From positions 248,001 to 312,000 of the forward strand of contig JARGXX010000034.1 of assembly GCA_030374765.1 (NCBI GenBank): a stretch of 64,000 nucleotides of DNA, given 5' to 3'. Of this stretch, positions 1-64,000 are shown in pieces (position 1 is the stretch's first letter; every line of letters starts with the position of its first letter). This DNA comes from Agarophyton chilense. Taxonomy: Eukaryota; Rhodophyta; Florideophyceae; Gracilariales; Gracilariaceae. A program made the position numbers and the translations under genes. The notes under the pieces are model-generated. The model was given only the letters and a program-made list of their open reading frames with translations, was not told the origin of the DNA and ran no database searches.

Positions 1-1867
1 ACCTCCGGGTCGGCAAGTGCTTTATCTGTCGTAGGTAATCGAGAGAGGGCGTCTGCTTGGGTGTTCTGGACACCCTTTTTGTAGACGACCTCGAAGTCGA
101 ATTCCGCTAAGCGAAGGCGCCACCGCATTAAGCGGCCAGAAGGATCTGCGATGTTCAGCAGCTACCTCAACGAGGCATGGTCCGTGTACACGGTGAAATG
201 AACGCCCATGAGGTATGGGCGCAGAGTGGATAGCGCCCAGACCACTGCGAGGCACTCCTTCTCGGAGACCGAGTAGTTGCGCTCGTGGACGTTCAGCGTG
301 CGGGACCAACAGCCAATTGGTTTGCATTACCCCTCGGGGGTGGTTTGGAACAGTGCGCAGCCCACCTGGTGGTCGCTGGCGTCGGTGTCGATGGAGTAGG
401 GAAGCCCAGGTTTAGGCGAGGATAGGATGGGAGCTGTCGTAACTGCCTTAATCAAGGAGCGAAAAGATTCCGACTGATCGGTGGTAAACGGCGCAAGCTT
501 CGGTGGCTGGCCCTTCCGCAGTAGCGCGTTTAGCGGAGCGGCGATATCCGAGAAACTAGGTAAAACCGTCGATCGACGTTGACCAGACCTAAAAAGGATC
601 GGAGCTCCGTTTGAGTACGGGGCTCCTTCGCCTCGCAGAGGGACTTGATACGAACTTGTTCGATCATTAACCGTCCTGGACGGATGACGTGCCCGAGATA
701 CTTCACCGTGTCGGTGAAAAACTCGCACTTCCTCAACTTGAGGGTTATTCCTGCGTCTTGCAGTACGGTCATCACGTCCCGCACGTGGGTCAGGTGATCG
801 CCCAGGTTTCTGGAAAAGACAATGATGTCGTCCAAGAAGACAAGGCACGTGCGACACTTGAAACGCGACATCAGTATGTCTATTGCCCTTTGAAAGGTGG
901 CCGGTGCATTGGTTAAACCAAACGGCATCCGCTTGAAGCGGTAGGAACCCGAGTGGCAAACAAACGCGGTTTTGTCTCGGTCCTCTTCCCGGACTGGGAC
1001 TTGCCAGTAGCCCTAGTTAGCATCCAGAGCCGTAAACACGGTAGCGTCCCCGAGCGAGTCTATACACTCGTCCATGCGCGGAATCGGGTAGGTGTCCCTC
1101 ACGGTGACGGCGTTGAGGCGGCGGTAGTCAACGCAAAACCGCCACGTGCCGTCAGCCTTGAAGGCCAGCACCACCGGTGAAGCCCAAGGAGATTGGGCGG
1201 GCTCGATGACTCCAGTACGGAGCATATTGTCCACCTGAAATTCTTCCTCCTCACGAACTTTCGGTCCCGCCCTGTAAGGAAGTTGTGCAACCGGACGTGC
1301 CTCCGGTAGCAAGTCTATCCGATGTTCGGTTGTATTGATCTCACCCAGTGAGCCGTCCCACATTGTGGTAAAGTCGCATAGCATTCCGCGTAAGCGGTCC
1401 CGGTGTGAGACCGGTACATGACTCAGGTCCAGGTCCTCGAGGGCCTTGATCGGGTCTATCTTATCGTAGCTCGTAGGCTGTGCCCTGGTGTCAGGTGTGC
1501 GAACCGACGAGGTCGGAAATGTATCCGTCTTGACGGTTTTATCGAGCGCCAACTGCTGGGCCTCCCCGGAGGTTTCTGCACCGGATACCGGGAGACCATC
1601 CTCGGTAGAGGGAGTTATTCCGAGTACTTCGGCAGCCGTCACCTTTGTAGGGAGCATCGCGAGCGGGTGCGGCGTCACAGACCCAATGACTTGGTCCTTT
1701 GCCAGCGTCTGGGGAGTTTTTCCCAGATTGGCAACCAACACCCTGAAAGGGGAATTCAGCGTTACTTGCACGATTCCGTTCGCAACGGTTAACTGAAATT
1801 TCTCGTACAACGAGGGCAAGGGCTGAACAACCCGAAGACCGTGTGGACGGGAATTGACTGAAACCAT
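1..1867 (-). pseudogene. Element A pol: reverse transcriptase and RNase H, broken
   Basis: RT copies element RNA into DNA and RNase H removes the RNA strand. Visible RT marks are FCVDYRRLN, the LDAN of motif A, MPFGLTNAP, and the catalytic FLDD box within the frame at 530-928. RNase H begins with SIDTDASD near 330-420. The frame 1013-1867 joins the frame 530-928 without a shift across one amber codon (1013-1015) directly after LDAN. A frameshift near 545 moves the reading to the frame ending at 327, and a further shift near 327 hides the rest of RNase H, whose translated sense continues to the window edge. Upstream, 1400-1867 is the protease-to-RT linker. Confidence 0.88.
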
Positions 1868-2535
1868 AACCTGGCTCTCCGGGGTATGGTGACTGACGAG
1901 GCAACGCGTAGCTTCGTAGAATCCCGGTTCGCCGGTGTGGGTTCCTGCGCAGCAGGTAGAGGAACGTGTTTCTTCGATGCTCGCTTCAGCGTTTGACGAA
2001 CAATGGGGACGGTCGATCCGTCCTCAAGTTCCACCTGCTTAAGGCGTGGGCGGATGGCGTCGACAAACCTGTCGCAGTAGTCACATTCCAGTATAACTGG
2101 CGCGGCCAGCGAGCGGCACACAATAAAAGTTAGTTTAACCACCATCCGCCCTAGCCTGACGACCAGGTCGATCACACCAACCGTTTTCAACAGGTTGTTA
2201 TTGGCGTCTGAGACGTCGGGTACCGTTTCAGAACGGATGAGTGACCGCAATGGCGGGGGTAAAACCGATTCCACAATAAAGTTCGGCCCAGCACCTGTAC
2301 CCAGGACAGTGAGATATCTCACCATAAACTGCGTGTGCAGACCAAGGTCAGCGTAAACCTTGTAGTTACGCTTGGCCATTACCATGACTCTATCCGGGAT
2401 CCGGTTATTTCTAATCCGTATCCACGGGCGACGCAAAACACCGAGGTGTGTAGAGTCCGCGTCTGCGATGTCCTTCCTTGTCAGGATTTTCACCGGGGAG
2501 CGAGGCATCGGCGCCTCGGGCGTCGTCAGCCTCAA
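1789..2535 (-). pseudogene. Element A aspartic protease, catalytic Asp lost
   Basis: Retroviral-type protease domain that should mature the polyprotein. The active-site loop reads VLGTGAGPN where B and C have LDTGAGPN: the codon at 2299-2301 is GGT (Gly) instead of GAT (Asp). The downstream sheet (LVVRLGRMVVKLTFIVC, then an ILECDYCDRF stretch matching the ILGTSFIDR-type motif of D) is recognisable. The frame is open for 248 codons and overlaps the RT-side frame at 1789-1867, so a frameshift separates the two here. The single-base loss of the catalytic residue makes self-processing unlikely. Confidence 0.8.
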
Positions 2536-2570
2536 CTCTGAGGACGCCTCTCCCGAAGGGGAGACTCCCT

Positions 2571-3179
2571 CTATTCTTTTCCCTGTACAGGGTTTTGGTC
2601 GGGCGAAGGCCCTACTTCCTCGGCAACGAGTGCATGATTCCGTTGCACGGTAGCTACCGCAGGAGCGTGTTGAGATCCACCAGCGTGGTTTGGCGCTGGT
2701 GCGGCGCGTGTCGGCTGAGCCGGTTTGTACCGAGAATTCGGAGTGTGAGCCAATGCGTTGGAGAAGTCCGTCTTCGCGCGGAGATATGACGTGAGTGGCA
2801 CGGAGCCCTTCTCCTGCGGGGAGAGGGCTTCGTAATTATCCACCACTCGCGCCATATCGCGTAGCGATAAAAGGCATTGCGGGGAGGTGTGTCCGCGCTC
2901 GTAGCACAAGTGGCACGCCAACGTCACTCCCGCGTTTCGCGGTACGGAATTCCGAACATCGGTGTATGTTCCGGGTTCCCGGTTTCCAACCCATCCAGGG
3001 CGCTGACTTCGTGTCATTCCGTTCGAGTACGGCATACGGGGGGCCGGAGTGCGGCGGTCATTAAGATAAAAGACCTGCCCGTTCTCCGTGTCCCTTGCGG
3101 TTGAGTCAACCGAGCCATCCGTCGTGGACGGTAATTCCGTTGTCGGAATAGATAAACGATCGTGATGGATGACATTCAT
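2571..3179 (-). CDS. Element A Gag C-terminal part with CCHC knuckle
   Basis: Nucleocapsid part of Gag, which binds element RNA. A canonical CX2CX4HX4C knuckle is visible (CHLCYERGHTSPQC), followed by a conserved helix-like tail (LSLRDMARV). The homologous segment in D reads CFFCLSVTQPCDC, where the His is gone. The frame of 202 codons lies between the capsid ORF (start at 4691) and the protease, in a different register from the capsid ORF, so either a frameshift or separate translation is implied. Confidence 0.82.
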   Translation of the reverse strand: MNVIHHDRLSIPTTELPSTTDGSVDSTARDTENGQVFYLNDRRTPAPRMPYSNGMTRSQRPGWVGNREPGTYTDVRNSVPRNAGVTLACHLCYERGHTSPQCLLSLRDMARVVDNYEALSPQEKGSVPLTSYLRAKTDFSNALAHTPNSRYKPAQPTRAAPAPNHAGGSQHAPAVATVQRNHALVAEEVGPSPDQNPVQGKE

Positions 3180-3218
3180 ATTGTCATAACCCTGTTTGGG
3201 GATGCCATCCGTCGCAAA

Positions 3219-4691
3219 TCACGGTGAAGAAGAGTCCGACTCAAGCAGCAAAGCCTTAGCGGCCTCCGACCGGGTTCCGGGATTGCGTGCACGTAGTGCA
3301 TCTCCCTCTGCGCGGGCAAACTGTACGAGTTCAAGGTAGGTCACCTTCGGCTCTTGTTTCCTGTAACGGGCGACAAGAGTCTTGATGGGTGGATCCAAGC
3401 CATCAATGAACATCGTACAGCGTTCCCCAGCGGGGTATACATTACCACAACGGTGGAAAGCCTTATTCAGGCGTACCGAGTAATCGGTCTCGAGCTCGCC
3501 GGAGCATTGTCGAGTGTCTCGCAAAGCGAGTATTGCCGCTTGTATCGCGGAGTTGGTTGCGTAGGAACGCAGAAGGTACTGCACGGCCTCGGGACAGCAG
3601 GTCACACTTCCTTCGGAGGCTCGCGACGAGCCCCGAACCGACAAAAACTGATCTTCAGCGACACCCGGTAGAAAGTAGGGTAGCGCCAGGTAGGCTTGCC
3701 CTTTGTTCATTCCGAGTATATCGGCTTCCGCTACAAAGCGGTGTAGGAAATCCAAGACCAGAATTGGATCATCCCCAGTAAACGACTGGTTACGAAGCGA
3801 AAGCTGCATCCGCTTGATGCAGTCTTTCACTTTACCCGTGTCACGCGGTGTCCGACCTAAAGAGGAATCTTCTAGCCGGTAATACCGGTAGGACAAGAGT
3901 GTTCTGTACAGAGGGTTGGTGGGCTTCAAGGGTTTGAGGCCCGGATGTCGCCGACCCTTGGGGCGCGACCGGATGGCCCCGTAGGTGGCAGAGGACCGCT
4001 TTGAGCGTAAAGAGCGCCCATAACGATCCTGTGGGTCATCGATCACCGACGAATCGGAACTCTCCGAGTCACTCGGTTTACCGTCCGACTCAGATGATGA
4101 GTCGGACGGGTGTCCGTGCTTACGGTTAGAATCCCGGTTCTTCCGGCTCTTCCGGTTCCGCGACTGGGTCTCTCGATGAGAGACAACCGGTCTAGCCGCG
4201 TTCGCGGGCGAGGTTAACGTCCTCACGACCGACTCAAGTCGGCTTCGGAGACGCTCGAAGCGATTCTCCATACCTTCTGCGAAGGAAGACGGAGCGCCAA
4301 AACACTCGAGTAGTGTATTGACGTCCGACCGCAATACGCGGATATCCTCTGCTACCTCACTTGGAGGGGGGTTAGCCAGGCTTCCTTGTAAAGAGGTAAA
4401 CTCCCTCGAGAGGGTATTGTGAGCAGCCCGCAGAAAGCGGAGCTGCTCTTCCAAGCGTACAATCCGCGCTTGGTCGACCAACCGCGGAGGCGGAGAAACC
4501 ACCGTTGCGACTGTCGTTAACCCGGAATCGGGCTGCGGGTCTTCAGTGCCGGTGACCAGTATCTCCCGGGAATGGGGTGTTGGAGCCAAGGCCTGTAAAA
4601 CATCAGTGCCCCTGGCATCACCGCTTTGGCGGGAACAGCTGCGTGTTGCAGGAGGCTCCATGCTAGGCGGTTTCCTTGGCATTGGCCACAC
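3219..4691 (-). CDS. Element A Gag (matrix/capsid), 490 aa, intact frame
   Basis: Structural protein of the virus-like particle. The N-terminal half is polar with Arg/Lys- and Ser/Asp-rich stretches (residues about 170-250). The C-terminal half holds a capsid-like region beginning near VKDCIKRMQLSLRNQSFTG and containing DPILVLDFLHRF, which aligns with DPIAVIEFVQKF in B and DPTAVIEFLQKF in C. No stop interrupts it, making it one of the best-preserved frames in the window. Start taken at the 4691 ATG. A helix/coiled-coil stretch rich in RLEEQLRFLR is seen near residues 75-110. Confidence 0.85.
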   Translation of the reverse strand: MWPMPRKPPSMEPPATRSCSRQSGDARGTDVLQALAPTPHSREILVTGTEDPQPDSGLTTVATVVSPPPRLVDQARIVRLEEQLRFLRAAHNTLSREFTSLQGSLANPPPSEVAEDIRVLRSDVNTLLECFGAPSSFAEGMENRFERLRSRLESVVRTLTSPANAARPVVSHRETQSRNRKSRKNRDSNRKHGHPSDSSSESDGKPSDSESSDSSVIDDPQDRYGRSLRSKRSSATYGAIRSRPKGRRHPGLKPLKPTNPLYRTLLSYRYYRLEDSSLGRTPRDTGKVKDCIKRMQLSLRNQSFTGDDPILVLDFLHRFVAEADILGMNKGQAYLALPYFLPGVAEDQFLSVRGSSRASEGSVTCCPEAVQYLLRSYATNSAIQAAILALRDTRQCSGELETDYSVRLNKAFHRCGNVYPAGERCTMFIDGLDPPIKTLVARYRKQEPKVTYLELVQFARAEGDALRARNPGTRSEAAKALLLESDSSSP

Positions 4692-5299
4692 CGTCTCGAT
4701 GGAAGAATAGAGAGCAAACCGGTGAGACCGGAGAAAACGCGTTAAACGGAAAACAACCTCAGAGAGGACACAAGCGGTCTTGATTTCTAAGTCGGGAGAC
4801 CAATTTGTAGGACAAGGCCCCCAAGGGGGAAAACCTACGAAGACGTCCGGATCTTCCTCTCACGAGATAACCGGCGCGGTAGAGCCCTCCCAGGGATCGG
4901 CGCGCAATGCCGGGTGTAAGCCGGAGCCGAACCGTCGCGACGGGCACAGTGAGGCTGAAAGAAGCCGAGGATATCCGCTGAAGCGGTGCTTGCGTATCCT
5001 CTGAGGAGGCAAAACCCACGAGAGTGGCGAGCACGACAGGTGTCCGTGCGAGCCGCAAGAGCGGGAATTGCCCAATGAAGGGGAGGAAAATGGGAACGGA
5101 GGCAAGAGGGGACTCGGGAATAGCCACTGCCGGGTGTAGCAAACCGTATACACGGGCGGAACCACGAAAGTGGGAATAGATACCCAACACACGAAGGCTG
5201 CTTGAACGTCCAAGGGGGTTGGGAAGCCGTGCACCACGGGAAATCCCTCCGTAAGGAGTTGTATATCCGCGCAGGTGGTTCGACCCCGAGCTAAGATCT

Positions 5300-5308
5300 G
5301 GAAGACCA
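5300..5308 (-). promoter_or_regulatory. Candidate tRNA primer-binding site of element A
   Basis: On the minus strand just upstream of Gag the sequence reads TGGTCTTCC. The primer-binding candidates of C (TGGTCTCCC, right after its left LTR) and of D (TGGTCTCCT, right after its 5' LTR) share TGGTCT and the position. TGG at the start is the usual complement of a tRNA CCA end. The tRNA itself cannot be named from this. Confidence 0.45.
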
Positions 5309-5335
5309 AGATAACCCTTGTTGGGGACTTTACTG

Positions 5336-5376
5336 GACCGGCGGCCGCGAGACCGGCGGCCGCGAGACCGGCGGCC
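5336..5376. repeat. GC-rich 15-bp tandem repeat, 2.7 copies
   Basis: The unit gaccggcggccgcga is repeated without change and each unit contains a NotI-type GCGGCCGC. It lies at the 5' end of element A, upstream of its primer-site candidate. Function unknown. Confidence 0.9.
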
Positions 5377-5644
5377 TAAGTACTGTAATCACCGTAGAAT
5401 AGAATAAATAAAGTCTATCCTAAATAGCTAAATGTCCGTCTAACAAAAGTGGCCAATCTGGAGGCCACGTGACGCGCTGGCGCTGCGGCCACGCGTATGG
5501 CACCCGGTCCCGCCGGTGCATCACCGGCGTTCCGGCCATCGTCGTGAAAACGGATTACTCCTACTCATAACGAGGTTGCACGCTGGAGGCTCCGGAAAAA
5601 ACTTAAGTCCCCAAAAACCTCCCTGGAGGACGTTGCTCTTCACC
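5377..5644. other. Gene-free junction between elements A and B
   Basis: No supported gene. It may hold the truncated 5' LTR of A, since a TG (5319-5320) sits close to the primer-site candidate, but no second LTR copy is available in the window to test this. Homology between B and C starts at about 5645. Confidence 0.5.
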
Positions 5645-6225
5645 ATTGAGGTTTAGAACTCGGCGCCAGTATCGGTTGGGGAGGCTGCGCGACGACGCCG
5701 GCGCACGAATTGAACAACAACCATTCAGGTAAGGACTGTCATGAAGGCGATGCAATGTAACTAGCGCGCTCGCCGACACCGTTTCGGTAGTGGCCCTGCT
5801 TACTTGCGATTCTGCTTCCGCATAGCCCCCCCTCTGTCTAACCAAGTTGGTGTCTCACCTCTTCCGGTTACTCAAACCTCAGTTCCCTCCTAGGTCCCTG
5901 CGCGCGCCGTCTGGCCTGGTCTTTCCCGCGGCTCGAGAACCCTTCAGGCATTGGTGCCCTTAATTGGCGGCGTCGCGACCGTAACCGTTCTGTCCGGCTT
6001 TCCCTGAAGGTTTCCTGGCTTCTCGACCTTTCAGGTTCTTTCTACCTTGTAAGGTTTGACTCGTGGCGCCGGTGGGGCCTGAGCCTGCGTCGATACAACC
6101 ATAGAGGTTTTGGCCTGGGTCTGTGGTGGGAGATTCCGGTTGTGAGACCTTATTGGTGTTGAGCGGCCCCGTCGGTAATTACGCGACGTTTTTCCGGTTT
6201 TGCACTCTGGTTTGCCCTCAACGCG
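5645..6225. other. Leader region between opposite ORF and lost 3' LTR of element B
   Basis: Homologous, inverted, to 27470-27780 in C. It is rich in the ACC-N5-GGT palindrome (for example near 5730, 5781, 6027 and 6100). A minus-strand frame of about 65 codons (5645-5845) is also open in C with many substitutions; whether it is coding is undecided. Confidence 0.55.
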
Positions 6226-8691
6226 ATGACAGGATCGGGTCGCCTCCACAAACGCGTTCGAACCCATTTGATACCACGTCGGTGCACCTCGCGCCGTATT
6301 GTGGATTCGGCACCGACACCTCGAAGGGGTGGATCGTCCCCACAAGCAGCACCAGCGCTCGAGAGACGTAAGATGCCGGCTACCATTGAGGTTGAAGAAG
6401 TTGGAGATTCCGAGGGGATTGATACCCCTGCAGTTATGCCTTTCAGGTCGGATCGGTCCCGTTCCACGACACCTTAAAGGTCTGGACCCGCTCGCGACTG
6501 CACGCCGGCCACTGTTGTCCCCGAAAGTTCGGTGTCGGTACTACCGGAAAGGTTGGATCCGTTGGCCGTCTCCTCAGAACGGACCGAGGAGGATCTACTT
6601 CAGAAGGATGAATACCCGCTGGTGTTCACCGCGACGGTGGAGGTCGAGTCATCACCTCGTTCGTCGGGTCGAGCTACGGCCTTCCCAACCATTTCAGGTA
6701 GCAGCCCATCTCGTCGCCGTGGACGCGGTGGTATTACCAGGAGGGTGACTCGTTCGACTTCGCGAACGCCGGCCAACATTGGGTTTCGCAGCATGCCTGT
6801 CCCTGCGACTCAGTTCTCCCCTGGGACTCCGGCCGACCCGTACCGACGCAGTGGTGGACTTCCTTCGACGACCCAAACCAATTGCGCTCACAATCTCGCG
6901 TTCGGTGCGGCGGGCTGGACGACGAGGCAGTATGGACCTTTTGGTATTACCTTCGACCAGGTGACAAACAATGACCTGTTGAAGCACGATTGGCCTGTGG
7001 CGGTGAGGAATTCGTCATTGCCGGAAGCTCTTACCAGACCACAATTGGATACCTACTTGGGTTTGTCCCGCTGGGACTGTGAGCTCCTTCGCTCCGTTTC
7101 ATTGCTTTTGAAGAAACGGGACCAAGAGTCTCAACCTCGTCAGAGTCGACTGGAATGTTACCGGAGTCCACAGCGTCGTACACCTTTGAAGTATTTCATC
7201 CCGCCGATATATCCGAGCGACTTGCCGTATGTGCGCATCAAACCGGAGCTGGATTATTACCGTCGATTGGTGGGGCAAGTGTGCCAGTATTCGTCTATTC
7301 CGGAGATTTACCTTCCGGTTTCACCTGACTTGGTTTCCCTGAATTGGCCTCTCACCACTATCAATTGGGCTGACCGTAGTAGATGGGGCGAGAATGCTGC
7401 AACGGAGAGTTGCGTTCGCACTCGCAACTCTTACACTCGTGTTATGCTTCTGTTTCATAATGTCGAGTACTTCTCACAACCTACGGATGGCAGATGCAAT
7501 TAGTAAATGCTTCGACCAGAGTGGTGGGAGTCCTATGAGGTTCCGTTATCGCTGAGCGTGCCCACTCCGCCGGTTTTGGCGTACTTCGGGAGTCAGATTT
7601 CCCGCAACCTAGAGTGGTATTATCTCATTTGGTCGATTGCCCTCTCGGAGTGTACCGTGTTGGTTGCCATCCTGGCTCTCGAGGCCGCCCGCTACGGTAT
7701 CGATTGGGATTGTCGCAATCCCGACTCTGACATATACCGAGATGATGTTCACCCTGTAGGGCGCATCTTCTTCATACCTCCGAGGGTTGCCCAGGATATT
7801 TTCCGATTTGGTTACGAGAACATCGTGGAGGGGACCGATTATACCGTGAAGGATTTGAACTCGTATCTCGAGCAGAGCAAGAATTACCATTGGGATTCCC
7901 ATCAAGGTTAGGAGGCTTTCGATCCCGCAACTTGAGAGATTGTGCCTCGCCACGCCCAATATTATTTCGGTAATCCTCCTGTTTATGGAGCTCCCGCGAA
8001 CCCCGAACCTTATCACGGTACTGTGGAGAGACCAGTTGGTCGTTATGTTGGTCCCTTCCCGTCCGAGCCGTTTCCTCAAGGTCGTAAGTCGCCTATCCCT
8101 ACGGTTGTGACTCCTACTCAACCGAGCTCCTCGCGGACTGCTGCTCCGGGTCGACCTCTGTTGGTGGGTATTGCTCGTCCTACGCCTCAACCTATGATGG
8201 ATTCTCCGGCCGTGGTCGGCTTGCTGGCTCGAATTCGCCAGTCTTTCGTCACCAACTTTCAGAGGGCTGGGCCTACCTCCGTGGTTGCTGCATTAACGCT
8301 CCTTGAAGGTTTTCTGCCGCGCCATGCGCAGTACATGAAGGCGCTAAACCAACTTGGGGAGTTCCGGAATCAGTTCCAGTTGGACATGTTTCAACTGGCC
8401 ACCCGTCAGGTTGCCAATCTGGCAAGCGTCTCTGCTGCAACGCCATCTGATCCTTTGACAGATCCTCTTCTAGGTGCAAACTTGAACCCTGCGGTTTTGC
8501 AACCTGCTCCGGCGGTTCCTTTCGTTCATCCTCTTTTGGTTTCGACTCCTCTCCCCAGTGGTGGGGCTACCACTCCTTCGCTACCTCTGAGGTCGATGGC
8601 TCCTAGCATTTCCGCTGGTTTTCCTCCGTGGGTAGTAAATAACACTGGTTCTCCAGATTTCATTGCTCCTAAACCGACAGGTCCTTCTTAA
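6226..8691 (+). pseudogene. Opposite-strand ORF of element B (unknown family, about 820 codons)
   Basis: One plus-strand frame runs from about 6226 to the stop at 8691, broken only by TAA 6475, adjacent TAG-TAA 7501-7506, TAG 7909 and TGA 7933. It is convergent with pol, ending about 160 bp from the pol stop (8852). Parts in order: Arg/Ser-rich N-terminal region (to about 6780), a Trp/Tyr-rich globular core (6900-7910) with the motifs SDLPYVRIK and VPTPPVLAYFGSQI, a Pro/Ser linker (7950-8260), and a helical, probably coiled-coil segment (LNQLGEFRNQFQLDMF) near 8340-8430, then a Pro-rich tail. Element E encodes a clearly related core (ADMPYVRCK, VPTPFVVAYHLSQL). C keeps only the coiled-coil end. 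No enzyme motif, knuckle or membrane segment is recognised; function unknown. Confidence 0.75.
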
Positions 8692-8851
8692 AGTAAATTG
8701 TTGTCTCTTCTTGTCTCCTCTACTGTTACATTTGGTTGATATTTCGTGTCCTCCCTTGTACGCAATCTGACACGCATATGCGTCCACCTTCTGCGTAAAA
8801 CGACGTCTTTTTCCCCCCTTCCTTAGGCCTGAGTACCACGAAGGTCTAAGG
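8692..8851. other. Convergent intergenic segment of element B
   Basis: Short region between the opposite ORF and the pol stop; homologous to about 26960-27190 in C. It carries no gene. Convergent transcripts would overlap or terminate here. Confidence 0.6.
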
Positions 8852-11299
8852 TTAGCCGTCTGCAGGGTTGGGCTCCTTTAGACGGCGCCAATACCTGATA
8901 CGGAAGTGTGGGGGTATTGCGGCTGGGGGTTCGAGGGTGTCCTTTTCTGGGCCCCAGCGGTATCACCTGACGGTGTACTTCAGACCATTGTAGGTGTGCG
9001 TGTGGCCCACAAAACGGTCAACGGGAAATTCCTCTGAGGTTTGGTCCTGACATTTCGGGGGAACGCCCCCTCAAGGGTTTCTATGTTCCGAGTTGGGAGC
9101 TTCGTTTGTGGGAGCCGGGTCGGGAGCTCCCGCTGTTACCGTATGAGGTTCCATTTCCGTCCCTGTTAGAGGGTTATAATCCGGATCATCCCGTTGTAGT
9201 TCATCATTCACCTCAATCGGGGTGGTGTCCTCCGAGAGTCGAGTGCGCAGAGCTGCCGCTCTGGGCTCTCGGGCTGAGGTGCCCGCCTCCATGCGATGTT
9301 GAACCGTTTCAGGTGCTACCGTAATACGGTCAATTGATATCTTATTCGATATTCTATCTTGTTCAACCGTAATGGTGTGGTCTGATGCGTTCAATACCTT
9401 ATAAGGTCCCACTGATTTGGGTAGAAGCTTCGAATTGATATCTCTATCAATAGCTTCATCGTCCGCTTCATCACCCGGTCGTGGTATTTTCCTGAAGGTG
9501 GGTTGTTTGTGTAGACATATTGTCCCGAATAAACAGAGACCACTTTGATTACCCTACGGTCGTAGTCGGTCTTGTACCGCTTCTGGGCTGCAGTGAGGCG
9601 ACTCTCTGCATGTTTGAGAGCCCTCCTCAACCTCACAAGGGTGGTTCGCTTGACCTGGGCAGGGGTCAGTGCGCCAGCTGCAGTGCTGGTGGTATGATCT
9701 CCCTGCACTACAATACCTGGCGGGTGTCGCGAAAGAACCAAATCAAAGGGAGTGGTTTGCGTTGTCCGGTGTACCTGAAGGTTATAGGAGTAGGTGAGAG
9801 GTTGCACCAGCTCATCCCACCCAGTTTGGTGCTCGTTTGTATAGTGTCGTAGCCTTGATACCAATGTTGGGTTAAAGCGCTCGACCTGTCCGTTCGCCTG
9901 CAGGTGGTAGGCAGTAGTGAAATAGTGCTTGACACCTGTAGTATTCTACTACTTCGGCGTTCCGATGGTTTCTTTGTCGAAAAGTCGCGTTTGGAACTCA
10001 TTACTGAGTGGCCTGGTAAGTGCTAGGATAAGATGCGACACACCTCGTAGGATGCCAGGAGGCAGGGTACATTGTTGGAACACGTGGTATCACGAGTAGA
10101 GTTGCTTGCAACGGCGCATGTAGTGGCGATCTACGTGGCTGGTTTTACTACCTTTTGTAGATGTGAGTCCATTAGGGACCATACCCATACAGTTGTTTGG
10201 CTAAGTGGCTGACCACTGGGTATTATTTACGTATTCTTTGGGCACTCACCCTGGCACACAGTATATAGTGTACCAGAGGTGAGGGCCGACTCCAAGAAGA
10301 GGAGACAACATGGGCATCATGACTATTATGTTCCTCGCTTAGGATTCCGTAACCGGAGATCTGGACGAGCTATAATAGAAAGTCAGGCCCCAACCACTTC
10401 ACGAGCCTTCTTGTACCTACGTTCCATCAACGTTTTACAGTTGCACTGTTCACCCTCGCTGGCGAGTAGTGGCCTTACACCCCACTTCCAGCTCGCTGGT
10501 GTTGTAGCTCTCCCACCCCTTTTCCTTCGCCGCAAGCGACCCATCGGCAGTCCGAACGCTGTCGCAGGTGTCTGCTCTCTCCGTTAGAGTGGATACTACA
10601 ATACCCAAGAGGTTACAGACTGCTTCGAAAAACTTCGATGCCAAGTTTGAACCATTATCGGTAAGTAAATACAGGGGTGCACCATACGGGTAGACCCAAT
10701 TGTTGAGGAACGCGATCGCCAGCGTGGTTGAATTCTTCTCCTTTAAAGGCATCGCTCTCGTGAGATTCGAGAACCTGTCGGTGATCACTAGAATGTGCTG
10801 ATACCCATTCTTGGTTTTGGGAAGTGGTCCTAGCAGGTCTATCGCAACAAACGCCAGCAGACCCGCTGCTTAGAACAGCTTGAGGTACTTTCGATGCTTT
10901 CGAATACCACTGCAGGTACGAACACAGGATTCGCATTGACCTACAAAGGCATAGACATCATGGGCCATATGAGGCCAATAGAACTGTTGCCTCAAGGTGT
11001 AAGACATCCTGGTGGCACCGGGGTGTCCCGATAGTCGCGGGTGGTGCGCGAGAGACAAGACTCTCGGGCGCAGTGACTTAGGAACCACCTTTTTGAAGGC
11101 TACCATCCAAGGTTGACCTTCTCACGATGTACCCATTGTGGTCCACATCGAACGGTGATCCTTTGAAACCAATTTGGTCAGCCAGAGTTCTGCAGTACGC
11201 ATCCTGGGCCTGTTCCCGTAGAAATTCCTCTCGGGTTACGGGCATGACGTTCGTTTCCTCTAGGGTCAGCATCTCCGTTGTCATGTCGGTGTTCCGCAA
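8852..11299 (-). pseudogene. Element B integrase with C-terminal chromodomain, interrupted
   Basis: Inserts element DNA into the genome; the chromodomain probably guides it to chromatin marks. The zinc domain (HHPRLSGHPG, then CESC) and the core (AIDLLG, LLTDNGSN) lie at 10606-11106 across an in-frame stop near 10870. The last core acidic part and the post-core region resume at 9391-9936 beyond the solo LTR (9937-10600). The GPY-type motif (MGPYKVLNASDH) starts at 9412. The chromodomain (8860-9040) has a TGA (8963-8965) where C has Trp in its YTVRWY motif. It is thus split by an insertion, two stops and frameshifts. Confidence 0.85.
9937..10600. mobile_element. Solo LTR (664 bp) inserted in element B integrase
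   Basis: It begins TGTAGTAT and ends ATACTACA, an 8-bp perfect inverted terminus with TG...CA ends, and is flanked by ACACC (9932-9936) and ATACC (10601-10605), a 5-bp target duplication with one change. C is uninterrupted at the matching place in its integrase, which fixes the borders. No polyprotein lies within, so it is a solo LTR left by recombination, or a very short non-autonomous element. A TATA-like GTATATAG lies near 10260. No second copy is in the window, so its parent family is unknown. Confidence 0.85.
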
Positions 11300-11320
11300 A
11301 GCGCCTTCTTCAGATAAGTC

Positions 11321-12831
11321 TCAAAATCGTTCTAGGTGTTCGCCGGTACCATTTTGGTTTGATGACACCAAAAAGCAAGGGATATCATCGTCCACAGTTT
11401 CTGTCTCTAAACCTGAGGTGTCTGAGCGTGACAAAGCATCAGCTATGTTGTGCTTGATACCTGGACGGTACTGTACGTCGTATTCAAACTCCGACAGTCT
11501 CAATCTTCAACGGGCAAGTCTAGCAGACGCATCTGCAAGTCCCGGATCCATCTTAAGGCGTCGTGGTCCGTGCGCAACGTAAAGCGCTCACCATACAGGT
11601 ATGGACGGAGCATCAACATTCTCCACACTACTGCTAGACATTCCTTCTCCGTTACTGTGTAGTTCTGCTCTGCCTTATTCAAAGCGCGGCTCCAGTATCC
11701 TATAGGTAATTTGTCTCCATTGTGCTGCTTCTGAATGAGACAACAACGAATTTGGGCATGGGATGCATCTGTATCCAGCGTGTACGGTAGACCTCTTTTC
11801 GGTAACGCTAAAATTGGCAGCGACAACAGCCCTCGTTTCAATTCCTCAAAGGTATCCATTTCGTCGTTGGGTAGATTCTCAAACCGTTCAGGTTCACCTT
11901 TCTGGAGCTTCTTGTTGAGGGGAGCAGCTATTCTCGTGAATCCCATCACGAAGCGACGATAGACGTTACATAATTCTATAAAGGATGGTACGTCTGTCTG
12001 GGATCGTGGCAAATTGACCTTCTGTATGGCTCTAATGTTGCTTGGCGCACCCTCTAGGGTACCAGGGCCTATGATGTGTCCCAGGTATTCAACCGTTCTG
12101 GTAAGAAAAACGCATTTGTGTAGCTTCAGCGTCACCCCCGCCTCAGCTAGGAGGGTTAGTACGGTGCATACGTGTGCAAAGTGCTCTTCTACCGATCTGG
12201 AATAGATGATTACATCATCGATGTATACCAAGGCGGTTGTCCATTTAAACTTCGAAAGGATGAAGTCCAGCCCCCTTTGGAAGGTGGCTGGAGCATTGCG
12301 CAACCCGAATGGCATCCGAGTGAAGCGAAACAAACCTGCATGGCACGTGAAGGTCGTTTTGTCTCGATCTTCCTCACCTACAGGTACCTGCCAATGACCA
12401 CAATTGGCATCCAACGTGGTAAATATCTGCACATCTTTCAAGGAGTCGATGCACTCATCCATTCTAAGTATCGGGTGCGAATACTTCATGGTCACGCTAT
12501 TGAGCCTCCTGTAGTCCACACAGAACCTCATACGGTTATCCCCTTTCTTCTGAACCAGAACTACGGGACTAGCCCAATCTGAGTTGGCTGGTTCAATTAC
12601 ACCTTCTTGGAGCATTCGCTCCACTTCTTTGAGTTCTACCTCTCTCGCCTTCGGACCTACACGGTAAGGATGCTGATAAATCGGCTTCGAGTCAAAGAGG
12701 ACCTCGATGCGATGCTGTGTGGCCTTAAATTGGCCCAGATGGCCTGACCACATATTTTCGAACTCCTTGAGAAGGTCAAGAATACGGCCCCGCAGTCCGC
12801 CGTTATCTTCCCCGATCTGGACTGTATCTTT
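11321..12831 (-). pseudogene. Element B reverse transcriptase and RNase H
   Basis: A 417-codon frame (11500-12753) carries the complete RT core: RFCVDYRRLNSV, TTLDANCGHW (catalytic Asp present), MPFGLRNAPATFQRG, and YIDD. RNase H follows with [16 protein letters not shown] and RTDHDALRW. One frameshift near 11500 moves the reading into the 11321-11503 frame, which holds the end of RNase H and the linker to integrase. All RT catalytic residues are intact, unlike in A, C and D, so this is the least damaged RT. It is out of service mainly through the upstream amber at 12832 and the split integrase. Confidence 0.9.
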
Positions 12832-13800
12832 CTATTGCCTCTCAGGGTCAGGTTCCTGTTCTTTTTCTACCGATTCCTTATCGGTTAGTTTTGATTCCAA
12901 GTTGGTGTTTCTCGATACTTTTGTGGTTGTGGACGCATTTGCGCACCCCCCTTCCTTATCGAACGCGACCTCGCCGAGATCAGCGTGAGCTACGGTGAAG
13001 ACTCCTTGTAGTGCCGGTAGTGTGATACGAACATTGGTGTTTTTCGGCAACTTCACGTCGTGACTGCTGAAGTTGCTGAGACAAACCTTAACGGGTTGAT
13101 TTGAAATGTTGTCGACAATCCCGTTCGTCATCAAGGTGAGGTGTCGATGTGCTACCCTCGGATGTTTTTGTTGTATGGCCAGCCCGGAGGTCGCACACGA
13201 CACCGGTACCAATATTTGGGGCATTGGCGGGATAACAACCTATTTGGTAATGCGCACTTTGTTGGAGACCGTTTCGGTGGATATCGTCTTTTTCGGTTTG
13301 ACAAACCATCCCCGTTTGGTTTCCGTATTACCTAAAATGGCAATTCGTCCCCCGTAACGTAGGGCGGCGGTACGGGAACCAGGAAGGATTGCTTTGACAT
13401 TTCTGTCAATGAAATTCGCACCTAGTAGGCAGTCTGTTGGTAAGCGGTCGACAAAAAAGAATTGCAGTCTTACCTTGAGGTGTCCGAGCTGCACCACAGC
13501 GGTGAGAAGGTTTAATGGGCGCTCATTTGCATCCACAAGCGGGTTGTTGTCGGGAGGTCGGCTCAAGTTCCGAAGAACCGCCTCAGGTATGACGCGGGAG
13601 TTCGGGACGTTTGGGCCGGCCCCCGTATCCAGCACGCAGGTGACCGGAACCTCAAGGCGTTCGGAGAAACACATTAAAGCACGTAATTTCCAGTTATTGT
13701 ACTTCATATGACAAACCGAAACTGGTTGTGACGTGTTCTCTTCCACCTTCAAGGTTTTATTTATCGATTGGCCTTCCAATTGCAGGTTGGGTTCGGCCAT
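12832..13800 (-). pseudogene. Element B aspartic protease and linker
   Basis: The protease active-site loop is intact (LDTGAGPN), followed by the flap/strand region and ILGNTETK. The frame is uninterrupted in register from 13800 to the RT except for two ambers. TAG 13238-13240 sits where C has CAG (Gln) and TAG 12832-12834 where C has TGG (Trp), both single transitions. C-terminal to the protease is the about 100-residue conserved linker (MANGI/MTNGIVDNI...LPKNTNVRI) found in all the gypsy copies here. Confidence 0.85.
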
Positions 13801-14050
13801 AACGCCAACCGTTCGGTGTTTTCCTCCTGAACGGGAGTAATTGAGTCCAAGTTTGCTGTTTCCTTGATGGTATTGACCTGTACCGGTGTATGGGGTTGGA
13901 ATGTATTTGGTGCTTGCGTTAAAGGCCCACAGAGGCGTTGTTGATTCTGCATGCGCGCCTGAATCAAATGGTCTCTCATCCCTGGAGGTAAGTTAGCGCA
14001 ATTGTTTGCCCAATGTTCTGTCGCGAGACAAAACCAGCAAACGAGCCTCC
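13761..14050 (-). CDS. Element B nucleocapsid with CCHC knuckle
   Basis: A perfect CX2CX4HX4C knuckle (CWFCLATEHWANNC, 13998-14039) is followed by NLPPGMRDHLIQARMQNQQ and a Thr/Pro-rich tail. It packages element RNA. The frame overlaps the start of the protease frame (13800) by about 40 bp in another register, an arrangement compatible with frameshifting but also with decay. The exact N-terminal boundary is unclear. Confidence 0.8.
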
Positions 14051-14289
14051 AGTTTGGGGTCTCGCGTTACCATTGAGGGGGGCCTCGAAACCTGGTTGGT
14101 AGGAGCAGTGGCGTAGAATGTGGGTGACGAGTTATGAGAGCTCACTACCTGCATTCTATGCGAGCTCACCGCACTTGGCGGCGATTTTACCGAGTGTGGT
14201 GCACGCGTTGACGACCAATTTCCTACCGTCGAAGGTTTCGAGAACCGCCCCTGGGTCGCTACCAAATGGATAGCGGTTCCTGTAGGTAC

Positions 14290-15303
14290 CTAGAGGTGCG
14301 AGCTACCCTCTGAGGTTGTGGTATCTTCAATTTCCAAGACCGACCTTTTCGGATTATCCTTCGAGGTTGGAGGCACGGCTGGTCTCTTTCCCAGCCGAAG
14401 AGTATCTCCAAGGCCCTGGGAGTATCGAGCCAGCCCATTATAGTCTATCTTTCGGTTAGTGGCCAGGTAGTTGCGTACCTGGGAACGGATCGCTTTGTCT
14501 CCATTGTCGGCAAAAAGCGACTTTAACCGAGAGGTAGTGAACCCATTACCACAGCGGGTTGCCAGATTCCACAGCGCGAGCGAAAACTCCGATTCGGTTT
14601 GCCCAATCCTTTGATGGTAGCCGAAGACTTCCGAATAAGCCTCTTGGATTACTTCATAGGTGGCGTATGTTTCCAAAAGGAGATTAACCACTTCTGGGTA
14701 GGATTCCAACATCTCTGTGCCATCCTCATCCATCGCTAAGGTGTTGCCGCGGAGCCTACCCTGCAGCAAGTAGTATGCTTGTTTTTTCAGGTAAAACTGA
14801 AATAGCCACATAGCAGCGCCCTTGGAAAAACCATTTTGGTCACATGCAAGGTTAAACTTCTGTACAAACTCAATCACCGCAATAGGATCCGTACCTGTGA
14901 AGGTTGTGTCACCCATTTGGAAGATGTGCTTCTTGTGGGGCTTAGTAATTTTCTGAGCAACCTCATGGGTATATTCAGAAGACTTGTTGATCAACTGATA
15001 AGTCCTATAATCAACCGCTTTGGTGAACATATCGTTCAACGGTTGGTGCACATCCAGGTCCATTTCGGTGTCCAACTCAGAGTCAGATGACTCGTTGTAT
15101 CGCTTTTTACCCTTTCGGTTCTTTTTCGACGACTTCTTCGTCGACCTGTTCGGTTTCTTCTTCTTCTTACCTTTACGGTCGTCATCTGACGATGAACTCG
15201 TATCGGAACTGGAGTCTGACGAGTCAGGGTCTGAATCATCTTCTCGATTCTTTCCCCCTCTTCGTCCTCCGCTTCTTCCCTTTTCGGTTTCTTCGTCGCT
15301 CAT
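14290..15303 (-). CDS. Element B Gag capsid, 337 aa, intact frame
   Basis: Starts with a charged stretch of Ser/Asp and Lys/Arg clusters (residues 1-85) and continues into a capsid-like domain: DYRTYQLINKSSEYT, DPIAVIEFVQKFNLACDQ, AAMWLFQFYLK, LARYSQGLGDTL. Ends with EGSSHL at a stop also present in C. The chosen ATG (15303) probably is an artefact of a one-base G insertion around 15260: in C the preceding ORF1-side frame reads straight into the capsid. So in the ancestral element ORF1 and capsid were in one register, separated only by the amber at 15569. Confidence 0.85.
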   Translation of the reverse strand: MSDEETEKGRSGGRRGGKNREDDSDPDSSDSSSDTSSSSDDDRKGKKKKKPNRSTKKSSKKNRKGKKRYNESSDSELDTEMDLDVHQPLNDMFTKAVDYRTYQLINKSSEYTHEVAQKITKPHKKHIFQMGDTTFTGTDPIAVIEFVQKFNLACDQNGFSKGAAMWLFQFYLKKQAYYLLQGRLRGNTLAMDEDGTEMLESYPEVVNLLLETYATYEVIQEAYSEVFGYHQRIGQTESEFSLALWNLATRCGNGFTTSRLKSLFADNGDKAIRSQVRNYLATNRKIDYNGLARYSQGLGDTLRLGKRPAVPPTSKDNPKRSVLEIEDTTTSEGSSHL

Positions 15304-15568
15304 TCAACGAGTCAGACGAATCGTCCTGGGGACCACCTCCATGGGTATCCTTTTGAACGAAACCAGTAATTGGTGGAAGATAAATGTCTTGATGATCTAC
15401 CTTCCCCGGGACCTCTTGACTCTGCCTTGGACCTTGTAGGTACTCACTATCAGTAGGTAAGTGTTTGGAATGGGTGGAATGACCCATTTGGAACCCTTTT
15501 GCTATACACTTTGCGATGTTCACCTGTGTAGGTCGGGATTCTGCGAATCCCTCGGAAACCCCAAGGTA

Positions 15569-16276
15569 CTACACAGCGCGGTAAACATGCCCTGTAGCAT
15601 CAGTAAAGAGATACTGTTTCACCATTTCAGGTATCCTTTCCGATAGCTCTTGAGCTGCTCGGTCAACCACAATACGGGTAAATGCATCGACGTCCGTTGA
15701 GGGCGGAACCATCCGGGTATCCAACTTATCCTTTAAGGTTAATGAATCCTCGACCGCGAGGGTGACGAGCGCTTTCGTTCGCTCTTCGAGCTGAGGCAAT
15801 GGATCCTCCGTTGCAAACCCAATTGGCGATTCCCTTTGAGGTTCCGTTTCCATAGGCGGCGGACCATGTACCTTTCTGGTTTTGTCCCAAGGGTGCTGGA
15901 GCAGCTCCTCAGGGTTTTCCAGATTCGGTTGAGCCGATGGGGCTCCTTTAAAACCTTTATGGCTTGGCGGGGCCCTTGCACCACGCGTCTTCCTTTTAGG
16001 TCGTTCCATTGGTGACCAATAGTGGTATCCTGTCACTCTCGGTGGTGAGATTGATGTATCCAGAACTTTGTACTCGGTGAGGTATATTGGCACACAGGCT
16101 CCGTTCGGTATGTACCTTCTCATTGCTCCCCCTGTCAAACGCCCAATTCCCGATCCTCGAATACCAGGAATGTTTTCGGTGCTAAACAGAGGACCTGGGG
16201 CGGTTTTGTAGTCACATATCATATTCCAATCAGGCTGCACTCTACAGTGAAACACATCAACACATGAGAATTGCAT
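15569..16276 (-). CDS. Element B ORF1 (Gag N-terminal, matrix-like) with extra N-terminus
   Basis: 235 codons. The part from MERPKRK (about 16008) to the terminal HVYRAV is shared with C and contains a helical segment with KALVTLAVEDSLTLKDK and DAFTRIVVDRAAQELSERIPEM. The first about 90 residues (MQFSCVDVFHCR...) have no counterpart in C, whose equivalent region is the LTR-proximal leader. It ends at an amber (15569-15571) that C shares. The extension may mean B landed beside, or captured, foreign upstream sequence that stays open; no signal peptide or known domain is seen in it. Confidence 0.65.
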   Translation of the reverse strand: MQFSCVDVFHCRVQPDWNMICDYKTAPGPLFSTENIPGIRGSGIGRLTGGAMRRYIPNGACVPIYLTEYKVLDTSISPPRVTGYHYWSPMERPKRKTRGARAPPSHKGFKGAPSAQPNLENPEELLQHPWDKTRKVHGPPPMETEPQRESPIGFATEDPLPQLEERTKALVTLAVEDSLTLKDKLDTRMVPPSTDVDAFTRIVVDRAAQELSERIPEMVKQYLFTDATGHVYRAV

Positions 16277-18310
16277 TATAAAAACCTTTTATAGTCTCAT
16301 ATCTCCTACAACAGTACATTTTACGGTTTTTTGCGATTACAATTCTGACAATTCCGTACTGTTATGGGACGAATAAGGTTGATGTCGCTCATCGTGTCAA
16401 GGGGGATTGCGCAATCTCTGAGAAGTTGGTTCAGGACAAGTGCCTGCGCTCTTCCTTCTCCTTCGGCCAGAGCGTCCTTCCTTTCTCTTTTACATCTTCT
16501 TGTATTTTGTTTCGCGCTCTTTGCTAAGCGCTTCTCTTGACGTCGTTTCCTTCTATGCTGTTTTGTCAGAATCTTAAAGAGGCATTAATCTTAATTATAA
16601 CCTCTACTTACGTCTCTCACGTCTCACAACTGTTCTTTGATTTTTTGGACTGTTTTGCATGATTTTATATTTTGCTCCAGTCAGTGTCTCTTTTTCTTAT
16701 AAGACTTCTCCTCGCGTTTTGGTCTACTTTGAAATAGTAAGTAGACTATTCTTGTACGTAGTTTGGGCCCATAACCCATGATGGTTTGAAGTACACCAAA
16801 ACGCTATTAATTCTGTGAAGTTTTGATTTGATTTCGTTTTCCTCGACCCAGTCTCCGTTGTTCTGTTCTTTATTTTGCTTTGAAGCCCTTCTAAATTGTT
16901 CTAGACGCATATCATTTTGTTCTAAGATACTTCTTGAGTTTTTTACATAAAGTTATTTAGAAGCTTCTAAAGGCCTCTATTACGTCTATTACATAAAGCT
17001 GTTTCCAGTTGCATTCTGGAACCTTCTGGAGGTTTCTACAAAAGGTTCACTTATTGCGTTTTTAACAATACTCTCTTGCACCATATCCAGCCAAGCGACC
17101 GACAAATCAGTTTAAAGTATGCCAAAGGCCGGCTACTAAGATATCACTCTGGATATAGTGTGATATCCAAGGATCGGTGAGACATCGGCACTCACCAAAT
17201 AGGACGAGGTTCAAAAAAATCTCTAGTTCAGAATCAACCACTAGTGTGAGTGTGGAGAAATTGGATCTCAAAGAAGGAACAGGAAGAGAGCACTGTGACT
17301 TCATTACAGTAGTGAACGACAAAAGTAGAGTAGCAAGTAGAATTTACTGTTTTCGTAACGCTTGCTGGAACCAGCAGAACAAGACATAAGCTTGAGCTTC
17401 GGGTCACCTATGTAGTTGGAGCGAAAAACAACGACAACAGAAATAAAACCACTTTGGTCTCTACAACTGCAACCAGTTCTCTGGCGATTACTCCGGTGTC
17501 ATTCCCCTGAAATAATGCGGCGTATTATTCTAGCGCTGATTACTCCGGATCTGATCCTGAAATACCAGGCTGGGGCGTAGCACGCGACGAGTACTCCGAG
17601 TCGTTGACTCTGAACTAACGTGCCCCTACTCTACACAACTCTTCTAGGTTCCCCGACAGTGAGTTTGCTGAGATTCTCTTTGTTCCAGAAGATAGACGCA
17701 CCACCCCCAAATGTTTTCCTTTGTGGAGAACTGTATTCCAGCGGACAGGAGACAGGAGCTCTCTGCAACCCGTTTGATGCTACACAACGTTTTATTTATA
17801 TCGATTTAAACCGTTAGGGTTCTTCTATATGGTGCAATTGGAGAATGAATCTCCTGATTCGCAATGGCAGAAATTTGAAAAAAAACCGGATGCAGACTCT
17901 GAAGGGTTTGCGACTTGGATTTCAACGATATAATCCAGCAGAACTACATGTTCGTGTGTATGCCACTGTAGCACTACAAGCTCCTGTAACGCTACAAGCC
18001 GAGGTGCTGAGGAGCACACAGAGGGGGGGCAGCTTTATGATGAACTGATCCTCTTACAGCCATAATACCGCACGCCCTTGAAGATTGCAATTCAAAATTC
18101 AATTGATTCGATATCTATGAAACAAAGGCGCAAGCAAGTTTCCTGTTGAAAGGCATTTCCACTCCAAACATAACATGCGAAAGAATGTATTGAAAAACAA
18201 TGCGGACTCCGATTGAAGACCCCGAATTCACACCATCGAAAAGCTCACTATATTCCCAGACGAGGGCGCTACAAGTAGTGGAACAGTAGGTGAAGCTGAG
18301 GCGCCGCGGT
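16277..18310. other. AT-richer spacer, no supported gene
   Basis: Low-complexity T-rich stretches (16480-17060) and short chance frames only. No splice-consistent coding structure, transposon motif or RNA gene is recognised. It separates elements B and C. Confidence 0.6.
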
Positions 18311-18320
18311 CCATAAAAGG
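18311..18320 (+). promoter_or_regulatory. TATA-like box upstream of the 143-aa secreted protein gene
   Basis: ccataaaagg lies about 140 bp upstream of the ATG at 18459, a plausible core-promoter position. It is a weak match on its own. Confidence 0.35.
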
Positions 18321-18458
18321 TGTTCAGAACAGTATCACACACAATCGCAAGCCTGCAGCACCCCGACGGCAGTACTTTCGGATCTGTTCTCAACGAGCTA
18401 CTTCTTTCGCACGACAACCGCCTTCAGAAGCAATTCTAAATCAGAAATTTGCTTCACG

Positions 18459-18890
18459 ATGTTCCCTAAACCTACGACCATTCTACTAGTTCTCTGCGCC
18501 ATTGCCAGTGTTACCGCCCAACCTAAGCCGAAGAGCTTTTACCTGTCTCTCACGCCCGAGGCCTTGTTCGCCCACGGTCTTACGAAAAATGTTGGTGGAT
18601 GTTCCATCTCTTTGAACACCGGGACAAGCTATTGCGACCTGTACGTGACGACAGCTACGACTGGCAGCGGTGGATATCGTGGATGGCCGCGCAACGGAAA
18701 CGACCAAGGAACTGGATGTGTGAAGGCCCCACAATTCCCGAAAGGCCGCACGTACTGCTGGTACCAGGGAAGCGAGTACAACAACCATCCACTGTCTGTG
18801 CGAAACACGTTTTGCACCAGCTCTGGACTGACAAATGCGGCTAACCAGCTCAGGTATGCCATTAGCGAAGACCAATGCGGACTCCCGTAA
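18459..18890 (+). CDS. Small secreted six-cysteine protein, 143 aa
   Basis: Clear signal peptide: basic/hydrophobic start (MFPKPTTILLVLCAIASVTA), cleavage probably after residue 20. The mature part (about 123 aa) has six Cys (in GGCS, YCD, GCV, YCW, FCT, QCG), which fits three disulfides, and is rich in Gly, Ser, Thr and aromatic residues (YRGWPRNGND, YCWYQGSEYNN). No transmembrane segment, repeats or introns. The frame starts at an ATG and ends at TAA. Single gene, no operon context; the neighbours are transposons. I recognise no family; an extracellular, defence or cell-wall role is a guess. The opposite strand also has an open frame here, but it lacks a signal peptide. Confidence 0.75.
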   Translation: MFPKPTTILLVLCAIASVTAQPKPKSFYLSLTPEALFAHGLTKNVGGCSISLNTGTSYCDLYVTTATTGSGGYRGWPRNGNDQGTGCVKAPQFPKGRTYCWYQGSEYNNHPLSVRNTFCTSSGLTNAANQLRYAISEDQCGLP

Positions 18891-19754
18891 GTGCTTTTTA
18901 GACTAGCGGCGGGGTGGACGACGTCTGTGAAGCAGACGACCTAGATGAAAAGCTGCTGTATATGGTAACTCAACCATTCACTCACTTTCCTACTAAGCTG
19001 CCGTCGAGTTGATTAAATGTGGTTTCATTGTTTCTTCCGGTTTGTGGTGAGTAGGTCTTGTGTTAGTATAGTTCTATCGATAACTTGTGTTCGGCAGAAG
19101 ATGTATGTTTCCACATCACAGAAACCAGCTGCCTTCCAAACATTTGTCGATAGTCTGCAACACATGTTGACATAGATGTGGCGCCTTACATGAAAACTAG
19201 AAAACGCGGATAATCCAGCATGCTCTACCTGATGGAACAGCATTGGCCTAGCTCTCTTGGAGAAGCTTGTTGATAGAAGAGATGAATTTGCGTTCCCTCT
19301 TCTGTGTTGATTAGTGTTACGATAGAAAGGCGAAGATAGTGATTGTAGGCATTGTAATGGCCCCCTGTGATTCTGGCTACAAGGGATGTCCTGGTTTTGC
19401 AGGGTTTACGGGAGATATAAAACCTGCTACCTCGCCACCCTCTCAAACCGAGGAGAGGGAACGACTGTTTGTTTGAAGACTACCCCACTAAAAATCGATG
19501 ACTTGGATACCACAAAGGATTGGACTGAATTGGCGTCTCCAAGAACACGGAAACACCCACACCAGCGGTCGTGGCAGCGCTGGCTTGCTAAAATAACTCA
19601 ACTGCACCGCGTCGCCGTACAACAATAGTTTCTCTGTCAGACAGCTCTTTGGTTTGGCGTTGTATAGCGCAGCCTTTTTGGTTTTACTCTCTCACCAGCC
19701 ACCCTCGGGAGCAGCACACTTTTCTTGAGTGCGCTGTGTGCATCAGGTCCTGGT
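18891..19754. other. Spacer left of element C, no supported gene
   Basis: Short frames only. A TATA-like agatataaaac is seen near 19412. The segment may contain old transposon sequence, but nothing is recognisable. Confidence 0.5.
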
Positions 19755-20353
19755 TGTCGATATACTACAATGATCTTGTAGGTGATGGATGCGAGGGATC
19801 ATCGGCCATGCAGCTCCGGGCGAGCCACCATCTAGGGGTTGTCAGCTACGTGTAGTGTTGACATGTACCTCCTGGTTGAGTAATTGTTAGTAATAGTAAT
19901 TATAATCATATGTATTTTAGTACTGTAGTTGAGTGGCCACCTGGCACTGTAGCCAGTTTTGGCCAGGTCTCTGACACTAGGTCAGAGACCGTGCCTTGCT
20001 GGCACCTCCCGGGTGATCTGGAGAGTGCAGTCCACTGCCTATAAGAAACTGCACCTCCCCCATCCTAATCTGATAAAGACAGGCATAACTTGGGTCACCA
20101 CTATACCTTTTGCTTCATCGTTTCTCAAGTACCACACAGTCTTTCTCGCGCGTCGACGCCTACCATCGTTCACCTATACGATATAGGCTAGTTGCCCCGC
20201 CGTTTGCCCCTGCGGGGTTTTACGGTGCCCTGTTACCATCGAGGTTTACTACGTCTACCTTCTAAGGTTAAGCGTCAACACGTTTCCTACGGTTCAGCGT
20301 CACAACGCTCCCAAGGCAAGACAGTAGCATAGCCCAGAGGTGATTGTACGACA
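19755..20353 (+). repeat. Left (5') LTR of element C, 599 bp
   Basis: Starts TGTCGATATACTAC and ends GTACGACA. Matches 27913-28486 throughout, apart from an about 25-bp extra segment near 20270-20295. It contains a perfect 10-bp hairpin (19966-19975 with 19981-19990, loop ACTAG), a second stem GTGCC/GGCAC just after it, and a TATA-like CTATAAG at 20039-20045, suggesting the start of transcription about 30 bp downstream. Confidence 0.93.
20039..20045 (+). promoter_or_regulatory. TATA-like box in element C 5' LTR
   Basis: CTATAAG follows the hairpin cluster; the right LTR reads CATATAG at the same place. It is the best core-promoter candidate for element transcription. Confidence 0.4.
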
Positions 20354-20356
20354 TTT

Positions 20357-20369
20357 TGGTCTCCCGACT
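20357..20369 (+). promoter_or_regulatory. Primer-binding site of element C
   Basis: TGGTCTCCCGACT begins three bases after the LTR end (CA, TTT, TGG). D has the same CA-TTT-TGGTCTCC layout on its own strand. It would pair with a tRNA 3' end whose acceptor ends in GGGAGACCA; the tRNA species is not identified. Confidence 0.6.
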
Positions 20370-20501
20370 AAGAAAGGGTTTTTAGGTTTCGTCGTACCTT
20401 CACCGTTTACACAAGATTCCGAGAAAGATTTGACGCTCGTACACCTATTTGGTTTCAGGAAATCCTGCAAAGCAATACAGGATACCACTATTGGTCACAA
20501 A

Positions 20502-20941
20502 TGGAACGACCTAAAAAGAATAGGCGTGGTGCAAGCGCCCCGCCAAGCCATAAAGGTTTTAAAGGAGCCCCATCGGCTCAACCGAATCTGGAAAACCCCG
20601 ATGAGTTGCTCCGGCACCCTCGGGACAAAACCAGAAAGGTACATGGTTCGCCGCCTATGGCAACGGAACCTCAAAGGTAATTACCAATTCGGGTTGCAGC
20701 GGAGGAGCCATTGCCTCAGCTCGAAGAGCGAGCGAAAGCGCTCGTCACCCTCGCGGTCGAGGATTCATTAACCTTAAAGGATAAGTTGGATACCCGGATG
20801 GTTCCGCCCTCAACGGACGTCGATGCATTTACCCGTATTGTGGTTGACCGAGCAGCTCAAGAGCTATCTGAAAGGATACCTGAAATGGTGAAACAGTATC
20901 TCTTTACTGATGCTAGGGGGCATGTTTACCGCGCTGTGTAG
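20502..20941 (+). pseudogene. Element C ORF1 (matrix-like Gag part)
   Basis: From MERPKKN with PPSHKGFKGAPSAQPNLENP, then a TAA and indel near 20672-20705. It is resumed as the clean frame 20711-20941 (PQLEERAKALVTLAVEDS to HVYRAV). It ends at the same amber (20939-20941) as B. After the amber the register continues into the capsid. Confidence 0.75.
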
Positions 20942-22222
20942 TACCTTGGGGTTTCCGAGGGATTCGCAGAATCCCGACCTACACAGGTGAACATCGCAAA
21001 GTGCATAGCAAAAGGGTTCCAAATGGGTCATTCCACCCATTCCAAACACTTACCTACTGATAGTGAGTATCTACAAGGTCCAAGGCAGAGTCAAGAGGTC
21101 CCGGGGAAGGTAGATCTTCAAGACATTTAACTGCCACCAATTACTGGTTTCGTTCAAAAGGATACCCATGGAGGTGGTCCCAAGGACGATTCGTCTGACT
21201 CGTTGGATGAGCCACGAAGAAACCGAAAAGGGATGAAGCCGAGGACGAAGAGGGGAAAGAATCGATAGGATGATTCAGACTCCGACTCGTCAGGCTCCAG
21301 TTCCGATACGAGTTCATCATCGGATGATGACCGTAAAGGTAAGAGGAAGTAGAAAACGAACAGGAGGTCAACGAAGAAGTCGTCGAAAGAGAACCGAAAG
21401 GGTAAAAAGCGATCCAATGAGTCGCCCGACTCTGAGTCGGACACCGAAATGGACCTGTAGGTGCAACAACCCTTGAGCGATATGTTCCCAAAAGCGGTTG
21501 ACTACAGGACTTATCGGTTGATCAACAAGTCTTCTGAATACACCCAAGGGGTGGCTCAGAAGTTTTCTAAGCACCGCAAGGAGCTCAGCTTCCAAATGGG
21601 CGACACAACCTTCACAGGTACGGATCCTACTGCGGTGATTGAGTTTCTACAGAAGTTCAAGATTGCTTGTGACCAAAAAGGGTTTTCCGAGGGCGCTGCT
21701 ATGTGGCTATTTCAGTTTTACCTTAAAGGACAGGCATTCTACTTGCTGCAGGGTAGGCTCCGCGGCAATACCTTAGCGATGGATGAGGATGGCACAGAGA
21801 TGTTGGACTCATACCCAGGGGTGGTCAATTTCTTTTTGGAAACATACGCCACCGATGAGCTTATCCAAGAGGCTTACTCGGATGTCCTCGCATACCATCG
21901 AAGGTCTGGGCAAACCGAGTCGGATTTTTCGCTCGCGCTGTGGAATCTGGCAACCCGTTGTGGTAATGTGTTCACTATCTCTAGGTTAAAGTCGCTATTT
22001 GCCGACAATGTCGACAAAGCGATCCGTTCCCAGGTACGCAATTACCTGACCACTAACCGAAAGGTAGACTACAATGGGCTGGCTCGGTACTCCCAGGGAC
22101 TTGGAGATACCCTTCAGTTGGGAAAGAGACCAGCCTTGCCTCCAACCTCGAAGGATAAACCGAAAAGGTCGGTCTTGGAAATTGAAGATACCACAACCTC
22201 AGAGGGTAGCTCGCACCTCTAG
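20942..22222 (+). pseudogene. Element C Gag capsid
   Basis: Same register as ORF1. The charged linker contains several stops (after QDI, KNR, RKGKRK and EMDL), while the capsid proper, 21461-22222, is one clean 253-codon frame with DYRTYRLINKSSEYT, DPTAVIEFLQKFKIACDQ and AAMWLFQFYLKGQ, ending EGSSHL as in B. Roughly nine of ten residues match B across the capsid, so this part decayed least. Confidence 0.85.
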
Positions 22223-22472
22223 GTACCTACAGGAACCGCTATCCATTTGGTAGCGACTCAGGGGCGGTTCTCGAAACCTTCGACGGTAGGAAATTGGTCG
22301 TCAACGCGTGCACCACACTCGGTAAAATCGCCGCCAAGTGCGGTGAGCTCGCATAGAATGCAGGTAGTGAGCTCTCATAACTCGTCACCCACATTCTACG
22401 CCACTGCTCCTACCAACCAGGTTTCCAGGCCCCCCTCAATGGTAACGCGAGACCCCAAACTGGAGGCTCGTT

Positions 22473-22703
22473 TGCTGGTTTTGTCTCGCGACAGACCATT
22501 TGGCAAACAATTGCGCTAACTTACCTCCAGGGATGAGAGACCATTTGATTCAGGCTCGCATGCAGAATCACCAACGCCTCTATGGGTCTTCAACGCAAGC
22601 ACCAAATAGGTTCCAACCCCGTACACCGGTACAGATCAATACCATCGAGGAAACACCAAACTTGGACTCAACCCCTCCCGTACAGGAGGAAAACACCGAA
22701 TAG
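22473..22703 (+). CDS. Element C nucleocapsid with CCHC knuckle
   Basis: CWFCLATDHLANNC (22473-22514) fits CX2CX4HX4C and is followed by NLPPGMRDHLIQARMQN and a Pro/Thr-rich tail to a TAG at 22701-22703, just before the protease frame (22712). It is preceded by a Ser/Pro-rich segment in another register (22247-22519). Confidence 0.78.
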   Translation, partial: CWFCLATDHLANNCANLPPGMRDHLIQARMQNHQRLYGSSTQAPNRFQPRTPVQINTIEETPNLDSTPPVQEENTE

Positions 22704-22711
22704 TTGGCGTA

Positions 22712-23635
22712 ATGGCCGAACTCAACCTTCAATTGGAAGGCCAATCGATACCCAGAACCTTGAAGGTGGAAGAGAACACGTCACAACCAGTTCCGGTTTC
22801 TCATATAAAGTACAACAACTATAAAGTACGTGCTTCAATGTGTTTTTCCAAACGCCTTGCGGTTCCGGTCACCTGTGCGTTGGATACGGGGGCCGGCCCA
22901 AACGTCATGAACTCTCGCGTCATATCCGAGGCGGTACTTCGGAACTTGAGCCGACCTCCCGACAACAACCCGCTGGTGGATGCAAATGAGCGCCCATTAA
23001 ACCTTCGAGGTATGCTCACCACTATGGTGCAGCTCGGACACCTCAAGATTAGACTGCAATTCTTTGTTGTCGACCGTTTACCGACATACTGCCTACTAGG
23101 TACGAACTTCATTGAAAGACATGTCAAAGCAATCCTTCCTGGTTCCCATACCGTCGCCCTACGTCAGGGGGGACGAATTGCCATTTTAGGTAATACGGAA
23201 ACCAAACGGGGGTGCTTCGTCAAACCCAAGAAGACGATATCCGCCGAAACGGTCTCCAACAAAGTGCGCATTACCAAACAGGTTTTTATCCCGCCAATGC
23301 ACCAAATATTGGTACCGGTGTCGTGTGCAACCCCCGGGCTGGTCATACTACAAAACCATTCGAGGTTAGCACATCGACACATCACCTTGATGGCCAACGG
23401 GATTGTCGACAACATCCCAAATCAACCCATTAAGGTGTGTCTCTGCAACCTCAGCAGTCACGACGTGAAGTTGCCGAAAAATACCAATGTGGGCATAGCA
23501 CTACCGGCAGCACAAGGGGTCTTCACCGTAGCTCACACTGATCTCGGCGAGGTCGCCTTCAGTAAGGAAGGGGGCTGCGCAAATGCGTCCACAACCACAA
23601 AGGTATCGATAATACCAACATGGAAGCGAAGCTAA
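22712..23635 (+). CDS. Element C aspartic protease and linker, 307 aa
   Basis: Starts MAELNLQLEGQS; protease core residues about 45-140 with active site LDTGAGPN intact, then LLGTNFIERHVKAI. Residues 150-300 are the conserved post-protease linker (RITKQVFIPPMHQILVPVSC; MANGIVDNIPNQ; SSHDVKLPKNTNV). No internal stop; B has an amber at the Gln of RITKQ. It ends in a frameshift overlap with the RT frame (23620). Confidence 0.85.
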   Translation: MAELNLQLEGQSIPRTLKVEENTSQPVPVSHIKYNNYKVRASMCFSKRLAVPVTCALDTGAGPNVMNSRVISEAVLRNLSRPPDNNPLVDANERPLNLRGMLTTMVQLGHLKIRLQFFVVDRLPTYCLLGTNFIERHVKAILPGSHTVALRQGGRIAILGNTETKRGCFVKPKKTISAETVSNKVRITKQVFIPPMHQILVPVSCATPGLVILQNHSRLAHRHITLMANGIVDNIPNQPIKVCLCNLSSHDVKLPKNTNVGIALPAAQGVFTVAHTDLGEVAFSKEGGCANASTTTKVSIIPTWKRS

Positions 23636-25156
23636 CCGATAGGGCATTGGTAGACAAAGAAGAGGAACCTGATCCTGAGAGGCAATGGCAAGAAACAGTC
23701 CAGATCGGTGAAGAAAACGGCCAACTGCAGGGCCGTATTCTCGACCTTCTGGAGGAGTTCGAATCCATGTGGTCAGGACATCTGGGCCAAATTAAGGCCA
23801 CACAGCATCGCATCGAGCTCCTCCCTGACTCGAAGCAGATTTACCAGCAACCATACCGAGCAGGTCCGAAGGCGAGAGAAGTAGAACTCAAAGAAGTGGA
23901 GCGAATGCTCCAAGAAGGGGTAATTGAACCAGCCAACTCAGATTGGGCTAGTCCCGTGGTTCTGGTTCAGAAGAAAGGGGACAACCGTATGAGGTGTATG
24001 AGGTTCTGTGTGGACTACAGGAGGCTCAATAGCGTGACCATGAGGTATTCGCACCCGATACCTAGAATGGATGAGTGCATCGACTCCTTGAAAGATGTGC
24101 AGATATTTACCACGTTGTATGCCAATTGTGGTTATTGGCAGGTACCTGTAGGTGGGGAAAATCGAGACAAAACGACCTTCACGTGCCATGCAGGTTTGTT
24201 TCGCTTCACTCGGATGCCATTCGGGTTGCGCAATGCTCCAGCCACCTTTCGAAGGGGGCTGGACTTCATCCTTTCGAAGGTTAAATGGACATCCGCCTTG
24301 GTATACACCGATGATGTAATCATCTATTCCAGATCGGTAGAAGAGCACTTTGCACACGTACGCACCGTACTAACCCTCCTAGCTGAGGTGGGGGTGACGC
24401 TGAAGCTACGCAAATGCGTCTTCCTTTCCAGAACGGTTGAATACTTGGGACACATCAAAGGCCCTGGTACCCTAGAGGTTGCGCCAAGCAACAATAGAGC
24501 CGTACAGGAGGTCAAGTTGCCACGATCCCAGACAGACGTACGATCCTTTATAGGATTATGTAACGTCTATCGTCGCTTCATGATGGGATTCGCGAGAATA
24601 GCTGCTCCCCTCAACGAGAAGCTTCTTTGAGGAATTGAAACGAGCACTTTTGTCGTCGCCAATCTTAGCGTTACCGAAAACAGGTCTACCATACACGCTG
24701 GATACAGATGCATCCCATGCCCAAATTGGTTGTTGTCTCATGCAGGAGCAGCACAACGGAGACAAATTACCTAACGGATACTGGAGCCGCGCTATGAGTG
24801 AGGCGGAGCATAACTACACGGTAACCGAAAAGGAATGCCTAGCAGTAGTGTGGAGCATGTTGATGCTCCATCCATACCTTTATGGTGAGCGCTTTACGTT
24901 GCGCACGGACCTCAACGCCTTAAGGTGGATCCTCGGCCTCGCTGATGTGTCTGGTAGACTTGTCCGTTGGAGGTTGAGACTGTCGGAGTTTGAATACGAC
25001 GTACAGTACGGTACAGGTATTAAGCACAACAAAGCTGACGCTATGTCACGCTTAAACACCTCAGGGCTAGAGACAGAACCGATGGACGATGATATCCCTT
25101 GCTTTCTGGTGTCATCAAACCGAAATGGTACCGGCGAACACCTAGAACGATGTTGA
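23620..25156 (+). pseudogene. Element C reverse transcriptase and RNase H, motif A Asp lost
   Basis: Frame 23620-24630 contains the RT with FCVDYRRLNSV, MPFGLRNAPAT and YTDD. Motif A reads TTLYANCGYW: the codon 24118-24120 is TAT (Tyr) where B has GAT (Asp), removing a catalytic carboxylate. A deletion of about 45 bp relative to B and a frameshift at 24625-24635 lead into RNase H (24635-25156) with [16 protein letters not shown] and RTDLNALRW. Confidence 0.88.
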
Positions 25157-25230
25157 GACTTACCTGAAGAAGGCGATTTGCGGAACACTGACATGGAAAC
25201 GCAGAACTGGCCCTAGAGGAAACGAACGTC

Positions 25231-26610
25231 ATGCCCGTAACGCAAGAGGAATTTCTGCGAGAACAGGCCCAGGACGTGTACTGCAGAATCCTGGCTGACC
25301 AAATTGGTTTCAAAGGATCACCGTTCGATTTGGACCACAATGGGTACATCGTGAGAAGGTCAACTTTGGATGGTAGCCTTCAAAAGGTGGTTCCGAAGGC
25401 ACTGCGCCCGAGAGTCTTGTCTCTCGTGCACTACCCGCGACAATCGGGACACCCCGGTGCCACCAGGATGTATTACACCTTGAGGCAACAGTTCTATTGG
25501 CCTAATATGGCCCACGATTTCTATACCTTTGTAGGTCAATGCAACTCTTGTGTTCGTACCTGCGGTGGTATTCGAAAGCATCGAAAGTACCTCAAGCTGT
25601 TCCCAGCAGCGGGTCTGCTGGAGTTAGGTGCGATAGACCTGCTAGGACAACTTCCCAAAACCAAAAATGGGTATCAGCACATTCTAGTGATCACCGACAG
25701 GGTCTCAAAGCTCACGAGAGCGATACCTTTAAAGGACAAGAAGTCAACCACGCTGGCGATCGCGTTCCTCAACAATTGGGTCTACCCGTATGGTGCACCA
25801 CTGTACCTACTTACCGATAATGGTTCAAACTTGGCATCGAAGTTCTTCGAAGCAGTCTGTAACCCCTTGAGTATCAAGCACTATTTCACTACTGCCTACC
25901 ACTCGCAGACGAACGGACAGGTCGAGCGCTTTAACTACACATTGGTATCAAGGCTACGACACTATAGGGAAGAGCACCAAACTGGGTAGGATGAGCTAGT
26001 GCAACCGCTCACCTACTCCTGTAACCTTCAGGTACACAGGTCAACGCAAACCACTCCCTTTGATTTGATTCTTTCGCGACACCCCCCAGCTATTGTAGTG
26101 CAGGGAGATCATACAACCAGCACTGCAGCTGGCGCCTTTACCCCTGCCTAGGTCAAGAAAAATACCCTTGTGAGGTTGAGGAGGGCTCTAAAACACGCAG
26201 AGAGCCGCCTCACTGCAGCCCAGAAGCGGTAAAAGGCCGACTACGACGGTAGGGTAACCAAAGTGGTCTGTGTATCTTCGGGACAATATGTCTACACAGA
26301 CAACCCACCTTCAGGTAAAAGACTACGACCGGGTGATGAAGCAGACGATGAAGCTATTGATAGAGATATCAATCCGAAGCTTCTACCCAAATCAGTGGAA
26401 CCTTATAAAGTATTGAAGTCATCAGACCACACCGTTACGGTTGACCAGGACGGAATACCGAATACGATATCAATTGACCGTATTAAGGTAGCCCCTGAAA
26501 CGGTTCAACATCGCATGGAGGCGGACACCTCAGCCCGAGAGCCCAGAGCTGTAACCCTGCGCAATCGACCCTCGCAGGACCCCACCCCAATTCAGGTGAA
26601 CGATGAATGA
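25231..26610 (+). pseudogene. Element C integrase
   Basis: The 25231-25989 frame has the zinc domain (HYPRQSGHPG, CNSC) and all three core acids: D in GAIDLLG, D in LLTDNGSN, E in NGQVERFN. It then meets stops that are codons in B: TAG 25987-25989 (Trp in B), TAG 26149-26151 (Gln) and TAA 26230-26232 (Tyr). From 26263 the frame reopens through the GPY-equivalent region (VEPYKVLKSSDHTVTV) to 26610. With stops removed it would be the best integrase in the window, but as it stands it is dead. Confidence 0.88.
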
Positions 26611-26959
26611 CCTTCAACGTGATTTTCCGGATTACAACCCTCTAACGGGGACGGAAATGGAACCTCACACGGTAACAGCGGGAGCTCCCGACCCGGCTCT
26701 CACACCCGATGCTCCCGACTCGGAACATATGAACCCTCGACGTAGCGCTTCCCCGAAAGATCAGGACCAAACCTCAGAGAAATTTCCCGTTGACCGTCTG
26801 GTAGGCCACACGCGAACCTCAAATGGTCTGAAGTACACCGTCAGGTGGTACGGCTGGGGCCCAGAAGGGGACACCCTCGAACCCCCAGTCGCAATACCCC
26901 CACACTTCCGTATCAGGTATTGGCGCCGTCGCAAGGAGCCGATGCCTGCAGACGGCTAA
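26603..26959 (+). CDS. Element C chromodomain (end of integrase)
   Basis: Residues about 60-115 of this frame form a chromodomain: PVDRLVGHT, LKYTVRWYGWGPEGDTLEP, IPPHFRIRYWRRR. Chromodomains at the integrase C-terminus define chromoviruses and are known to bind methylated histone H3 tails, steering insertion. Two cage aromatics (RWY) are present, while the usual Trp of the DTWEP motif is Leu in both B and C (Trp in D and E). Joined to integrase by a frameshift at about 26605. Confidence 0.82.
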   Translation: MNDLQRDFPDYNPLTGTEMEPHTVTAGAPDPALTPDAPDSEHMNPRRSASPKDQDQTSEKFPVDRLVGHTRTSNGLKYTVRWYGWGPEGDTLEPPVAIPPHFRIRYWRRRKEPMPADG

Positions 26960-27194
26960 CCTTAGACCTTTGTGGTACTCAGGTTTAAGGAAGGGGGAGA
27001 AAAGACGTCGTTTTCTGCAAAAGGTGGACGCATATACGTCTCAGATTAACTACAAGGAAGGACACGAAATAACAACCGAATGTAAGAGTAGAAGAGACAA
27101 GAAGAGACAACAATTTATTTGGAAAAGGAGACACTAAAGAAGTCAAGTGGCAGGCAGCCGCCACAAGAACCTCAAGGGTGAAGCGACAGAAAGT

Positions 27195-27500
27195 CTAGCC
27201 CCCGAATCCGGGATTAGAAGGACCTGTCGGTTGAGGAGCATTGGGAACGGAAAGAACCGCCGGAGCGGGTTGCAAAACAGCAGGGTTAAACTTATCACTT
27301 AGAAGGGGATCCGTCAAAGGTTCAGATGGCGCCGCAGCAGAGACGCTCGCCAGATTGGCAACCTGACTGGTAACCAGTTGGTACATGTCCAAATGGAACT
27401 GATTCCGTAACTCACCAAGTTGGTTCAGCGCCTTCCTGTATTGTGCATGGCGCGGCAGCAATACCTTAAGAGTTTTCGAGCCACGGGAACGACCAGGCAA
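27195..27500 (-). pseudogene. C-terminal remnant of the opposite-strand ORF in element C
   Basis: Antisense to element C pol. It matches the end of the B ORF: LPRHAQYxKALNQLGExRNQF, VANLASVSAAxPS, DPLLxxxxNPAVLQPAPAV and a final PTGPS-type end. Its N-terminal side is cut off at about 27476, where sequence jumps to the leader homologous to B 5945 and leftward. Some 2.3 kb present in B (about 5945-8310) is missing here. The coiled-coil tail remains open and conserved. Confidence 0.8.
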
Positions 27501-27912
27501 GACGGCGCGCGCAGGGACCTAGGAGGGTACTGAAGATTGAGTACCCGGAAATGGTGAGATACCAACTTGGTTAGACAGTGGGCTATGCGGAAGCAGAATC
27601 GCAAGCAAGCAGGCCCACTACAGAAAAGGTGTCTGCGAACGCGCTATTGACACTGCATCGCCCTGATGACAGTCCGTACTTGAATGGTTGTCGCTCAATT
27701 CGTGCGCCGACGTCGTCGCGCGCCCTCCCCAACCGATACTGGCGCCGAGTTCTGAACCTCAATGGTCGCGCGCCGCGCACAGATACCACTCCGATGCCCG
27801 CGCCGCTGTCGCTCGCTACAACTCTATGGTTTGGTGGAAGGAGACACGGGGCGTGTCTCACGGGTAAGAAGGGGGTCTATCGTATAGTTGCAAAAGGTCT
27901 AACCTTTGAGGT
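27501..27912. other. 3' leader region of element C with polypurine candidate
   Basis: Homologous to B 5645-5940 inverted. A purine run (gtaagaaggggg, about 27864-27876) lies about 40 bp before the 3' LTR and may prime plus-strand synthesis. The plus-strand frame 27578-27931 is partly shared with B, its coding status unknown. Confidence 0.45.
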
Positions 27913-28486
27913 TGTCAATATACTACACTGACCCTGTAGGTGATGGATGCGAGGGATCATCGGCCATGCAGCTCCGGGCGAGCTACCATCTAGGTGTTGT
28001 CAGTCACGTATAGTGTTGACATGTACCTTCTGGTTGAGTAATTGTTAGTAATAGTAATTATAATCATATGTATTTTAGTACAGTAGTTGAGTGGCCACCT
28101 GGCACTGTAGCCAGTGTTGGCCAGGTCTCTGACACTAGGTCAGAGACCGTGCCTTGCTGGCACCTCCCGGGTGATCTAGAGAGTGTAGTCCACTGCATAT
28201 AGGGAACTGCACCTCCCCCATCCTAATCTGATAAAGACAGGCATCACTTGGGTCACCACTATAACTTTTGGTTCATCGTTTCTCAAGTACCACACAGGCT
28301 TTCCCGCGCGTCGACGCCTACCATCGTTCAGCTACACGATATAGGCTAATTTCCCCGCCGTTTGCCCCTGCGGGATTTCACGGTGCCCTTTAACCATCGA
28401 GATTTGCTACGTTTACCTTCTAAGGTTGAGCGTCACAACGCTCCCGAGACAAGACAGTAGCATACCCCAGATGTTATTGTACGACA
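27913..28486 (+). repeat. Right (3') LTR of element C, 574 bp
   Basis: TGTCAATATACTAC to GTACGACA, matching 19755-20353. The same 10-bp perfect hairpin is kept (28124-28133 with 28139-28148). Confidence 0.93.
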
Positions 28487-28622
28487 CGAAGGACATCTTA
28501 CAGACACTCGCTCAAAGTCCTGCGCAACTCCTTCTATCAACAAGCTCCTTCAACCTTCCCGCAGATACCGTCCAAACCTGGATGACGCCGTTACAGTCAT
28601 ACGGAATCTCTCTTTAACCCCT

Positions 28623-28946
28623 TTGGGCTCTGCCGCTCACCATACAAGGGACGACCTCGAAAGAATCCTGCGTCAGAAAGTCCAAACTGCCTTATTTGCA
28701 ATTTCCGAATCCAACCATAGTGTACTATCTTGCTTGGGAAATAGGAAGGATGGAACTGCATCAACAGTGTCTTTCCAACCGGGCAATTCTAAGATGAAAC
28801 GCACCGATATTAAGGCCGGGAAAGGTAGAAAGTCGTCTTTCTGTTTCGATTTTTGCGATACCGAGCACATGTCTGGTGATGACTTATGCCCAAGTCCCTC
28901 ATTTCTGACAAAGCAGAAGAAGCTCGAACGCCAACGCAACGATTGA
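28623..28946 (+). pseudogene. Element F gag C-terminal fragment with irregular zinc knuckle
   Basis: 107 codons: a Lys-rich stretch (KMKRTDIKAGKGRKSS), then CFDFCDTEHMSGDDLC, a C/C/H/C arrangement with loosened spacing. Upstream 28490-28617 is probably gag too (TLAQSPAQLLLSTSSF) in another register. Host nucleic-acid-binding origin cannot be excluded, but position before an integrase argues for gag. Confidence 0.5.
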
Positions 28947-29084
28947 GACAGTAGGTCCACAGTTCCTCGTCGTGGAGGCAGACATCCCAGAAAAGATGCC
29001 TCAAGAGAACGAAACCGTGGATATAACACGGATTTTAAGCCAGGCGCCGCCCCATCGAAGCGCAATCATGCCGAAAGTCGTGAT

Positions 29085-29480
29085 TTGGGGCACCTTCTGA
29101 TGTGGTTAGTGGAACGAGAGATCCTAACCCCATCTTGGAAATTGGTTGTCTCCGTAGTGTGGGAGGCATCGAGTGTGCCGCTGCACTATAAATCGCAATG
29201 GGCATCCAATTTTAGCTTAAAAGACCTCGACTGTGACCCCTTTTTTCACGGTTTCGGTCCAGAATGTTCAAATCTAATATTTGTATTTGGAATTTGGAGG
29301 TTGAAGATAAGAAAACACGATGTGGAAGCAGACATTAAGTTGTACAATACGAAAGGTGACGGTCCTCTGCTACTAGAGAACTACATAGTGTCACGTTCGG
29401 ACCCCATGGGTTCAAATAACACGCTCGTAGTGCCCGTTTCGGTCGAAATCTCTCGGGATGGCGCAGTTCTATCAACGTAA
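29085..29480 (+). pseudogene. Element F protease-like region
   Basis: 131 codons with alternating strands (NLIFVFGIWRLKIRKHDVEADIKLYN, GPLLLENYIVSRSD, LVVPVSVEIS), reminiscent of a retroelement protease followed by its integrase linker. No D[ST]G triad is seen, so the assignment rests on position and is tentative. Confidence 0.35.
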
Positions 29481-29581
29481 GTCCGAAGAGAAAAAAATGA
29501 TCGCCGAACACACTTATTTGTCGTTCCTTCGATAAGAACGTCTTTCAAATCCTTCTTTTCTTCTCATTCTTCCTTTCTCTC

Positions 29582-30531
29582 TAGGAATCCTAATCCGATT
29601 CCCAAACTATCTTGCAAGGACGGCATGGATCAATTCCATGCTCGTCGCTCCGCCATAAAGCTTCACAGTCAGTCCCACCTCTCCATCAAGGACATGAAAA
29701 AGCTTTGCGGTCGAGCTGGAATACTCAATGGAACTCTTGCTCATGAGCTGGAACAGGCCTACAATTCTTGCACTTCGTACAAAAGGTCTTGCCGCCACCT
29801 AAATTCCCGAAAAATATCACTCAAGAAAACACTGGGTGAATTCAAAGAGCACCTTCAATTCGATTCCCTGTTTATTCGCGAGTTTGGAAACATCCTCATT
29901 CTGCATATAAAGGATGTATCTACCGGTTTCTCCGTCACTGTCTGAACGACTTCAAGGGATATTACTGATACCGCTCGCATGATTGCAGCTCATTGGTTTG
30001 ATTTCTTTGGGCCTCCATCAAAGTTATCAGGAGACTCAAAGTTCAACAAAGACTCAATTCAGCGATTGTGTGCCGGGAATCAGATATCACTTGAACCGCG
30101 TCCTGCTCGACGCCACAATAAAACTGGAAGCGTCGAATCGAGCAGCGAGACCATTCTTACATTTTTCCAAACGCTCCTTCTCGAAGAATCCCATCTGAGG
30201 GAAACTCGTCAAGTGTATCGCACGGTCTTTATATCCTCTCAAAACCCCCATTCCTGAAGAATGTGCTGTATGGAAGCAAGGAAGCCAGTAGCTTTGAGCT
30301 TGTTCACGGCTAACTCATTCTGTTTCTGGGCTACTAAAGCAGATGCTACCAGAGAAGCTCCTCGCTCCCTACCACGAACAAGTTATCAGGCGTGCTGTAC
30401 ACACCTTAATTCGTAACAAGCCATCGTATCTTTTATTACAACACCTTCTGACACCACCCACTCTGATATATGTCTTCAAGAGAGTTGGAAAACAGGGTGC
30501 CTGGTACAAGGCATTTATGGTCACTACTACT
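29582..30531 (+). pseudogene. Element F integrase
   Basis: Zinc domain KLHSQSHLS, then SCTSYKRSC, followed by core strands LILHIKDVSTGFSVT (first Asp) to a stop at about 29943. Beyond it are SGDSKFNKD (second Asp) and RPARRHNKTGSVES (Glu) in the frame 29979-30257. A C-terminal piece with YVFKRVGKQGAWYKAFMV is in 30343-30530. All three acidic positions can be pointed to, across one stop and a frameshift. Cut by D at 30532. Confidence 0.65.
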
Positions 30532-30974
30532 TGTAACGCAATGACGGGTGGGTCAGCGTACGGGTCTCGACCGGTGGTAGCGTGGTAGAGCGGGTCCTAA
30601 GGTTCGAATCCTTGAGGGCGGCACTCCCAGAGTACTTGGTGCAATGGGCTGGCGTTTACTGCGTAGTCCTGCAGGTTGGAGCTACGGAAACGATGGCTTG
30701 AAGATTAAAGGGTGGAACTAATATACCAAAGGGGGTTATTTAGTATCCTAACGGTGCCTACCGTACTCTAAGGGAGAAGCGTCACTCGAGCCAAGTAAAT
30801 AGTACTGGCGAGGCGCTGAGATCTCCCTGGCACTGTAATGCTAATCTATTACACTAATTCAAAATAATAATAAACTACATGAGTCCACCTGAGGTCGTCC
30901 AGTCCACGTGTCAGCTGCAAGATCCTTCTGGGCCCGGCGGCTTACAGAGCTCAACCGCTATCATCGCTCCTTCA
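30532..30974 (-). repeat. Left (3') LTR of element D, 443 bp
   Basis: On the plus strand it runs TGTAACGCAATG ... CGCTCCTTCA. Matches 38571-39014 end to end. Contains a plus-strand tRNA-like stretch near the outer end. Confidence 0.93.
30578..30611 (+). promoter_or_regulatory. tRNA-like sequence with perfect Pol III B box inside LTR
   Basis: TAGCGTGGTAGAGCGG resembles a tRNA D-arm/A box, and GGTTCGAATCC (30601-30611) is a perfect B box inside a T-arm-like stem (CCTAAGG ... CCTTGAGG). The spacing is too short for an anticodon arm, so it is not a full tRNA gene. The same is present in the right LTR (38617-38650); E has a decayed copy. It faces into the element on the strand of the opposite ORF. 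Confidence 0.55.
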
Positions 30975-30978
30975 CATA

Positions 30979-30992
30979 TCTCCCTCCTTAGA
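30979..30992 (-). promoter_or_regulatory. Polypurine tract of element D
   Basis: Minus-strand CTAAGGAGGGAGAT lies directly before the 3' LTR and is identical next to the LTR of E (about 59667-59680), the expected place for plus-strand priming. Confidence 0.7.
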
Positions 30993-31491
30993 AATCGGCC
31001 GTCACGGCGAAGTCCAAATTGCCTCACACATTCCTGGGGGTTTGGCTCTAACTGGACCTATCGGTGAACCTCCACTCTTGCCTTCCGGATCGGAACGTCG
31101 TGATCCTCAGCATTTTAATGGCCTGGACAAAAGCGGTGGCGTGCCCGACATGTCGGCGTCTTACGACCGATCCGGGGTTTAGTCGCTCTCGTTACCAGCG
31201 GGCGCGACGGGGCGTTCTATCTCCACCATCGTCGGGGGTGCCAGTGCGTAAGAGCTGACCCTTAGCGCCAGGTTGGAAACTAATTCACCTAGGGTACTGT
31301 ACGCGCACCAAAGAGGGGGGGTTTTTGCCGCTTTTCCTGTCCTTCGGTATTCCTCTGGCGACCTTACGCGCGTCGTCCGTCGTGAACCACGGTGCGCGCT
31401 TCGTCCATTCAAGGTCACGTCAGTCATCCTGCCCGACTCGGTTTCATCTTTCCTCCTTCCTGTCGCGGTATTCCGCCACTGGTCGCGCGCG

Positions 31492-32116
31492 ATGCCGCGA
31501 TCGCCTTATGAGCCCATCGGATATGCCATTCTCCCTCCGTACTTTCTCTCTTTCGTCTGCTTTCCTATCCATTTACCGGTGTACCAACCTGTGGGCAGTG
31601 ACACCATGGCTTCGAACAACCAAGCGCGGAGCTCCTCTGGATACCAAGTAGCTTGAGAGCGCCCTGGGGACCGCTATGACCAAACCATCGGACGAAATCA
31701 GCGGGCAGTGCATCATTCCATTCTGACGTCCCTTTGGTATTACTGCCTCGAAGGAAATTGCGACACTCCTGAGGGATTCTTATTCCTGGGCGCGTTGCTC
31801 GGTGTACTACCCCGCAGTTATCCAACAGAGTAAGGTTCTGAAGACCGCTATGGTCAATTTCCGAGAGCAAAACTCCCAAGTGATGTCCCAGAGGGTTACT
31901 GCCGACTAGGATGCCCTGTATGGTCTAAATGTGAGTGACCGGGAGGTTTCCAATGGTGACAGTAGTTCCTTAGGTGTATCTCCGCCGAAGAAGCGTGCTT
32001 GGCTCTCTGGGGCTGGTTCTGGTGGTACATTTGGCTCCTCGGGTGACCTTAGTTCCGGTTTCGCCCCTGAAGGTTTCAATGAGGACGACGGAGTTACTCC
32101 TACCCCGCCCCAGTGA
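31492..32116 (+). pseudogene. Opposite-strand ORF of element D, internally deleted
   Basis: Upstream start MPRSPYEPIGYAILPP and second start MASNNQARSSSGYQVA (ATG 31606 in ACCATGG context) match E, which has MPKSLYKPFGYAVLPS and MASNNQAGSSSGFQVA. After about 31735 the sequence jumps to the E equivalent of 62725, deleting about 2.4 kb. The remainder keeps the helical KTAMVNFREQNSQVMSQRVTAD and a C-terminal end with PPKKRAW, Gly/Ser linker and TPTPPQ (31931-32116). Contains stops and a register change. It ends about 190 bp from the pol stop, tail to tail. Confidence 0.75.
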
Positions 32117-32306
32117 GCCCTGTTGGTGTTTCGAGCGCTTCCCCCAACCTTGGGGTCATGTTAAGGGCTGTTCTACGTCTGTTAGTTGTCCGATAAATTA
32201 ATGCTTGTGCATTCCTAAGGTCGTTCTTGTATCTCAAACGTGCGTGCCCCGGGACAGCGTCCAATCTTGAGAGCGTCTCGGGTCTTTCTCAGGCGTCTCC
32301 GAAGGA

Positions 32307-32843
32307 CTAAACTTGTTCCCTGATACGGGAGCTAGGACGAACCGTCGTGCTCCGGCGAAACATCGTGTCAGAAGGCGGTTTGGGAGGCGTATACGGATTA
32401 TTCGGACCAATTGTTGCCCCCTCGTGAAGGCCGCGCTCCGAGTGGCTGATTCTGCGCCAATAGCGGGCGATAAAATTAGCCGGAATTGTTTGAGGCTCTT
32501 GCCAAGTGTCTTCCACAGGTCTGTAGCCGAACCAACGGACGTGATAGCGCATAGTTCCTTCTTCTCCCCGACCGGCGGAGATGATGCGCTGAATCCCATA
32601 TTTCGGTTTGTGTTCATTTCCCGGAAGGAGAGTGTGTTCCAGAAAAGCGAATCCATCCAAGTCGGTTGGGAGCGATGGGTCATAGTAGTTGGAATCGACC
32701 ATTGTGTCTGTTGGGCTATTCGAGTCCTCGGGAACTTCCTTAGGGGGTGTGGAGACTTGATCGTCGACCTGAAGTCGTGGTGCTTCCGTTGGGCCAGGGG
32801 GCTGGGACTCTGGTGGTCCGGAAGAACTGGGAGCTCGTGTCAC
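32307..32843 (-). CDS. Element D integrase C-terminal chromodomain, 178 aa
   Basis: N-terminal Pro/Ser/Thr linker (residues 1-80) and a well-formed chromodomain: YGIQRIISAGRGEEGTM, RYHVRWFGYRPVEDTW, IPANFIARYWRR. The cage Trp/Phe residues and the DTW motif are kept, better than in B/C. A basic tail of about 50 residues follows. Joined upstream to a GPY-like segment (STGPYKIL) on another register. Confidence 0.85.
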   Translation of the reverse strand: MTRAPSSSGPPESQPPGPTEAPRLQVDDQVSTPPKEVPEDSNSPTDTMVDSNYYDPSLPTDLDGFAFLEHTLLPGNEHKPKYGIQRIISAGRGEEGTMRYHVRWFGYRPVEDTWQEPQTIPANFIARYWRRISHSERGLHEGATIGPNNPYTPPKPPSDTMFRRSTTVRPSSRIREQV

Positions 32844-32869
32844 GTGGTCAATAGAAACGGTGTCCTGTA

Positions 32870-33753
32870 GGCCATCATGAGTAACGTGATGGTGTTTTCT
32901 TTGGCCTTAAGTATTTTGTATGGTCCCGTAGAGCGGGGTAAGAGCTTCCGCGTTGTGTCCTATAGTTTCTCACTGTCCTTTGGAGGGCGAATGGGGCGGT
33001 TGAAACATTCTACTTGGCCATTTTCCTGCGGGTGGTACGCCGTGGTGGTCACGTCTTTGATCCTAAAGTAGCACCAATGTGTGAGAAGAGTTTTGATACA
33101 AACTGGCTGTCGTTATCCGTAAGGAGGTAGAGTGGCATGTCATATGGATATACCCAGTTCCTGCCTGTTGTCTTCCCTAAGAGTAGGGCTCGAGTAAGTT
33201 CGGTAAACCTATCGGTTATGACCAACACAAGCCGTTTCCCATGGGACGACTTAGGCAGAGGCCCAAGTATATCTATTACCAAAAAGAACATCGAACCTGC
33301 GCCGGGGAAGAGCTTCAATTGGGCCTGATGGTTGGCTCGAGACCCTCGGATTTGTGCGCAAGATGTACCGTTCCCTGCGATTTGCCATAGGTCCTGCGCC
33401 ATTAGTGGCCAGTAGAAGAACTTCCTTAGGGTCTGGTACATTTGTCGGCCTACAGGGTGACCAACCAACCAAGGAAAATGGGCGAGGTAAAGAAATGGCG
33501 CCCTTATCGAAGTTGATACTACCCTTTGGAGTCCGCCATCCAGCGGTGAGAGGCGACAGAGTAGTCCCAATCTGTCATAGTCGAACAGGCATCCTGGGGT
33601 TCCTACCAATTGGGCTGTTTCCTTGCAGTACCCGCCTTCGACCTGCACCTGAAGGAGTTTCTCAATAGTTATAGGGAGGAGCTCTTTTTCCTCCGGGGCT
33701 ATCGCATTAACCTGAGGTGGTGCCGAATTGAGCGGTACTGTCTCCCAGTCCAA
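32870..33753 (-). pseudogene. Element D integrase, internally deleted
   Basis: Frame 33049-33753 holds the zinc domain (HFPWLVGHP; second Cys pair reduced to NGTSC) and core with LVIDILGPLPK and LLTDNDSQFV, so two acids are present. After a frameshift at about 33060 the Glu-containing TAYHPQENGQVECFN follows, and then the sequence drops at once to the GPY region, so about 150 codons of the post-core domain are missing. Confidence 0.85.
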
Positions 33754-33965
33754 TAGGTATACTTCGTTTCCTTTACCTCAGAATCCTCCGATTCCACCTT
33801 ACCCATAAGGTCATCTGTTTACGTATAGTCCTGAGGTCCATAATCTGTAAAGGGGGTGGGAATTAGGTCGTCCAATAGGGTGTCATCAGTTCCGTCGGTA
33901 ATGATTCGCGACAGAGCATCTGCTGCCTGGTGCTTGATAACTGGCATATAGGTTATCTCGTAGTC

Positions 33966-35233
33966 CTATTCTGACAGCCTGAGGCGCCACCTAGTGAGGC
34001 AACTCGATGCATCGGTCATATTGAGTAGCCAGCGGAGTGAGTCATGGTCTGTCTTAATGGTAAACTTGATTTCCTCGAGGTACGGACGGAGTGTCAATAC
34101 GAACCATACGATGGCTAGAAATTCCTTTTCGGTCGTACGATAGTTTCGCACCGCGCTGGTGAGCGTTCTGCTCCAGTAGCCAGTATGTCGATAGTCCTTC
34201 GGTGACTTCCGTTCCTCTAGCAGGGCAAAACCCAGTTGGACATCAGAGGCATCCGTGTCCAGGACGAAAGGCCTATCGGGCTTTGGTAAAGCCAATATGG
34301 GTGCGTCCAGCAATTTGTCCTTTAGGGTATGAAATGCCTTGTACTGGTCGCCAGTAAGGGCTTCAAACTGCGAAGGTGTTCCCTTCTTCAGCATCGCGTT
34401 GAGAGGGGCCGAGATCTTGGCAAACCCTTGGACGAACCGTAGGTACACGTTGCACAAGCCCACGAAGGATCGTAGTTCCGCGTGGTCGTAGGAGGCTTAG
34501 CCTGGCGAATCGCATTTTTAGTCCGTGTGGCCTCCTTTAGCTTTCATGGGAGGACTTCGTGACCAAGATAGTCCACTGAGGCCTGGAAGAAAGCGCATTT
34601 GCGGAGTTTCATTGTTACTCCAGCGTCCCGTAGGATTATTAGCACCTTCTTCAAGTGGCGAAGGTGTTCCTTTATGGTCCGTGAGAAGATTACAACCTCA
34701 TCCAAATATACCAGAGCGAACTTCCATTTGACACTGGACAGTATAGTGTCCATTACCCGTTGGAACGTGGCTGGTGCATTCTTCAAACCAAAGTGCATGC
34801 GAGTAAATCTGAACAGACCTTCATCGGGGGTAAAGGTTGTCAGCGCTCTTGCGTCTTCGGCCAAACGGATTTCCCAATATCCAGAGTTAGCATCCAGTGT
34901 TGTAAATACGACAGCTTCGCCTAAGGAATCCAGACAGCCATCTATGCGCGGTATCGGGTATCAGTCCCTCGTTGTTACCGCGTTCAGTTTCCTGTAGTCG
35001 ACACAGAACCTGACGGAGCCATCTTTCTTCGCCACGAGGACAAGGCGAGTTGCTCATTCGGACTGGTTTGGAGACGCCAGCTCTATGACTTGAGCTTTGC
35101 GCATCTTGTCCATCTGGTCGGCGACAATTTCCCTACCTTTAAGGCCGGTACGGTATGTGTGCTGGAACAGTGGTCTAGCATCATCCTGAAGGTCGATGAG
35201 GTGTGTAGTGGCTCTGATTATGCCAAATCTACC
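33966..35233 (-). pseudogene. Element D reverse transcriptase and RNase H
   Basis: RT strands are seen around 34865-35020 ([22 protein letters not shown]). Frame 34544-34864 has FGLKNAPATFQR and the catalytic box as YLDE: codon 34697-34699 is GAG where the second Asp should be. RNase H is 33966-34463 with LDTDAS, TTEKEFLAIVW and KTDHDSLRWLL, cut by a stop after RLRLSE. Several stops and shifts separate the parts. Confidence 0.88.
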
Positions 35234-36196
35234 TTACCACATGGCCTGGTATTCCCTGAGGAGATAAAGTACCTGGGGCATATAGGATTCAAATTCTTCG
35301 CCGATAGCGACCGTTCCCTTCCAAGAGTCGACGTCCTCGTCTGGAGTTAGCTTCGAAAGGTTATCCATTTGGGCCTCCATATTGGCCACGAGCGCGGGTA
35401 GAGTGATGCCAATCACTATAGCTTTAGGTAAACGCACGGGTTTATCTCGGAAGTTGCTGATTGTGACCAAAAAGGACATGTTGGGGTGGATGTCCATTAC
35501 TCCATTGGCCATTAAGGTAAGGTGCTTCAGGACCGTTTTTGGGTGGTTCTGAATCGTTACGAGATTTAAGGATTGGGAATGGACCGATACAGTGATTTGG
35601 GTCATCAGGGGTATCTTTATGGCCTTTGACAGGCGAACCTTATTGGCCTTCGTGTTTTCGGAGACAACCGCTCGTTTGCGGTTAGCTTTTGGCCCTCGGG
35701 CGGAACCCGTTATGGAGATGGAAGGTGCGCGGGAGAACGCGACTTTCCTAAGGCCTGGATAAATGGCCTTGATGCATCGATCGATAAAGGAGGTCCCTAG
35801 GATTGCCTCAGCGCCCAAGTTAGGACATACAAGGAACCACGTGGGGACTTTGAATTGTCCTACCTGGAGGTAAAGTGGTACTATCCCTTTAATGCTCATT
35901 GGTCTACGTGATGCATCGGTAATTCTTGCGGTCTTCCTTGCCTGAACGAAATATTGCCACCCCAGCGGAAGTAGCTTAGAATGGACCAAGTTTAAATCAG
36001 GACATATGTCTAATACAGCTGTAGTCACTCGAGATTGGTTAGAACGAAGTCCTACGGTTACTCGACCTTTATAGTTCTCTTTCCTGAGCTTACAGACGGG
36101 GTCGCTACTGTGTTCCAATTGTGGTTCATCTTGAGTGGTCCATCGTGGGTGGTTTGTATTGGGAATTGAGGAGCTCCTTGGCTCATGACCGTCCAA
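35234..36196 (-). pseudogene. Element D protease and linker, active site decayed
   Basis: A 320-codon frame. The active-site region reads VLDICPDLNLV instead of LDTGAGPN, so only the Asp remains. ILGTSFIDRCIKAIYPG matches the protease end in C (LLGTNFIERHVKAILPG). The linker (LMANGVMDIHPNMSFLVTISNF, RLPKAIVIGI) is well kept, supporting a structural role for this segment in gypsy pol here. Confidence 0.82.
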
Positions 36197-36333
36197 TCTG
36201 TGGAGGAAGGGGCTTAAAGAAGGAGGATTTGTCTCACGTCGACCCTATAAGAGTTTTCCGATTGTGTTTCCGCTTCTTTCTTACGATAGGATTCCTCTTC
36301 GGGGTCGTCCGTAGGATCTACAATGGCGTGGAC

Positions 36334-36585
36334 CTACGGCGCTTTGATCGGAGTATCCGGAGGCGTGGCATAGCGTGAGCTTCCAGGGGTCCCTGTGGCT
36401 CTTTGCTGTGCCCTGTTATACATTCCTTCGGATCTCGGCACTCGGTGATTCTCTTCTCTTAGGGATAGGAGGTTCTTGCGTGCGTCCTCAGGCAGATACC
36501 TCGTACAGTCACAAGGTTGTGTCACGGAAAGGCAGAAGAAGCAAGCCCTTGTGGAGCGAACAAAAACGTCCTTGTGGGGCGGCAA
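36334..36585 (-). pseudogene. Element D nucleocapsid knuckle remnant
   Basis: RACFFCLSVTQPCDC followed by LPEDARKNLLSLREEN aligns with the CCHC region of A; the knuckle His is missing and Cys spacing altered. Confidence 0.6.
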
Positions 36586-36702
36586 GGGAGAATAATTGGG
36601 TGTGGGTGGTCCATTGGTCGCTGTCGTTCCCTGGGAGGTATATGATGGGGGCCCAGATGGAGGAGCATTTAAATTGACCGCGATGACATCTCCCGAATCA
36701 GC

Positions 36703-37689
36703 CTAATGTAGTGATGCGTCCATGTCCGAATCCGCGGAGCTAACCAAATGGGCTTGGTTGGGTTTACGCAATGGGGTTGCGTGTTCTCTGGATAAGTCAG
36801 TATTCCGCCCGGAAATTCTGTATGTTTTGCCATAACAGTCTGTATAAGTAACGAGCCTTCCAAAAGAGTATTGGGGGTTTTCCGTGTGGTATTTGCAGAC
36901 ATTTGTCCGAATGGCAGGGAGTAATCCCGTGATGAAGTGACGTTTCAGCCGTCCTTCGGAAAATACATTTCTACATCGGTAAGCCTTCTTCCATAGGTCG
37001 TCTGCGGAAGCCGATTCGCTCATGTTGGAGCTCCGCCTAAAGGATATTACTTCCTGATGGGCATCCATTGTAACCTCATCCGTGGCGATATTTTCCAAGA
37101 GGCAATGAACAACCTGAGGGTATGACCTGTGGAGCTCAAGGTCTTCAGTATCCAAGAGGTCAGTTGTGCCAGATATCTTCAAAACCACTCTGTCACGCCA
37201 TTGTCCTGTAAAGAAGAATTGGAAAAGGTTAAGAGCAGCGGCCTCGTGAACATCGTCCTGATTGCAGGCCGTACAGAACTAACTGAGAAACCCAAGGACG
37301 GCAATGGGATCGGAACCCGAGAACTTGTCCGTAATGCTTAGTTGCAGCCGGTTGGCCTATTTGGCGACTCTGCCGGCCACTGAACCAGAATATTTTGCGG
37401 ACCTGCCGGCCAGCCGGTAGTTCCGGTAGTCTAAAACCTTAAGAAAAAGTTCGTTTGTGGTTGTCAGTGGTCTGAGGCTTCGAACGGCACCCTTATCCCC
37501 TTCCAAGTCGGTCGTTTCAATCGAGGCCCATTCGGAATCACTCGTGTCTGAATGGTCTCTTCTCTTGCTTCTTCTGTTTTTCATTCTCCTGCGGTTACTT
37601 CTTTTCTTTCCTTCAAGGATCGATCTCTCTCTCAGATCCGATGGAGCCCTGAGGTCGCTGTACCTCATACAATCCGTCGAGTGGGGCAA
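36703..37689 (-). pseudogene. Element D Gag capsid
   Basis: Frame 37357-37689 (charged Arg/Ser stretch, then DYRNYRLAGRSAKYS) and frame 36703-37188 (SYPQVVHCLLENIATDE, LVTYTDCYGKTYR) give the two halves of the capsid. They are linked through two stops with DPIAVLGFLS in between, which matches DPIAVIEF of B. Confidence 0.75.
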
Positions 37690-38446
37690 GCTGTCTCTCT
37701 TCTATACGGGGAGCTTCTCTTGTGCTTCTCGCTCGTCCCTCCATTGGATTCTCCTGATGGGAAACCTGTCTCTCATCTAGACGCGGAGCTTCTGTTCTGC
37801 TCCTAGATTGTCCCACCATGGGGTTTTCCTGATGGTATTCTCGGCGAGGGGCGGATAACGCCGCCGCTCCTGGGGGTTCGGTAGGGGGTTTCCATATGGA
37901 AACCGGATGGTTAATTTGTGGTGGGGTGGTCCTAGGGACCAAATTGCCTGCCTGGCGGGTGACTGCTCCTTGAACGGCCTGTAGGAGGGAGTCTATGAAT
38001 AAGTCAGACTCCAATAACTTAGGGACGATTCGTGCGATGAGGTAATCCGTATGGTCAGCGATCGCCGTAAGGATTCGCACGTCCATAAGGGAATCCACAT
38101 GGGCTGAGCAGAGCTTACGGAGACGGGGCCAGAGATGGTCGGCAACCCCTGCGTGCATTTTTTCTCTAATTCCTTCGCTCTGGTGGGTTTCTCCTTGAGG
38201 TGTCCCTGGCCTAGAGGTAGCCATGGTGAGGCGTTCTCGTAAACGCGCTGCCACCGTGGGTTCTCGGCGAATCCTTTCAGGGTTATCTAGGGGGGTCATT
38301 ACTTCTTGCGGCTGACTCCTCGTGCTCCTGCGGTCGCTAGCGATATCAACCTGAGAGTCAGACTCCATCGCCGGCGTGGTAGTCGCACTTTGCTCTGCCG
38401 TAGGAGTCCTATGGTCTGGTTGGTTGGGTATGTTTCCTGTGTCCAC
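37613..38446 (-). CDS. Element D Gag N-terminal part, 277 aa
   Basis: Open frame with helical middle (DHLWPRLRKLCSAHVDSLMD, LLESDLFIDSLLQAVQGAV). Near the end is a tandem duplication of a 24-residue unit (HQENPMVGQSRSRTEAPRLDERQ and HQENPMEGRARSTREAPRIEERQ). Corresponds in position to ORF1 of B/C. Its end overlaps the capsid frame in another register. Confidence 0.75.
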   Translation of the reverse strand: MDTGNIPNQPDHRTPTAEQSATTTPAMESDSQVDIASDRRSTRSQPQEVMTPLDNPERIRREPTVAARLRERLTMATSRPGTPQGETHQSEGIREKMHAGVADHLWPRLRKLCSAHVDSLMDVRILTAIADHTDYLIARIVPKLLESDLFIDSLLQAVQGAVTRQAGNLVPRTTPPQINHPVSIWKPPTEPPGAAALSAPRREYHQENPMVGQSRSRTEAPRLDERQVSHQENPMEGRARSTREAPRIEERQLAPLDGLYEVQRPQGSIGSEREIDP

Positions 38447-38554
38447 TATGGCAGTTGCTTCTGTACTTCTGGTCCGTTGGGGAATTAAACCAAAGATTAG
38501 AATCCGGATAATTCTTCGTTCCAGTGGTCAGTTGAATTATTCCAAAGGTTTCTA

Positions 38555-38567
38555 TATGAGGAGACCA
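38555..38567 (-). promoter_or_regulatory. Primer-binding site of element D
   Basis: Minus-strand TGGTCTCCTCATA begins three bases inside the 5' LTR edge, with the first eight bases identical to the site in C. Confidence 0.6.
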
Positions 38568-38570
38568 AAA

Positions 38571-39014
38571 TGTAGCGCAATGACGGGTGGGTCAGCGTAC
38601 GGGTCTCGACCGGTGGTAGCGTGGTAGAGCGGGTCCTAAGGTTCGAATCCTTGAGGGCGGCACTCCCAGAGTACTTGGTGCAATGGGCTGGCGTTTATTG
38701 CGTAGTCCTACAGGTTGGAGATACGGAAACGATGGCTTGAAGAAAAAAGGGTGGAACTTATATACCAAAGGGGGTTATTTAGTATCCTAACGGTTCCTAC
38801 CGTACTCTAAGGGAGAAGCGTCACTCGAGCCAGGTAAATAGTACTAGCGAGGCACTGAGATCTCCCTAACACTGTATTGTTAATCTATTACACAAATTGA
38901 AATAAATTAATAATCTACATGAGTCCACCTGAGGTCGACCGGTCCACGTGTCAGCTGCAAGATCCTTCAGGGCCTGGCGGCTTACAAGGCTCAACCGCTA
39001 TCATCGCTCCATCA
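38571..39014 (-). repeat. Right (5') LTR of element D, 444 bp
   Basis: TGTAGCGCAATG ... CGCTCCATCA on the plus strand, matching 30532-30974; tRNA-like block at 38617-38650 with the perfect B box at 38640-38650. Confidence 0.93.
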
Positions 39015-39590
39015 AAATAATGACAATATAGTGTCGGGCCCTTCGAGCTAGAACCTGCAGAGACCGTAGCATCAGATCGCCTACGAGGACATAAGGTTAG
39101 TCCCGCGTTCATCCTTTCTACAGGAATTGGCCAAACAAGAGCTAGGATACTCGTTCTTCCCAGACACTACCGACAAATAACAACCGATCCCAGTCCCTGA
39201 AGAAAGGAATGATGCCGATTGTTCTCCCCTTCCGCATGTCCTAGATGAAGAAGACACAGCCGTTCCTGTACAGATTTAGTTCAACTGGTGCCGAAATTCT
39301 TGCGGCAGCAGAATCCGCAGACAGATCCATACTACTGATGGAGTGCATTATAGTTCTTGTATCGGGTTTCCGTTCACTCGTTTTTTAGGTCGAATTACTT
39401 GGTTTGTATTCAACGATTACTACTCTTCACGAATACCGAGACTACAGATTGCGCCCCACCGTGTCGCGCCTCCGTGACTCGTATGAAGCTGGAGACATAT
39501 TTTCCATACGTTGGATAGCATGAAGTCTGAACTTAGCCGACGCGTTGACAAAGAGAAATCATCATTCAATTACTCAATTGAACCAAGCTA
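39015..39590 (+). pseudogene. Retroelement F, right part: RNase H end
   Basis: From about 39285 one register reads AEILAAAESADRSILLMEC ... ETTDC-like decay and, at the end, SLNLADALTKRN. The NLADALTK ending is typical of copia-type RNase H. Two stops interrupt. It continues element F beyond D. Confidence 0.55.
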
Positions 39591-41918
39591 TGGTTCAAAG
39601 TATACTCAGAAAATGTATCATATCTACTATGGGCCACCATATAGGGGCATGGAAGCCTAAGGCTTAGGATGTAATATGGCAAAGCTTTCAAACTCTGTTT
39701 GACGAACCTTCTTAGTGACGACGTTTCCTCCTGCGGCGAGTGCATTTACCATCCTTCCTCTCTGGGAGGAAACGCACCACGCGACAGTCCGAAATGTGTC
39801 TGAAAGAAGGGTCTAATCCAACACAGGACTCAAGAGCAACCTGCGTGAGATCCATATGATACTTCTCCACTAAATCAATAATCATTTTCGCTCCCCATCT
39901 ATGCAAATCGCATGCAGGTATTTGCCAAATGCCTGAAGACTGGCTAAGAAGAAGTTTCCGATATCGTGGAAGATATCCTAATCGACGTTTTGTACAGTTC
40001 CATCGCGAAGGTAACCAAATCTAATAACACGGGTCTTTTCCTGGACACACCTATGCATATCCTTGAGGTACCGGACCTTTTCTCGGACCTCCCTTCGCGC
40101 CATCCAGTTCCAATGTTCAAGCTCAATAATATCACCAAACTAAAGACCTTAAATGGCGTTCAAGTATGTCTCTTTATCGTCTGTGCTCTTTCTAACAAGG
40201 TCGAAGAGATGCGCCGAAAAATCAGCAGCCTTCTCGGACCTAATCGTAATAGCTAATGCATTACTTAAAGAAGCTTCAAGCCAGAAAAAAGCCCCTTCGT
40301 GAAACCGCACGGACGTATGACGGAGATAGAAACTTCGGACGCTAGACGATGGCGTTTGCGCTTTGGGTTGAAGCACGGTGAGCCTCTAACCTGTCTTTGT
40401 GCTGCAAGTAGCTTGCATGCTCTTGATCGCTTCATACCGGTCCTTGCCTCCAAAATGAAAGATTTCTTCTGCTCATTCGCCATCATACGTCATCCTACTC
40501 CTCGATGCACAACCTCCAACGGGATGACTGTAATTGATTCAGAAAGTATCCATATCTATGCGGCATACTACATTAGTTCCATGATCCTGAGCATAGCATT
40601 GGTCCTTACTCTCATAACGACCCCCTTTCAACATCCATACTTTTGCGATCATCCAATCGTCGTACTCAATTCTGGTATCGGGATCTTCGTCGTAATCCAA
40701 AGCCTTTGTCAGGACCAATGACATCAGCATCAACTCTTCAAACTGAGTGTCACGAAACTGCCGTATAAAATGCGTTATCCTGCACCCGAGCAAACTAATG
40801 GATTCGTTGTCACTAAATCGCACGAGAATGTTGCTGCCTTATAATGTGATTGCGTTAATTTTTTGACGACGCGCTGCGGTTTGGAGCAAAGAAGTTTGGT
40901 AATATTCTTGTTAAGGAATTGATAAAGATATGTTTTGTTTGTTATTATTGCTGCTTTGCCTGCGCGCCGCTGCCGTGGGGCTTTTCCCTCAATAGATTTG
41001 CAAGCCGCCTGTTTAATGAAAGCTGTATATAGATTCACCTGAGCGGAAGTCGTCCACGCTGTCTGGAAAGAGGTGAAAAGTCGAGTTCCACGTCTAAGTT
41101 TCAGATTTTTAGATGAAAGAAGTGACATCGCTAGTTTGGCGTTCTGGCGCGTGCGTGATTCTCGAAAAATAAGGGGTAGTCGATAAACGCTGAGGAAACG
41201 CAGAGAATATTCGTTGAGATAACTGCCCTGAGAGGAAGATGCGCGAACGTTTTTCGCGTTTAGGGTCAGAAAGATTCTTGAGCATCGAACCACACTACAA
41301 AAAATCTAGTTTTATTGTATCGCGCCAAGGCAGCGAGTGTGCGATGAACGATAGCTACCTGGAACAATGCCGCCGGAGCTGCATACTAAACCTCACCTTT
41401 GATCCACCTCAAGACACTGGGGACAGAGAAGAAAGAGGGGACACCTTGTGCCCGTTCCATCTTCCTCGGTTCCACCGCGCGTGACAAGTGCATACTAAAC
41501 ATTAGACCAACAGCCCTCCCGCTCTGCCCACGACTGCTTCCCATAAAATCCCCTTTGGAAACGAGGTGTAGTAGTCAGTGAACTTTCCAATGGCACGTAG
41601 AATTCGTTTAGGTGGGGCAAGCGAGATCGAGCAATGAGTGAACCGGCTCACTTCTGTTGAACAAGGTTCGATTTTCGTATTGCCGCCCAGAAACTTTTTA
41701 TTTTGCACACAATTTAGAAAACAATTAAATTACTGTGTCCCATTCAACCAGCAGTCACCGGCAACTAAACTTCATGGTGCAGCAGGAGGCATAAGGTAGC
41801 GGTGCATGACATGGTTGGTCCACCACAGACGCTGTGTCATGCACGAGCTGTTCATCATCGTTGGCAACGTTACTACTCGCATTCAACTCATGAAGATAAG
41901 CTTGTGATAATAAGACGT
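39591..41918. other. Unclassified region with weak minus-strand frames
   Basis: Minus-strand frames at 39712-39906, 40149-40486, 40539-40823 and 40775-41293 look compositionally plausible (for example EELMLMSLVLTKALDYDED in 40539-40823), but they fall in different registers. I recognise no domain and see no convincing splice signals. They may be a decayed gene or transposon. Confidence 0.3.
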
Positions 41919-42415
41919 TCATATGAGAGCTATCAGATGATGGATACATGTTCTGGGTGCTCGCGACGTGCGTGGTTGTATGAGACGTATGCCGCGTTTA
42001 AAACGCGTCGTGTGTGTATGGTGTGAAGTGAAACTCATGTTGCGTGGGTGATATGTGACGGCAAATTCGAATGGGATTGGTTGTTGGAATGAGGCTTGTC
42101 TAAAGGTTTCTAAGGCTTTAAGAGCCTGTTGAAAATCTTCTTCTGTGAGAAAGACGTTGGAAACAATATAATCTGAAAACGATGGAAAGTGAGAGGGTGT
42201 AGTATCCAAGTTGAAAAGAACTCCGTTGGTTTCTTTTTCTGGCGGATGTGTTATCGGATTTGTGGGAGCAATGGGTTTGTCGCGCCAAATGATGGAAATT
42301 GACTGATTGTTTGTGAGAGGGAATGTTCTGATGATGATAAAGACGGACTGTTTTTCATTGCGGGTCGGGTTTTTTGTAGGTGTGAGGCGGTGAAATGAAA
42401 GCTGAATGAAACGCT
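41919..42415 (-). other. Unrecognised open frame, possible exon
   Basis: A stop-free minus-strand stretch of about 165 codons without an ATG at its upstream end, reading through SVFIIIRTFPLTNN, SIIWRDKPIAP and a helical LTEEDFQQALKALETF. Composition looks coding. It could be an internal exon or a remnant. Function unknown; low confidence. Confidence 0.3.
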
Positions 42416-42845
42416 CTTACGTTTGCGCGGTTGTTTGGGGTTGGTGAATCGTTTGAAAAAGATATGGGCGATGTTGACGGTTGATAAGCTTTACTGACGT
42501 GTCGAAGCTGCGATTCCCGCTGCTTAAAGCAGATAACTACTTCAATTAATAGAAGAAGTTTGCATTCGTTTTGCACGCGAAAGGAGTCTGGCACTTCGTA
42601 GATGGCACAAAGCCCTGACAGAGACAGAGGTTAGGAACGGCATAGAAGTAAGATCAGCTATCAGAAGTTGCTTTATCCTTTATATTGCTTGCCATTCGTC
42701 CACGAATCGTGTGTAGCACCAATGATCGACATATAGGATTCTAATGTAGTCTGAAACAATATAAAAAATATTTTTCATGTGCTTTCGTGGGCGAGAATAG
42801 ACTCGTTATTAGAAACGCACCAAGGTTTAAAAATGAACCCTAAAA

Positions 42846-44349
42846 ATGAGTTTTTTGGAGTACGTATGTCGCCTACCACCAATTGAGTCTAAGTTACGTG
42901 GTATTGACCACAGTATAACAGATGGAGAGCAACTGGGAGCACTGCTGAGAGGTCTATCGAATGGCTTACGAGTCATGAAGGAAGTCATGAAAGGCACAGG
43001 AAAACCCTGTGAAGACGCAGTTGCGATAATGATTCAGAACTAAGACGAAAGAAGGATGGATGGCGTGGAGGCTGAAAAATTATGGATCGAGATCCCTCCA
43101 AGCAGGAAGTGGGAAAAGATACTAGGAGAAGATTGGAAGTTCCTCTGCGCAAGGAGATGCTTCACATAGCAGAAAATGGTACTTTTGTGACAGAAAAAGG
43201 CACTTGAAGCGCAATTGTTAGTTTAATCCAGAGATTAAGAACTACAAAGGGTGCAATAGACAAGAAAAGACTCAAAAGAATGCAACAGAGAATGGTAAAC
43301 AGGACGATGGAAGTCCATGCTTCAATTTCATTGAAAGCACTATCGCAAACGGAAAAGTCTTGGACACACGAGTGACTGTAAATGAATATTATGAGACTGG
43401 CACTGATTATTGATTGGTTACAGTAAAAAAGCCGATGAAGACCAGGCAAAGTAAGTGGTATCTGGACTCAGGCGCATCTGTGTACATGATGAATGACTTC
43501 AAAAGCTTCTGTGGTTCAGTGAAGAGATCTGTAAAGACATTCATCTCGGAGTAAAATGAAGCGAAAATATCGTTTGAAGGAAGAGGAGACGTACGATGTA
43601 GCGTGAGGATGGGAGAAAAGGATGAGACTCTTCATCTTGAGAACGTCCAATATGTTCCAAAGCTCATGTGTAACCTTTTCTCAGTAAGCGTGATCCAGCG
43701 GAAATGGTTCTCAATTCTGTTTACTAATGATGAATTTGACAACGAGATTGCGTGGATAGGGATACAGGGCATTAACAAACCCTTGGCTATTGCTGCAGAG
43801 CGCGACGAAGGCCTTTGTTAACTACTACTAACACACCGACCAGTGGATCACGATTCGGCATTTATAGCGCAAGATGATCTAAAGGTTTGGCAAAACAGAA
43901 TAAGCCATCCCAGTTTCCAGTACCTACGAAAAACGCTCATGATGTTCAAGGGCCTTTCGTTGGAAGGAGTCCAGAAAATGGATCACTATGAGTCATCTAC
44001 CTTAAGCACAACAGTCAGAGCACCCGGACTGCCAAAAATCGAAAAGAAAAGATTGAAAATGAGCATTCTAGAACTCGTTTATACCGATTTTATGGGTCCA
44101 ATCAAGGTACAGTCTCTACCAGGAGCAAGGCACGTTGTGACTGCATACGAGGACAAGAGCTGCCTGTCTTCAGTGAGGTTCTGTAGAAAGAGGTCGTCCT
44201 GCGAGGATGCGTTGGGGCAGATGATATCATATTTAGATGCTCAGTCGTGTGTCTACAAACTCGATGGAGGGGGGGTCGGTTATGTGCCTACTTCAAAACG
44301 CAGGTTCCCCGAGTGTCCGCCGCGACAGGCGAAGAAGACTGAGCACTAG
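42846..44349 (+). pseudogene. Ty1/copia remnant: gag, protease, integrase start
   Basis: Gag fragment 42846-43043, then protease WYLDSGAS with the D-S-G triad (about 43454), a GAG-pre-integrase region (LKVWQNRISHPSFQYL), and integrase start with LELVYTDFMGPI (first Asp) and HVVTAYEDKS. It breaks off after about 44340, before the second Asp. Stops at about 43552 and 43819. Same broad family as 57200-58718. Confidence 0.75.
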
Positions 44350-45308
44350 CACAGTGACACTTGTCACTAGCGTAAGCAGTTCAATGTCGAATAAAAAAAT
44401 TCTATCGATTAGGAGAGAGAACTATGACATCTTCCATCAGTCATAAGTAGGAAAGATGCTATGTATATTAAAGGGCGTATCGATATACTATTGGTAAAAA
44501 TCATGAATATATGGCTTTCGATAACACTTGAGTCTTTTCTAAATGTTTACTCTGCAAAGTATTCACTGTTGAACTGGGATGAGACAGCATTCGTTGTCAA
44601 AAAGTTGTTCAAGTCTAGAGCACCGCTGAGTTTTCGTCATACCATCACCAGGGTTGTCTGTACCAAGAATTCTGCCGGTTTTGCTTATTTATGTCTGATG
44701 ATACGCTTCACGCGCGGCCATACTGTCCAGCATGAGAAAATTTTCGGTCGGTGTCGTCTCCTTGATGATAGATTTAGACACACAGTCACTGTTTGTCAAC
44801 ATAATGGGCGAAATATTTTGATTCAACATCGACTACAGTTCACACTTAAACAGATATGCAAAACGCGTGTAACTCTGCCCCCGATTTGATCGAACACGTC
44901 TTCGACTTTTGTCGCTGCTGTAGTGTATATTGTTATGGTCACCAGTGTAATCTCCCAAACCGATTAAATAACCAAGTTGTGAGTGTGGCGACGGGGTGTT
45001 GCGGAAAAAACTGTCACTGTACGCTCGTATGCGTAGTTTTTTTCTTGTTAAACCGGTGTTAAAGCAGACCTCTCGTTGAGGTTGCTCGCGTGCGGCGGAT
45101 CAGTTCGTTGATTGATTTAATGGCGGCCAAGTTGAACTCTTGTGTCTATAATTTAAGCCAGCAATTTGTCAAGGGCCAAAATCTCTGGCCTAATGTGGAT
45201 TTAAAGTCTGTTTCAAAATCATATCCCTCGCCCAAATTTTCCAAAAATCGACGTTTTGGCTACAGTAAAACTAACAAAAACAGTGTGAAAAAAAATTCAA
45301 GTAAAAAA
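44350..45308. other. No recognised gene
   Basis: AT-rich. The 142-codon plus frame 44461-44889 has no known motif and is not supported by context. Confidence 0.45.
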
Positions 45309-46400
45309 ACTGGTTCAAAAACACAACCTTTATAGCATCTTTTTTATTCTAACGCGAGTTGAGTATTTTATTTTTGCCCCTTTGGCCTGTATAACACTTA
45401 TAAAACGCTTTGGCATTGATTCTATAAAAGAATTGATAGAACTACAGTTAATCTTTTCCCAACAATCTTTGATACAGTTTTTTAGATCAAAAACTGTATC
45501 AAATTGCCTTCTTTGCCCATAAACCATTCTAGCCAACATTCTCCAAATGTTTTCGATAGGGTTGAGGTCAGGAGAGCGCACAGGCCATTCCATAACCAAC
45601 ATATTTAGACTATTGAACCACTGTTTCATAGAATTAGACTTATGCACAGGTGGATTATCATGCTGAAAAATAAAATTTTCTCCGTGCATACAGTATGCAA
45701 AAGGTAAAAGATAGTATTCTAGAACCTCAGCATACTTCTCAGAGTTCATTGTAGTTTCAACAAAAGCCATATCAGTTGCTTCTTTCGTGGAAATTCCAGC
45801 CCAAACCATTACTGGTGCGCCTCCTGAATGCATGATCACAAATTCTTTCTTTTCTTTTCGTAGATCATGCCAATAAAATATATAGCAATCTTGCCCATCA
45901 AGGTTAAACTTTTTTTCGTTGGAAAAGATAACATTATTCCATTCCGTTTTCCAATAAGTCTTTTGAGCACACCATTAAACTCTACTTTTCTTGTGATTAT
46001 CTTTTAAAAAAAAAGTTTTCCTCATTTTTGTGTACTTGAACAAATTTTGACGGTTGACTTTCCACCATATTGTAGATCTTCATAGAGAGAATTTTAGATT
46101 TTTGACAATTTTTTCGCAAGATGAAGTGTTATGGCATAGTTTTCGCTTAGTTACACGCTTATCGGCCAGGGAAAGTGACGTAGGACAGCCGGTTGAACGC
46201 TTTTTCCCGTATGTAGCGAGGTTTTTGATGAAGTAGCCGATTGGTTTTGGGCTCCGCTTGAGTTTTCGGGCTATATCTGCTGGAATCATACCCTGACCTA
46301 CTAATTCAATTATTTCCAGCTGTTCAGAGCGTGTCAGAGGTGCGCTATGAGCCATAATTGAGGAAATGATTGTATAAAGGATAAACTTTTGAAACAGTGT
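45309..46400 (-). mobile_element. Tc1/mariner DNA transposon, about 1.1 kb
   Basis: Transposase frames (minus) lie between an inverted repeat of about 26 bp (45309-45334 and 46375-46400; ACTGKTTCAAAA ... CCTTTATA, 20 of 26 matching). TA dinucleotides lie just outside both ends. Size and layout fit a Tc1 element; it is inactive. Confidence 0.8.
45330..46355 (-). pseudogene. Tc1/mariner transposase, broken
   Basis: N-terminal helix-turn-helix at 46080-46355 (LTRSEQLEIIELVGQGMIP, DIARKLKRSP). Catalytic part: FSNEKKFNL (the first Asp of the usual FSDE motif is Asn, codon 45918-45920), VMVWAGIS, FQHDNPPVH (second Asp), and SPDLNPIENIW (final Glu). The C-terminal 169 codons (45330-45839) are clean; frameshifts or stops lie at 45840-46080. 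Confidence 0.85.
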
Positions 46401-46419
46401 TATTGACTAGTGGTTTTTA

Positions 46420-47130
46420 TTGTTGTGAAATGTGCTCTACAGTACAGGAAATGCCTTTTTGGCGCAGTTTTTGTAAGGGGATATGTTTTTGAAACACACC
46501 GTACCAATCAAATTCTTGCCGCTTTGAAGGCATCTCTGGATACGTGGAGTCATATCATAGGAGCTTGATACGGTTGAAAAACTGTGTCTGGTGCAGTTTG
46601 TAGCCATTTGATTTCTTCTGAACTTTAATTCCAGCAAATCTGAAGTTTTGGTACTCTTTGTCTTTTAAATCGAAGCGAACTTCGGTTATTCTGGACTGAT
46701 TATCAAATTCAGGATCTACAGTACTGATTATGTCATCGACCTACGCCCCAGTTACGCATATAAGCTTGCTATTCACTCTTTTTGAAAACAAGGACAAGTC
46801 TCCGGCTTGGGGGGTCCTTGACAAATCTTCGCGGAAGTGCCTGGTGAATTTCGAGTTCCAGTAATCACCTGAGTCGACTATGCCGTAGAGTGGCTTCAAT
46901 AGTTTCAGAAGCGAACTCTCCGAAAGTCGAAATTCCGCTTCTGGTTTCACGTAGATGTCGTGCATCAACCGGTCGGCTAACTGCAAATACGTCTGCAAAA
47001 CGTCTTCCCTATTAACCACATTGATCTCTTCCAGATATCCGTCAGATATTAGTTTCGAATATCTTAAGTACATCCCATGAGTGTCATTTGGACATCCAAA
47101 ATGTCTTGTAGATATCCAAATAATAATCAA
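46420..47130 (-). pseudogene. Ty1/copia reverse transcriptase fragment
   Basis: ESSLLKLLKPLYGIVDSGDYWNSKF is a signature of the copia RT. The catalytic YVDD reads stop-VDD: an amber (46741-46743) replaces the Tyr, one base from TAT/TAC. The register continues with DDIISTVDPEF, FAGIKVQKKSNGYKLHQTQF to a TGA at 46555-46557, and again beyond it. No gag or LTR is joined. Confidence 0.72.
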
Positions 47131-48600
47131 ATGATGTGCATAAGAGATACCTGATGGATGTCCAAAACATCTTCTTTAGACGTTCTATTGATATCCAATT
47201 TGATATCCGACAGATGCTATCAGCTTTTGGGGCATCTATAGAACATCTCACAGATATCTTTAGTATATCTCATGGACATATTATTGCAAATCTAACGGTG
47301 AACCACAAGTTATATTTTACACTCATCTAATGGACATCGGTTGCCCATCGGTTGGGTGTCGGGTACTTCCCTGAGATCGTTTTGGATGGAAAACGGATAT
47401 CACATGGGCATCTTTATGGTTCACTTGGCCTGGGACTATAGGAGGGAACCAAATAGGGCGGCAATGGCCACGAGGACTGGTATGGAAGATTGTCTCAGCG
47501 TTGTACCGGTGTGAACCAGAAGACTTTTTTCGAAATCAGTGTGTCTATGGGCAATGAACCGCGCTTTGTAATCTTCAATATCCGTATCCTTGTTATCTCA
47601 TCCTCCGATTTTCCGCTTGACCCCAACCAAGGTGATATTGGATATTTCAACTAACTTGTGAGTTTGGAAACAATCCCTCGAAGGGGTAATCCTATTGCAT
47701 ACCAAGATGCAGTCTTCTAACTGCCGCCAAATGTTCAGGCTGAGTTCTGCTTTATGAAGAAAATTACGCGAGTAAACTTCTTGGCGATGAGATGCTCTGA
47801 GTGGCGAGAACGAACTTGTTCATGGTATAAGGATCCTTACAAAAACTTGGACACTGAAAGCATTCGCTCAGCAAACCGACGAGTTCGGTATGTTCCCACA
47901 TCACTATGGCTGTTGCATCTCGAAACATGTTGAGTCTGTTTCAACGAATTTCTTCCCGTGGTGACCTACAAAGTTCTCTACCTTCTCAAGTGTCATTATT
48001 TCAGACTCTAGTGCGTAGTCGTCAGCGAATGGCCTGTCCGCACAGCGACTTACGACCAGTACCGAGTGTGGTTCATCTCGTTGCGGGTTCGCGCTAGCAG
48101 TCGTGCTTCGTACCTGTGCATTTCATTTAGAGGTAAATCCGACGCCCGAAAAAATCGGTAAATACTGAATAAATAAACCACATTGCCTAGGCCTCGGTTC
48201 TTCTTGACCAGAGTGAACGGAAACCGATAGCCGAACGCAGAACCTGCAAGCCCAAAAAAAAAATAGCAAAACCGCGCAGGACAGAGAAGGGAAAATATCG
48301 ACTGTTCGCGTGTGTACGGGAATGATGATGGCCACCTGTGCCCTCGTTGAAGCTGTAAACCCGTACAAGGAGATCGAACACATGAAACGTAACCGGTTGG
48401 ATGAAGAGAACTGTCCAGATACAAGCTGGACTTTAAGATAGCTGCACGGTCAAACCTGGATGGACAGCTGAGCCACACTTAAGAATTGTCTTGCATTTAG
48501 TTAGAAAAGGTGACCTTTGCACTAGGGTCTGAGCTCCTTTGAAACTTAGTGCCCGGGCTCGGCCACCATACTTTGTAATACACGTTATGCACACCTAAGC
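47131..48600. other. No recognised gene; degenerate GATATCC/GATGTCC-rich stretch
   Basis: 47090-47345 repeats variations of gatatcc, gatgtcc and ggacat without fixed period, giving several short frames. The rest holds short frames on both strands without recognised motifs. Confidence 0.45.
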
Positions 48601-51570
48601 TGTTGTCATGGTCCTCTGCACAAAATGACGATGAACCCCACCGGTCTTCTGCCTACTTTACAAGACTTCCTTACCATCCGCACGTTTGTGACCGTGCCTG
48701 ACGGTAGCCGACCACCCACTCTCCCACCAGTCTCTCAGTGGTTTTTCTTGTACGCGTGGTACGCTCGTATCCGATTGCCTCTAACCGCTCAGATCCTCAC
48801 ACGTCTAAGATCCAACTCACACTGGAGGTCGTCGAATCGGCGCAAGCCGGAGAGTCAACGGAAGAGCCCGGTTTTGGACCAGTTATGAAATCCCCCTGCA
48901 ACGCCTTCTGCGGGGGTTTTATTATGGCTCCTTTAAGAGGCTATATTCTCATTTTTTGGCCTCGAAATAATCCTTGGAAGGTGTCAAAAGAAGTGGGGGG
49001 AAAGGCAGGAGAGAACCTCTTCGGAGTGTGGGCACCATTGGCAGGGGTCTCGTCGAGGAAGGGGCGGATAAGCATTGTGGCGGAGATGGCATCCGATGGT
49101 CGTAGTGACCTAGTGTGGTGCAATGCCGCGAGACAAAGCAGTCATGAAGATGCAGATCTTCCCCTCAAGAGAATAATACAGCGAGCGGAGCCTCGTTATA
49201 TGCGCACGACTGATTCGGAGTATAATTCCGAGGCTCAGCTTCACGATAAGCGGGGAGTGTAGAGAAGAAGCAGCAGAATCTACGATACGTGTGTGCGGTA
49301 TCCTCTGATGAAGTCACGGGTATACAGTAGTGGTGATGGCAATGACGAGTTGTCGAAAGTCCGTCGCCATGAGAGCAAATAAGTAACCATCAAGAAAAGG
49401 GGAAAAGAAATTACTAGAGTGAGGGTAGAATAAAGTAGAAAACAGGGGATAAGAAAGACAGAAAGAACCAAATACTGGGGTGAGAATCTACACACTGTGT
49501 GTATAGCGAGCTGACGACAGTGGCGGTGATAATTTTGTTGAAGCAAGGTAGTTAGACAGGTCCTAGGCTAAGCAGACTACCCTCTGGAAGTTGTTAGTAC
49601 TCATGCAGGCGTATTGTAAGTCTAGAGAAAAGAACCCTCTGTTTAGGTGGTTTCTTGGTTTCTTGGCGGAGTCGCCGAAATACTGTGGTAATTTCCCTAT
49701 ATACGTGTAAACTTTTTTTTTCAATATCCACACTATCCAGCAATGCTGGCAACCACCACTTGACTATCCATGCTATAATTTATACTGTCATACCCATATG
49801 AATGGGTCACAGGGCATGCATTCGTGTAGAGATTCCCAGGCCGTAAAAAGGGGGCAATGATACTCAGCAAAAGGCAATGCTTGTAATGATTTGCACATTT
49901 GAGAATACTTTAGTCTTATGAAATCATTCCTGTAGGGTTTCACTTCACATAGCGCACTAGTACACCATTACTCGGGTTGATTGGATTATACCACGCTGTT
50001 GTAATGATCCAAGCGATTACAAATCTAATCCCTCTGGTAAAAAAAGCGAATGAAAGTAAAAACTAAATCACATTCGTTGTGTTTACCCCGTACTAATCAT
50101 TTTATGCTACCACGGGGACTCTCCGGCTTTTGAATAATGATTCAAGTTTTAAGCATAAGACTAACGTACGCTACAGGCGAGGAGGCTAAATGAAGAGCGA
50201 TTAAGTACAAGAGTAGTTAGCTTCCCGTGTGTGGCTACGACGTTTTTATGAAGAAGATTTAGGGCGAAAAGGCTTTACAAAAGCAAACAAGAGCGAGAAA
50301 CGTGAGCTTGTAAACCAAAGGGATAAAATGGGACACACTTGTCACAGGGAAGAGAACGCCAATAATTGTTCAGTGTACATCCAAGAGCAGCATTTTTCAT
50401 CCAAGAAACGCGGGGTGGATACGTAACCTTCAAAGAGAGTACTAGATTGCAAAAGAACAAACAAGAATAGCCAAAAAAACTGGTTAAGAAAGTTATCTGA
50501 ACGCCGATACTAGGTCGCTGAGACCCGTTATTCAATTGTCTGAGACGGGTGAACACAAAACAATCATTCTGAATCTTCTTCTGACAAAGTTTATCCGGCA
50601 GAAAAGCTTTCACAGAGTGATACGAAGAAATCGAGTGTAAGACCACAGCAAGCCTCCATCGACTAGTGCATAAAACTTTTGTATTTTTTTTTGTACCAGC
50701 GGTGTATCTGTATTCTCCAAATACGTAGGAAGAGCCCTGATTGAGTATCGGAAATGGTGCCAGTGTCGGCTACATGTGGTAAAAAACCATTATGTGCAGA
50801 AATTAAAAAGAAAAAAGTAAAGTATCGATGTCTGCAAGAGTGAAATAATTACCCCTAACCCGAAAGCATTCGTTACGCAAAGCAATGTTAGATTTGCAGG
50901 TTAAATAAACCACTAGTGGCCGGCAGGTTATCTGTTCAAGGAAAAAACTATTAGTCAGACACGACAATGAGTTAAAGAGTCAAAAAGCTCGTGAAGCAAG
51001 CCTTACCAGGCACAAAGGCAAAGTTGCCGGCGCGCGAAGTACTAATGCCCAATAATTATTATTAGAATGATTAATTAACATTGCTCATAATATGGTGGCA
51101 ACCTCCACTAACCCTGATATGATGCACGTGTTTGAATAACTGCGGTATTCGGCAAAGCTATTCATATATCTTTGCAAGACCAAATTTTCCAAAGTTTAAC
51201 CAATTACTGGAATTCCCCGCATAAGGTTGGGCCGTATGTAGTGTGCTGTACTGCAATAAAACTTCGACTTTATAAGGATTAGTCTATGTAAAATACGTAA
51301 ATAAACCAGCACAGCTGTGTCAACTTAGTCCAGATCAATTGTGCAATACGTGTCCCAGTTACATACGAATTCAGCCATTATGCGCGTACTCGTGTATGAG
51401 GGTAACGGATGGCCGGCGGCGGCGGCCGGCGGTGAAATTACGAAACCTACACGTGTACCTGTATGTTACACTTAATCATCAAGCGATCCCCAGCGGTCTA
51501 ATGGTCCCCGGACCACTTCGTGCGGACGGGATCACACGCCAGCATGCAACAAGTCGTATGATACGATCCT
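48601..51570. other. AT-rich intergenic region, no supported gene
   Basis: Frames such as 48625-48888 and 48738-49262 overlap in different registers and show no family. The segment 49280-51300 is AT-rich with homopolymer runs and no credible coding sequence. Confidence 0.5.
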
Positions 51571-51631
51571 GGCCCAGGACACTGAATGGGCGCATACGAC
51601 TCGTATCCGCCGCCCATTCAGTGCCCTGGCC
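51571..51631. repeat. Foldback hairpin with about 28-bp arms
   Basis: Arms 51571-51598 and 51602-51631 share the perfect core CACTGAATGGGCG with a 3-base loop; the ends GGCCCAGG and GGCCAGGG also pair well. A shorter palindrome CGTATGATACG lies upstream (51555). Could be a MITE stump or a structured RNA. Confidence 0.7.
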
Positions 51632-52806
51632 GGGGCACTCCCCTTTAGCTCATTCGTAACTGATTGAATTGGATTTGCAACCCCGATGGTGATGGTCTTG
51701 CTTGCACACTTGAAAATGGCCAAAACATTCAAACTGTGTTTCAATCTTCGGTCGAGTATCGCTGGCCGAGAAGCTACCGAGGTGCGTAGTGTTTGCATCT
51801 CTGACGATTGTTCACATACGACCCATGATTGATGGGTTCTCTGCCGACAGGGATGGGTGGATTGAGGACAACGTTCTGGAGAAGCTGATTGAACGGCGCC
51901 GACGACGATGCAACATAAGACCATTATGCCGAGATGAGCAGCGCCCTAAGCTTTAATCGAGATCTCGAACGGAATCATCGTCGTCCACTTCCGAAATTGG
52001 CCCTAAAAAAGTACCTTTTCGTTCCTTCCTTTGCCAGAAATCGAAATGACTAGTGGACGCCCCCACAAAAAGAAACCTTTCCTCACGGTTCACCAAGGGG
52101 AATGACTTTGTATACCATTCCCTGTACCCAACGCCACTGGACACTCTACTGCACGTTTCGTCGCTTACAACGCATTTTCCCTCCCGCCGACTTCTACACC
52201 ACGCTTCGCTCACTGGTGCAAATGGCATTGTACATTACCACTTTTCTGCTCTTCATCACCCTCCTCACCTTCGCTAAGGCTCGCTACTTGGGTCTCTGTC
52301 ACAAGCAAGCCAAGATTCCATAACAGAAATGGCAGTTGTGATTCTATTGATAAGCTCCACTGGCCGCCCACCACGTACCGAAGCAGTATCTCCAGAACCG
52401 CAACGACGACGCTAAAAAATGAGTCAGTATTTCTCCTACCGTACACAGAATGCGCCTGTCAGCGTTTCGAGAACAACACGCATATCGGCGCTGCCTTTCG
52501 TTGTAGTACAGAGACAGCTGGTAGCCGGCGAATGTGCTGCTACAAAGAAACTGCGACCGGAAATCTGCACATGAGTAACATCAGTGACGTCAAAATAAGG
52601 CAATATATTAAAGAGATTTCGTTCTGTGATAATGGTGAAGGTCATGACCGAGTAGAGGACTATCAGGAGCGGTGAACATACTTACGCAAAGAAAGCAAAC
52701 AGCAAGTAGCTTTAGTCATGGATTCCCTAAACTATACTCAGCCCAGGTCCAATTCGCACAAGATATCTAAAAAGCTTCCCAACACATGGCCCATCTGGCC
52801 CGCCAA
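51632..52806. other. No supported gene
   Basis: Competing frames on both strands (51953-52228 minus, 52053-52323 plus). The plus frame at 52102-52323 has one hydrophobic stretch (MALYITTFLLFITLLTF) but no other sign of coding. Confidence 0.4.
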
Positions 52807-53241
52807 TCAGTACTTCTTCGGGTGTTTCGGGTATGTCGGGTACTTCGGGTATTTCGGGTGTGTCGGGTATTTCGGGTATTTCGGGTATTTCGGGTACCTC
52901 GTTTTCGGGATCTTGAAAATCGGGGGCTTCTTGTAGAACGGAATCTTCTTGTAGCATTTCTTACAGATGCAGTAGTCTTTTCCATAGCACCAGTCATATG
53001 TTTTCCAAATGTAATTGTAGTAATGGCATTTGTGTCCATAATAATAATTTTTAGGGCAGAAAGAACAGTAGTAACTCTTGGTGCAGATACTGCGATCAAC
53101 CGGAGAAAGATCAGCCTCGGCTACTTCGGAGGCTGGGATCTCAACAGCCTTAACTGCATCCCGAACTGCATCTGGAGCGGTTGCAGCGGAAAAGGCGACA
53201 GTTGCAAGGCAAAAACAGAGCAAAAGAGAGAGCGAGTTCAT
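52807..53241 (-). CDS. Secreted Cys/Tyr/Lys-rich protein with KYP repeats, 144 aa
   Basis: Signal peptide MNSLSLLLCFCLATVAFSA, then a probable acidic propeptide (about residues 20-52). A Cys/Tyr-rich domain (residues 53-101) has eight Cys and many Tyr/Lys (for example CSFCPKNYYYGHKCHYYN), consistent with four disulfides. A basic tail of about nine YPK/YPT-type tripeptides (TRYPKYPKYPKYPTHPK ... KHPKKY) closes it, encoded by a 9-bp tandem repeat (52810-52905). Start is the ATG at 53239-53241; the GTG three bases upstream is not used. A TATA box lies about 90 bp upstream. Composition resembles structural or adhesive extracellular-matrix proteins; that role is inferred only. Confidence 0.8.
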   Translation of the reverse strand: MNSLSLLLCFCLATVAFSAATAPDAVRDAVKAVEIPASEVAEADLSPVDRSICTKSYYCSFCPKNYYYGHKCHYYNYIWKTYDWCYGKDYCICKKCYKKIPFYKKPPIFKIPKTRYPKYPKYPKYPTHPKYPKYPTYPKHPKKY

Positions 53242-53330
53242 CACGAAAGAATCCGTTCTTGTTCAGAGAAGATTTGCTGAGGGCTTGATCAGTTTGGTGA
53301 AGTCGTCTGAAACCCGGGAGAAAGTCATCG

Positions 53331-53337
53331 TTTTATA
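53331..53337 (-). promoter_or_regulatory. TATA box of the KYP-repeat protein gene
   Basis: Perfect TATAAAA on the minus strand, about 90 bp upstream of the start codon, in line with a short 5' leader. Confidence 0.65.
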
Positions 53338-53615
53338 CTAGTTCTAGTCCGTGCGCTGGCACGAGCTTCGAGCCGTATTCAGGTGTTCACAGCGTTCAAG
53401 CAAAAAAAAGTGTATTCCCTGGGATTTTGTACTGGATTCTGGGTAGTGGTTTCATTAGGTGTGTTGAATATGGAAAGTGTTTGAATTTGCAATGAGATGT
53501 TCGTCGCGGGTAATCGAATGTCATTTGTGGTCGGTAGAGCGTGTCTTTTTCCACTCTCTCGGTTGTCCTGCATTTGATACTTGCACCCACATCACGGGAG
53601 GCGTGCAGTGTTTGA

Positions 53616-54059
53616 TTGCATGCAGCGGTTGAGCTTTTGCTGCAGACAGGGTGGTGTGCCCGGATAGTTTTTACAGAGCGCAAATGTCATAGTTGCCACC
53701 AGATGATTGGACTTGAGGAGAATTTGTCTGTTGATTATTGGTTTAAAGTCGAAGAAGTAGCAGAAATGATGCCACGTGGGGGCTATCTAAAATGCGAAAC
53801 TGTAAGTGATTGTTTTTTATCCAATTGCCAGTTTCGTCCACAAACTGCGAGGCTGGAATGGAGATGGCTCCTTGCTTGTACGGAACTAAAAAAATGCCTG
53901 GCGCTGTTCGTCTCTCTAGACTTGAGCAAAGATCTCCTGCATATAGGAACGTGTATGGTCAATGCTGGAGGCCAACACTTGATTACTCCGCCTCTCATGA
54001 TTGTCCGAGTTGACATTGCATCAATCTCAATTCAGCATCACCCTTATTGTCTCCTGTGA
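53616..54059 (+). other. Unrecognised 147-codon frame
   Basis: Contains a CHSCHQM pair of Cys and an acidic helix (VDYWFKVEEVAEMM), with a GTAAGT splice-like site near 53802 inside it. No family is recognised. The opposite strand is also open over part of it, so coding status is doubtful. Confidence 0.3.
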
Positions 54060-54144
54060 AGCGAGTAAATGGGGATCAACACACCGAGATGTGAGGCGTT
54101 TGTGCCGCAAAAAACACTCCTACGCACTTCGTTTATTGTCTGTT

Positions 54145-54240
54145 TGTGACGGAGATATTTGAGCCCTCGGGGCTTATTTCTTCCCTCCGCTTCGCCTCTG
54201 AAAGAAAAGAAATCCCTCGGGCTTAAATCTCTCCATCACA
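54145..54240. repeat. Imperfect foldback hairpin, about 40-bp arms
   Basis: Arms 54145-54184 and 54201-54240 (tgtgacggagatattt ... and its inverted counterpart tgtgatggagagattt), about 17-base loop. A MITE-like stump or RNA hairpin; no gene inside. Confidence 0.65.
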
Positions 54241-56819
54241 GCAAGGCAATAACCCTTTCTACGCACCCTGAATTTCCAAACGACTGGATTCCATGCCCCT
54301 AATCTGATGTTCTTGAACCACCGCAGATTTCTCATCCCTCGCCTGTCGCGAAAGTGGTAAATAAACAGGCGAGATACAGAAATTACTTGGCCGCACGTGT
54401 ACAAAGGAGAACCTTTGGTGTCAGATGTAGATTATTCATGATGACTATTTAGTGTAGTCTTGGGGAACAATATTTCCCAAGACTGCGCTGGTGGAGAATT
54501 AACTGAACTTTGTTCTGAGCTTCATAGCGATTATTCCAACTGAGGCAGCACTGGAGACTTGATGAATGTTTCGTCAATAAGGCAGGTGGCGGGCAACTTT
54601 AGCAAGAGCTTTCCCACAGTGCACGTGAGCGCGGAGTTTTTGACAACGATGCATTTTGGTCCCCCATTGTCTCAGGACAGCGATGGCGTTTGGATTGGCC
54701 CCCTGTCCTGATGCCAAAAATGCTCCTGAAATCCTTCCAAGCAGCCGAGTTGGCTCACGGTCACGAACGCCCCTGCATCTGCGGTGATGTGAGGTGTATG
54801 GATGAGGGCGTTTTGCGAGAGTAGGCTCAGGTCGTCTATACCACAACTTGTCAACAAATTGGGGGTGAGCAACTCAGGTTAGTGTATCTCTCCGCGAACC
54901 CTAACCGTTTGTGGCTTTTTTTGCTGAAAGCTGCGATATATGTTTCTGAATAATGGCCACCAGTCAGAAAAACTCCAACAACCATCGAGATATGTGCTCA
55001 TCTTGACAAAGCGAAGTTTGGCGATTTCTGTAACACAGAATGTCTGATTAAAGAGTGTCCATCCCTCTCAGGGTGGAAAGAGGGATTCGGTTGGTCTTTG
55101 TAGTTTTTTGAAGCATGATCTGCTATGATGCGACTCTGGCTCGGCTTCAATCTACATCCGAGTGACTAGCGCGTCGTGGCTTGTAGAGCAACGCCGTGTG
55201 GCGCCATCCGTCGTCGTACTTTGTAATACGACGCTGTACGACGCCGTGCGTATTCTAGAGCAATTTCTAGTAGACGACTATGTCTATTAGTAAAAACGTC
55301 TACCTGTAACTATTTTGCAATTTCTCTCATCCCCGACCTGTCTTTAAATCTAAGGTCCTACTTGTTTCACTATACAGTTCCATTCAAAATCAGAAGCATA
55401 TGATGGAACGAAAGGCCCAATGTTGTTTGCGAAGCCATTACATCTCCTTACCTGCTAACTCCTTTCGAATTTGGAGCCGCACTCCTTCACTTGTATGGGA
55501 AGGACTGCAACTCACAATCGTGCTGATCATGTCGTGACCACGGACTACGAACTACACGTGTAGGGTAAAACCCCTGGCATACAATTTGGCACTGACCCGC
55601 CGAGTTTCGTTCTTCTAAACTTTGGAATCTAAATGCCTAGAACTTGTCTATTCGACCGGGCCCACTGTTCGAAATTGATTATTTTTTGAAAGATAGTTCT
55701 GTTTCATACACAGCTCCAAAACGAGTTTTTAGAGTGCAACCACTGTAATTGCACCCAAAGAAGCCTGTTTTTTGTATTCTAATACAGAAATTACCATGCT
55801 AATCAGTTAAACATATATTCTATATTATTCTGTTACTCAAGATGTATTCTTTCACATTGAAGCAGTTTTGTGAGCAGATTTTTTTGAGAAGATAGAGTCT
55901 TTACTGCTCCCAGGGCAAAACACGAAAAAAAAATCAGGTCAAAATAACTAAAAATCACCACTAAAGTTTACAGTTTGGTCTCATATGAGGCCAGCCCGCA
56001 AAATCGCTACAGGAGAGGAGAAATCAAAATTGACCGCGGCAGTGGATCACCATTCTAGAAGCTTTGATGATACCGATATTTCTGTATTCAATTTGAGACG
56101 TGTTTATGATGCGAGCAATTCTGGAATACGTGTCGAGCGCAACTATGCTACTCACAAAATCGTAGGTGGCAATTCATCTTCTTGAAATAGAAGACGGACA
56201 AAACGCAGACGTCTGGAATGCAACCCATGCTGCGGAATTCAACAGTCCCTGCGCTGCGAGAGCTAAAGAATAAAAGCCCCGCTCTTTCGAGAAGCCCTGG
56301 AAAAGCGAGAGGCAGCCTTGGAAGTAGTCTTGCAAGGTGGTTTGTGCCTGTCCTTTGTGCCTTTCTCAACAGTACACGTAGGGTCTCGTTCGTCGTAGTG
56401 TTTGCTAGAAACTATACAAAAATGTTCAAAAACAATGAGATCATCGCGACTCCTTTCCAAAAGGAAACCGAATGCTTTTGTACAACTAATCATTAAAGGC
56501 GGTTTTATCTGCACGTGAACTTGAAGCACCGTTTGTTGTTCCAGCTTACAATCTGGCTGTGGTCGTTAATTATGTTTGCCCCAGACCTCTGTTCTCGATT
56601 ACAAGCAGGCGGTCGGCCGTTTTATAGCCGTTCTGATATGGAATTCTTTTATTGAACAGCCACTCTAATCTGACATTCAAGGAACCTCTCTGTGTGTTGG
56701 TAAATCATCTAGACAGAGCAAGTACCATTGCGTGGCTTGAGTTAAGCCAGAGTGTTGGATGGTAGTCCTGGAACGTCCCGAATGTAGCAACATCACATTG
56801 TGTTGTAGACATTGTGATG
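54241..56819. other. No supported gene
   Basis: Short frames only. Small hairpins at 55189-55210 (CGTCGTA/TACGACG) and about 56792-56821 (ACATCACA/TGTGATGT). Confidence 0.45.
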
Positions 56820-56990
56820 TAGTCTGCCCAGATCGCGCAGCGATCACTAGAAAAACATTTTATTAGGAATTTGTAGAACTCAAAACTTTACGAACAGACA
56901 GACCGAACAGAACTGTGAAAAAGAGTTCTGTGACTAAGCTGAAACACAGCTGAAGGCCTAAAAGAAGGCCAGCACGGCAGCGCAAGTCTT
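56820..56990 (+). repeat. Left copy of inverted repeat flanking copia remnant (gag fragment)
   Basis: About 170 bp matching 58720-58900 in reverse complement. Both translate to the same kind of sequence (NRQTEQNCEKEFCD here, NRQTAQNFEKQFCDQA there), suggesting a copia gag fragment. In this copy it lies correctly upstream of the pol remnant. Confidence 0.7.
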
Positions 56991-57199
56991 CTATGAGTCT
57001 GTAACTAACCTCAATAAAACTGAACCAATCAACCTTCTAAGAGCTTATGGGCCCAGCCCACGGTCTGTAAGCATCGTTTCTAATTACAACTACGATCGCC
57101 AACAATTTTGCAGTCACTTTCCGACATCTAAAAGTTTTGTGTGCCTTTGTTGAAGGGAGACAACTACTACATCTGGTCTAGGAAGCTTAAACTGATCCA

Positions 57200-58718
57200 A
57201 CGGGCTGACGGAGCATGAGAATGTGGCACGGAGGAGAATTAGAAGACATAACCGAAGCAGAAATGACAGATGAAGCGACCAGAATCAGAAAAAGAGAAAT
57301 GCACCGAAAAGAACCAATGACAAAAGAACACTGCGCTTTCTTGCATTCCTGTATCAGTAAACGAGTTGTATTTGGCGCCGATAATCGACACCAGGTAGCT
57401 GTCATTCGTGTGTACATGATTAAAAGACAATTATCAAAGAGTGTCCAAAGCCAGCAATGATGCACTACTGCACTCAGAAGTCAGCTTTGACGCTCACAGT
57501 TTGCATATTCTGCGTGAAAAAAGAGAACCAGTGGTACCTGGACTCTGGAGTTTAAATACAAATGATCAATTCCGAACAGGCTTTCAATGGAGATGTACGA
57601 AGGGCCCATAAACGACATGTATCGGTGGGAAATGGATCAAAGCTGGCTGTGACAGGTAACGAAACATTGAGTGTCGAAGCGAAGATGAAGTTAGAATTGA
57701 GAAAGATCACTCTGGACGATGTTATGTGCATACTCGAGCTGATATGCAATCTTCTACCGGTCAGTGCTATTAGAAAGTAAGGATTCGTGTTTGTTTTCAG
57801 GTCGGACACCGAAATCCGTGAAATCTGTGAGATATTAGAATATTTGAATGGAATGTTTGTGGCTTCTGGATTGGAGACCGCTGATGACTTATATGCACTA
57901 ACGTTCTGTTCTGAATTCAAGACAGGTGAAAAGGTTTTGATCACTTCTTCTAATGAAGAGTGTACGAGAAAGTGGCTTCAGAGGCTAGGAAATCCATGTG
58001 AAGAGCACTTACGCAAGACTTGGGCTATCGGTGAAGGTGTTTCGATCCAACAAGTGGGATTTGTGGGGCACTGTGAAGTGTGCGTAGAAGGCAAGTCTGC
58101 GCGAGCCCCGAGGGAATTGATGGAGGCATCCTGACCACACAGCGACGACATTGTGGAGCTGGTCCACTTTGACGTCGTGGAATCCATGAATGTTTTATCC
58201 TTTTCAAGAAGTCGGACGGTAGTTACTGCGTATGAAGACAAAAGTTCGCGGTCTCTCCTTCGCTTCTTGAAAAGCGAGGCGACGTGCCCGAGTCAAGGAA
58301 GAAGATGATTTCAGACCTGGAAACGCAGTCGGGCAAGCGTCTTAAGAGGTGCAGTAATGACAACGGCGGAAAGTATATGGCAGAATTCGTCCAGTCTTGG
58401 CTGAGGGAGAAAAGGGTGATTTGGAAACCAACCCTACCTTGCAGTCCAGAGTCAAATGGAAAGGCTGAACGGTTGAAAAAGACACTGCAGGACAAGGAAA
58501 GAACGATGTCACCGCAAATTATGGGAACCCTACGTCATGAACAGCTGGGAGATGAGGCCAACCATACAGCCAACTATCTACGGAATCGAACATTTTCCAA
58601 AGGACCGAAGGAACCATACGAAGCGTTCATGAAGAAAATGCCCAATGTGTCACATGTGCGAGTGTTTAGGTCAGTTTTGTTAGACGATTCAGTGCTTGAT
58701 TTTATTGTTGTGGGTTAA
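57200..58718 (+). pseudogene. Ty1/copia remnant: protease, GAG-pre-integrase, integrase
   Basis: Gag end 57215-57460, protease QWYLDSGV (about 57530) followed by a stop, GAG-pre-integrase (57787-58134) with HCEVCVEGKS, then integrase: LVHFDVVES (first Asp), NDNGGKYMAEF (second Asp) and NGKAERLKKTL (Glu), in frame 58284-58718. All three acidic residues can be pointed to, but stops at 57553, 57778, 58132 and a frameshift separate them. No RT follows. Confidence 0.8.
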
Positions 58719-58719
58719 G

Positions 58720-58900
58720 CAGACTCAAGGAGGGCAGCTGCAGCTGCACAGCCCTTCTTATAGGCTTCCAGTTGTGTTACAGCTTGGTCACAGAACTGCT
58801 TTTCAAAATTCTGTGCGGTTTGTCTGTTCCCAAAATTTGAGTTCTATAAACTCCTTGAAAAAGTGTTTCTAATGATCACTGCACAGATAGGGCAGACTCT
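58720..58900 (-). repeat. Right copy of inverted repeat flanking copia remnant
   Basis: Reverse complement of 56820-56990. Here the gag-like fragment lies downstream of the integrase and inverted, so it comes from a second copia copy or from an inversion. On the minus strand it reads NRQTAQNFEKQFCDQAVTQLEAYKKG. Confidence 0.7.
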
Positions 58901-59282
58901 ATGCTAAATTACATTCCTGTTCCTTTGCAACGTTTGGGCGCGTTTTTCAAACATCAGCAGGCCAAAGTGCGGTGGAATGTTCCCCTACGCGGTGGTGATA
59001 GCGTTATCCGCTACAAGGTAGAAACCCCGATATATTTATAGTATGGTTTAGATTCTAGCAAAAATCAATATTTCGAAACCGTCAACCAAAAAGAAAGGCC
59101 CCATGTCTTTGGGGTTTGAGCTTCTTCTAATCAATGGAAAACAAATTTTGGACTTCAAAGAAGCAGTATCGAACAGGGCCCACAAATCAACGAGAAATAC
59201 AAATTATCCGAAAAATGAGTATGGCAAGTGTAAAAGAAATGTGACTACAGTATATACAGCGTCTCACTCATCCACAGAAAGA
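58901..59282. other. Short spacer, no gene
   Basis: The 61-codon frame at 59103 runs into the LTR remnant and has no recognised motif. Confidence 0.5.
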
Positions 59283-59662
59283 GTCTAAGGTTCGAATACT
59301 TGACGGTGGCACTCCCAGAGTACTTGGTGCAATTGGCTGGCGTTTACTGCGTATTCCTACAGGTTGGAGCTACTGAAAAGATGGATTGAAGACCAATTGG
59401 TGGAACTAATATACCAAAGAGGGATATTTAGTATCCTAACGGTACTTACCTTACTCTAAGGGAGAAGCGTCACTCGAGCCAAGTAAATAGTACTGGCGAG
59501 GCGCTGGGATCTCCCTTCACTGTAATTATAATCTATTGCACTCATTAAAACAAATTAATAATCTACATGAGTTCACCTGAGGTCGATCGGTCCACGCGTC
59601 GCCTGTAAGATACATCAGGTCCCGGCGACTCACAGGGCTCAACCATTATCATCGCTCCTTCA
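59283..59662 (-). repeat. Truncated 3' LTR of element E, about 380 bp
   Basis: Matches D's LTR from the T-arm-like sequence (ctaaggttcgaat, B box now decayed) to the CGCTCCTTCA end; the outer about 60 bp are missing. It is followed directly by the same purine tract as in D (about 59667-59680, minus strand). Confidence 0.85.
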
Positions 59663-60214
59663 CATATCTCCCTCCTTAGGATTCGGCCGTCACGGCGAAG
59701 TCCAGATGGCCTCATGATGGACCCAGGGGACGCGAGCCTTTTGTTGCTTCTAGTACCATTGGGAGCGACGGGACGTCACGTCGACATCGCCTGTGAAGAA
59801 GACTGGAAATGTGAGCTGACCATTGGCGCCAGAGGGAAATTAATTTTCCTAAGGACTGAAACTCCCACGCGCCGTGTGCGCTAGCCATAGGTGCATCGCC
59901 GGCGCATTCCTCGCGTCGTGTGGCCGAGACGGTCCATTTGCTTCTTCTCCTCTGACGGTCATTGGGGCCTTCCTTAGTCTCCGTTCTCTCTTTGGCAACC
60001 CTCCGCGCTTCGTCCACCGTGGTTCGCGTCTGTCAGTCTGTTTGGGTCAAATCCATCCCTTTGTCTTCCTATCGTGGTACTTTTCCATTCGTCGCGCGCG
60101 ATGCCGAAATCGCTTTATAAGCCCTTCGGATATGCCGTTCTCCCTTCGGACTATGTCACCTCCTGCAGATTCCCCCTCCATTCCCCGGCGGACCAACCTG
60201 TGGTCGGCGGTACC

Positions 60215-63103
60215 ATGGCTTCGAACAACCAAGCGGGTAGCTCTTCGGGATTCCAAGTGGCCTACGAACGTCCCGGGGACCGCTATGACCATACCATCCG
60301 ACGGAATCCGTGAGCAGTGCGTCATGCCATTTTGACGTTCTCTATGGAGTAATACCAGCGGTTTTTTAATATGTATCTCGATACCTGAAGGTTTGCCAAG
60401 ATACCCGGTTTCCGGATGGGAAGCAAGAACGCGCGCAGCGTCTCGTGGCATGACCGATGGTTGCATTGTCTTGTGGATCCGCCACCGGCGACGCGATGTC
60501 GCACCCTCATCCAAGCGGACATGCCATACGTCCGCTGCAAGTAGGAAGCCGAATACCAGTTCAGGGTGAACAAACTCCTTTCGGACCTATACACGGATTT
60601 CATCTCGCCACATGTGCGATTCCTTCCCGAGGGTGACAATATCTTGGCTCTTATTTGCTTCCAGACGCCGTATGACCTCCTGTTCTGGATGTACAATAGG
60701 GTCTATCGGAACGAAATGCACGAGCCCGATGGTCGTTTGCGTCAATTCCTGGGGTTCTTCTTATATTGGCACCAGGTGAAGTTTCACGACATGGGCCCAG
60801 ACAAACGTCTCCCGCTATATCTTTCGTTTCCTCACGAGGATGAGAACCAATGGGCCATGTATTGGCGTGTATAGCCACTGCTTTTGGTTCCCACACCGTT
60901 TGTGGTGGCGTACCACTTGTCCCAACTCATAGGCGATGACAGTGACCGAAGGTTGTGGCTGTCCTGGCAGGTACTCTTCGTCGCGTTCCGCGTGATGTCC
61001 CTTATGGCCTTCCTGGATACCTCGAAGTACGGAATCTGTGGTAATGTCCGTTAGCGGGATTGGAGGGTGTGGTACGATGAGAACATACCAGGTCCTACAG
61101 CTCGCCTAATCCCGCTCCCAGACATCATGATCCGTTTCGTAAGGAATTGTAGAGCAACGCCCAGTTAGGGGATACTTGAAGATGCAACTCATAGAATGAG
61201 GATTGAACCCTCCGAGGGTTATGACTATGATCCCCTCTAAGGTGTGCTGAGGTGGCACTGTTTTCTGGTTAGAGTTCGCCTATGAAGTGAAAATTCGGAT
61301 GGCCCATGGTTGGATTGGCCCCGTGATACACGTGGCTTAATTTTGGCACCGATTTTCGGATATTTGTTAGAACGTTGGACTTCTGGGCCCTGACAGTGGG
61401 ATCTCCACGTGTATGGCCCTGAGCAGGTGTGCACTACTGTAGAGTTCAGTTAGTGGGCCCTACTTAGGGAGACGAGATCTGACAGTCCGAAGCTCAGAGT
61501 AAAGGGTAACCAAGGTTGGTCTTCGATACCTTTAGAGGTTCTTCGTCGCCATCGTTTCGGCCTTACAACCCGGAACGGGCTCTGGTTAGCAACGCCTGCG
61601 TAGGGACACGACTCCACTTGGAGAGTGCCCACGTTTGGGTTCCGTGCAACCACCCCCTTGGGACCGCTCAGACGACCTGCGTGCACGATACCCCGTGGGG
61701 GTTCTGCTTACTGGTTGCGTGCTTTTTGTGTTTCCTTTCGAGGACAGGTTTTCGCCCCTGTATTGGGTTTCTTTTGTTTTTTCGCCCCTTTTCTGGTTCT
61801 CGGGTCCGGTGCCTGTTAGTGCCCGACCCTCGCCCCGTTTTTCCTCTTCGCCGGATTTTCCCCCATTCTTTGGGATACCCATACCCATTCTCGATCCAAC
61901 GGTTTCTACCCCTCACGTCCGTCGGTACTGCCGGAATCCCCCGTGGGAGTTACACCCCACACTACGGGTGGAACGGAGGGCTCTGTCTCTGAGTCTGCCT
62001 CCCCCAGGGAGCAAGGCTTCGAACACCTTGAGAGCACTTCCCGTCGCCGGGTTTTGCTCCACAGGAATTTGGGAGTCCGTAAAATCGTCCGTGGGAACCT
62101 GTTTGACGTCGAGGAGACTGAGGCCCTTTTGGATCATGTCCTACAGGTGGAGTGGGGCAAGAGTCCCGGGTTCCTTTGGTATGACCACGATAGCGACTCG
62201 TTCAGGTCGATTCCACTACATCCGCAGGGTCGGGACGACGCTCGTGTTTATCTCTCCAAGCCTTTGAGGACTCAACCAAGAGACATCCCGAGTCGTCATG
62301 TGCCCGACTATTATGCAAAGGCCGTTGGTTTCGATCCCCTGTGCTTCGAGCATAATGTGGAAGCCACGCCGTTGGTTCCTGCTGGTATGTCCGACGTAGA
62401 ATCCTTCGGTGAAGATCCCTTCGTCCTACCAGTAGAGGGCTGCAATCCTCCGGTCGAGTCAGCCGTGGTGTTACCGACCACTTCTTTTCCTCCAGCTCCT
62501 CCGGGCGCTGCTCCTCAGGGTGAACTCTCATATGAGCCGCCCGTCGCCCAAGTGGACATCCCTCCTGGCGAGGTTACTGTAGAGGCCGGAAGTACCGTAG
62601 GTGATGCGCTGGTTCCAACGTCCGCTGGAGGCGCCGACATCGCTCCATCTTCTCCGTTGCCACCCTTTCCCGTTTCGGTCACGGCTGCGGCTTCGGATCT
62701 CCGTTATGTCTGCCATTCCGTTGGTATTACGGCCTCGATGGACATTTCTACAGTCCTGAAGGAAGCCTGATCCTGGGCGCGTCGCTCGGCACGCTACGTC
62801 GCGGTTGTCCAACGGGGTCAGGACCAGAAGACCGCCATGGTCAATATCCTGCAGCAGAATGCGCAGGTGATGCCCCAGAGGGTTACTGCAGACTTGAATG
62901 CCCGGAATGGTCTAAATTTGAGCGACTGGGAGGCCGCTGATGTTGAGAATAGTTCCTCAGATTAATCTACGCCGAATAAGCGTGCTCGGCTCGCTGGGAC
63001 CGGTCTTGAAGGTCCAGTGTGCTCCTTGGGTTACCCTAGTCTCGGTTTTGCTCCTACAGGTTCCAATGAAGACTACGTAGTTGCTCCTGCGCCGCCCCAG
63101 TGA
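60215..63103 (+). pseudogene. Opposite-strand ORF of element E (unknown family, about 962 codons)
   Basis: The ATG at 60215 has an ideal context (ACCATGG) shared with D; an upstream in-frame ATG at 60101 is also shared. From there to TGA 63101-63103 the start and end are in one register. There are stops (for example 60311, 60347, 60374, 60539, 60872, 62768 and 62963) and compensating shifts at 61200-61900. Segments: MASNNQ N-terminus; core 60440-61150 related to B (DMPYVRCK, FLYWHQVKFHDM, VPTPFVVAYHLSQL, MSLMAFLDTSKYG); a clean 275-codon frame 61943-62770 with RGNLFDVEETEALLDHV and FLWYDHDSDSFRSIPL, then a Pro-rich linker; helical KTAMVNILQQNAQVM; basic PNKRARLAG; end APAPPQ. No known domain. 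Confidence 0.75.
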
Positions 63104-63375
63104 GTCCTGTTGGTTTTTTGAGCGCTTCCGCGAACCTTAAGGTCATGTTAAGGGCTATTATACCTCTTGTTAGTTCGTCAAATAAATCAATGCTTGTGAT
63201 TTTGCAAGGTCCTTCTTGTATCTCAAAACTTGCGTGTCCCGGGACGTCGTCCAACTTTGAGAGCGTCTCAGGTATTCCTCAGGTTTCGCCGAAGGACTGA
63301 ACTTGTTTCCTGATTTGGGAGCTACGACAAACCGCCGTGCTCCTGCGAACCGTCGTTTCGGGAGGCGTTTTGGGA
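63104..63375. other. Convergent intergenic segment of element E
   Basis: Between opposite ORF and pol end; similar to 32117-32306 in D. No gene seen. Confidence 0.5.
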
Positions 63376-64000
63376 TTATTCGGACCAATGGTGCACCCTC
63401 CTGAAGGCCGCCCTCCGTGTGGCTGATTCAGCGCCAATAGCGGGCGATAGAATTAGCCTGAATGGTTTGAGACTCTTTCCAAGTGTCTTCTTCAGGTGTG
63501 TAGCCGAACCAACGGACGCGGTAGCGCGTAAATCCATCTTCTCTCCGACCGGCGGAGATGATGCGCTCAATCACCTACTCCGGTTGGTATTCTTTCTCCG
63601 GCAGGAGAGTGTGGTCCAGAGGGGCGAATCCATCGGAGTTGGTTGGAAGAGATTGGTCATCGTCATTGGCATTGACCATCGGGTCCATGAGGCTAGTCGA
63701 GTCCGCGGGAACTGTTTTAGGGGGTGTGAAGACTTGAGCGTTGACTTGAGGTCGTAATGATTCCGTTGGGCCAGTGGGCTGGGACTTTGATGATCCAAGA
63801 GGGCTGGGAGCTCGTGTCACCCGGTCAATAGATACAATGTCCTGTAGGTCGTCAATTAGTAGCGTAATGGTGTGTTGATTGACCTTAAGGACTTTGTATG
63901 GTCCCGTAGAGCGGGGTGAGAGCTTCGGCGTAGTATCCTCCAGTTCCTCACTGTCCTTTGGTGGCCGGTCCAGGTAAACAAGGCCTCCTTTCCTAAAGGT
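63376..64000 (-). pseudogene. Element E integrase C-terminus: GPY/F motif and chromodomain
   Basis: Enters from the right edge: PKLSPRSTGPYKVLKVNQH is the GPY/F motif, followed by DDLQDIVSIDRVTRAPS, a Pro/Ser linker, an amber at 63575-63577, and a chromodomain (VIERIISAGRREDG, RYRVRWFGYTPEEDTW, SIARYWR) that ends at TGA 63428-63430 where D has Arg. Clear sister of D 32307-32930. Confidence 0.82.

Follow-up and report, generated by a model that had tools for sequence, protein, structure and literature searches.

A conserved antisense accessory gene in chromodomain-bearing Ty3/Gypsy retrotransposons of the red alga Agarophyton chilense

The window analysed here is a stretch of 64,000 nucleotides (bases 248001-312000 of contig C34) of Agarophyton chilense DNA; the genome searched is the 79.8-Mb assembly in 135 contigs. 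The window holds several element copies, designated A to E, and those which host the antisense frame described below are, judged by their domains, chromodomain-bearing Ty3/Gypsy retrotransposons. Copy D is a whole element with pol on the minus strand. Its 5' LTR (38571-39066, minus strand) and 3' LTR (30532-31026, minus strand) are 93.7% identical over 444 bp, and the end of its pol (32307-32906, minus strand) is chromodomain-like (Pfam Chromo, E 2.3e-5, 24.6 bits for a cut-off of 25.1). The 3' LTR of E (59220-59714, minus strand) matches the LTR of D, and that of C (27910-28486, plus strand) has its partner at 19752-20353. B-type copies show matches to RT, RNase H and integrase together with a weak chromodomain match (13.8 bits, E 0.058), and the C element contains a protease-like match, after which comes a weak dUTPase-like match at 22712-23632 (Pfam E 0.0088, PDB E 0.38). 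The label "chromovirus" derives here solely from the putative chromodomain at the integrase C-terminus, for which the D match lies just under the Pfam cut-off, and according to PMC12477816 chromodomain Gypsy elements also exist outside the chromovirus clade.

In B and E, a long frame runs opposite to pol between its chromodomain end and the 3' LTR and converges with pol across a gap of about 160-240 bp, as measured from frame ends and alignments. The original prediction had placed an antisense frame exactly there, and for these two copies it holds. Position and orientation agree with the antisense accessory frame (aORF-3R) of Ty3/Gypsy elements, which occupies the interval from pol to the 3' LTR and runs against gag-pol. 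The B frame (6226-8691, plus strand; 820-codon type) is decayed, its 820 aligned codons containing five in-frame stops, yet full-length, and its start aligns with the ATG of the intact copy L012. The E frame (60215-63103, plus strand) does begin at ACCATGG, as had been proposed, with a further in-frame ATG upstream at 60101. Its supposed length of 962 codons was nevertheless mistaken, as it is made up of about 655 true codons, themselves interrupted by in-frame stops, and a solo LTR of 916 bp (61148-62063, no strand assigned). The latter has TG...CA ends (TGTAGAGC...GCTCCACA), is flanked on both sides by the 5-bp duplication GGAAT, is absent from copies L031 and L032 and lies outside the accessory gene proper. 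Since solo LTR and duplication together measure 921 bp, the E frame stays open across the insert by accident. The same solo LTR is also found in L042, a 99%-identical copy on another contig.

Related frames are numerous in this genome. The E piece gives at least 126 scored matches (1526 candidates), the C-terminal piece of B at least 150 (393 candidates) and its N-terminal piece at least 119 (118 of 349 candidates scored). Conservation in many copies, as in aORF-3R, is thus observed, though types without the gene exist. Twenty B copies of 10 kb and 12 E copies of 4.5-5 kb were retrieved, picked partly for long frames. One of these copies, L018, retains both LTRs, 98.3% identical and with 9.3 kb between their outer ends, and has the accessory frame inside, adjoining the 3' LTR. 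The B alignment consists of 19 of the 20 retrieved copies plus the B copy of the window; L026 was excluded because about 700 bp split its frame, and the frameshifted L019, L023, L029 and L030 were retained. On the E side, the rearranged L036 was kept as a row in the codon-position, omega and basic-motif analyses, and so was the near-identical pair winE/L042, a variant limited to these two counting as neither shared nor private. In L036 (871-3744), the RT/RNase H frame and the E-type frame share one strand, the former continuing into the latter. Four B-type copies (C13:7056, C109:948363, C110:15130 and C110:50522) score identically, and two of the four lie close to the end of a contig; candidate causes are a large duplication of recent date, a subtelomeric repeat or an assembly duplicate.

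Stop-to-stop frames reach 839, 842, 861, 876 and 856 aa in the B copies L011-L015, and 748 and 698 aa in the E copies L031 and L032, respectively. Each row of the B alignment covers 806-820 of the 820 codons and carries 0-5 stops, three of the 20 rows being stop-free. In principle, such an open frame could be a by-product from which no protein is made, due either to base composition or to a frame on the opposite strand. In 200 dinucleotide shuffles per sequence, the longest open stretch was 335 codons for L012 and 343 for L031, against 842 and 748 in the copies themselves, and the minus-strand frames are rich in stops (37, 33 and 21 in L012; 30, 20 and 20 in L031). A chance open frame is ruled out by these shuffles together with the selection test that follows.

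If the protein is needed only during replication of the element, variants shared between copies are expected to be mostly synonymous and private ones neutral. Shared variants were defined as those present in three or more copies and private variants as those present in one, with omega calculated relative to change-type expectations. Private variants fall evenly on codon positions 1, 2 and 3 (261/253/257 in B, 204/200/194 in E), whereas shared variants accumulate at the third (28/24/66 in B, 58/42/138 in E). Accordingly, shared variants, most of which predate insertion, give the accessory frame an omega of 0.34 in B and 0.31 in E, and private variants one of 1.06 in B and 1.09 in E. Fisher tests give p values of 5e-10 (B) and 3e-19 (E), which serve as guides only, related copies being non-independent. 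A 13-row subset of B agrees: of its shared variants, 45 are synonymous and 29 non-synonymous, and of its private ones 185 and 467, respectively. The remaining two plus-strand frames have shared-variant omegas of 1.59-2.0. The three minus-strand frames of B, on the stop-rich strand, give 0.49, 1.69 and 1.36; the first of these values is what a by-product would predict, and the other four frames of B, all at 1.36 or more, argue against it. So does the conservation of the protein between families and in a transcriptome relative (P0009, see below), and we consider the by-product explanation extremely improbable.

Shared variants that are mostly synonymous and private ones that are neutral indicate that the protein was selected during replication of the elements. 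At the level of sequence, the data demonstrate purifying selection on the predicted protein while the elements replicated and neutral decay after insertion. That the antisense frame codes for a protein is, in our judgement, practically certain. The original prediction had asserted selection on a protein and had named dN/dS across copies and random breakage of the frame as checks; the omega values bear the assertion out, and the breakage seen in single copies is that expected after insertion. The part of pol reaching from RNase H to the chromodomain, taken from the B copies used for the accessory frame, has an omega of 1.04 for private and 0.62 for shared variants. Constraint on the accessory frame thus seems no weaker than on pol (0.34 vs 0.62), although the figure for pol may be too high owing to alignment noise.

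The encoded protein has a predicted length of about 640-820 aa. Comparison of the sequences reveals a core of about 310 aa common to diverged families and flanked by variable ends, namely a Pro-rich C-terminus and, in the B type, additionally a Ser/Pro/Gly-rich N-terminus. B and E proteins find each other by blastp (E 3e-18) and by phmmer (50.5 bits, where 1000 shuffles reach 4.9 at most), and their cores align by hhalign with a probability of 97.9% (E 6e-13, 310 columns, 24% identity). The short protein motifs originally noticed in both copies are part of this homologous core. Between families, pol is better conserved than the accessory protein: B and D are 51% identical in RNase H, 42.5% in the integrase and 38% in the chromodomain.

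Database homologues of the E piece all came from Agarophyton chilense (7 of 7), and later searches returned the same species plus a single transcriptome protein. The latter, P0009 (263 aa, EukProt), shares 62% identity with the B core and 52-67% with the B-type matches of this genome. More distant from P0009, at 41% and 38% identity, are two diverged B-core relatives at C1:469893-470624 (minus strand) and C6:137322-138044 (plus strand), which perhaps represent further families carrying the gene. Searches of Pfam and PDB yielded no credible relative of the B and E proteins, the best PDB hits having E values of 0.5 and 1.2. Transposase_28 (TRP28, PF04195) was considered as an identity and ruled out, its profile being unmatched in the 13 + 21 members scanned at E values up to 10, in a scan which filtered out most matches above E of about 0.1. 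The earlier statement that no known family is recognisable therefore stands, TRP28 included. A structure model of the 820-aa B protein built from the 13-row alignment has a mean pLDDT of 24.9 and no usable fold.

The frames at the corresponding places of C and D, which had been counted together with B and E as four copies bearing the gene, are in fact remnants of internal deletions, and that of D is not one frame. In C, a C-terminal part of the B-type frame is left (27195-27518, minus strand; junction 27454-27467) and the stretch matching B 5958-8306 is missing. In D, what is left of the E-type frame is an N-terminal and a C-terminal part lying in different frames (31492-32116, plus strand; junction 31722-31729), and the stretch matching E 60338-62709 is missing. 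The junctions show overlaps of 14 bp in C and 8 bp in D, of the sort template switching would leave. A 201-bp probe for the D junction detects at least 40 loci including D, the junction being spanned in 40 out of 40 (40 of 397 candidates scored); the C-junction probe gives 43 match rows, of which at least eight, C included, extend across it (40 of 380 candidates scored). As the junction-spanning matches other than the window copies are 82-88% identical to the probes and lie on many contigs, they look like amplified deletion types rather than recent duplications. The matches show that in both the E and the B family, copies lacking the core by one common deletion per family have, as far as their sequences tell, multiplied. 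The gene is thus dispensable in cis. For D-type pol (D plus six retrieved pieces, 7 rows), variants present in two or more rows give a shared omega of 0.44, or 0.45 (p 0.04) when the most diverged row is left out, which weakly indicates that D-type elements went on replicating and that selection on their pol persisted.

The existence of gene-less types is compatible both with a borrowed accessory protein and with one that is simply dispensable. In the latter case, the protein would provide mild or conditional help, and the derivatives would not need it and would borrow nothing in trans. The at least 40 and at least eight loci occupied by gene-less types, and the omega still lowered in D-type pol, are in keeping with such a role. 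A constraint on the frame at least equal to that on pol in the B copies is harder to reconcile with it, and we regard it as unlikely. The explanation we prefer is that of a selected antisense accessory gene whose product is a trans-acting nuclear regulator, borrowed by gene-less derivatives. By analogy with maize Grande gene23, the antisense mRNA would start from a promoter of its own within the 0.5-0.7 kb that separate the 3' LTR from the start codon. The product would act in trans and would probably be a nuclear regulator, as the conserved basic motif (PKKRARL-like) at the C-terminus of the E type suggests; K-R is present in 13 of 13 E rows and PKKR in 11 of 13. It may target the transcription, silencing or integration of the element that encodes it and of related ones, and gene-less derivatives would use the protein of full-length relatives. 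Taken as a whole, this explanation appears moderately probable. A stronger version, in which a new family of antisense-expressed trans-acting proteins serves anti-silencing or nuclear steering and the gene-less types are parasites that borrow the protein, is conceivable but doubtful.

Two observations count against a nuclear regulator: the basic motif is absent from both B proteins examined, and the core of both types contains a single hydrophobic stretch (19-residue means of 2.09, 2.47, 1.82 and 1.36 in four proteins), which would fit a membrane protein too. The frame could then encode a structural or envelope-like membrane component of the particle, and the large size and Pro-rich character of the protein, as well as the conservation of the hydrophobic stretch, point in this direction. 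However, an acidic residue lies within that stretch, the E type has its basic C-terminal motif, and the frame is antisense, unlike known env-like frames (PMC7264820), which run in sense orientation downstream of pol. Furthermore, no kinship was seen with the neighbouring putative gag of element A (3222-4859), a weak test, that frame itself being without a credible Pfam match. A particle component thus seems rather improbable to us, and the nuclear regulator is retained as the preferred reading.

Plant Ty3/Gypsy elements, namely maize Grande (gene23), rice RIRE2 and Silene Retand, are known to carry antisense accessory frames in the interval from pol to the 3' LTR, and such genes are so far without known function (PMC7264820). 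Gene23 has its own promoter and a nuclear product (PMC7264820). The frames described here resemble these cases in place, antisense orientation, occurrence in many copies and unknown function. They differ in that Grande, RIRE2 and Retand are of Tat/Retand type and, as described in PMC6317226 and PMC11963269, lack a chromodomain, and in that their hosts are plants and not a red alga. The antisense TRP28 proteins, reported by PMC11963269 from 97% of Retand clusters and, as described there, confined to flowering plants, likewise lie between pol and the 3' LTR, but no TRP28 domain was found in the present frames. By description only, the fungal Boty-like brtn is similar as an additional antisense gene in a non-plant Gypsy element (PMC7264820; PMC8365987). 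Our search, which reached few subscription papers, found no report of antisense frames in red-algal Gypsy elements in the open-access literature. We regard the protein family and its setting as new and an antisense accessory gene in Gypsy elements as known in kind.

These results place an antisense gene in a red alga and in chromodomain elements, with selection on its protein measured. Full-length elements beside amplified types without the gene form a natural comparison in two families, which makes trans action versus dispensability directly testable. Elsewhere in the window there are fragments of other mobile elements, namely a DDE_3 transposase (45333-45839, E 9e-12) and a weak gag_pre-integrs match (43843-44346, E 4e-4). 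At 52817-52896, within a frame of 164 aa, the 9-bp unit TTCGGGTAT is repeated in tandem in 8.9 copies.
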